Shown piece after piece: positions 1-30,551 of a stretch of 30,551 nucleotides of DNA (positions are counted from its first letter, which is position 1; each line of letters opens with the position of its first letter). This DNA is from a virus. The translations under genes and the position numbers were made by a program. The notes under the pieces are model-generated. The model was given only the letters and a program-made list of their open reading frames with translations. It was not told the DNA's origin and searched no databases. Location: positions 1 through 30,551 of IMG/VR virus record IMGVR_UViG_3300033183_000161; one strand, 5' to 3'.

Positions 1-21
1 GATTGGCCTGAAGAGGTGTAA
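1..21 (+). other. Possible 3' end of an upstream CDS cut by the window edge
   Basis: Reading from base 1 in frame 1 gives D-W-P-E-E-V and a TAA stop at 19-21, four bases before the next start codon. The gene that runs off the right edge (29244 onward) ends there on a complete codon boundary, so joining base 30551 to base 1 would close that reading frame here. This may be the true C-terminus of that fibre protein, or the end of another gene if sequence is missing. Six codons alone prove nothing. Confidence 0.25.
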
Positions 22-24
22 ACC

Positions 25-735
25 ATGCCACGCTTAAGCCTAAACAAAACATCCAGCCGCGATCAGTTCTTTGATATTGCTCGCGGGCTTCGACCTGATT
101 GCACGCCTGTTCACTTGTTTGGCTTTAATAATGATGTGGGTACTAGCTTTGAGACCATCTGGAACGATGGTGGAGGCATTTATTCATTCCCTGCCAGCGC
201 GGTCCAGATGTCTCTGGTGAGCTCCAGCGCCAGCGACACTATGCAGGTAATGCTCACTGGTCTTAATGGTAATCGTGGTGCGTTGACTGAGATCGTTACG
301 CTCACAGGCACTACACCAGTAGCAACCACGAACTCATTCTTTCGCATTAATGACGCTCGGATAATCTCAGGCTCGAATGTCGGCAATATCACCATCTCAT
401 ACAGTGGTACGACACACGCCTATATCGAGGCGGGGTCTGGTGTGCACCAGGCGGCCATTTATTCGACACCTTCAGATTCTTCGCTGTATATAACCAGTGT
501 CCATGTTGGTGGCACTATTGGTCTACTTGGCACTATGACGTTTAGAGCTAAACTTCAGAATGAGAGTGGCTATGAGCTAGTTTTCTGGAATAATACGACA
601 AGGACTGAGTTGGATTTCAATCTCAAGATTCCGTTTAAAATTCCAGCGGGTTTTGACTTCTCAATCGAGGGGCATGGCAGCACTGGTACAAATGATGTAT
701 CTATCTATATCAACGCGCTGTTGATGCAAGATTAA
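25..735 (+). CDS. Putative virion structural / decoration protein
   Basis: This 236-residue protein has no signal peptide or membrane segment and is rich in Ser, Thr, Gly and Asn, as expected of a beta-rich virion protein. The segment GFNNDVGTSFETIWNDGGG (about residues 33-51) and the following 'IYSFPASAVQMSLVSSSA' resemble a family I recall from marine phages, annotated as head fibre, decoration or hypothetical structural protein. That is recall, not a search. A Shine-Dalgarno sequence (GAGGTG) lies six bases before the ATG. It sits between the tail-fibre end of the map, if the map is circular, and the lysis cassette, which fits a late structural gene. No catalytic motif is visible. It could equally be a fibre-associated or decoration protein. 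Confidence 0.6.
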   Translation: MPRLSLNKTSSRDQFFDIARGLRPDCTPVHLFGFNNDVGTSFETIWNDGGGIYSFPASAVQMSLVSSSASDTMQVMLTGLNGNRGALTEIVTLTGTTPVATTNSFFRINDARIISGSNVGNITISYSGTTHAYIEAGSGVHQAAIYSTPSDSSLYITSVHVGGTIGLLGTMTFRAKLQNESGYELVFWNNTTRTELDFNLKIPFKIPAGFDFSIEGHGSTGTNDVSIYINALLMQD

Positions 736-752
736 TCGAATGGGATGACGTG

Positions 753-941
753 ATGTCTGATTGTGAATTGAGCGAAGAGGAAATCAAGGAGATCAGGCGC
801 ATCATCGAAAACGATAAACGTGCTCGATGGCTTTGGGCTTCAATTAGGAACATTGCTGTTTGGATTGTCGCTGTTATAGGTGGTGTATCTCTTGCATATG
901 AATCGTTGGGGAATGCGATTAAACACTTAGCAGGAAAATAG
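753..941 (+). CDS. Small single-TM membrane protein, holin/antiholin candidate
   Basis: This 62-residue protein has an acidic, charged N-terminal helix (SEEEIKEIRRIIENDKRAR) followed by one hydrophobic segment at about residues 28-48 (WASIRNIAVWIVAVIGGVSL). The ATG at 753 is preferred over the in-phase GTG at 750 because GGGA at 742-745 is well spaced from it. The next gene starts two bases after its stop. Its position at the head of a run of small membrane proteins ending in an endolysin suggests a role in lysis timing (holin, antiholin or accessory). The sequence alone does not distinguish these roles. Confidence 0.6.
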   Translation: MSDCELSEEEIKEIRRIIENDKRARWLWASIRNIAVWIVAVIGGVSLAYESLGNAIKHLAGK

Positions 942-943
942 TC

Positions 944-1387
944 ATGAGCACTTTGCGCCGCAGAAAAACAGATATAGCCTGGTATCAAAATCTCATTTTA
1001 GATGCACCAAAGCATATTAAAATCGGCGCATTGATCGCTGTCCTAATTTGGTCTTGGCTTGGGTTTAAACATCTGGAGCCGTTAATATTTCCTGTCGTTG
1101 TTAATTTCAAGATCGAGCAGGTTGAGATTAAAGATCGTGATCAAATGATCGCTGGAACCATGAATAAGGTGCGCGATTGTCGCTTTGAGGAGCTGGTTGC
1201 TTATAGCGGTGATCACTTGATTGGTGTTAGTTTTACAGAAACGCCTGCGCCAGTTTCTCGAATTGAAGGCAGGCAGGCGTGGGGTTGGTGGGTTATTACA
1301 CCGCCAATCAAACGGCTGACGCTGTATGCTCGGCACCAATGTGCGACTGGTGATGTGATGACTAAGTTGTTTGAGGGAGATCTGTGA
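944..1387 (+). CDS. Membrane-anchored hypothetical protein of the lysis cassette
   Basis: This 147-residue protein has a basic N-terminus (MSTLRRRK), a hydrophobic segment at about residues 27-53 and a C-terminal domain of about 90 residues. That topology suggests an inner-membrane anchor with a periplasmic or cytoplasmic domain. Two Cys residues (in the VRDCRFEEL and RHQCATGD segments) could form a disulfide if the domain is exported. I do not recognise the family. The stop overlaps the next start (TGATG at 1385-1389), so the two genes are probably translationally coupled. Position suggests a lysis accessory or spanin-like protein, but no lipobox or proline-rich segment supports a spanin assignment. 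Confidence 0.55.
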   Translation: MSTLRRRKTDIAWYQNLILDAPKHIKIGALIAVLIWSWLGFKHLEPLIFPVVVNFKIEQVEIKDRDQMIAGTMNKVRDCRFEELVAYSGDHLIGVSFTETPAPVSRIEGRQAWGWWVITPPIKRLTLYARHQCATGDVMTKLFEGDL

Positions 1388-1674
1388 TGCCAGATAGACG
1401 CGAAGGAATAGATTTCAGCAAGTGGGTAGTGCCTCTGCTGCCTGTTCTGTTCGCGGCTCTGGGTTGGTTGATTCAGTCTATCGCTGAGCAGGATAAGCGT
1501 ATCCAATCCCTTCAGGGCCAGATGATGATGCTGGTCGATCCTAATGGTCAGATCATTCCTTCACCAGATAATGCGCTGGCGCGTCAAAAGCTGCGTGAGG
1601 ACTTGATTGACCATATCCATGACCTGCAAGTGCGGGTTAAATTGCTCGAAGAGCATCAGATAAGGAGCAACTAA
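1387..1674 (+). CDS. TM plus coiled-coil protein, possible Rz-like / lysis accessory
   Basis: This 95-residue protein has one N-terminal membrane segment (about residues 13-31, WVVPLLPVLFAALGWLIQSI) followed by a long helical, heptad-like region (EQDKRIQSLQGQMMML and later LREDLIDHIHDLQVRVKLLEE). This is the architecture of inner-membrane spanins (Rz) and of several small phage membrane proteins. The ATG at 1387 overlaps the upstream stop and has GGGAGA upstream, so I prefer it to the in-phase GTG at 1384. No separate Rz1-like lipoprotein was found overlapping it, so the spanin assignment is tentative. Confidence 0.6.
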   Translation: MPDRREGIDFSKWVVPLLPVLFAALGWLIQSIAEQDKRIQSLQGQMMMLVDPNGQIIPSPDNALARQKLREDLIDHIHDLQVRVKLLEEHQIRSN

Positions 1675-1675
1675 C

Positions 1676-2119
1676 ATGAGCTTCTGGGGAAAACTATTCG
1701 GCACTGACAAGGCTCTCACTGCTGTTGTGGATGGCGTATCGAGTGGACTGGATAAACTGGTCTACACCGATGAGGAAAAGGCTGACGCAGCTGCACGTGA
1801 GCGCACAGAGGCCCGTCAGATGGTTGTCGGTTGGATGGCTGCCACGCAAGGCCAGAATCTCGCCAGAAGGCTGATCGCTCTATCGATCACCGGGGTGTGG
1901 TTGATTGATATCATTCTGGCGCAGGTGGCTGGCGCTGTGGCGATCTTCGTTGAGGACTCAGCCAAGGTTGAAGAGCTCGCCAAGTTTATGATGGAGGGCG
2001 CTATGGAGATGAATAGCGCGGTCATGCTTATCCTGGCGTTCTACTTTGCCGCACCGCACATGGGTGATATCGCCAAGGCCGTAACGGGTCGCATGACCAA
2101 AGATATTAACAAGGGTTAA
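1676..2119 (+). CDS. Holin, three-transmembrane family
   Basis: This 147-residue protein forms the inner-membrane lesion that releases or activates the endolysin. The soluble N-terminus contains VVDGVSSGLDKLVYTDEEK, then 'QGQNLARRLIALSITGVWLI'. Hydrophobic segments lie at about residues 65-77, 79-92 and 112-127. The conserved N-terminal part (a GLDKL.YT.EEK motif, then R..R..I......W) is what I know from the 3TM holin family (Pfam Holin_3TMs). A strong AAGGAG site eight bases before the ATG fixes the start. It sits directly before the endolysin gene, the usual place for a holin. Confidence 0.85.
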   Translation: MSFWGKLFGTDKALTAVVDGVSSGLDKLVYTDEEKADAAARERTEARQMVVGWMAATQGQNLARRLIALSITGVWLIDIILAQVAGAVAIFVEDSAKVEELAKFMMEGAMEMNSAVMLILAFYFAAPHMGDIAKAVTGRMTKDINKG

Positions 2120-2121
2120 TC

Positions 2122-2574
2122 ATGTTTGAACTATCAGAACGCTCTCTGCGCAATCTCGAAGGACTAGAAGAGTCTTTGCTTGTGGTGGTGCTTCGCGCCA
2201 TTCAGATCACCAAGATCGACTTTGGTGTCATCGAGGGGCTGCGTTCTGAGGCCAAGCAGAAGCAGCTGGTTGCAGCGGGTGCGAGTCAGACAATGCGCTC
2301 TAAGCATCTGACAGGCCGCGCTGTTGACCTTATGGCGTATCTGAACGGTCGCGGATGCTGGGAGCTGGCTGTCTATGATGAGATTGCTGAGGCAATGAGG
2401 CAGGCCGCCAAGGAGCAGGGTGTTGCTATCCGTTGGGGCGCTGCCTGGAATGTGCCGGACATCTGCCAGTGGGATGGCACCATGGAGGAGGCCATGAACC
2501 ACTACATTGACACAAGGCGATCAGAAGGGCGCAGGCCTTGGATAGACGCGCCCCACTTTGAGTTGGTGGATTAA
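2122..2574 (+). CDS. Endolysin, M15-family L-Ala-D-Glu / D-Ala peptidase
   Basis: This 150-residue zinc peptidase is predicted to cut the peptide stem of host peptidoglycan at lysis. The M15/VanY signature is plain: S60-K-H62-L-T-G-R-A-V-D69 supplies two zinc ligands (H62, D69). D142-A-P-H145-F-E supplies the third ligand (H145), with D142 in the position of the catalytic acid in T5-type endolysins. There is no signal peptide, so it needs the holin encoded just upstream. Its length matches single-domain phage M15 endolysins, with no extra cell-wall-binding domain. Its stop overlaps, tail to tail, the stop of the minus-strand early operon by four bases, leaving no terminator between them. Confidence 0.9.
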   Translation: MFELSERSLRNLEGLEESLLVVVLRAIQITKIDFGVIEGLRSEAKQKQLVAAGASQTMRSKHLTGRAVDLMAYLNGRGCWELAVYDEIAEAMRQAAKEQGVAIRWGAAWNVPDICQWDGTMEEAMNHYIDTRRSEGRRPWIDAPHFELVD

Positions 2575-2750
2575 CGACACTGACTCTCGCCCTCATAGGC
2601 AGGCCAGCCTGCTTCGCCATTGGTGTCCTTGTAAATCTGCACCATCTCGCAGTAATGGCTTAGCTGGCGTTCTGCCTCCTCTACGTCTGCCGTTCCTGCG
2701 AGGCCAAAGCCGATGGCCACGAAAATAGCGCCTGCAATCATAAGCTTCAT
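2571..2750 (-). CDS. Small exported hypothetical protein, last gene of the early operon
   Basis: This 59-residue protein begins MKLMIAGAIFVAIGFGLAGTADV, a convincing short signal peptide, followed by a polar domain with two Cys (HYCEMVQIYKD and a C-terminal SQCR). The pattern with GWPAYEG is one I recall from small hypothetical proteins of many phages; no function is known to me. Its ATG overlaps the stop of the upstream ribbon-helix-helix gene (ATGA), so it belongs to the same operon. The two cysteines could form a periplasmic disulfide. An envelope-acting role is inference only. Confidence 0.7.
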   Translation of the reverse strand: MKLMIAGAIFVAIGFGLAGTADVEEAERQLSHYCEMVQIYKDTNGEAGWPAYEGESQCR

Positions 2751-2899
2751 GCTTTGTTCTCCTTCTCAATGCCTTGCTTGATGTAATGCAAAACCTGAGC
2801 GATCAGGGTGCGGGTGTTTTTCTCGGCCTGCTCGCGTAGTGCATCATCGATGCTGGCAGGTAGTCGGATGGTGACGTAGCGGTCTTTCTTTTCGGTCAT
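2747..2899 (-). CDS. Arc/MetJ-type ribbon-helix-helix DNA-binding protein
   Basis: This 50-residue protein has a basic N-terminus, a predicted DNA-contacting beta strand (RYVTIRLPASI, about residues 7-17), and two helices (DDALREQAEKN and TLIAQVLHYIKQGIEKE). That is the complete Arc-type fold, which acts as a dimer. It starts inside the stop codon of the VRR-NUC gene (ATGA) and ends inside the start codon of the next gene (ATGA), so all three are coupled. Being near the end of the early operon, it could repress early or control-region promoters, as Arc does in P22. The target is not known. Confidence 0.75.
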   Translation of the reverse strand: MTEKKDRYVTIRLPASIDDALREQAEKNTRTLIAQVLHYIKQGIEKENKA

Positions 2900-3249
2900 T
2901 GGGTTTCCCTCAGTTGTTTGTGGTGGGCGAGTATCTGTTCTCTTGCGTCAATCTCACCTTTTCCCACAATAACACAATATCCCACACTTTCAAGGTATTT
3001 TATCCAGTCTTTTTGGTCTGGGCTCAGGCTGCCTCCCTTCACGCGCTTCATCTCTATCCAGAGTTTCCACTCGGGTATAAATAAATCGGGCACGCCCTTC
3101 GAGACACCTTCGGCCTTAAGTCGCCCGGCTGTGGCTTTGCTTCGAGCGCCTCCGTTGGGGATGGCGAAAATGCGCACGCCTCTGAATGTCTGCCTGAACC
3201 ACTTCACCAGTTCGCGCTGTTCTTCGTGTTCTGTTCTGATCTTATTCAT
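2896..3249 (-). CDS. VRR-NUC domain nuclease
   Basis: This 117-residue protein is a single-domain VRR-NUC member of the PD-(D/E)XK superfamily. Related stand-alone phage enzymes act on branched DNA such as Holliday junctions. Visible core residues are the N-terminal E9-E10-Q11, GVSKGVPD55LF, the E66-M-K68 pair and Q79 in SPDQKDW. The ATG at 3249 is chosen because the protein then starts with the family N-terminus (MNKIRTEHEEQ) and overlaps the upstream stop by eight bases. The frame stays open upstream, but that part overlaps the methyltransferase. It is probably a junction resolvase-type activity for recombination or packaging. It lies between the cytosine methyltransferase and the RHH regulator. 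Confidence 0.85.
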   Translation of the reverse strand: MNKIRTEHEEQRELVKWFRQTFRGVRIFAIPNGGARSKATAGRLKAEGVSKGVPDLFIPEWKLWIEMKRVKGGSLSPDQKDWIKYLESVGYCVIVGKGEIDAREQILAHHKQLRETQ

Positions 3250-3637
3250 CGCTTTGTTGTTCCTGTATTCGTTTACCAATCCAGTGCATGACAGGCACCG
3301 CCATGCTATTACCAAGCGCTTTATACCTGCCACTATCTGGTGACTCTTGCTTGTTGCGATATGGGATGTTGGTGTAATTGTCAGGGAATCCCTGCAAGCG
3401 TTCACACTCGATTGGTGTCAGCCTACGCACAGCCATCTCAGAGAATAAGATATTCTCTTGGCCTTGGTTGGTTTGAACAGTGAGCGCTTTGTCTGATGTT
3501 ATTGGGTCTTGCGTTCCATGTAATACAATAGGCACGTTACCCCCCCCCGTTCCATATTTTGCCGTGACGGTGCTGCATACTTCACTCAGCTCCTTCACTC
3601 TGCTGTCTTGGCTGTGTACTTCGTATGCTTTTTTCAT
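3242..3637 (-). CDS. C5 cytosine methyltransferase, C-terminal part (motifs IX-X), frame-separated
   Basis: This 131-residue frame carries the C-terminal half of a Dcm-type methyltransferase: motif IX (RRLTPIECERLQGFPDNYT) and motif X (ALGNSMAVPVMHWIGKRI). It lacks the catalytic Cys and AdoMet motif I, which lie in the neighbouring frame (3582-4469). The two frames meet at an A6 run (T6 on the plus strand, 3629-3634). One A fewer would join them into a continuous protein of about 405 residues. Because the second frame has a TGA at 3641-3643 and the first stops at 3582-3584, the break must lie between those points. It could be a sequencing error, a real mutation, or a genuine second subunit started at the ATG at 3637. 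It contains a G9 run (plus strand 3540-3548). Confidence 0.75.
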   Translation of the reverse strand: MKKAYEVHSQDSRVKELSEVCSTVTAKYGTGGGNVPIVLHGTQDPITSDKALTVQTNQGQENILFSEMAVRRLTPIECERLQGFPDNYTNIPYRNKQESPDSGRYKALGNSMAVPVMHWIGKRIQEQQSDE

Positions 3638-4469
3638 ATGTCACCGTATTAAATCCATCGGCTCTGCTGTAATCGTGGCAGGTTGTTTGAAGGGTGGCGG
3701 CTTTGTCGCTTTCTTGGTTGCCTGCAAAAGTTTCTACAACCAGATCTTTATGATCTTTAAAATCACGAGCTAGGACTGTCGCTGCTTTCTCACCCCCCCC
3801 ATAGACTCCGAATGCTTGATAATCATATGGAGTGCCTTTTCTAGTTTCGGTGGTAGCTCCCTGCCTCTCTTCTGCGCACGTCTCAAGATTCCGCTGGCCG
3901 CTTTCGCTGTCAAAAAGTATCGATCCGGCACATCTTGCGTCTCCACTAGAATGTCCGACAAGAAAGACTCTACGGCGGCGCTGGGGCACTCCAAAGTTTT
4001 GAGCGTCAAGCACTCGCCATGCATACCCATACCCGAGCTCATCCAGCGCCCCGAGGATGGAGCCAAAATCCCGCCCTCCGTTCGATGACAAGACACCAGG
4101 GACGTTTTCCCAGATAACCCATTCTGGCCTCCATTGATCAACCATTCGCATAAAAATAAGCGCAAGGTTTCCTCTATCGTCACCGAGTCCTCCTCTGAGT
4201 CCAGCGATGCTGAATGACTGGCAGGGAGTTCCTCCGACCAGAACGTCAATTGCTCCTCGTTCAATATTCCACTCCTCAAATTGTGTCATGTCGCCATAGT
4301 TCGGCACGTTTGGATAATGGTGCGCCAGCACTGCGCTTGGGAAGGGTTCAATTTCGCTAAAAAACACAGGCTCCCAACCTAAGCTATCCCATGCGACTGT
4401 TGCGGCCTCGATGCCACTGCAAACACTGCCGTATTTTAGAACGGTATTGGTAGTTCCCACTGTTCGCAC
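3582..4469 (-). CDS. C5 cytosine DNA methyltransferase, N-terminal part (motifs I-VIII)
   Basis: This part has the AdoMet-binding motif I (YGSVCSGIEAATVAW), the catalytic Pro-Cys motif IV (GGTPCQSFSIAG), motif VI (WENVPGVLSSNGG) and motif VIII (FGVPQRRRRVFLVG), then a variable target-recognition region. It would methylate carbon 5 of cytosine in a specific site, probably shielding phage DNA from host restriction. The frame opens with GTG at 4469. A second in-phase GTG at 4460 has GGAG eight bases upstream and is the more likely start; either way the gene overlaps the upstream small Cys protein. The frame ends 50 bases after an A6 run, where it should continue into motifs IX-X (see 3242-3637). 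A G8 tract (3793-3800) codes Gly-Gly-Gly. Confidence 0.85.
   Translation of the reverse strand: MRTVGTTNTVLKYGSVCSGIEAATVAWDSLGWEPVFFSEIEPFPSAVLAHHYPNVPNYGDMTQFEEWNIERGAIDVLVGGTPCQSFSIAGLRGGLGDDRGNLALIFMRMVDQWRPEWVIWENVPGVLSSNGGRDFGSILGALDELGYGYAWRVLDAQNFGVPQRRRRVFLVGHSSGDARCAGSILFDSESGQRNLETCAEERQGATTETRKGTPYDYQAFGVYGGGEKAATVLARDFKDHKDLVVETFAGNQESDKAATLQTTCHDYSRADGFNTVTYEKSIRSTQPRQQSEGAE
3770..4279 (-). CDS. ORF nested in the methyltransferase gene, alternate frame
   Basis: A 169-codon frame on the same strand lies wholly inside the C5 methyltransferase gene. It opens at TTG 4279; no good ATG is near the start. Its C-terminal part reads VPDRYFLTAKAASGILRRAQ followed by KRGRELPPKLEKAL, a well-formed, basic, amphipathic protein segment. 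I recall the same pattern ('..YFLSPKAC.GILRRA.KRGK.LP..L..AL') from phage genomes, next to or within cytosine methyltransferase genes. That suggests the overlap is conserved rather than accidental. The methyltransferase frame is also protein-like across the same bases. Function unknown. The alternative is a chance ORF produced by the codon pattern of the methyltransferase. Confidence 0.42.
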   Translation of the reverse strand: MRSGILNEEQLTFWSEELPASHSASLDSEEDSVTIEETLRLFLCEWLINGGQNGLSGKTSLVSCHRTEGGILAPSSGRWMSSGMGMHGECLTLKTLECPSAAVESFLSDILVETQDVPDRYFLTAKAASGILRRAQKRGRELPPKLEKALHMIIKHSESMGGVRKQRQS

Positions 4470-4639
4470 TCCGCTGATCCGTTGTTGATGTAGTCGATGG
4501 GTGGCGCTTCGCCTGCCAGCTCACAGCGGCCATCGGCTGTGAAGTGGTCGCAGGTGTGGCAGCACCGTGGTTCGGGTCCGAGTGCTTCGCGCATTCTTAG
4601 CCATTGGACTAGGTGTTGTGGTTTTGGGGGTCTGCTCAT
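4436..4639 (-). CDS. Small Cys-rich hypothetical protein
   Basis: This 67-residue protein carries a Cys/His cluster (RCCHTCDHFTADGRC, about residues 27-41) plus a later Cys in AECEQWELP. The pattern suggests a zinc-binding module. ATG 4639 is preferred over ATG 4645 because GGAGG is seven bases from the former and only one from the latter, and because it gives an ATGA overlap with the upstream stop. It ends inside the start region of the cytosine methyltransferase, so the genes are coupled. I recall similar small proteins in many phage early regions, without known function. Confidence 0.7.
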   Translation of the reverse strand: MSRPPKPQHLVQWLRMREALGPEPRCCHTCDHFTADGRCELAGEAPPIDYINNGSAECEQWELPIPF

Positions 4640-5073
4640 GACCATGCCTCCAGTTGTTTAAATATCTCACCAGCCTGGTGCTCGCTCAAATCGCCACCGA
4701 AGGGGTCTGCAATCCAGCCTACACCACAGAGCTGGTGCTCAGGGATTCGTTTAATTAGCTCTTGGTGATGCATCTCGAATATGGGCGCGAGGTCCTCTTG
4801 GTAATACTTCGCTGGCGTGATGATGCTCTCGCTCTTGAAGTACTCATCAAGCGGTGTCCGGCCAAAGGCTGCAATGAAGCAGGACCACTTGTGCGGGCGG
4901 CTGATCGCTGCCACCAGTGTATCGTTGGGCTGAATCAGGTGCTTGCGCTTAGTGTCCATCATGACGCATCCCTTGAGGCGGTCCACATAGCACACCACGA
5001 TGTTGCGTAGCAGATGATCGGCTACGCGGTTCAGCTGTTTGGCTTTGTTGTAGGGTTTCCGTTTCTTGGCCAT
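4636..5073 (-). CDS. Conserved phage hypothetical protein
   Basis: This 145-residue protein has a basic N-terminus (MAKKRKPYNKAKQLNRVAD) and no membrane segment. The ATG at 5073 has AAGGAG six bases upstream and overlaps the helicase stop (TAATG); the in-phase ATG at 5079 has no room for a ribosome site. Its general pattern (basic start, a middle segment SRPHKWSCFIAAFG, then EMHHQELIKRIP) resembles small proteins I recall from replication modules of Pseudomonas-type phages, annotated only as hypothetical. It lies between helicase and methyltransferase genes in a chain of overlapping genes, which points to a DNA-metabolism role. No catalytic motif is visible. Confidence 0.65.
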   Translation of the reverse strand: MAKKRKPYNKAKQLNRVADHLLRNIVVCYVDRLKGCVMMDTKRKHLIQPNDTLVAAISRPHKWSCFIAAFGRTPLDEYFKSESIITPAKYYQEDLAPIFEMHHQELIKRIPEHQLCGVGWIADPFGGDLSEHQAGEIFKQLEAWS

Positions 5074-6677
5074 TACCATCTCCTTTTCATGATTCGAGCA
5101 AACTTGCCATCCATGCGATATTCGATCATCGCCGGGTATTGTGATTCGTTCATCTGCTTGGCGATGTAGGTCAGGCCCTCCTCGCCTCTAAGTTTGGCGG
5201 CTTCTGCTAGGTGCGCTCCTGATGAGCTCGCCATGTTGATAAGCTGGCGCATGGACTTCTGTCCTGCGTATCCGTCATGCATGATCGGCAGGTACTCGGT
5301 CACTGGCTTATCTGACAATGCACCGTAGTAAGTACACGCTAACATCTGCTTGCCACTCGCTCGGCTGGTGTGCATTCGCCAGTTCCAGCTGGTGATCTGC
5401 ATCTCGCTACCATCGAGGCCCATGATGTCATCATTGTGGAGCTCTAGTTTCTTAGCCTCTGGCTCTGGGAATGGATGCCCGCAGGATGGGCACACTTTGG
5501 CGCTTAGATGCACCAGCTCATCGCAGTTCTCGCACACTTTGACAGGTGCCTCGCCCTCCTTCTCGCCTGAGCCTGTTCGCTTCGGTGGCTGTACTGCTGT
5601 GATTGGTCCGTGGGTTGATACCACTCCGGCAAAGTCAAGCACCAGGCAGTGGTCAGTGTGGCTCTTGGGGCGTAGTCCTCGGCCTGCCATCTGCACGTAA
5701 AGGCTCGCGCTCATGGTGGGTCGCAGCATGGCGATCAGGTCGATGTCCGGGTAATCAAATCCGGTCGTCAGCACATTGGCGTTGGTGAGCGCTTTGATTT
5801 TGCCTGCTTTGAAGTCGGCTATGATCTGTTCGCGCACTGCCTTGGGTGTGTCGCCTGTGACGCACTCTGCTGTCACTCCGCAGTCGATCAGCGCATCCTT
5901 GATGTGTTGCGCGTGCTTGATGCCTGCGCAAAAGAATAGCCATGCTTTGCGGTCGCCTGCGAGCTCCATCACTTCGCGCACTACGCCATAGTTGTCATGC
6001 TCGTTGTCCACGGCTGCCTGCAGTTCTTTCTCGATGAATTCACCGCCACGCTTGTGCACGCCAGAGGTGTCCAGCTTGGCCTTGGTGACTTTACTGCGCA
6101 GTGTGGCGAGGTAGCCTTTGTACACCAGCTCCTCGATGCTGGTTGGTTCAATCAGATCATCAAAGAGCGCAGGTTTATCGGTGATCAGTCCGTGGCCCAT
6201 TCTGTAAGGGCTTGCGGTCAGGCCTATGACGCGCATGCTGGGGTTGATCTGCATGAGCTCGGCTATCAGGGTGCGGTAGCCTCCCTCGGCTTTGTGGCTG
6301 ACTAGATGGCACTCATCAATGATCACCAGATCAATGTGCCCTATGCGGCTGGCCTGCTTTCTGATCGACTGGATGCCTGCAAAGGTAATCGGTTCGCCTA
6401 GCTGTTTCTTGCCTATGCTGGCGCTGTAGATGCCCATCGGTGCGCCCGGCCAATGCTGGCGCATCTTCTCGGCGTTCTGCTCGATGAGCTCCTTCACGTG
6501 GGTCAGCATCAGCACTCGGGTGTCTGGCCAGTTCTGCAGTGCATCCTTGCACAGCGCTGCGACAATGTGGCTCTTGCCTGAGCCTGTCGGCAGCACCAGG
6601 CAAGGGTTGCCGCGATTACCAGCCTCAAACCAAGCGTAGAGCTGGTCCAGAGTTCTCTGCTGATAATCACGTAGCAT
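5073..6677 (-). CDS. DEAD/DEAH-box SF2 helicase with C-terminal zinc ribbon
   Basis: This 534-residue ATP-driven nucleic-acid translocase is of the COG1061/RIG-I-like type. Visible motifs are the N-terminal RDYQQRTLDQLYAWF (Q-like), Walker A T31GSGKS36, DECH (121-124), motif III LTAS (153-156), motif V TTGFDYP (304-310) and motif VI QMAGRGLRP (329-337). A four-Cys zinc ribbon follows (C382, C385, C396, C399). ATG 6677 is chosen because it has GGAGG nine bases upstream and begins at the family start MLRDYQQ; the open frame upstream overlaps the preceding gene. It probably remodels forks or recombination intermediates together with the nucleases and Sak4-like ATPase of the same operon. The C-terminal 120 residues are not recognisable to me. 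Confidence 0.92.
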   Translation of the reverse strand: MLRDYQQRTLDQLYAWFEAGNRGNPCLVLPTGSGKSHIVAALCKDALQNWPDTRVLMLTHVKELIEQNAEKMRQHWPGAPMGIYSASIGKKQLGEPITFAGIQSIRKQASRIGHIDLVIIDECHLVSHKAEGGYRTLIAELMQINPSMRVIGLTASPYRMGHGLITDKPALFDDLIEPTSIEELVYKGYLATLRSKVTKAKLDTSGVHKRGGEFIEKELQAAVDNEHDNYGVVREVMELAGDRKAWLFFCAGIKHAQHIKDALIDCGVTAECVTGDTPKAVREQIIADFKAGKIKALTNANVLTTGFDYPDIDLIAMLRPTMSASLYVQMAGRGLRPKSHTDHCLVLDFAGVVSTHGPITAVQPPKRTGSGEKEGEAPVKVCENCDELVHLSAKVCPSCGHPFPEPEAKKLELHNDDIMGLDGSEMQITSWNWRMHTSRASGKQMLACTYYGALSDKPVTEYLPIMHDGYAGQKSMRQLINMASSSGAHLAEAAKLRGEEGLTYIAKQMNESQYPAMIEYRMDGKFARIMKRRW

Positions 6678-6969
6678 GCAGATACGCCTCCAAGTGTTGA
6701 ACGGCCTGCTCAATCACTGAGCCTCGGTAGTAGTTGGCCGGAAAGGTAAACTCAAGCGCTCGGCCCTCGATCTCGATGGTTACGGTGATCTGCGCAGTGT
6801 CTGGAATGATCGGGATGAAGTCGTTGCAGTCGCGCTTGTATCCCCAGTATTGATCGGTCGGGCTCTTGGGCTGATAAAAGCGCGGATTGTGCCCTTTGTG
6901 GCAGTGCAGGCGCGTATCCCAGTCGCGGTGGTATGAGTGCTTGCACTCATCGCATTGGCGGGTGGTCAT
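6667..6969 (-). CDS. Small Cys/His-rich hypothetical protein
   Basis: This 100-residue protein has an N-terminal metal-binding-like cluster (CDECKHSYHRDWDTRLHCHK, residues 6-25) with three Cys and three His, and a further Cys in YKRDCNDF. The C-terminal half (TVTIEIEGRALEFTFPANYY) looks like a small beta domain. The ATG overlaps the stop of the upstream nuclease gene (ATGA) and the 3' end overlaps the helicase start by 11 bases, so translation is coupled across all three. The zinc-binding role is inferred from residue spacing. I know no function for it. Confidence 0.7.
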   Translation of the reverse strand: MTTRQCDECKHSYHRDWDTRLHCHKGHNPRFYQPKSPTDQYWGYKRDCNDFIPIIPDTAQITVTIEIEGRALEFTFPANYYRGSVIEQAVQHLEAYLHAT

Positions 6970-8000
6970 TCTGTTATCCTCGCATCGAATGTTTCTCTGA
7001 GCAGGTTCACCGTCTCATCGCCACTGGCCACCATTGTGGGGTTAGCGAGTATCTCTTTGCTGGTGAATCGGTTGGTGCCGTCTTTCGGGTTGCCGTTGAT
7101 CACTTCTTTGTCGTTGATGATGTAGATCGCCTCCCACTCGCTCTCGGCTTCGCGCATTTCGTAGGGCACCAGATCGGGGTGCAGTACGTGGCTCTCGCAT
7201 CCGGTTCGCTGAAAGTCCACAGGGATGCCATCAGCCTGGTGGAGCTCGCACCGCCATGTGCTGTCCTGCAGGGGTGTCGCGTGAGCGCAGGTTCTGCAGT
7301 TGGCGTGCTTGGTGATCTTGGTGGCGTGGCAGAATTCGTATGCATCGCACCACTTACATTGATACCAGCTTGGATCGGTGCTGATCGGTGGCGGCAGGCG
7401 CTCCTCTTTCACCAGTCGCTGTCCTCGCTCGATGGCCTTCTCTGCAATGGCTTTGTCGTATCGCACGCGCTCGGTGTAGAGGCGGTCATCGTCTTTGCAC
7501 ACCGCCACATAAAGGGCGCGGTCGGTGCCTGTACCATGCATGTAGACCTGCATCTGGGTGTGATGAATCGGCTTGGATTCGATCACGCCCTTTTTCTCTA
7601 GGTCATTGAAGCTCTTTAGGCTGTGAGTCTTAAACTCGGCCACATGGCGCTTATTGGGCGCTTCTGGCACGCCGAATTCAATAATGCCATCAATGCTGCC
7701 GGATACGTGGCAGCCAAAATCCACGCGGGTCTGCTTGCCGGATACGTTGCGCACGTCCATGCCAATGGCTCGCAGGTCGCTGACGATGGTCATCTCCTCG
7801 TTGTGCCCGCGTCTGAACAGGCGCAAGATACGGCCTTTAAAGGCTGGCTGTACGGCCCAGCGAAAGCTCAGCCAGAGCCAGCGGTCGCAGTGGTGGCCGA
7901 GGGTTGATGCGCCCATGTGCGGGCGCGGTGGCTCTGCAGTTGACTCATGGTATTTGTCAATCAGGGCAGATATAGTATTCTCAGGTTCTGGAATCTTCAT
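6966..8000 (-). CDS. PD-(D/E)XK exonuclease, Cas4/RecB-like, putative Fe-S cluster
   Basis: This 344-residue protein has the nuclease core D104 (SGSIDGII), E122-F-K124 (AEFKTHS) and Q149/Q151 (HTQMQVYMH). One N-terminal Cys (C38, LGHHCDRW) together with C215, C218 and C224 (CKWCDAYEFC) reproduces the one-plus-three Cys layout of the Fe-S cluster in Cas4 and AddB nucleases. Four more Cys (C235, C238, C251, C268) form a second possible metal site. Such phage enzymes resect DNA ends to feed single-strand annealing, which fits the Sak4-like ATPase and DUF669 protein upstream. A GGGAGG site precedes the ATG. The last 90 residues are unrecognised. Confidence 0.85.
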   Translation of the reverse strand: MKIPEPENTISALIDKYHESTAEPPRPHMGASTLGHHCDRWLWLSFRWAVQPAFKGRILRLFRRGHNEEMTIVSDLRAIGMDVRNVSGKQTRVDFGCHVSGSIDGIIEFGVPEAPNKRHVAEFKTHSLKSFNDLEKKGVIESKPIHHTQMQVYMHGTGTDRALYVAVCKDDDRLYTERVRYDKAIAEKAIERGQRLVKEERLPPPISTDPSWYQCKWCDAYEFCHATKITKHANCRTCAHATPLQDSTWRCELHQADGIPVDFQRTGCESHVLHPDLVPYEMREAESEWEAIYIINDKEVINGNPKDGTNRFTSKEILANPTMVASGDETVNLLRETFDARITE

Positions 8001-8026
8001 TGAGCCTCCCTTGGGTTAGTGAATTT

Positions 8027-8055
8027 GCCCCTCTTATGCAGAGGGGCTTTTTTTT
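8027..8055 (+). terminator. Rho-independent terminator facing the plus strand, inside the minus-strand operon
   Basis: A perfect 7-bp stem (GCCCCTC 8027-8033 with GAGGGGC 8041-8047) and 7-base loop are followed immediately by eight T residues (8048-8055). Stem then T-run reads on the plus strand, opposite to the genes on both sides. On the minus strand the hairpin is preceded, not followed, by the homopolymer, so the early operon should read through. It lies between the DUF669 stop and the nuclease start. Confidence 0.75.
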
Positions 8056-8539
8056 ATTTCGCCCAAGGCGCTGCGCCACCTGATGGTGCTTTTGGTGCGG
8101 CTGCCTGCTGAGTCGGTGCTGGCGCTGCAGCCATGGCTCCCGCCAGTGCTTTAAAGCCTTTCACTTCATTGCTGTCGCCGTACTCCTCGCTTTTGCGGAT
8201 GCTGACCTTGATCTGCAGTTGCCCACCAATCAGTTCATCGGTGTCGGCCACTCGCGCCAGTCCAATTGAGCGCATGAGCTCGCCCAGCTGCTGTCTGCCG
8301 ATCTCCTCAGCCTTCTGGCTGGCGTTCTTGATGTTAAGGTTGCCGAACACTACGCGGCCCTGGTGCTCAGGTCCGGTGATGTCGTAGCGGATTGCGATGT
8401 ATTGGCCTGTGCCGTTTTTGGTGTCGCGCAGCTCCGCATCCGTGATGGTGCTGGTGTACCAGCCTGCTGGGATTGGGTCGTAGCTGCTGTTACCTTCTGG
8501 TAGGTCAGCTGCGTCAAAAGTATCGCCTAGAAATGCCAT
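8054..8539 (-). CDS. DUF669 family protein, recombination/replication module
   Basis: This 161-residue protein contains the DUF669 pattern: an N-terminal acidic start (MAFLGDTFDAADLPEG), then PIPAGWYTSTITDAELRDTK, then 'GTGQYIAIRYDITGP' and RVVFGNLNIKNASQKAEEIG. The C-terminus is low-complexity Ala/Pro/Gln and ends PWAK. I know DUF669 proteins as near-constant neighbours of Sak4-like ATPases in phages, often proposed to be single-strand-binding-like; the activity is inferred. The Pro/Ala tail ending in a short peptide resembles SSB tails in layout. ATG 8539 has AAGGAG seven to eight bases upstream; the longer open frame upstream overlaps the previous gene and was not used. Confidence 0.82.
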   Translation of the reverse strand: MAFLGDTFDAADLPEGNSSYDPIPAGWYTSTITDAELRDTKNGTGQYIAIRYDITGPEHQGRVVFGNLNIKNASQKAEEIGRQQLGELMRSIGLARVADTDELIGGQLQIKVSIRKSEEYGDSNEVKGFKALAGAMAAAPAPTQQAAAPKAPSGGAAPWAK

Positions 8540-8540
8540 G

Positions 8541-8930
8541 TTATTTCTCCTTTGGAGTGATTGTGAAAGATGGGCGGCCCGGCTTGGCCGTGATTGCACC
8601 AGCCAGTGGGCCAGTAATGCTGTTGTCAGCGGCTTTCCACACCGCCATGTTGATCTCTGGTTTCCAGCGGAAAAGGCTGGAGAGGTGATCGCTGAGGCCA
8701 TGCTCGGCTGCGATCTCCTGCAGTTTGTCGCCATCTACGCGGCGGCTGATTCTGCCTACCACCTTGATGGTGTAGCCATCGGGCTCGGCTGTTTCAGTGC
8801 CTTCGAGGGTGTCTGCAACACCAATCAGGGAGCGCAGTTGATCTTCGATCTGGCGGCGCTGCTCGGTCGCCTCAGCTTCGGCCTGCTTTGCAGCCAACCA
8901 TGCTTTGGAAAGTTCACTCAGGTTGTTCAT
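8541..8930 (-). CDS. Phage hypothetical protein (DUF7173-like)
   Basis: This 129-residue protein has a long N-terminal helix (KAWLAAKQAEAEATEQRRQI) followed by a compact domain containing EPDGYTIKVVGRISRRVD and a C-terminal basic tail (AKPGRPSFTITPKEK). The arrangement matches small proteins I recall beside Sak4-like and DUF669 genes, labelled DUF7173. No catalytic residues are evident. The ATG at 8930 overlaps the stop of the ATPase gene (ATGA), and the stop lies one base before the DUF669 start, so the three form one coupled unit. It may be a partner or loader in single-strand annealing; that is inferred from neighbours only. Confidence 0.72.
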   Translation of the reverse strand: MNNLSELSKAWLAAKQAEAEATEQRRQIEDQLRSLIGVADTLEGTETAEPDGYTIKVVGRISRRVDGDKLQEIAAEHGLSDHLSSLFRWKPEINMAVWKAADNSITGPLAGAITAKPGRPSFTITPKEK

Positions 8931-9607
8931 GCTTGGCCTCCTGCAATTTTGCCGATCACTTGCCCGAGGTCGCATGCCTCCCACATGTCGAGCTTGCCGC
9001 TTCGATCCTTCGCCAGCCATAGGCCATCGCTGTCGCACATCAGCGCTCGCTGGGTGTTCCCTTCGCCATCCTTCTCAACGCGCAGGGCGAGGACTTCATC
9101 AAAGAAGTAAGGCAGGCCTTGCGTCAGGCTCTTGCCGGGCATGGCAGGGTTGTAGAGCATCTTGCCCATCTCATCCTGCGACTTCTCCAGCTTGGCGCTC
9201 ATGTAGACGTGCTTGCCTGGTACATCGCGGAATGCTCGGATGAGCTCCTGCATGGTGGTGTTCATCTCACCGTAGGCTGCGCGTCCGTCTTTGTTCTTCT
9301 TCATCTCATGGTGCAGGACCACTTCGGCCACTTCTGAGATCGAGTCGAGCGCCACCGATTGGAAGTCGGCTGCCTCTTTGCTCTCGGTCAGCCATGCGAA
9401 GGCTTCGCGTAGGTCATCCATGCTTTTGACTTCAATGAATGGGATATCTGCATCGCTGATTGAAAGCAGGCCACCTTCGGCTGAAAGCACCACTGGGTTG
9501 GGCAGTGTTTTGATCAGGCTAGTTTTGCCTGAGCCAGCTTGTCCGTAGACAAGTAGCTTGACACCGTTTGCAGCAAGGCTGCTGGTTTTCTTGAGACTGA
9601 TTGCCAT
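8927..9607 (-). CDS. Sak4-like AAA ATPase (AAA_24), single-strand annealing/recombination
   Basis: This 226-residue RecA-fold ATPase is of the phage AAA_24 / Sak4 type. It has Walker A G22QAGSGKTS30, a Walker B-like strand ending SVALDSISEV (Asp about 88), and the family segment HVYMSAKLEKSQDEMGKML, followed by PAMPGKSLTQGLPYFFDEV. Sak4 proteins bind single-stranded DNA and promote annealing with a partner single-strand-binding protein. It is the first gene of the minus-strand operon, with AAGGAG six bases before the ATG. The control region with its promoter and dyad lies directly upstream. Its company (DUF669, PD-(D/E)XK nuclease) makes a complete recombination set. Confidence 0.88.
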   Translation of the reverse strand: MAISLKKTSSLAANGVKLLVYGQAGSGKTSLIKTLPNPVVLSAEGGLLSISDADIPFIEVKSMDDLREAFAWLTESKEAADFQSVALDSISEVAEVVLHHEMKKNKDGRAAYGEMNTTMQELIRAFRDVPGKHVYMSAKLEKSQDEMGKMLYNPAMPGKSLTQGLPYFFDEVLALRVEKDGEGNTQRALMCDSDGLWLAKDRSGKLDMWEACDLGQVIGKIAGGQA

Positions 9608-9630
9608 GATTGGCTCCTTTGTTGTTGCAT

Positions 9631-9655
9631 CCCTAGTCGGCCTATCCGGTCAGGG
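9631..9655. promoter_or_regulatory. 25-bp interrupted dyad, candidate operator
   Basis: CCCT-AGT-CGG-CCTAT-CCG-GTC-AGGG is an interrupted palindrome: the outer CCCT/AGGG and inner CGG/CCG arms match perfectly around a 5-base centre. It covers the predicted transcription start region of the early minus-strand promoter and lies just upstream of the -35 of the plus-strand promoter. The small HTH protein encoded at 9729 or the RHH protein at 2747 are candidate ligands. No binding evidence is available. Confidence 0.5.
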
Positions 9656-9659
9656 AGTG

Positions 9660-9688
9660 TTGTCAGGTTAAGTCGTTTAGGTTATGGT
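9660..9688 (+). promoter_or_regulatory. Sigma70-like promoter for the HTH-primase operon
   Basis: TTGTCA (9660-9665, five of six consensus bases) is separated by exactly 17 bases from TATGGT (9683-9688, four of six). Transcription would start near 9695, leaving a leader of about 33 bases before the HTH gene, which has AGGGGG before its ATG. It overlaps the early minus-strand promoter almost completely. Confidence 0.5.
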
Positions 9689-9693
9689 GTCAA
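9665..9693 (-). promoter_or_regulatory. Sigma70-like promoter for the early minus-strand operon
   Basis: On the minus strand a perfect TTGACA (-35, 9693-9688) lies 17 bases from TAACCT (-10, 9670-9665), a weaker -10 element. Transcription would begin near 9658, at the edge of the 25-bp dyad, and run into the Sak4-like gene. Its -35 overlaps the -10 of the plus-strand promoter and vice versa, so polymerase cannot occupy both. Confidence 0.5.
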
Positions 9694-9728
9694 CAGTAAA
9701 AGCGAGTAATTAAACATCAGGGGGTTAA

Positions 9729-9914
9729 ATGCCAGAACTAGAACGAATGCGAGACCTTCTCGTTGATATGAATTTGCAGGCGGTGGCCCGAGGCTCTGGT
9801 GTCCATCCCAACGTGCTCTATCGGATAGTGAGTGGAAAGAATAACAATCCATCCTATGAGACTGTGCGCAAGGTGATGACGTACCTAGAGACAAGGACTG
9901 CGGCCAATGAGTGA
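9729..9914 (+). CDS. Small HTH (Cro/C1-like) transcriptional regulator
   Basis: This 61-residue protein is little more than a helix-turn-helix domain. The HTH spans about residues 16-50 (NLQAVARGSGVHPNVLYRIV, then PSYETVRKVMTYLE), with a 'GKNNNPSYET' loop typical of the XRE/Cro group. There is no oligomerisation or cleavage domain, so it is Cro-sized rather than CI-like. It is the first gene of the plus-strand replication operon and probably regulates the overlapping promoters just upstream. Its 3' end overlaps the primase start by eight bases. No CI-type partner gene is visible in the window. Confidence 0.85.
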   Translation: MPELERMRDLLVDMNLQAVARGSGVHPNVLYRIVSGKNNNPSYETVRKVMTYLETRTAANE

Positions 9915-11964
9915 CCTATCGAAAATCCTCGGCGGCCCGTGGACACCGCCACCTGAAAAACGAATTGATCCACCAGAGGTGCAATTGCGCGATGCGATGA
10001 TCTCGGCAGGCTTAACGCCACCGGATGACATCTACATGGATGGCAAGGTGCACCGTTTTAAATCCGGCACCAAGGGCTCACCAGGAAAAGGCGATAAGCC
10101 GGGCTGGTATCTGGTCTTTGGTGATGGCGTTCCTGCAGGTCGTTTTGGTTGTTGGCGCTCTGGTCTTGAGCTCCCTTGGCGGGCTGATGTTGGCCGTAAG
10201 CTGACGCAGTTCGAAGAGATGGCCCATGCAAAACGTATGGCTGAGGCTAAGGCTCTGCGCGATGCTGAGCTTGAGCGCAAGCATGAGGTGGCTGCCATGA
10301 CAGTAAGCTCGATCTGGGAGGGTGCGCAAACTGCTTCGCCTGATCACCAGTATCTGAAGCGCAAGGGCATTGACTCGCATGGTGCTCGGGTTACGTCTGA
10401 CGGTCGCTTGGTGGTGCCTCTCTATAACGCTGACAATCAGCTCGCCAGTCTACAGTACATCGATGCTGAAGGAGGCAAGCTCTACCATCCTGGTGGCAAG
10501 ACGGGCGGTAACTTCTGGGTGATCGGCACCATGGATGAGCCCGGTGTTGTCTATATCGCTGAGGGATTCGCCACGGCAGCGACCATCTTTGAGGTGACAG
10601 GTCGGCCCTGTGTGGTGGCCTACTCTGCCTCGAACGTTGTTCCGGTCACTGGTCTGATGCGTGAGAAGCTCGGCCCGCGTGGAGAGATCGTCATCGTTGC
10701 TGATAACGACTCCAGTGGTGTGGGTAAGAAGTACGCTGAGCAGGCCAGCATCAAGCATGGGGCTCGCATCATCATCCCACCAATCGAGGGCATGGATGCG
10801 AACGACTTTGTTCAGGCAGGCCATGACCTGACGAGCCTTTTGTATGAGCGCAATGGTGACGGGGTTGTTGATAGACTGAAGGTTGTCTTTGGTGATGAGC
10901 TCGGTGGTGACTATGAGATACCGGATGAGCTGGTCGAGGGTCTGATGACCATCGGGAGTTCTATCGTTGTCTATGGTGATTCCAACTCGGGCAAGACGTT
11001 CTGGGCGCTCTCTGTGGCCACAGCCATTGCCACGGGCTCTGACTGCTACGGCCGCAAGACTGATTCCGGTCTGGTGATCTATCTGGCGAGTGAGGCTCCA
11101 TCAAGCATCCGCACCAGGATGCAGGCGATCAAGCGCTTCTATAAGTGCGGGCTTGAGAATCTCGCCATGGTTCCGGTGCCTATGAATTTCTATGAGGGCG
11201 ATCAGGATGCCAATGATGTGATCGAGCTGGTGAGGCAGATTGAGGAGATCAAAGGGCAGCCTGTTCGTTTAATCATTGGTGATACCTTGGCCCGCATGAG
11301 TGCTGGTGCGAACGAGAACAGTGGTGAGGACATGGGTCCGGTCATGGCTCGCTTCGATCAGGTGGCCACGGCTACGGGCTCAGCCATGATGATCATCCAC
11401 CATAACGGCAAGGACACAGCGCGAGGGGCTCGCGGTTGGTCGGGTATCCGCGCCCACATCGACACCGAGATTGAGGTGGTGGAGAAGGACGGTATTCGAT
11501 CGGCCAGCGTCACCAAGCAGCGTGAGCTCCCAAGCAAGGGCGACACCATCTACTTCAAACTGGAGGTGATGGAGATGGGGCAGACTAAGTTCGGCTCTGT
11601 GGCCAGCACTTGTGTGGCCGTTCCTGATGATGAGGCTGAGCAGAAAGCACCGCATAAGAAGCCCACCAAGCACGATGAGAACATTCGATTGATTGAGCGT
11701 GCCTGGGCGTTCTGTGAGATGGAGACGCGGGATGGTCTGCCGTACATCTCTCGCTCTGGTCTGAAGAATTTTCTGGTCACCAACATGGGGCTGGCTGAGC
11801 GCACCGCCAAGAATAAAACCGAGGCCTCTCGATCTAATTCGATTGTGCATCAGCTGCTCAATGCTGAGGTGATTGAGCCGGATGAATATGGCAATGGTTG
11901 GGTGGTGATCGATGACGTTCAGGTCAGCGCATTTATGATGCGAAAGAATGAAAAAAGGAAGTAG
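9907..11964 (+). CDS. TOPRIM primase fused to RepA-like (AAA_25) helicase
   Basis: This 685-residue replication protein combines primer synthesis and DNA unwinding. The N-terminal part (about 1-200) resembles the primase-associated region of DUF3987/virulence-E-like phage proteins; no CxxC zinc ribbon is seen. The TOPRIM core follows: E219 in YIAEGFATAAT, and D266/D268 in VIVADNDSSG. The RepA/KaiC-type ATPase has Walker A GDSNSGKT (357-364), Walker B LIIGDT (D459) and MMIIHHNGKD. The C-terminal 100 residues look like a winged-helix region. No DNA polymerase gene is present in the window, so the host replisome is probably recruited. The start overlaps the HTH gene. Confidence 0.9.
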   Translation: MSDLSKILGGPWTPPPEKRIDPPEVQLRDAMISAGLTPPDDIYMDGKVHRFKSGTKGSPGKGDKPGWYLVFGDGVPAGRFGCWRSGLELPWRADVGRKLTQFEEMAHAKRMAEAKALRDAELERKHEVAAMTVSSIWEGAQTASPDHQYLKRKGIDSHGARVTSDGRLVVPLYNADNQLASLQYIDAEGGKLYHPGGKTGGNFWVIGTMDEPGVVYIAEGFATAATIFEVTGRPCVVAYSASNVVPVTGLMREKLGPRGEIVIVADNDSSGVGKKYAEQASIKHGARIIIPPIEGMDANDFVQAGHDLTSLLYERNGDGVVDRLKVVFGDELGGDYEIPDELVEGLMTIGSSIVVYGDSNSGKTFWALSVATAIATGSDCYGRKTDSGLVIYLASEAPSSIRTRMQAIKRFYKCGLENLAMVPVPMNFYEGDQDANDVIELVRQIEEIKGQPVRLIIGDTLARMSAGANENSGEDMGPVMARFDQVATATGSAMMIIHHNGKDTARGARGWSGIRAHIDTEIEVVEKDGIRSASVTKQRELPSKGDTIYFKLEVMEMGQTKFGSVASTCVAVPDDEAEQKAPHKKPTKHDENIRLIERAWAFCEMETRDGLPYISRSGLKNFLVTNMGLAERTAKNKTEASRSNSIVHQLLNAEVIEPDEYGNGWVVIDDVQVSAFMMRKNEKRK

Positions 11965-12078
11965 CCCCTCGCCCCTCGGAGCCCCTCGGGGGCTTAGGGG
12001 GATTGGGGGCAAAATCCTAGAAAAACGCCCCTCCCCTCCCCTCCACCCTATGGGGGAGGGGTAGAGGGGCACTAGGAT
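11964..12078 (+). repeat. Hairpin and G/C-tract cluster between replication and late genes
   Basis: GCCCCTCG occurs three times in direct repeat (11964, 11971, 11981). The third copy forms a hairpin with GGGGC at 11989-11993. Three G5 tracts follow (11988-12009). Then comes a large composite stem-loop: ATCCTAG (12014-12020) with CTAGGAT (12072-12078), GCCCCTC (12027-12033) with GAGGGGC (12064-12070), and CCCCTCC (12038-12044) with GGAGGGG (12055-12061). No T-run follows, so it is not a standard terminator. It lies in the 164-base gap after the primase-helicase gene. Origin, antitermination RNA or RNA-processing element are all possible. Confidence 0.7.
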
Positions 12079-12128
12079 GCGGGGTAGGGAAGGGATAGGA
12101 TAATGGGTAACTGGAAGAGGATAAGGTT

Positions 12129-12677
12129 ATGAAGATTGATATCCGATCTAACACCGATGAGATCATCAAAGGGTTGAATGACTTTGAGAAGCAGTTTGTT
12201 CCTCGGGCACTCAACACGGCGGTGAATAAGACGGGCACCAAGGTTTCCACTGTGGTGCGCAGGGCGGTGGCGAATGAGGCAGGGTTGTCTCAGGCTAAGC
12301 TGAAGCAGCGAGGCTTCTTTGCCAGCTTCAGGTCGTCACTCAAGTCCATGGCGTATGTCATGGTGGTGCGGTGGGGGTCTATCCCACTCAAAGACTTTAA
12401 CCCTAAGCAGAACAAGCTAGGCGTGAGCCATAGTGCGTGGGGTAGAAGGCAGACCAACAAGGGGGCGTTCAAGGTTGATAGTCTTGGTGGTCATGTGTTC
12501 AAGCGTAAAGGTAAGGCCTCCCTGCCTATCCAGAAGCAATGGGGTCCAATCCCTGCGAGGATAGCGGCGGGGGATGAAGTTGATGATGATGTGGCAAAGA
12601 CTGTGCGCGAAAGACTGCCCAGGGAGCTCTCACGGGCTCTCAGAGGGGCGATCCTCCGGGCCCTAGGGCGTATCTAG
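12129..12677 (+). CDS. Minor tail protein Z-like (gpZ family)
   Basis: This 182-residue protein fits the gpZ family: an N-terminal helix with PRALNTAVNKTGTKVSTVVR, a middle basic beta region, the segment KASLPIQKQWGPIPARIAAG and a C-terminal helix with RELSRALRGAILRAL. In lambda, gpZ is needed for correct tail completion and DNA positioning in the tail. AAGG lies close to the ATG. The gene is set apart from all other tail genes, between the replication gene and the putative cos spacer. If cos is at 12.7 kb it would be the last gene of the linear genome. The start codon follows a long structured leader. Confidence 0.75.
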   Translation: MKIDIRSNTDEIIKGLNDFEKQFVPRALNTAVNKTGTKVSTVVRRAVANEAGLSQAKLKQRGFFASFRSSLKSMAYVMVVRWGSIPLKDFNPKQNKLGVSHSAWGRRQTNKGAFKVDSLGGHVFKRKGKASLPIQKQWGPIPARIAAGDEVDDDVAKTVRERLPRELSRALRGAILRALGRI

Positions 12678-12779
12678 GGGGTGCCCCCTTAACGGGTCCT
12701 TCTGGGGCCTAGGCTCGGGGGTTTCGCGGCGCCGCGCTTTTTGCCTAGCGACAGAATTTTTAAAAAGGTTTCGGTTCGT
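12677..12779. other. Palindrome-rich intergenic spacer, candidate cos region
   Basis: This non-coding spacer contains GGGGG-TG-CCCCC (12677-12688), the 8-bp palindrome GCCTAGGC (12707-12714), the 12-bp palindrome CGCGGCGCCGCG (12725-12736) followed by C and T5, and an A/T-rich stretch ending in TTTTTAAAAAGG (about 12755-12768). The part CTCGGGGGTTTCGC (12715-12728) is close to the lambda left-end sequence CTCGCGGGTTTTCGC, as I recall it, and the A/T-rich block lies just beyond, as in lambda cosB. The Nu1/GpA-type terminase predicts a cos-cutting phage. Alternatively the 12-bp palindrome plus T5 is a terminator for the gpZ-like gene. Confidence 0.4.
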
Positions 12780-14147
12780 ATGAAGAAAACGACTATTAGT
12801 TCAAAAATTGAGTTGATCAAATCTGATGTGCTCATCCCATATGCGCGTAATTCAAGGACTCACAATGATGAGCAGGTCCAGCAGATTGCAGCATCGATTC
12901 GTGAATTTGGTTTCACTAACCCGATTTTGATTTCCGAAGATAACGACATCATTGCGGGCCATGGTCGCTTGCTGGCGGCTCAGCTGTTGGCGATCGATGA
13001 GGTTCCTTGCATCCGGCTCTCGCATCTGACTGAGGCGCAGCGCAAGGCATACGTTATTGCCGACAACAAACTGGCGTTGAATGCTGGTTGGGATGATGAG
13101 TTGTTGGCGCTGGAGTTATCAGAGTTGCGCGATGGTGGGTTCGATCTTGGCCTGACTGGTTTCTCGGATGATGAGCTGGACATCCTGCTGCATGACGATG
13201 ATCTGGACGAGGAGGGTTTGGTCGATGATGACCAGGTACCTGATGTGGCGAAGGACTACGTTTCCAAGCCTGGCGATGTTTGGTTGCTTGGTGATCACCG
13301 TGTCATGTGTGGTGACTCGACTTCGCTCGATGATGTTCAGAAATTAGTGGGAGAAAGAGCGATTGACTGCTGTTGGACGGATCCACCGTACAACGTGGAC
13401 TATGAGGGTTCGGCTGGAAAGATCGCCAATGACAACATGGAGGACTCTGAGTTTCGCCAATTCCTGACGGATGCGTTCGTATCGGCCTTTGCGGTGATGC
13501 GCGAGGGTGCGCCGATGTACATCGCCCATGCTGACACTGAAGGATATAACTTTCGCGGTGCGTTCAAGGATGCCGGGTTCAAGCTGTCGGGCTGTTTGGT
13601 GTGGGTGAAGCCTGCGCTGGTGTTGGGTCGTTCCGATTACCAATGGCGGCATGAGCCAATCCTTTACGGCTGGAAGCCGGGCGCAGCTCACTCTTGGTTT
13701 GGCGGTCGCAACAAAACCACCGTGTTTGATGCTGAGGATATGCCGTATCTGATCGATGCCGATGGTGGCGTTCAGATCGATGTAGGGGGGGGCGTGCTTC
13801 GCATCTCTGGCGACAATCTGCATGTCGAGGAGTTAGTCGGCACGACCATCCATGCCGAGAAGCCGAAGAAATCAGCGGAGCATCCCACTATGAAGCCTGT
13901 TGATCTGGTGCTGGGCATGCTTAAAAACAGCTCGAAGCGTGGCGATACGGTCCTCGATCTGTTTGGCGGTTCGGGCTCGACTCTGATTGCCTGCCACAAA
14001 TCTGGCCGCCATGCGCGTCTGATGGAGTTCGATCCGCGCTTCTGTGATGTGATCGTGCGCCGCTGGCAGGAGTTCACGGGCAAAAAGGCCACGCTTGAGG
14101 GGACGAAGAAAACGTTTGATGGAGTCGCCAATGCCAAGGTGGATTGA
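12780..14147 (+). CDS. ParB-domain / N6-adenine or N4-cytosine DNA methyltransferase fusion
   Basis: This 455-residue protein has two parts. Residues about 8-100 form a ParB/sulfiredoxin-like domain (IPYARNSRTHNDEQVQQIAA, GFTNPILI, IIAGHGRLLAAQLL). The rest is a beta-class amino-methyltransferase with motif IV D201PPYNV first and motif I D393LFGGSGST near the C-terminus. It would methylate an exocyclic amino group, probably for protection from restriction. About 45 residues, including a GGG coded by a G8 tract (13785-13792), are inserted between KTTVF and EHPTMKP; I recall this insert in other phage members. ATG 12780 is chosen because the upstream in-phase TTG lies in the palindromic spacer. 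It precedes the terminase genes. Confidence 0.88.
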   Translation: MKKTTISSKIELIKSDVLIPYARNSRTHNDEQVQQIAASIREFGFTNPILISEDNDIIAGHGRLLAAQLLAIDEVPCIRLSHLTEAQRKAYVIADNKLALNAGWDDELLALELSELRDGGFDLGLTGFSDDELDILLHDDDLDEEGLVDDDQVPDVAKDYVSKPGDVWLLGDHRVMCGDSTSLDDVQKLVGERAIDCCWTDPPYNVDYEGSAGKIANDNMEDSEFRQFLTDAFVSAFAVMREGAPMYIAHADTEGYNFRGAFKDAGFKLSGCLVWVKPALVLGRSDYQWRHEPILYGWKPGAAHSWFGGRNKTTVFDAEDMPYLIDADGGVQIDVGGGVLRISGDNLHVEELVGTTIHAEKPKKSAEHPTMKPVDLVLGMLKNSSKRGDTVLDLFGGSGSTLIACHKSGRHARLMEFDPRFCDVIVRRWQEFTGKKATLEGTKKTFDGVANAKVD

Positions 14148-14148
14148 T

Positions 14149-14310
14149 ATGCCATCAGAGACGTTGTGGTACTGCCCATCTTGGGGTGACTGCTGGACGC
14201 TCATCAGCGGTCGGTTTTGCTGGTGGGCAGTTGATACGCGCTGTTGGGTTGTGAGCAATCTGCAATCACCACAGAATCACTGGATTAAACGTCCGAATAG
14301 GAGGTTGTGA
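14149..14310 (+). CDS. Small Trp/Cys-rich hypothetical protein
   Basis: This 53-residue frame starts with ATG after a good ribosome site (AAGGTGG, six bases upstream) one base beyond the methyltransferase stop, and ends in TGATG shared with the terminase small-subunit start. The sequence is striking: seven Trp and four Cys (for example YCPSWGDCW and RFCWWAVDTRCW). The composition suggests a compact metal- or disulfide-stabilised fold. I do not recognise the family. The tight spacing on both sides argues that it is a real coupled gene rather than spacer. Confidence 0.55.
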   Translation: MPSETLWYCPSWGDCWTLISGRFCWWAVDTRCWVVSNLQSPQNHWIKRPNRRL

Positions 14311-14849
14311 TGGCTAGTGCTCCAAAGGCCACCTATCCGGTCGGGACCATTGCCAAGCTGTTAATGATCTCTGATCGGCGGGTGCAGCAGCTGACGAAAG
14401 AGGGAGTTATCCCCAAGGCTGAGCGCGGGCGCTATGAGTTAGCGCCTGTGGTTCAGGGTTATATCAAGTTCCTGCAGGAGCGTGCCATCGGGAAAGAGGT
14501 AGGCACGATTGACTACAACATCGAGAAAGCCCGCTTGGTGAAGAACCAAGCTGACAAGGCTGAGCTTGAGGTTGAGACGCTGAATGGCAATCTGATCTCG
14601 AAGGCTGACGTGCTGGATGCGTGGGAGTCGATGCTGGTGGATATCAAGACCAAGATTCTGACCATTCCTGCGATGATCTCGCCTGTGGTGGCGACTGAGG
14701 ATGTGCCTGGTGTGGTGCAGGAGATTATTGATCGTGCGCTTCGTGATGCGCTAGGGGATTTATCGAGTTATGAGCAAAGAACGAGCAATGCAGATACTGA
14801 TCGAGGGGATGGCGGCCCTTCGACCACCAAGAAGGCTGACGGTCAGTGA
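14310..14849 (+). CDS. Terminase small subunit, Nu1-like
   Basis: This 179-residue protein is the DNA-recognition subunit of the packaging motor. Residues about 9-50 form a winged HTH like that of lambda gpNu1 (YPVGTIAKLLMISDRRVQQL, then KEGVIPKAERGRYELAPVV). A helical region for oligomerisation and contact with the large subunit follows (VKNQADKAELEVETLNG). AGGAGG lies five bases before ATG 14310, so I prefer it to the in-phase GTG at 14307. Its last 80 bases overlap the large-subunit gene in another frame. Nu1-type subunits bind repeated sites at cos, which bears on the candidate cos spacer upstream. Confidence 0.88.
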   Translation: MASAPKATYPVGTIAKLLMISDRRVQQLTKEGVIPKAERGRYELAPVVQGYIKFLQERAIGKEVGTIDYNIEKARLVKNQADKAELEVETLNGNLISKADVLDAWESMLVDIKTKILTIPAMISPVVATEDVPGVVQEIIDRALRDALGDLSSYEQRTSNADTDRGDGGPSTTKKADGQ

Positions 14850-16620
14850 GTGGGCTGATCAGGAGCGCCGACTGGATTCGCAGTCGAGTGCGGAGCCGGG
14901 TCGCTGGTATACGTCACGCGCTGAGTACCAGAGGGGCATCATGGATGCCTGCTCTGATCCGGCTGTACGCGAGGTGGTCGTTATGGCTGGTGCTCAGTTG
15001 GGCAAGACTGAAGCAATTCTCAATATTATCGGTTTCCACATGGATCATGATCCGTGTCCTGTGTTGGTACTGCAGCCTACGCTTGAGATGGCTCAGGCGT
15101 TCTCTAAGGACAGGGTCGCGGCGGGTCTGATTCGTGCGACTCCTGCCATCCGTGGCAAGGTGAAGGATCCGCGCTCGCGTGATGCGAACAACACGACACT
15201 GCACAAGGTATTCCCTGGTGGCGCGTTGACGATTGTGGGCGCGAACAGTCCGGCAGGGTTGGCCTCGCGTCCGATTCGTTTGGTGTTGTGCGATGAGGTT
15301 GATCGTTATCCGACTTCGGCAGGCTCTGAGGGTGATCCGATTCAGTTGGCGCGAAAGCGTGCGGCCACGTTCTGGAATCGCAAGCTAGTGATGGTGTCCA
15401 CGCCGACCAACAAGAACGATTCGCGCATTGAGAGCGCCTACCTGGGCTCTGACCAACGCAAGTACTTTGTGCCCTGCCGACACTGCGGGCAGGAGCAGGA
15501 GCTCAAGTGGCAAAACGTGATCTGGTCTGATGGTGATCCTGATACGGCTCGCTATGCCTGCGAGGGGTGTGGCTCTGCGTGGACGGACTCTGATCGGGCG
15601 CATGCGATTGCGCGGGGTCACTGGGTGGCGCATGAGGAGTTCAAGGGCATAGCCGGATTCTCGATCAACGGCCTGTACTCGCCATGGACACCGCTGGCTG
15701 ATGGCGTGCGTGACTTCTTGGCGGTCAAAAAGAATCCACAACAGCTGCGCGTGTGGACCAACACCTACCTTGGCGAGACGTGGGAGGATGAGGGCGAGAC
15801 GGTCGATGAGTACTCTTTGGCTGATCGGCGCGAGAGCTTCAACGAGAAAGTGCCCGAGGAGGTGATGGTCCTCACGGCGGGTGTGGACGTGCAGGATAAC
15901 CGACTTGAGGTGCAGGTTTACGGCTGGGGCCGTGATGATGAGGGTTGGGTTGTTGATCACCGCACGTTGTATGGTGATCCTTCGACACCGCAAACATGGA
16001 CTAACTTGGCATCGGTGCTATTCTCAACATGGGAGACGCACGATGGGCGCGAGCTGCCGATTAGGGGTACCTGCATTGACTCCGGTGGTCACCATACGCA
16101 GGCGGTGTACCAGTTCGCCAAGCGCCATGCTGCGCACCGTGTTTTTGCGATCAAGGGTATCGGTGGCGAGATTGGCTCTAAGCCGATTGTTGGCAGGCCG
16201 AGCAAGAACAATGCAGCGAAGTGCCCGCTATTCCCGATTGGCGTAGATACGGCCAAGGATTTGCTGTTCAGTCGCTTCAAAATTAACGAGGAGGGGCCGG
16301 GCTATATCCACTTCTCTGAGCATCTGCCGGATGAGTTCTTTAAGCAGCTGACGGCTGAAAAAGTTGTTACTCGGTATCACAAGGGATACAGTAAGCGTAC
16401 TTTTGTGAAAGTTCGCCCACGAAATGAAGCGCTCGACTGCATGGTGTATGCTTTAGCGGCCTATGTCATTATTGGGGTGAATGTCAATGCAATTGCGAGT
16501 AAACTAGAGGAAAGCAGACAATCAGCTGAAGAAGAGCCAGTGATGCCTGCACCAGTTAGCCGCATTGCGAGGCCTGGCAGGAGTGCACGAAAAGGCGGCT
16601 TTGTTAATAACTGGAGATGA
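14770..16620 (+). CDS. Terminase large subunit, GpA family
   Basis: This 616-residue packaging ATPase and nuclease belongs to the lambda gpA family. Walker A is G74AQLGKT80 and Walker B LVLCDEVDR (D175, E176). Two CxxC pairs (C236/C239 and C264/C267) form a zinc-ribbon-like insert typical of this family. The nuclease domain begins at AGVDVQDN (D373), with a later conserved Asp in the ALDCMVYALAAY segment. Length fits lambda gpA (641). ATG 14770 lies 80 bases inside the small-subunit gene, a long overlap that implies coupled synthesis of both subunits. It cuts concatemers, probably at cos, and drives DNA into the prohead through the portal. Confidence 0.95.
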   Translation: MSKERAMQILIEGMAALRPPRRLTVSEWADQERRLDSQSSAEPGRWYTSRAEYQRGIMDACSDPAVREVVVMAGAQLGKTEAILNIIGFHMDHDPCPVLVLQPTLEMAQAFSKDRVAAGLIRATPAIRGKVKDPRSRDANNTTLHKVFPGGALTIVGANSPAGLASRPIRLVLCDEVDRYPTSAGSEGDPIQLARKRAATFWNRKLVMVSTPTNKNDSRIESAYLGSDQRKYFVPCRHCGQEQELKWQNVIWSDGDPDTARYACEGCGSAWTDSDRAHAIARGHWVAHEEFKGIAGFSINGLYSPWTPLADGVRDFLAVKKNPQQLRVWTNTYLGETWEDEGETVDEYSLADRRESFNEKVPEEVMVLTAGVDVQDNRLEVQVYGWGRDDEGWVVDHRTLYGDPSTPQTWTNLASVLFSTWETHDGRELPIRGTCIDSGGHHTQAVYQFAKRHAAHRVFAIKGIGGEIGSKPIVGRPSKNNAAKCPLFPIGVDTAKDLLFSRFKINEEGPGYIHFSEHLPDEFFKQLTAEKVVTRYHKGYSKRTFVKVRPRNEALDCMVYALAAYVIIGVNVNAIASKLEESRQSAEEEPVMPAPVSRIARPGRSARKGGFVNNWR

Positions 16621-16622
16621 CG

Positions 16623-17219
16623 ATGGCTAATGCCTTTGACACCGCTAATGCGCCGCAAGGCGAACCAACAGAAGTTACCGCTGGCGACCTTGTGACATGG
16701 CGAAGGGATGATCTTGTGACGGATTATCCTACGGCTGATTACTCGCTATCGTACTCATTTCAATCTCTGAAAGCTGGCACTACCGCTGGCAATAGTTTCA
16801 CGATCACTGCCTCTGAGGATTCAAAAGGCTACTACGCGCAGATTCCCGGTGCTACGTCTTTGGGTGTCACCGACTATGGTGATTATGCGTGGCAGGCGTA
16901 CATTACGCGCACCAGTGACTCGGCTCGCATTACGGTAGGGTCGGGTCAGGTCACTATCGGCACTGATCTGAATAGCGAGAACAAGGATGCGCGATCTCAT
17001 GCGCAGATCATGCTCGACAAGATTCAGGCGGTGATGGAAAACCGGGCAGATGGCGATGTGGCCAGCTACTCGATTCAGGGTCGCTCGTTGACCAAGCTAT
17101 CACCGCAAGAGCTACGCGATTGGCGCGATTACTATCTGCGCGAGGTCGCTCAGGAAAAACGGAAGCGCGATATCCAGCAGGGTCGCGGATCCTCATCAAC
17201 GATTAAGGTGCGTTTCTGA
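16623..17219 (+). CDS. gpW-like head completion protein with extra N-terminal beta domain
   Basis: This 198-residue protein is made of two parts. The C-terminal 75 residues (AQIMLDKIQAVMENRADGD, YSIQGRSLTKLSPQELRDWR, then a basic RKRDIQQGRG tail ending IKVRF) match the layout of lambda gpW (68 residues), which seals the portal after packaging. The N-terminal 115 residues are Ser/Thr-rich and look like an Ig-like or other beta domain, not present in lambda gpW. The gene sits between terminase and portal, exactly where W lies in lambda. GGAG six bases before ATG 16623 decides the start over ATG 16617. The role of the N-terminal domain is unknown. Confidence 0.78.
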   Translation: MANAFDTANAPQGEPTEVTAGDLVTWRRDDLVTDYPTADYSLSYSFQSLKAGTTAGNSFTITASEDSKGYYAQIPGATSLGVTDYGDYAWQAYITRTSDSARITVGSGQVTIGTDLNSENKDARSHAQIMLDKIQAVMENRADGDVASYSIQGRSLTKLSPQELRDWRDYYLREVAQEKRKRDIQQGRGSSSTIKVRF

Positions 17220-18700
17220 TGGGCATGTTTGATTTTCTACGCGCAAAACGCGAGGCTGACGTTCAAGTAATTAAGCGATCATTCCGAAGCTATGCGGCTG
17301 CCAATGTTGGCCGACTGTTCTCGGACTTCATGGCATCGGATAGCAGTGCTGATCGTGAGCTCATGTCGCAGCTCAAGGTAATCCGTGAGCGCTGCCGTGA
17401 TATGGCTCGCAACGATGAGTATGCAGCTCGGTTCCTGCAGTTGCGTGAGCGCAATGTGGTTGGCGAGCGTGGCATCAATTTGCAGATGAAGGCCCGCGAT
17501 CCAGATGGCTCGCTCGATGACTACGCCAATGATTCGATTGAGGTGGCGTGGAGACGTTGGGGCAAGCTGGGCAATCCTACGGTCGATGGCCGCATGGATT
17601 GGGTAGACTGCCAGAAATACGTTGAGCGCACCATGCAGCGCGATGGTGAGGCCATTGCAATCTTGGTGACTAACTCTAATCCGGACCTGCCTGCGGTGCA
17701 GTTGCAGTTCATTGAGCCTGACCAGCTGGACGAGGCGCTGAACATTCGCGCCAAGAACGGTAACCAGATTCGCATGGGTGTTGAGGTCGATGACGCTCAG
17801 CGCCCTGTCGCGTATCACTTCTTGGCTGATCATCCTGGTGATCATGGCTATCTCAAATCCGCTAAGCGCGAGCACATCCGTGTGCCTGCTGAGAACGTGA
17901 TTCACGTATTTAAGCAGGAGCGCGTCATGCAATCGCGTGGTGTGCCTTCAATGCATGCCGCGTTGACAGGTATGAAAATGCTCAAGGGCTACCGCGAGGC
18001 CGAGCTGGTTGCTGCGCGTGTCTCTGCCTCTAAGATCGGTTTCTTCACGTCTCCTGCGGGTGATGGGTTCTTGGCTGATGATTACGATGGCGCGGTGCCC
18101 ATCATGGACGCTGAGCCGGGCTCGATGCACCAGCTGCCGCAGGGCGTTGATTTCAAAAGCTGGGATCCAGAGCATCCTGTGTCGGCTTATGCTGATTTCG
18201 AGAAGCAGATTCTGAAGGGCATCGCCTCGGGTCTGAATGTGTCCTACACGTCTCTGGCGAACGATCTTGAGGGCGTGAGCTACTCCTCTATCCGTGAAGG
18301 AAGCCTGTCTGATCGTGATGAGTACCGAGTAGCGCAGCAGTTCCTGATCACTCACTTTATTCGCCCAGTGTTTGAGCGCTGGTTGAAGGTGACGCTGTTG
18401 CAGCGCCGTATTAACCTGCCGAGCGAGAAGCTCGATAAGTGGTATGATGGCGCGGTGTTCCGTGGTCGTGGTTGGCAGTGGGTTGATCCGCAGAAAGAGA
18501 TGAACGCGGCTATTGCTGGTCTGAAAAATGGCATTCTCTCGATGCAGGATGTGGCGAACCAATACGGGCGTGACGTTGAGGAGACGTTCGCGCAGATCGC
18601 TCAGGATAAGGCTCTGGCAGAGCGCTTTGGTATCAAGTTTGCGCTTGAGCCATATGGTGCAATGCAGATGCCTGTTGAGCCGGATGTGACGGGTGAGTAA
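17219..18700 (+). CDS. Portal protein, lambda family
   Basis: This 493-residue protein forms the dodecameric ring through which DNA enters the head and to which the tail attaches. Family features include the N-terminal helix region, ERNVVGERGINLQMKARDPDG, 'VEVAWRRWGK'-like spacing (SIEVAWRRWG), VQLQFIEPDQLDE, RIRMG-like GNQIRMGVEVDD and VIHVFKQERVMQSRGVPSMH. Length is close to lambda gpB (533). The ATG shares bases with the upstream TGA (TGATG), so it is coupled to the gpW-like gene. The C-terminus is short and acidic. It lies directly before the protease-capsid fusion gene. Confidence 0.93.
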   Translation: MGMFDFLRAKREADVQVIKRSFRSYAAANVGRLFSDFMASDSSADRELMSQLKVIRERCRDMARNDEYAARFLQLRERNVVGERGINLQMKARDPDGSLDDYANDSIEVAWRRWGKLGNPTVDGRMDWVDCQKYVERTMQRDGEAIAILVTNSNPDLPAVQLQFIEPDQLDEALNIRAKNGNQIRMGVEVDDAQRPVAYHFLADHPGDHGYLKSAKREHIRVPAENVIHVFKQERVMQSRGVPSMHAALTGMKMLKGYREAELVAARVSASKIGFFTSPAGDGFLADDYDGAVPIMDAEPGSMHQLPQGVDFKSWDPEHPVSAYADFEKQILKGIASGLNVSYTSLANDLEGVSYSSIREGSLSDRDEYRVAQQFLITHFIRPVFERWLKVTLLQRRINLPSEKLDKWYDGAVFRGRGWQWVDPQKEMNAAIAGLKNGILSMQDVANQYGRDVEETFAQIAQDKALAERFGIKFALEPYGAMQMPVEPDVTGE

Positions 18701-18725
18701 TATAGACATAATCGCGGAGGGCGTT

Positions 18726-20627
18726 ATGGACCAAAATAGATTCAAAGAAGGCGAGGTGATCCACCGATCTGTGGATTCTCGTGCTAAGGTTGTAGATGAA
18801 AAGAGTAGGGTTGTTCAGATGGCTATTTCGTCTGAACTGCCTGTTGAGCGTTACTTCGGGATGGAGGTCATTGACCACACCGAGGGCGCTATTGATATGG
18901 AATTCATCAGCAGTGGCCGAGCGCCTCTGCTTCTGGATCACGATCCTTCACAGCAAATTGGTGTGATCGAGCGTGTAAGCCTTGACAGTACTGCGCGTAG
19001 GCTACGTGCTGAGGTACGCTTTGGGAAAAGCGCACTTGCTGAAGAGGTTTTCAACGATGTGATTGACGGTATTCGTGGGAACGTATCTATTGGCTATCGC
19101 ATCAACAGTATGGAGGCGGATAATTCGCGTGATGATGGTACCTACTATCGCGTTCAAATTACGCCTCTTGAGGTGTCCATTGTTTCCATCCCGGCTGATA
19201 GTTCGGTTGGTGTTGGTCGCAGTGCGGCAGTTGAAAACACTTCAGAGGAGAAGAAAATGACTGAAGAAGTGCGTGAGAATGTCGCTGTTGAAGAGCCAGC
19301 TGCTGAAGAGGTTAAGGTTGAAGAGAAGCAGGAAGAGCAACGCTCTGAGCCTGCTGCTGCAGATCCAAAACCTGTAGAAGCGCCAGCTGTTCGTACAGTT
19401 GACTATCAAAAAGAGGCTAAGGAAATTCTTGCCATGGCGAAAGCCCACGGCAAGCGTGACTTGGCTGACAAAGCTATTGCAGAAGGTGCATCAGCTGAAG
19501 AGTTCCGCAAGGAACTGCTGGGTGCGCTTGAGCAGAAATCCATCAAATCTGTTGAGGTAAAGAATATGGAAGTGCAAGAGAAAGAAGTGCAGAACTACTC
19601 GCTTATGCGTTTGATGTCTGCTCTATCTACTGGTGACTGGCGTCATGCTGGTCTGGAACGTGAAGTATCAGACGAGATCGCTCACAAGATGGGCCGTTCT
19701 GCTGCAGGTGCATTCGTACCGACTAACATCGCGTGGAAGCGTGATATGACTGTCGGCACTGCTGGTTCAGGTGGTTACCTGAAGGGCACTGAGCACATGG
19801 GCAATGAGTTCTATGAAGCTCTGCAGGCTCGTTTCCCACTGACTCAGTACGGCGCGCAGATGATGTCTGGTCTGACTTCTGACGTGGCTATCCCTGGTCT
19901 GGGTTCTGGTGCGGCTGTTGGCTTCGTTGCTGAAGGCGGCGCTGTGTCTGAGCAGACTCCTACTACCAAGCAGGTTCTGTTGCAGCCCAAGACTATGGGT
20001 GCGTATGTTGACGTATCTCGTAAGCTCATGAAGCAGTCTGATCCATCGGTTGAAGCGGTGCTCCGTCAGGACATCATTCGCCGCATGGCTAACAAGCTGT
20101 ACCAGGTAGCTCTTGAGGGTGGCGGTACTAACGAGCCTAGCGGCATCATCGCTAACGCTGATACAAACGTTGTTTCTATCGGCACTAACGGTGGCGCTCT
20201 GACCTACGCTCACATCGTTGACCTTCTGAAAGAAGTTGACCTGCAGAACGCGCTTGACGGTTCTCTGGCCTTCGTTGCGACTCCTGGTGTCATGGCTAAG
20301 CTGCGCACGACTCCACGTCAGGCTTCTGGTGTTGAAGGTAACTTCATCCTTGAGCCGGGCAACCAGATCTTCGGCTACGATGTGGCTTCGACCACTCTGA
20401 TGCCTTCTGATCTGACTAAGGGCACTGGTACTAACCTGAACGCTATGCTGTTCGGTGACATGAGCCAGCTTATCCTTGGTATGTTCGGTGGTCTTGATGT
20501 TGTTGTTGACCAGTCTGCACTGGCGACTTCTGGCGGTTCACGCTTCGTGTTCCTACAGGATGTCGATGTAGGCGTTAAGCATGGTCAGTCTTTCTCTGTT
20601 GTGAAAGATATCGATCTAACTGCTTAA
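18726..20627 (+). CDS. Prohead protease - scaffold - major capsid protein fusion
   Basis: This 633-residue polyprotein carries head maturation and the capsid shell in one gene. Residues about 1-170 are an HK97-type S78 prohead protease with H72 (LLLDHDPSQQIG) and S121 (IRGNVSIGYRI) as catalytic residues, and the strand PLEVSIVSIPAD. Residues about 175-300 are an acidic, charged helical region, as expected for a scaffold/delta domain. The rest is an HK97-fold capsid protein (KDRD-like WKRDMTVGTAGSGGYLKG, VAEGGAVSEQTPTTKQ, then HGQSFSVVKDIDLTA). The start is ATG 18726, with GGAGG five bases upstream, rather than GTG 18693. Two internal ATGs with ribosome sites (19257 and 19566) fall at the domain borders. 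Confidence 0.92.
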   Translation: MDQNRFKEGEVIHRSVDSRAKVVDEKSRVVQMAISSELPVERYFGMEVIDHTEGAIDMEFISSGRAPLLLDHDPSQQIGVIERVSLDSTARRLRAEVRFGKSALAEEVFNDVIDGIRGNVSIGYRINSMEADNSRDDGTYYRVQITPLEVSIVSIPADSSVGVGRSAAVENTSEEKKMTEEVRENVAVEEPAAEEVKVEEKQEEQRSEPAAADPKPVEAPAVRTVDYQKEAKEILAMAKAHGKRDLADKAIAEGASAEEFRKELLGALEQKSIKSVEVKNMEVQEKEVQNYSLMRLMSALSTGDWRHAGLEREVSDEIAHKMGRSAAGAFVPTNIAWKRDMTVGTAGSGGYLKGTEHMGNEFYEALQARFPLTQYGAQMMSGLTSDVAIPGLGSGAAVGFVAEGGAVSEQTPTTKQVLLQPKTMGAYVDVSRKLMKQSDPSVEAVLRQDIIRRMANKLYQVALEGGGTNEPSGIIANADTNVVSIGTNGGALTYAHIVDLLKEVDLQNALDGSLAFVATPGVMAKLRTTPRQASGVEGNFILEPGNQIFGYDVASTTLMPSDLTKGTGTNLNAMLFGDMSQLILGMFGGLDVVVDQSALATSGGSRFVFLQDVDVGVKHGQSFSVVKDIDLTA

Positions 20628-20634
20628 TCCAGAT

Positions 20635-20652
20635 GGGGGCCTACGGGCCCCC
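20635..20652 (+). terminator. Stable UACG-tetraloop hairpin after the capsid gene
   Basis: A perfect 7-bp stem GGGGGCC/GGCCCCC (20635-20641 with 20646-20652) closes a TACG loop flanked by C and G. This is a UNCG-type tetraloop, an unusually stable RNA hairpin. It starts seven bases after the capsid stop. Only a weak T-rich stretch (TATTTCCTT) follows, so it is more likely a partial terminator or an mRNA 3'-end stabiliser that raises capsid yield than a full stop to late transcription. Confidence 0.6.
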
Positions 20653-20670
20653 TATTTCCTTGGAGGATTT

Positions 20671-20862
20671 ATGAAGATTAAATTCAAAGAGACAGCCTAC
20701 ACTTCAGAGGGTCGCGTTGACTCTGGTCAGACTGCTGACCTGAAGAGTGAAGAGGCAAAGATTTTTATTGATCGCGGTGTGGCTCTGCCTGCCGAGGTTG
20801 AAGCCCCAAAAACGACCACCAATCGTCAGGCGAAAACGCCAGCAAAGCGTAAGGGTGCATAA
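20671..20862 (+). CDS. Small head-region protein (DUF7210-like)
   Basis: This 63-residue protein has an N-terminal beta strand (MKIKFKETAYTSEGRVDSG), a DLKSEEAKIFIDRGVALP segment and a basic Lys/Arg/Ala-rich tail (KTPAKRKGA). The pattern 'kF......G....Ga.v.l...eA..li..GvA' is one I recall from small proteins encoded between capsid and head-tail joining genes (DUF7210). GGAGG precedes the ATG. The stop overlaps the next start by one base. Its function is not known to me; a packaging- or connector-associated role is inferred from position. Confidence 0.7.
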   Translation: MKIKFKETAYTSEGRVDSGQTADLKSEEAKIFIDRGVALPAEVEAPKTTTNRQAKTPAKRKGA

Positions 20863-21152
20863 TGGCTGTTGAGACTGCAATTGATCGCAGTATCCTGTTA
20901 GCGGATTTCGGGGTTGATGTCACCGTGGGTGCTTCGACCATCAAAGGCATTTTCGATAATGATCATGCTCCGGTGGATGCAGGCGGCGGTGTGCAGTTCA
21001 GTATCCAGCAGGCCATGCTTGTGTGTCGCACTACCGATCTATCGGGTGTGGCCGAGGGGTCTCTGGTGACAATCAGCGGCACTGATTACGCTGTGGTGGA
21101 TATCCAGCCTGACAATGAAGGCATGACAATGCTCGTTCTGGAGGCGCAATAA
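20862..21152 (+). CDS. Head-tail attachment protein, lambda gpFII-like
   Basis: This 96-residue protein has a short N-terminal arm, then alternating beta strands (ADFGVDVTVGASTIKGIFDN, VLEAQ at the end) with the segment GSLVTISGTDYAVVDIQPDN typical of gpFII-type joining proteins. Such proteins sit between the completed head and the tail terminator. Length is near that of lambda gpFII (117), somewhat short. Position between the capsid region and the gpU-like gene supports the call. Starts and stops overlap by one base on both sides, so it is translated as part of a chain. Confidence 0.75.
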   Translation: MAVETAIDRSILLADFGVDVTVGASTIKGIFDNDHAPVDAGGGVQFSIQQAMLVCRTTDLSGVAEGSLVTISGTDYAVVDIQPDNEGMTMLVLEAQ

Positions 21153-21595
21153 TGGCGCACGTTCGCAGACAGATTCGTGAGTATTTTGGCAGCTACTTAA
21201 CTGGGCTGACCACGACTGGCTCTAATGTTTTTGAGTCTCGCGTCTATCCGATGCAGTCTGCCAAGCTCCCGGCCATCTTGATCTACACTACATCTGAGGC
21301 ATCTGAAGAGGTGGCGTTCAGCAAGAAGCGAATGCAGGAGCGCTTGCTTGATGTGCAGGTTGAGGGCTATATTCGAGCTATAACCGGGTTTGATGATAAG
21401 CTCGATCTGATCGCGTCCGAGGTTGAGACTGCGATCTTGGCTGATCCTACTTTGGGTGGGTTGGCTGTCAATACGGTTTTGAGTGGTACCGAGGCTGAGT
21501 ACTCAGGAGATGCTGAGCAGCCAGTTGGTACGATTCGCTTAACTTTTCAGGTACAATACCGAACAGAAACGGGATATCCCGATTCAGCCATCTAA
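21152..21595 (+). CDS. Tail terminator protein, gpU-like
   Basis: This 147-residue protein has an N-terminal helix (HVRRQIREYFGSYLTGL), VFESRVYPMQSAKLPAILIY, a long helix (DDKLDLIASEVETAILADP) and a final strand pair (PVGTIRLTFQVQYRTETGYP). This order of elements fits the lambda gpU / minor tail U family, which caps the tail tube at the end that joins the head. It lies between the gpFII-like and tail tube genes, as in lambda. The basic, Arg-rich start and neat overlaps suggest no missing sequence. Confidence 0.78.
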   Translation: MAHVRRQIREYFGSYLTGLTTTGSNVFESRVYPMQSAKLPAILIYTTSEASEEVAFSKKRMQERLLDVQVEGYIRAITGFDDKLDLIASEVETAILADPTLGGLAVNTVLSGTEAEYSGDAEQPVGTIRLTFQVQYRTETGYPDSAI

Positions 21596-21607
21596 GGAGG
21601 CTCTACA

Positions 21608-22000
21608 ATGGCTACACATACTTCAGCATCTGGCGTGATCAAAGTCGGCTCAAATGCCATTGCAGAGATCACTTCGTACTCTCTGGAATACTCATCCGAC
21701 ACGGTTGAGGATACAGTGATTGGCGACTCTGCTCGCACTTACAAGCCTACGCTCAAATCCTTCACCGCGTCTGTTGATGCGTTCTGGGATGAGACTGACA
21801 CTAACGGTCAGGTTGCGCTTGTGGTCGGCACTGAGATCACTTTCTCGATCTATCCTGAAGGCGATGATTCGACTGACACCTACTACACTGGTTCAGCGAT
21901 CATCACTGGTCGCACGATCTCTAGCTCTACTGGCGAGATGATCACTGCGAGCTTCACGCTTCAGGGCACTGGTGATCTCACTACGAGCACCGTAGCATGA
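21608..22000 (+). CDS. Major tail tube protein
   Basis: This 130-residue protein polymerises into the tail tube. It shows the pattern of small siphophage tube proteins: SGVIKVGSNAIAEITSYSLE, then DTVIGDSARTYKPTLKSFTA, FWDETDTNGQ, and a C-terminal 'ITASFTLQGTGDLT'. It is shorter than lambda gpV because no Ig-like C-terminal domain is present. GGAGG lies well before the ATG, in a 12-base gap after the terminator gene, so translation is probably strong. The stop overlaps the start of the tail chaperone gene (ATGA). Confidence 0.88.
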   Translation: MATHTSASGVIKVGSNAIAEITSYSLEYSSDTVEDTVIGDSARTYKPTLKSFTASVDAFWDETDTNGQVALVVGTEITFSIYPEGDDSTDTYYTGSAIITGRTISSSTGEMITASFTLQGTGDLTTSTVA

Positions 22001-22317
22001 GTTTGGCTGACGATCTTCTGGATTGGGATAACGCTCGCAGCTCATTCATGTGGCGCGGGCAGAAGTTATACACCAGCCAGGTTACCGTTGCCGATCTGCA
22101 GCAGATTCTCAAGAAGCATCCTAATGTGCTGAACGGCACTGACCTTGGCGGCATGGTTGAGATCATTCTGCGCAAGGTTGAGGATGAGAATGGGGAGCGC
22201 GTGTTCACGCTTGAGCACAAGCCTAAGCTGATGCGCATGCCTGTCAATGAGATTACCGATCTGTTTAATAACGTGTTCAGCGGCTTTGAGTCGCCAGAGG
22301 ACGCGGAAAAAAACTAA
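21997..22317 (+). CDS. Tail assembly chaperone, gpG-like (unshifted product)
   Basis: This 106-residue protein is expected to coat the tape measure protein during tail assembly. It has a short N-terminus (SLADDLLDWDNARSSFMWRG), a beta-rich middle and helical C-terminal part (MPVNEITDLFNNVFSGFES). It lies between the tube and tape measure genes. Its last codons GAA-AAA-AAC-TAA contain a -1 slippery heptamer (22308-22314), giving an extended form described separately. I call it from position and from the frameshift arrangement more than from sequence. Confidence 0.82.
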   Translation: MSLADDLLDWDNARSSFMWRGQKLYTSQVTVADLQQILKKHPNVLNGTDLGGMVEIILRKVEDENGERVFTLEHKPKLMRMPVNEITDLFNNVFSGFESPEDAEKN

Positions 22318-22487
22318 CTGACGGGGGTCTGCTCTGGCAGACCTATATGCTTGCAGATCTCCGTGGCTGTTCGCTTGGCGAAGTTGAGCGAATGAGTGTT
22401 ACCGAGTTTAATCGGTGGTGGGCATTCTACGAGATAAAACATGGCAAGCAAAACAGATCACAAAATAGTTCTCAGCGCTCAGGATAA
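21997..22487 (+). CDS. Tail assembly chaperone, gpGT-like -1 frameshift product
   Basis: After a -1 slip at A-AAA-AAC (22308-22314) reading continues from CTA at 22314 to a TAA at 22485-22487. This adds about 58 residues, including YMLADLRGCSLGEVERMSVT and EFNRWWAFYEIKHG, for a total of about 163. The added part is a plausible T-like domain that links chaperone, tape measure and tube subunits. Its end overlaps the tape measure start by 47 bases. Without the shift, the 123 bases between 22318 and 22440 would be an unexplained gap. Slippage efficiency cannot be read from sequence. Confidence 0.78.
22308..22314 (+). promoter_or_regulatory. -1 ribosomal frameshift slippery site A-AAA-AAC
   Basis: The heptamer is in the correct phase (X-XXY-YYZ, zero-frame codons AAA at 22309 and AAC at 22312), two codons before the zero-frame stop. 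It lies within an A7 run at 22307-22313. A short imperfect stem can form just downstream: GGTCTGC (22327-22333) with GCAGACC (22338-22344), which may stimulate slippage. Confidence 0.8.
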
Positions 22488-24177
22488 AACCAAGAGCGCA
22501 CTTCGCTCCGTTCAGACATCTCTGGGCGGGCTCAGAAATTCAGTATTCGGTCTGCAGACTGCGCTCGGCCTTTTGGCTGGTGGCGCAGGCTTCGGTGCGC
22601 TCGCAAGCAATGCCTTGCGCAGCGTTGACTCTCTCGCCAAGGTTTCACGCAAGCTCGGCACCACGACTGAGGCGCTGGCGGGTTTCCGCTATGCGGCTGA
22701 GCTCTCGGGTGTCTCGACTAGCACCATGGACATGGCGTTGCAGCGCTTCACTCGCAGGGCTTCTGAGGCAGCTCTGGGCACTGGTGAGGCGAAGGACGCA
22801 CTGAAAGAGCTTGGCCTTGATGCGACTAAGCTGGTTAAGCTCCCGCTTGATCAGCAGATGTTTGCGGTGGCTGATGCCTTTGAGGGCGTAGAGAAGCAGT
22901 CCGATAAAGTCCGGCTCGCCATGAAGCTGTTTGACTCTGAGGGTGTTGCCCTGGTCAACACGTTGGAAGGTGGTTCTGCTGCGCTCCAGCGAACGGCATC
23001 TGAGGCTCGCGGGTTGGGTCTGGCAATTGATCAGACTCGGGCTAGTGGTATTGAGCGCTTTAATGACTCAATGACGCGGCTTCGTAGTGCGATTGATGGT
23101 GCCTTCATTCAGGCCATGGGCGATGTTGCGCCTCAGCTGGACCAGATGGCCACCAAGCTACAGGACGTGCTTGTGCCTGCGATCAAGGGCTTGATCAACG
23201 TCTTTAACTGGTTCCTGAACAATCTCGACACCATCACTGCGATGATGAAGGGATTCTTTGCGGCCATGCTCTACACCAAGCTAATTAACATGGTGTACGG
23301 CACTGCCGACCTTGTGCGTAACTTGATTGTGTTGGGTAAGGTGTCAAAGATCTCAGGCCGGGCGCTGTTGCGTGGTCTGGGTGGTCCGTTGATCGGTGTT
23401 GCAATCACTGTGGCTGAGATGACGGGCACGCTTGATAAGCTGCTTGAGCAGTTCGGTCTGATGGGTGATACCACTTTGCCGGGGCTTGATGAGGCGTTCT
23501 CTAGCGCCAACACTGCAGCGCTCGGGCTTAATGCCCGGTTGCAAGTAACTAAGGGTGCTGGGGATGAGGCGACTGATACTTTGACCAACGTTAAAAAGGC
23601 ATCAAGCAGCCTTGCTGACGTAATGAAGGGCAAACTTGAGAACGGTATGAATGCCGTGACTGATGGCCTGACTGACCTGATCATGGGCACTGCGCGTGCA
23701 TCTGATGCGTTCCGTAACATGGCGACCAGTATCATCCGAGACATTATCCGGATGAACATTCAGCAGTCGATCACTTCGCCGCTGTCTGGCCTCCTAGGAA
23801 ACGTTCTGAGCGCAGGTATCGGTAGTATTGGTACTGCGATGCAATATGGCACAAACGTTGGCTCTGAGCAGACTGCGATGCTTCACGCGCAGGAGTTCGA
23901 GGGTGGTGGTTTCACAGGTGTTGGTACTCGCTCTGGCGGTATCGATGGCCGTGGTGGTTTCCCGGCTATCCTGCATCCCAATGAGACGGTCGTTGACCAT
24001 GCTCAGGGTCAGGGCGGTGGTGTTACTATCGTTCAGAACATCAATGTGAGCACTGGTGTGCAGCAGACAGTTCGCACCGAAATTGCTACGCTAATGCCTC
24101 AGATCGCTAATGCGGCCAAGAGCGCGGTGCTCGATGCTCGCAAGCGTGGTGGTTCATTTGCTGGAGCGTTCTCATAA
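22441..24177 (+). CDS. Tape measure protein
   Basis: This 578-residue protein sets tail length and probably helps DNA enter the cell. It begins with a helical region (SAQDKTKSALRSVQTSLGGL), has a hydrophobic stretch (VFGLQTALGLLAGGAGFGAL), long helices with Ala/Leu repeats, further hydrophobic segments (about residues 255-285 and 315-330) and a Gly-rich C-terminal part (EFEGGGFTGVGTRSGGIDG, then GGFPAILHPNETVVDHAQG) typical of lambda-type tape measures. By the usual rule of about 0.15 nm per residue its length predicts a fairly short tail, of the order of 85 nm. The start lies within the end of the frameshifted chaperone. Confidence 0.9.
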   Translation: MASKTDHKIVLSAQDKTKSALRSVQTSLGGLRNSVFGLQTALGLLAGGAGFGALASNALRSVDSLAKVSRKLGTTTEALAGFRYAAELSGVSTSTMDMALQRFTRRASEAALGTGEAKDALKELGLDATKLVKLPLDQQMFAVADAFEGVEKQSDKVRLAMKLFDSEGVALVNTLEGGSAALQRTASEARGLGLAIDQTRASGIERFNDSMTRLRSAIDGAFIQAMGDVAPQLDQMATKLQDVLVPAIKGLINVFNWFLNNLDTITAMMKGFFAAMLYTKLINMVYGTADLVRNLIVLGKVSKISGRALLRGLGGPLIGVAITVAEMTGTLDKLLEQFGLMGDTTLPGLDEAFSSANTAALGLNARLQVTKGAGDEATDTLTNVKKASSSLADVMKGKLENGMNAVTDGLTDLIMGTARASDAFRNMATSIIRDIIRMNIQQSITSPLSGLLGNVLSAGIGSIGTAMQYGTNVGSEQTAMLHAQEFEGGGFTGVGTRSGGIDGRGGFPAILHPNETVVDHAQGQGGGVTIVQNINVSTGVQQTVRTEIATLMPQIANAAKSAVLDARKRGGSFAGAFS

Positions 24178-24803
24178 TGGCTGAATCGTACCCACTCTCA
24201 TTACCTAACACCAACATTGCGCGAATCAGTTTGATTGCGCGTGATTTCGTGGGTGTCTCTGTGAGCCCATTTACGGGTTCTCAGCAGGTTTTTCGCCATC
24301 AGGGGCAATCATGGGAGGCAGATATAACGCTGCCTAAAATGAAGCGTGAGGATGCTGAGGCATGGACTGCGTGGCTACTTCGACTCAGGGGGCAGTATGG
24401 TACGTTTCTACTTGGAGATCCTACTGCTGTGGTGCCTCGCGGCTCTGCTAGCAGTACACCTGGAACACCTGTGGTAAATGGCGCGAGTCAGATTGGCGAT
24501 GAGCTTAACATCGATGGCTTGCCTGCAAGCGCTACGGGCTACCTGAAGGCGGGTGATTATATTCAGCTCGGTTCAGGTGCGACTGCTACGCTGCACAAGG
24601 TGCTTGAGGACGTGGATAGCAATGCCTCTGGCGAGGCTACGCTGAATCTCTGGCCTCGGGTTCGCACTGCGCCAGCTGACAATGCTACGGTGACAGTATC
24701 CAATGCCAAGGGTAATTTCAGGCTGGCGGCTAATGATACGGGTTGGGATATCAATGAGGCAGGCATTTATGGCATCACCTTTGGTGCTGTGGAGGCGCTA
24801 TGA
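24177..24803 (+). CDS. Distal tail / minor tail protein (gpM-like position)
   Basis: This 208-residue protein follows the tape measure gene and begins YPLSLPNTNIARISLIARDF, then 'SPFTGSQQVFRHQGQSWEAD' and KMKREDAEAWTAWLLRLRGQ, a pattern I recall from minor tail or distal tail proteins of marine siphophages. A beta-rich insert with Gly/Ser (SASSTPGTPVVNGASQIGDE) follows. The place after the tape measure corresponds to lambda M, which helps form the tail tip. ATG and upstream TAA overlap (TAATG). The exact family name is uncertain. Confidence 0.72.
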   Translation: MAESYPLSLPNTNIARISLIARDFVGVSVSPFTGSQQVFRHQGQSWEADITLPKMKREDAEAWTAWLLRLRGQYGTFLLGDPTAVVPRGSASSTPGTPVVNGASQIGDELNIDGLPASATGYLKAGDYIQLGSGATATLHKVLEDVDSNASGEATLNLWPRVRTAPADNATVTVSNAKGNFRLAANDTGWDINEAGIYGITFGAVEAL

Positions 24804-25348
24804 GATCGGGTACACCGACTGACTTCACGGCTGACTCGCTTCAGCCATTCCTTGCGATTAAGGCAGAGTTCGACTCTGGCGATGTGCGTCTCTGGGGTGG
24901 CTATGGCGATCTAACGATTGGCGGTGAGGAGTACATCGGCGGTGGTTCGCTGATGAGCATCTCTGGCATCGAGGAGACCAGCGAGATTGCAGCGCGTGGC
25001 GCGTCTGTCGTTTTGGCCGGGCTTGATCCTGCGATCATCTCGATTGCGCTTGAAGAGAACTACCAGAATCGTGCTTGCACAATCTTCATCGGTACGCTGA
25101 CTGATGCTGGCGCGGTGGAGGACTCTTATACGCTGTTTCGCGGTCGAATCGATCAGATGAGCATCGAGGAATCGGGCGAGACTGCTTCGATCTCTGTCAG
25201 CATTGAAAACCGATTGATCGATCTGGAACGTCCACGAATTCGCCGCTTCACCAATGAGGACCAGCAGGCGCTCTATCCTGGTGATACAGGGTTCTCGTTT
25301 GTAAACGACCTGCAGGATAAGACCTTTGAGTGGGGCAAATCAGCTTAA
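24800..25348 (+). CDS. Tail tip / hub-associated protein (gpL-like position)
   Basis: This 182-residue beta-rich protein has the segments DVRLWGGYGDLTIGGEEYIG, SISGIEETSEIAARGASVVL and SISVSIENRLIDLERPRIRRF. This pattern is common to tail hub proteins of the DUF2163-like type found after distal tail genes. Unlike lambda gpL it has no cysteine cluster, so no Fe-S centre is expected. The ATG overlaps the upstream stop (ATGA) with GGAGG four bases before it, and the 3' end overlaps the next gene by 23 bases. It is called from its neighbours and general pattern. Confidence 0.7.
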   Translation: MRSGTPTDFTADSLQPFLAIKAEFDSGDVRLWGGYGDLTIGGEEYIGGGSLMSISGIEETSEIAARGASVVLAGLDPAIISIALEENYQNRACTIFIGTLTDAGAVEDSYTLFRGRIDQMSIEESGETASISVSIENRLIDLERPRIRRFTNEDQQALYPGDTGFSFVNDLQDKTFEWGKSA

Positions 25349-25733
25349 CGCTATCATCGCGCAGGCGATGGAAGCGCGTTGGCAATATGGAACGCATGAC
25401 TGCACGCAATTTGCGATTGATTGCGAGCTCGCACTAACTGGCAGCACGCACTTTCCAGAGTTCCACCGATCTTACAACACCAAGGCTGAAGGCTTTATGC
25501 TACTCAAGCAGATGGGCTTTCGTGATTCTTGGTCGTGCGTATCATCGCGCCTAGAGGAAATTTCCCTTAAAATGGTTAAGCGAGGCGATTGGATTGGGCA
25601 TCTAGCACCGGGCAAGAGTCTTGCTATCGCAGCCAATGAGCATGAGTTCTGGACTGCGCACAATAGTGGCGGCATAACATTGCAGCCAATGGGATCAGCA
25701 ATTAAGGCGTGGAGGCTCATCGATGGGCGGTAA
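25326..25733 (+). CDS. NlpC/P60-like tail tip protein (DUF6950-like)
   Basis: This 135-residue protein carries WQYGTHDCTQFAIDCELALTG, the start of the papain-like NlpC/P60 fold with Cys26 as probable nucleophile, and later WIGHLAPG and EHEFWTAHNSGG, which could supply His. Tail-tip enzymes of this group (lambda gpK position) cut peptidoglycan during infection or help tail assembly. The frame opens with TTG at 25326, inside the upstream gene; the first in-phase ATG (25368) would remove part of the first helix but leave the Cys motif, so the start is uncertain. Its end overlaps the tail tip gene by 11 bases. Confidence 0.75.
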   Translation: MSGANQLNAIIAQAMEARWQYGTHDCTQFAIDCELALTGSTHFPEFHRSYNTKAEGFMLLKQMGFRDSWSCVSSRLEEISLKMVKRGDWIGHLAPGKSLAIAANEHEFWTAHNSGGITLQPMGSAIKAWRLIDGR

Positions 25734-28632
25734 AGTTGGCAAGATAATCAAATCAGCCGTAATAGTTGCCGCTGTTGCTACGGGTGTTGCCTTCATACCC
25801 GGCTTTGGTGCCATCGCCACAGGCGCGTTCACAGGTAGTGCGCTCTCTTATTTCGGCAGCCAGCTGCTTATGTCGGCGGTGTTGGGTGCTGTCTCTATGG
25901 CGCTCACCAAGAAGCCGGAAATGCCAAGCGCTGCCGACTTGCAGGGCCGGACTATCTCGCAGCGCAATCCGCTGGCCTCTCGCAAGATCGTTTACGGCAC
26001 TGTGAAGCTCGGCGGGGCGATCACCTTAATGGAGGCCACCAACAATAATAAGGACATGCACATAGTTACATCATTTGCATGGCATGAGATCAATGCGCTC
26101 AAGAAAGTTTACTTTGGCGACGTGTTGGTTAAAGAGAATCTTTCTGATGCGGTGCAGGTGGCAGCCAACTCTGGCACGACTCCGGACTATTCCAGCAAGG
26201 CGGTCATGACGGCTCACTTTGGTGGGGCTAATCAGACTGCTGATTCTAATCTGGTAGCTAACACCAGCGCTGATTCTAATTTCCGTCAGCGTGGCGTGGC
26301 GTACATCTACACCAAGCTCACTTATGATCAAGACGTGTTTGCCAACGGCATTCCTAACGTCTCAGTCGAGGTTGAGGGTAAGAAGGTTTACGATCCGCGC
26401 ACCAGCACCACAGCTTTCTCAAGCAATCCAGCTCTCTGCCTGCGCGACTATCTGACCAACTCCACTTATGGGCTTGGTGCGAGCTCTGCTGAGATCGATG
26501 ATGCGATGTTTATCACGGCAGCCAATATCTGTGACGAGCTGGTCACGTTGGCCGCTGGTGGCACTGAAAAGCGCTACACGATGAATGGTGTTGTGGATAC
26601 TGCCAACGCTCCGAACGATATTCTGGGGCAGATGATCAGCGCGTGTGCTGGCTTGCTGTACTATGCGAACGGCCAGTGGAAGTTGCGGGTTGGTAAATAC
26701 ATCACGCCAACGGATACGCTGACGCTTGATGATCTGCGCGGTCCGATCAAGGTGGACACTCGCGTATCTGGCCAGAGCCAGTTCAACGCCATCAAGGGTA
26801 TCTTTGTCTCGCCTGAGAATAACTGGCAGCCGACTGATTTCCCCGAGGTGCTGTCGAGTACGTTCGAGGCTGAGGACGGTGGCGAGCGCAAGTATATTGA
26901 CTTCACTCTGCCGTTCACCACCAGCTCTGCGATGGCGCAGCGACTAGCTAAGCAATCGCTCTACCGAAACCGTGAGCAGATCATGGTCACACTGCCGTGT
27001 AAGCTCACCGCGTTCAAGTATGAGATCGGTGACACGGTCATGCTGACGCACGAGCGCTTTGGTTGGACTAACAAGGTATTCGAGGTCATCTCATGGAATC
27101 TCGCGCCTGACTTCTCAACTGAGGGTGGCACGTTGGGTGTCGATCTGATGCTCAAGGAGACCAGCTCTGCGATCTATGACTGGGATGAGAATACTGATGA
27201 GAAAGAGTTCACCTACAACAACACCAGCCTGCCGAGTGCGTTCGATAATCCTGCGCCAGGTCTGACGGTATCGGATGAGCTTCGCGCTCTGAACGAGGAG
27301 GCAATCTCTGCCTTGATCGCTGATGTGTCTGGTGGTGGTGGATTCACTGAGCGCTATGAGGTGCAGGCGCTTAAAGCTGGTTCGTCAGTATACGTCAACT
27401 TAGGTCAGGCGGCAGGCAATCGATTTGAGCTGTTAAACGTTGAGGATGGTGCCACTTACACGGTGCGTGCTCGCTCTATTAACTCGATTGGTGTGCGTTC
27501 TGCGTGGACCAGTATTGCGCATCAGGTCGTTGGTAAAACGGCTCCACCGAGCGATGTGACGGGTCTGACGGGTAACTTGATCGGCAACCAGTATCTGCTG
27601 ACGTGGAATGCAGTACCTGATCTCGATCTCTCGCATTACCGCGTGCGATTTGCGTCTGCTGATGGTGTGCTGACGTATCAAAACTCTGTGAGCCTGGTGC
27701 CTAAGGTATCGCGTCCGGCCACCAGTGTGTTGGTGCCTGCTCGCAATGGTACCTACTTCGTTAAGGCTGTGGATAAGTTGGGGCTGGCCTCTGAGAATCC
27801 TGCCAGTATCTCTCTGGATTCGAATATTTCGGATATCGAAGCGCTGAACGTGGTTCAGACGATTAATGAGCATCCGGACTTCACAGGCACGTTTGATGAT
27901 GTGGTGGAGCTCGATGACGAAGATCGCTTGGTGCTCGACACCAGCCTGAGCTTTGATGCGGTGCTGGGTAATTTTGACGATGCGGCAGGTCTGTTCGATG
28001 GCGGCTCTGGCAACATTGATGCAGAGGGCTTCTACTACTTCGCAAACTCGATTGATTTGGGTGCGGTCTATACGTCTCGCGTAACTGCAACGATCAAAAC
28101 GATTCGCGTGGATTATGTGAATCTGTTCGACTCGGCCTCTGGGTTATTCGATGATCGCCCTGGTGACTTCGATGGTGATGTGAATGCGTTCGATGATACG
28201 GATGCTCAGCTGCAGGTGCGATTTACTGAGGATGATCCTACTGGGTCGCCTACGTGGTCGGCTTGGCAGACTTTCCAAGTCTCTGATATTCGCGCTTGGG
28301 GTATGCAGTTCCGCTGTCGCATGACCACCACGGATGATCAGGCCTCGCCTGCGGTGAGTTATCTGTCAGTGGCTGTGGATATGCCGGATCGCGTGCTCAG
28401 TGGTGATGATGTGGTTTCTGGTGCTGGTGCTAAGGTGGTGAGCTTCAGCAATCCGTTTAAGGCTACACCATCTATCGGGATTGGCGCTCAGGACATGCAG
28501 ACGGGCGATTATTACGAGATTAGTAGTAAGAGCCGTTCTGGGTTTACAATTACATTTAAGGACTCAGGCGGCAGCGCTGTGAGTAGGACGTTTGATTGGG
28601 TAGCCAAGGGCTACGGAAAAGAGGTGATCTGA
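25723..28632 (+). CDS. Tail tip / host-specificity protein, gpJ-like
   Basis: This 969-residue protein is the largest in the window. A hydrophobic N-terminal region (about residues 8-65, with VIVAAVATGVAFIPGFGAIA) is typical of phage tail tip proteins that contact the gpI/K-like region. The body has RNPLASRKIVYGTVKLGG and PCKLTAFKYEIGDTVMLTHE, shared by J-like hub proteins. Two fibronectin-III-like segments follow (about residues 545-700: GATYTVRARSINSIGVRSAW and YLLTWNAVPDLDLSHYRVRF). An acidic stretch with repeated FDD/FDG motifs spans about 725-830, and an H-type-lectin-like C-terminus includes FTITFKDSGGSAVSRTFDWV. The C-terminal half is likely to touch the host receptor. Confidence 0.9.
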   Translation: MGGKVGKIIKSAVIVAAVATGVAFIPGFGAIATGAFTGSALSYFGSQLLMSAVLGAVSMALTKKPEMPSAADLQGRTISQRNPLASRKIVYGTVKLGGAITLMEATNNNKDMHIVTSFAWHEINALKKVYFGDVLVKENLSDAVQVAANSGTTPDYSSKAVMTAHFGGANQTADSNLVANTSADSNFRQRGVAYIYTKLTYDQDVFANGIPNVSVEVEGKKVYDPRTSTTAFSSNPALCLRDYLTNSTYGLGASSAEIDDAMFITAANICDELVTLAAGGTEKRYTMNGVVDTANAPNDILGQMISACAGLLYYANGQWKLRVGKYITPTDTLTLDDLRGPIKVDTRVSGQSQFNAIKGIFVSPENNWQPTDFPEVLSSTFEAEDGGERKYIDFTLPFTTSSAMAQRLAKQSLYRNREQIMVTLPCKLTAFKYEIGDTVMLTHERFGWTNKVFEVISWNLAPDFSTEGGTLGVDLMLKETSSAIYDWDENTDEKEFTYNNTSLPSAFDNPAPGLTVSDELRALNEEAISALIADVSGGGGFTERYEVQALKAGSSVYVNLGQAAGNRFELLNVEDGATYTVRARSINSIGVRSAWTSIAHQVVGKTAPPSDVTGLTGNLIGNQYLLTWNAVPDLDLSHYRVRFASADGVLTYQNSVSLVPKVSRPATSVLVPARNGTYFVKAVDKLGLASENPASISLDSNISDIEALNVVQTINEHPDFTGTFDDVVELDDEDRLVLDTSLSFDAVLGNFDDAAGLFDGGSGNIDAEGFYYFANSIDLGAVYTSRVTATIKTIRVDYVNLFDSASGLFDDRPGDFDGDVNAFDDTDAQLQVRFTEDDPTGSPTWSAWQTFQVSDIRAWGMQFRCRMTTTDDQASPAVSYLSVAVDMPDRVLSGDDVVSGAGAKVVSFSNPFKATPSIGIGAQDMQTGDYYEISSKSRSGFTITFKDSGGSAVSRTFDWVAKGYGKEVI

Positions 28633-28633
28633 T

Positions 28634-29242
28634 ATGAGTCAGCATGATATGAACGTGGCGAACCAGGGTTTCCCTGCTTTTCGCTCTGATTTAAACAATG
28701 CGCTTATTGCGCTTGCCAGCCAATCAAGCGGCGCGACTGAGCCGAGTACAACTTTTGCCTATATGCTGTGGGCTGACACAGCTAATGACCTGCTCAAGGT
28801 TCGCAACGCTGCGAACGATGGTTGGATTAGTTTGTTGACGTTATCAACAGGTACACCAGCTGGTGTTGGTAGCACTGTCCAACCCTACGATGTAGACACA
28901 GCTAAGACAGACGTTGCTCAGACTTACACTGCTTCTCAGCGTGGCACTGTAACCACAGACAACGATATGTCTTTTGATATGTCAGCGACTAACAACTTCA
29001 CAGCTACCCCAACAGGGTCAGCTACTCTAACCTTCACCAACATTACGGCAGGACAGAGTGGTAACATCTACGTGAATAACTCAGGTGGCTATGCTATCTC
29101 TGCTGCAGCTACTACGCTGATTAGCTCTACAGACTTAACCAAGCTATCGACTGCTGGTGCTTACTGGGTGAGCTACTACAGTGCCGATGGTACTAATGTG
29201 AGTGTTGCGGTATCACCTGCACTAACTTCAGCGGGGGCTTAA
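28634..29242 (+). CDS. Tail fibre protein, short
   Basis: This 202-residue protein begins MSQHDMNVANQGFPAFRSDL, then 'NNALIALASQSSGATEPSTT' and ADTANDLLKVRNAANDGWI. I recall this N-terminal module from many marine phage fibres, where it attaches a fibre to the tail. The rest is Thr/Ser/Gly-rich and beta-like (ATPTGSATLTFTNITAGQSG). By eye, codon and base use change within the gene at about 28850-28900: the first part matches the J-like gene, the second is richer in A/T and in ACA, ACT, CTA and TTA. That suggests a module swap. It lies one base after the J-like stop. Confidence 0.8.
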   Translation: MSQHDMNVANQGFPAFRSDLNNALIALASQSSGATEPSTTFAYMLWADTANDLLKVRNAANDGWISLLTLSTGTPAGVGSTVQPYDVDTAKTDVAQTYTASQRGTVTTDNDMSFDMSATNNFTATPTGSATLTFTNITAGQSGNIYVNNSGGYAISAAATTLISSTDLTKLSTAGAYWVSYYSADGTNVSVAVSPALTSAGA

Positions 29243-29243
29243 T

Positions 29244-30551
29244 ATGGCAGTGATTAATGGAACGGTGGTAGGGTCTGATGAAGCAGGCTTCTACCCCTAT
29301 GAGATTGAGCAGAGTCTACGCTTCAACGATGATGACAGTGCATACCTAAGCCGCACTCCTGCGTCTGCTGGCAACCGTAAGACTTGGACATGGAGCGGTT
29401 GGGTTAAGCGGGGGAATTTGGGTACTGCTCAAGATATTATGACTGGCGGTATTATCTCAGGTACTTATTATTACACCCGAATCTATTTCGATTCTGATAA
29501 TACGTTAGGTGTTTACAACTATCCTGATACTTCAAATACATTACTGAAAACTTCAGCAGTGTACCGTGACGTGGGTTCTTGGTATCACATTACGGTAGCT
29601 TTTGATTCTACTCAAGCAACATCTACCGATAGAGTTAAAGTTTACGTTAATGGTGAACAGGTTACTTCCTTTGGCACATCTACATACCCAGCTATAAACT
29701 CTGACACCATGTTTAACTCTACAAGTTACCCTATGTTCTTAGGGAAGTTTGTAGCGGGTTTCTCAAATTACCTAGACGGCTACCTAGCAGAAGTCCACTT
29801 CATAGACGGAACAGCCTTAGACGCTGATAGCTTTGGTGAGACCAAGAATGGCGTATGGATTCCTAAAGCCTACGATGGTAGCTATGGTACTAATGGTTTC
29901 TTACTAGACTTTGCTGACGGTGGTGCATTGGGGGATGACGTATCAGGCAACGGTAACGACTGGACTGCTACGAATCTGGCGAGTACAGATGTGATGCTGG
30001 ATAGTCCTACGAATAACTTTGCTACGTTGAATCCTTTGGATGCTAAGGACATTGTATTTCAAGAAGGAAACCTTGAGTATACAAGCTCCACTACTGACGT
30101 AGGTGTTAAATCCACGATAGCCTTACCAAGCACAGGAACTTATTACTTTGAAGTTTTAGATAACGGTGACAATGGGACTAATGGAACAACTATTGTCGGT
30201 GTTCAACGTACAGATGTTTCAGGTAAAGGTTCTATTAATCCGTATTCCACAGGTTCTTACGCTTACGTGTATTACTCATTTGCAGGGGAGAAGTTCCTTA
30301 ACGGCACTTATAGCGCCTATGGGTCTGCCACTACAACGGGAGATATTATCTCCGTAGCTTTCGATGCAGATAATGGCGAAGTTGAGTGCTTTAAGAATGG
30401 TGTATCTCAGGGTGTTCTTGTTACTGGGTTAGATACTTCAACATATTCTTATTCTTTTTTGGTTGGTGACGGGTCTAACGGAGATTCACCTATAATGGTG
30501 GCTAACTTCGGCCAAGACTCTAGCTTCGCTGGCAACAAAACCCCACAAGGC
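29244..30551 (+). CDS. LamG/SPRY-type tail fibre protein, 3' end not in window
   Basis: A frame beginning ATG 29244, one base after the previous stop, stays open for 436 codons to the last base. I read it directly. It contains SLRFNDDDSAYLSRTPASAG and a Trp-rich strand (RKTWTWSGWVKRG), an opening typical of concanavalin-like LamG domains. WYHITVAFDSTQATSTDRVK, then LDGYLAEVHFIDGTALDADS and VSGNGNDWTATNL follow. The last third has the SPRY-like pattern TYYFEVLDNGDNGTNGTTIV and GEVECFKNGVSQGVLVTG. These marine phage fibre modules are thought to bind surface sugars. The protein is cut at the right edge; joined to base 1 it would end six codons later. Codon use is A/T-rich compared with the tail genes. 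Confidence 0.85.
   Translation, partial: MAVINGTVVGSDEAGFYPYEIEQSLRFNDDDSAYLSRTPASAGNRKTWTWSGWVKRGNLGTAQDIMTGGIISGTYYYTRIYFDSDNTLGVYNYPDTSNTLLKTSAVYRDVGSWYHITVAFDSTQATSTDRVKVYVNGEQVTSFGTSTYPAINSDTMFNSTSYPMFLGKFVAGFSNYLDGYLAEVHFIDGTALDADSFGETKNGVWIPKAYDGSYGTNGFLLDFADGGALGDDVSGNGNDWTATNLASTDVMLDSPTNNFATLNPLDAKDIVFQEGNLEYTSSTTDVGVKSTIALPSTGTYYFEVLDNGDNGTNGTTIVGVQRTDVSGKGSINPYSTGSYAYVYYSFAGEKFLNGTYSAYGSATTTGDIISVAFDADNGEVECFKNGVSQGVLVTGLDTSTYSYSFLVGDGSNGDSPIMVANFGQDSSFAGNKTPQG

Follow-up and report, generated by a model that had tools for sequence, protein, structure and literature searches.

A conserved internal start signal in fused prohead protease-major capsid genes of tailed phages

Known head-protease genes and the fused gene in the window

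In phages lambda (C/Nu3) and Mu (I/Z), a second protein, covering only the C-terminal part, is translated from an in-frame start inside the head-protease gene, and in herpesviruses (UL26/UL26.5) a protease-scaffold and a nested scaffold share one frame, the nested one having its own transcript. The nested product is a scaffold in lambda and Mu, where the capsid protein is encoded elsewhere, and that of UL26.5 has no capsid domain, unlike the predicted nested product described here, which would comprise a scaffold-like propeptide together with the capsid. The fusion of a prohead protease with a major capsid protein is already a named class in NCBIfam (NF045541/NF045540), joining the same two functions, and the model descriptions seen are silent on an internal start. 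Both this class and in-frame nesting within head-protease genes are established; no description of a capsid start nested in a fusion of this type was found in the literature searched (open-access only, most subscription papers lying outside it).

The gene under study lies in a 30,551-base virus record (IMGVR_UViG_3300033183_000161, positions 1-30,551; this whole stretch is referred to as the window), within a tailed-phage head/tail cluster comprising terminase large subunit, portal, the fusion gene, head closure, tail terminator, major tail protein, tape measure, and tail fibre. It shares its domain order, matching models, and capsid fold with the protease gp4 and the capsid gp5 of HK97, which are encoded by separate genes, whereas the window has one open frame without a stop and with the capsid start internal. 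The PF04586 match reached 36.6 bits against a cut-off of 21 (residues 55-164), the HK97-fold capsid domain PF05065 covered residues 357-627, and phrog_617 (fused major head proteins) matched end to end (E 2.3e-127, residues 19-629 on 18-624 of 626). The window pieces, scored separately against NF045541, gave 124.1 and 19.5 bits, far short of the curated cut-off of 525, which would make the gene a relative of that class more than one of its members. Residues H72, S121, and E149 of the protease were invariant in alignments A1 and A2, and H72 and S121 are presumably the catalytic His and Ser of the S78 protease. The cut in HK97 gp5, after its residue 103, maps through TIGR01554 to near window residue 333.

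An AlphaFold2 model of the 633-aa protein (49 sequences, mean pLDDT 76.5) revealed a well-folded protease, low-confidence stretches at residues 168-218 and 338-360, propeptide helices at 222-241, 244-253, 257-272, 285-290, 293-302, and 309-322, and, on the C-terminal side, a capsid fold matching that of HK97 and, best, that of the roseophage R4C capsid (8gta). The latter belongs to phage vB_DshS-R4C, whose homologous capsid has a solved structure (8gta, PMC10276861) and is present in 415 copies (PMC10276861); by word search, the main text of that paper contains neither 'protease' nor 'cleav' (PMC10276861). The 8gta chain (268 aa) aligns from about window residue 349, an approximate border, as the chain may omit unmodelled residues. 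The features are collected in Table 1.

Table 1. Features of the fused gene, in positions of the window
Feature	Position	Strand	Basis
Fused prohead protease - delta-type propeptide - major capsid gene, 633 aa	18726..20627	+	Pfam PF04586 + PF05065; phrog_617; structure model
Shine-Dalgarno sequence (GGAGGG) of the full-length gene	18716..18721	+	Sequence; duplex -10.0
S78 prohead protease domain, residues 55-164	18888..19217	+	PF04586; TIGR01543; invariant H72, S121, E149
Shine-Dalgarno sequence of site 1 (AGAGGAG)	19244..19250	+	Sequence; duplex -9.1; kept in relative L002
Delta-capsid precursor of 456 aa, predicted as a second product (site 1)	19257..20627	+	TIGR01554 match; conserved start
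Helical propeptide (delta-like), residues 222-322	19389..19691	+	AlphaFold2 model helices
Site 2 (GAGGT + ATG 19566), SD-like match attributed to chance	19554..19568	+	Family comparison; SD ranking
Mature capsid part, from about residue 349	19770..20624	+	Alignment to PDB 8gta chain A

The internal start in fused and split relatives

A sequence-only reading of the window had proposed two internal starts in this gene, ATG 19257 (site 1) and ATG 19566 (site 2), yielding extra scaffold-capsid and capsid chains, and the coordinates, residue numbers, Shine-Dalgarno (SD) motifs, and spacings that it gave for both are correct. Site 1 (residue 178, with six nucleotides between AGGAG and ATG) is located, as had been proposed, at the protease/scaffold border, in a disordered linker that joins the S78 protease to the helices of the delta-type propeptide. 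Its duplex with the anti-SD of the 16S tail (-9.1 kcal/mol, compared with -10.0 at the gene's own start) ranks second after the gene start among the 40 in-frame ATG, GTG, and TTG codons of the gene. In the relative L002 (97% identity to the window), the codon ahead of the ATG is changed and one codon is inserted after it, with AGAGGAG and the ATG both kept. Upstream of site 1, there is a match to the HK97 protease model TIGR01543, and the product from site 1 matches TIGR01554 (HK97 gp5) over positions 19-384 of 385. The gp5 model is thus covered almost fully, as it is (from 17 to 380) by the capsid of L247, a relative with separate genes, which marks site 1 as the expected beginning of a free-standing gp5-type gene.

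Fusions of this kind occur in many phages and prophages (at least 183 fused genes) and are mostly annotated as a single 'major capsid protein' or 'major head protein'. Each of 21 homologues aligned at the outset (identity to the window 29-43%) had a Met shortly past the protease, within linkers that were otherwise unalignable. The larger sample included 160 loci (L026-L185) from two scans with peptide patterns outside site 1, the best 80 per scan being kept; for six early loci and the S1-type loci, the pattern sets included the internal start (EEKKMTEE, QEHTMPQP), and these loci lean towards having it. Among the matches listed, 183 of the 185 sequences scanned had protease and capsid in one frame, those left out being L002, whose contig begins inside the gene, and L025, whose capsid was unmatched by the model. 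Thinning of the 183 fused genes to below 60% identity gave a non-redundant set of 79.

All the fused genes (183/183 among the matches listed) had an in-frame ATG no more than 65 codons beyond the protease, which alone is weak evidence, as 373 of 474 control windows also contained one. An SD of <= -4 at this ATG was found in 67/79 genes, compared with 90/474 control 65-codon windows (p 4e-30), which were of equal length, came from the protease and capsid parts, and had their best ATG likewise picked. Because picking the best-SD ATG biases the comparison, controls were run both with equal picking and without it: when the ATG was taken irrespective of SD, as the first one 9 or more codons beyond the protease, it had an SD of <= -4 in 66/79 genes, and the same threshold was reached at 124/860 control ATGs and 22/136 other linker ATGs. 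A conserved internal start codon with an SD, as expected of a nested in-frame start, was therefore found for site 1, and the proposal that ATG and ribosome site be conserved in relatives was borne out at this site. Across the 79 genes, the distance from the protease to site 1 was 7 to 65 codons (median 20), and the residue after the Met was S, T, P, E, or D in 68/79. In L181, the script chose the ATG at +57 and not those at +23 or +30; in L177, its ATG was that at +65, the likely start being a GTG at +16.

The SD at the chosen ATG was weak (> -4) in 12/79 genes, including that of cyanophage S-LBS1. In three Synechococcus phages, S-LBS1 (L012), S-CBS3 (L018), and S-CBS1 (L019), the Met after the protease is kept with no SD there, and upstream start candidates at these loci can carry one; their hosts are perhaps less reliant on SD. 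The relation between the SD at the own start and that at site 1, as a test of host dependence, was weak (rho 0.22, p 0.05) and was not used. In a wider set of 67 fused loci, read as 41 distinct linkers (L256 being the contig of L006), an ATG with an SD of <= -4 was present in 10/19 S1-type and 15/22 window-type linkers, and 16/41 were without one (9/19 and 7/22, respectively). The gene of the R4C homologue (L024) has the internal ATG with an SD of -9.5, in the E. coli phage Bas97, another relative, the site falls at residue 217, and distant fused genes with internal ATG and SD include those of Stenotrophomonas phage S1 (-6.6) and a Helicobacter prophage (-7.4). In addition, the fused gene L346, whose capsid is S1-like, reads MNKKLREMLI at an internal ATG that follows AAGGAG (SD -9.2); it was fetched with MNKKLREM among the patterns and leans towards having the internal start.

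Two features were noted upstream of the protease. About 170-240 extra in-frame codons precede the protease match in L008 (985-1500), L010 (835-1500), L018 (781-1500), and L019 (889-1500), and CRP-823 (L009, 435-1500) has an additional ORF, annotated as a major capsid protein, between the portal and the fusion gene.

Relatives in which protease and capsid are separate genes are broken at the same place, the protease stopping and the capsid starting at the location of site 1. In Dulem virus 34, the protease gene (37% identical to the protease of the window) ends 28 residues after VGVGR, and the capsid gene follows 15 nt after the protease stop in the same frame, with an SD of -12.0; this split capsid matches both NF045541 and NF045540. 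A survey of 160 loci gave 67 fused, 43 split, and 50 incomplete ones, the last being uncounted, as in many of them single queries missed one partner. Dropping identical protease tails from the 43 left 27 distinct split pairs, in which the protease ended 24-36 aa after the VGVGR-type motif. A capsid ATG with an SD of <= -6.2 at -4 to +19 nt from the protease stop was found in 19/27; for 7 others, no usable capsid start was picked, the capsid match lying only far downstream, and one had a 244-nt gap. Most of these pairs, found with the Dulem capsid as query, have a capsid type different from that of the window. In 7/27, both genes are in the same frame, indicating that only a stop separates protease from capsid. 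Moreover, L247 carries protease and capsid of the window's own types in separate frames, its capsid starting with MNKKLREMLI, the ten residues also present at the internal ATG of L346, as read from a single contig in which a sequencing error is possible. In L227 (IMGVR_UViG_3300038674_000026), the capsid ATG comes directly after the protease stop in the same frame, with the SD within the protease tail, a layout in which a single stop codon divides the split from the fused gene.

Nucleotide-level evidence and competing explanations

The linker is rich in Lys and Glu, and its codons (GAG, AAG, GGA) might produce SD-like sequence as a by-product; all chains would then start at 18726, with the protease cleaving itself off and no internal initiation. 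Amino-acid choice could indeed account for much of the SD strength at site 1, as the mean under synonymous shuffling was already -4.10. The codons are nevertheless biased further towards an SD, the observed value being -6.34 (p 2e-11), and control ATGs showed the opposite, with observed SDs weaker than those of their shuffles. Selection was also evident when relatives were compared as 60 independent pairs, 48 of which had the site-1 Met aligned: in these, synonymous differences affected 20/93 at codons -5 to -2, compared with 11004/25308 elsewhere (p 1e-5), the latter made up of 9710/21752 in protease plus capsid and 1294/3556 in the rest of the linker. Furthermore, the mRNA is open at site 1, where the 50 surrounding bases fold at -5.0 kcal/mol, compared with -12.3 at codons drawn at random from the gene (site 1 being less folded in 76/79); other linker ATGs resemble the rest in folding (-12.1), and the gene's own start is at -6.3. 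L177 has GTG in place of the ATG of L117, with AAGGAG preceding both, suggesting that the start function was kept although the amino acid changed. Together with the split relatives, whose capsid gene starts here, these observations make it unlikely that the gene is translated from 18726 only.

It is also quite unlikely, and slightly less probable still, that both internal starts are active, with delta-capsid made from 19257 and a capsid with a short propeptide from 19566. Site 2 was put through the same tests as site 1 and was rejected as a start: its column is not conserved, its SD is unremarkable, and it is not at the mature border. Within the window, site 2 (residue 281, GAGGT at a spacing of 7 nt) does have a duplex of -6.9 and an open local structure (-2.6), and it sits between predicted propeptide helices, at the short low-confidence break 271-280. 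The duplex, however, only equals that of GTG 18771 and is near those of GTG 19944, GTG 19059, and ATG 18897, and 36/860 internal control ATGs in the family, about 4%, reach -6. Only 1/79 genes had an ATG at the exact column; 29/79 had one within 5 codons, 25 of them at the +2 column, which holds Leu more often than Met (41 L, 26 M); only 5/79 had an SD of <= -4 around the column. Retention of site 2 in L002 says little, given the 97% identity of that sequence to the window. Site 2 had been placed at a scaffold/capsid border, which proved wrong, as the R4C capsid aligns about 68 residues further on (about 52 by the HK97 cut mapped through TIGR01554). Its product, of about 353 aa, would lack helices 222-272, that is, most of the delta-type helices, and matches the gp5 model only from position 100 on. 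The proposal of two internal starts thus holds up, with strong comparative support, for the delta-capsid start at site 1, whereas the capsid-only start was not conserved beyond L002. Least probable of all, and very improbable, is an internal promoter just upstream of site 1 that would give the short chain its own message. A sigma-70-like match (9/12) exists at 19231-19258, but three such matches occur in the region, compared with 2.3 expected in shuffles, and this one overlaps the SD, so that the message would begin past site 1.

A two-product model

As judged from these sequence comparisons, the gene very probably makes two nested proteins, the protease-delta-capsid and a delta-capsid that starts at site 1. 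Initiation at ATG 18726 would give the full chain, and initiation at ATG 19257 on its own linker SD would give a delta-capsid precursor of 456 aa, the counterpart of HK97 gp5. The likeness to lambda C/Nu3 that had been drawn is apt as regards an in-frame start nested in the gene, but what this start would produce here is a whole gp5-type capsid precursor and not a scaffold. Proheads would be assembled from a mixture of the two chains, with the protease brought in on a fraction of the subunits, and the protease would later remove itself and the propeptide to leave capsid subunits from about residue 349. The gene most likely originated from an HK97-type pair, a protease gene followed by a capsid gene that had a ribosome site of its own, which lost the intervening stop codon and kept the capsid start, which would make it a clear example of gene fusion through stop-codon loss with the downstream start retained.

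The earlier suggestion that nested starts relieve the protease excess of a 1:1 fusion is plausible, and site 1 alone would suffice for it. If site 1 works, it would offer a simple answer to how such a fusion avoids a protease on every subunit, and a second product would be absent from the annotation of all these fusion genes. The predicted strengths of the own start and of site 1 are similar (SD -6.47 and -6.38, folding -6.27 and -5.09, respectively), so an excess of capsid over fusion is not derivable from them. In addition, it is fairly probable that protease-capsid fusions generally encode two products, this holding for no fewer than two lineages whose capsids differ (the phrog_617 type of the window and the S1 type). 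The loss of the stop would be tolerated because the capsid start stays active, and the shells would be mosaics in which only some subunits carry a tethered protease, with the dosing set by the internal ribosome site.

Directly 3' of the capsid stop, a 7-pair all-G+C hairpin was detected at 20635-20652 of the window, and a terminator is annotated at the equivalent place in Burkholderia phage Mica (L022, 3421-3444). This hairpin may influence the level of the capsid mRNA relative to the downstream genes. Also 3' of the capsid gene, at 20671-20862, is an ORF of 63 residues belonging to phrog_2616, a family of unknown function.
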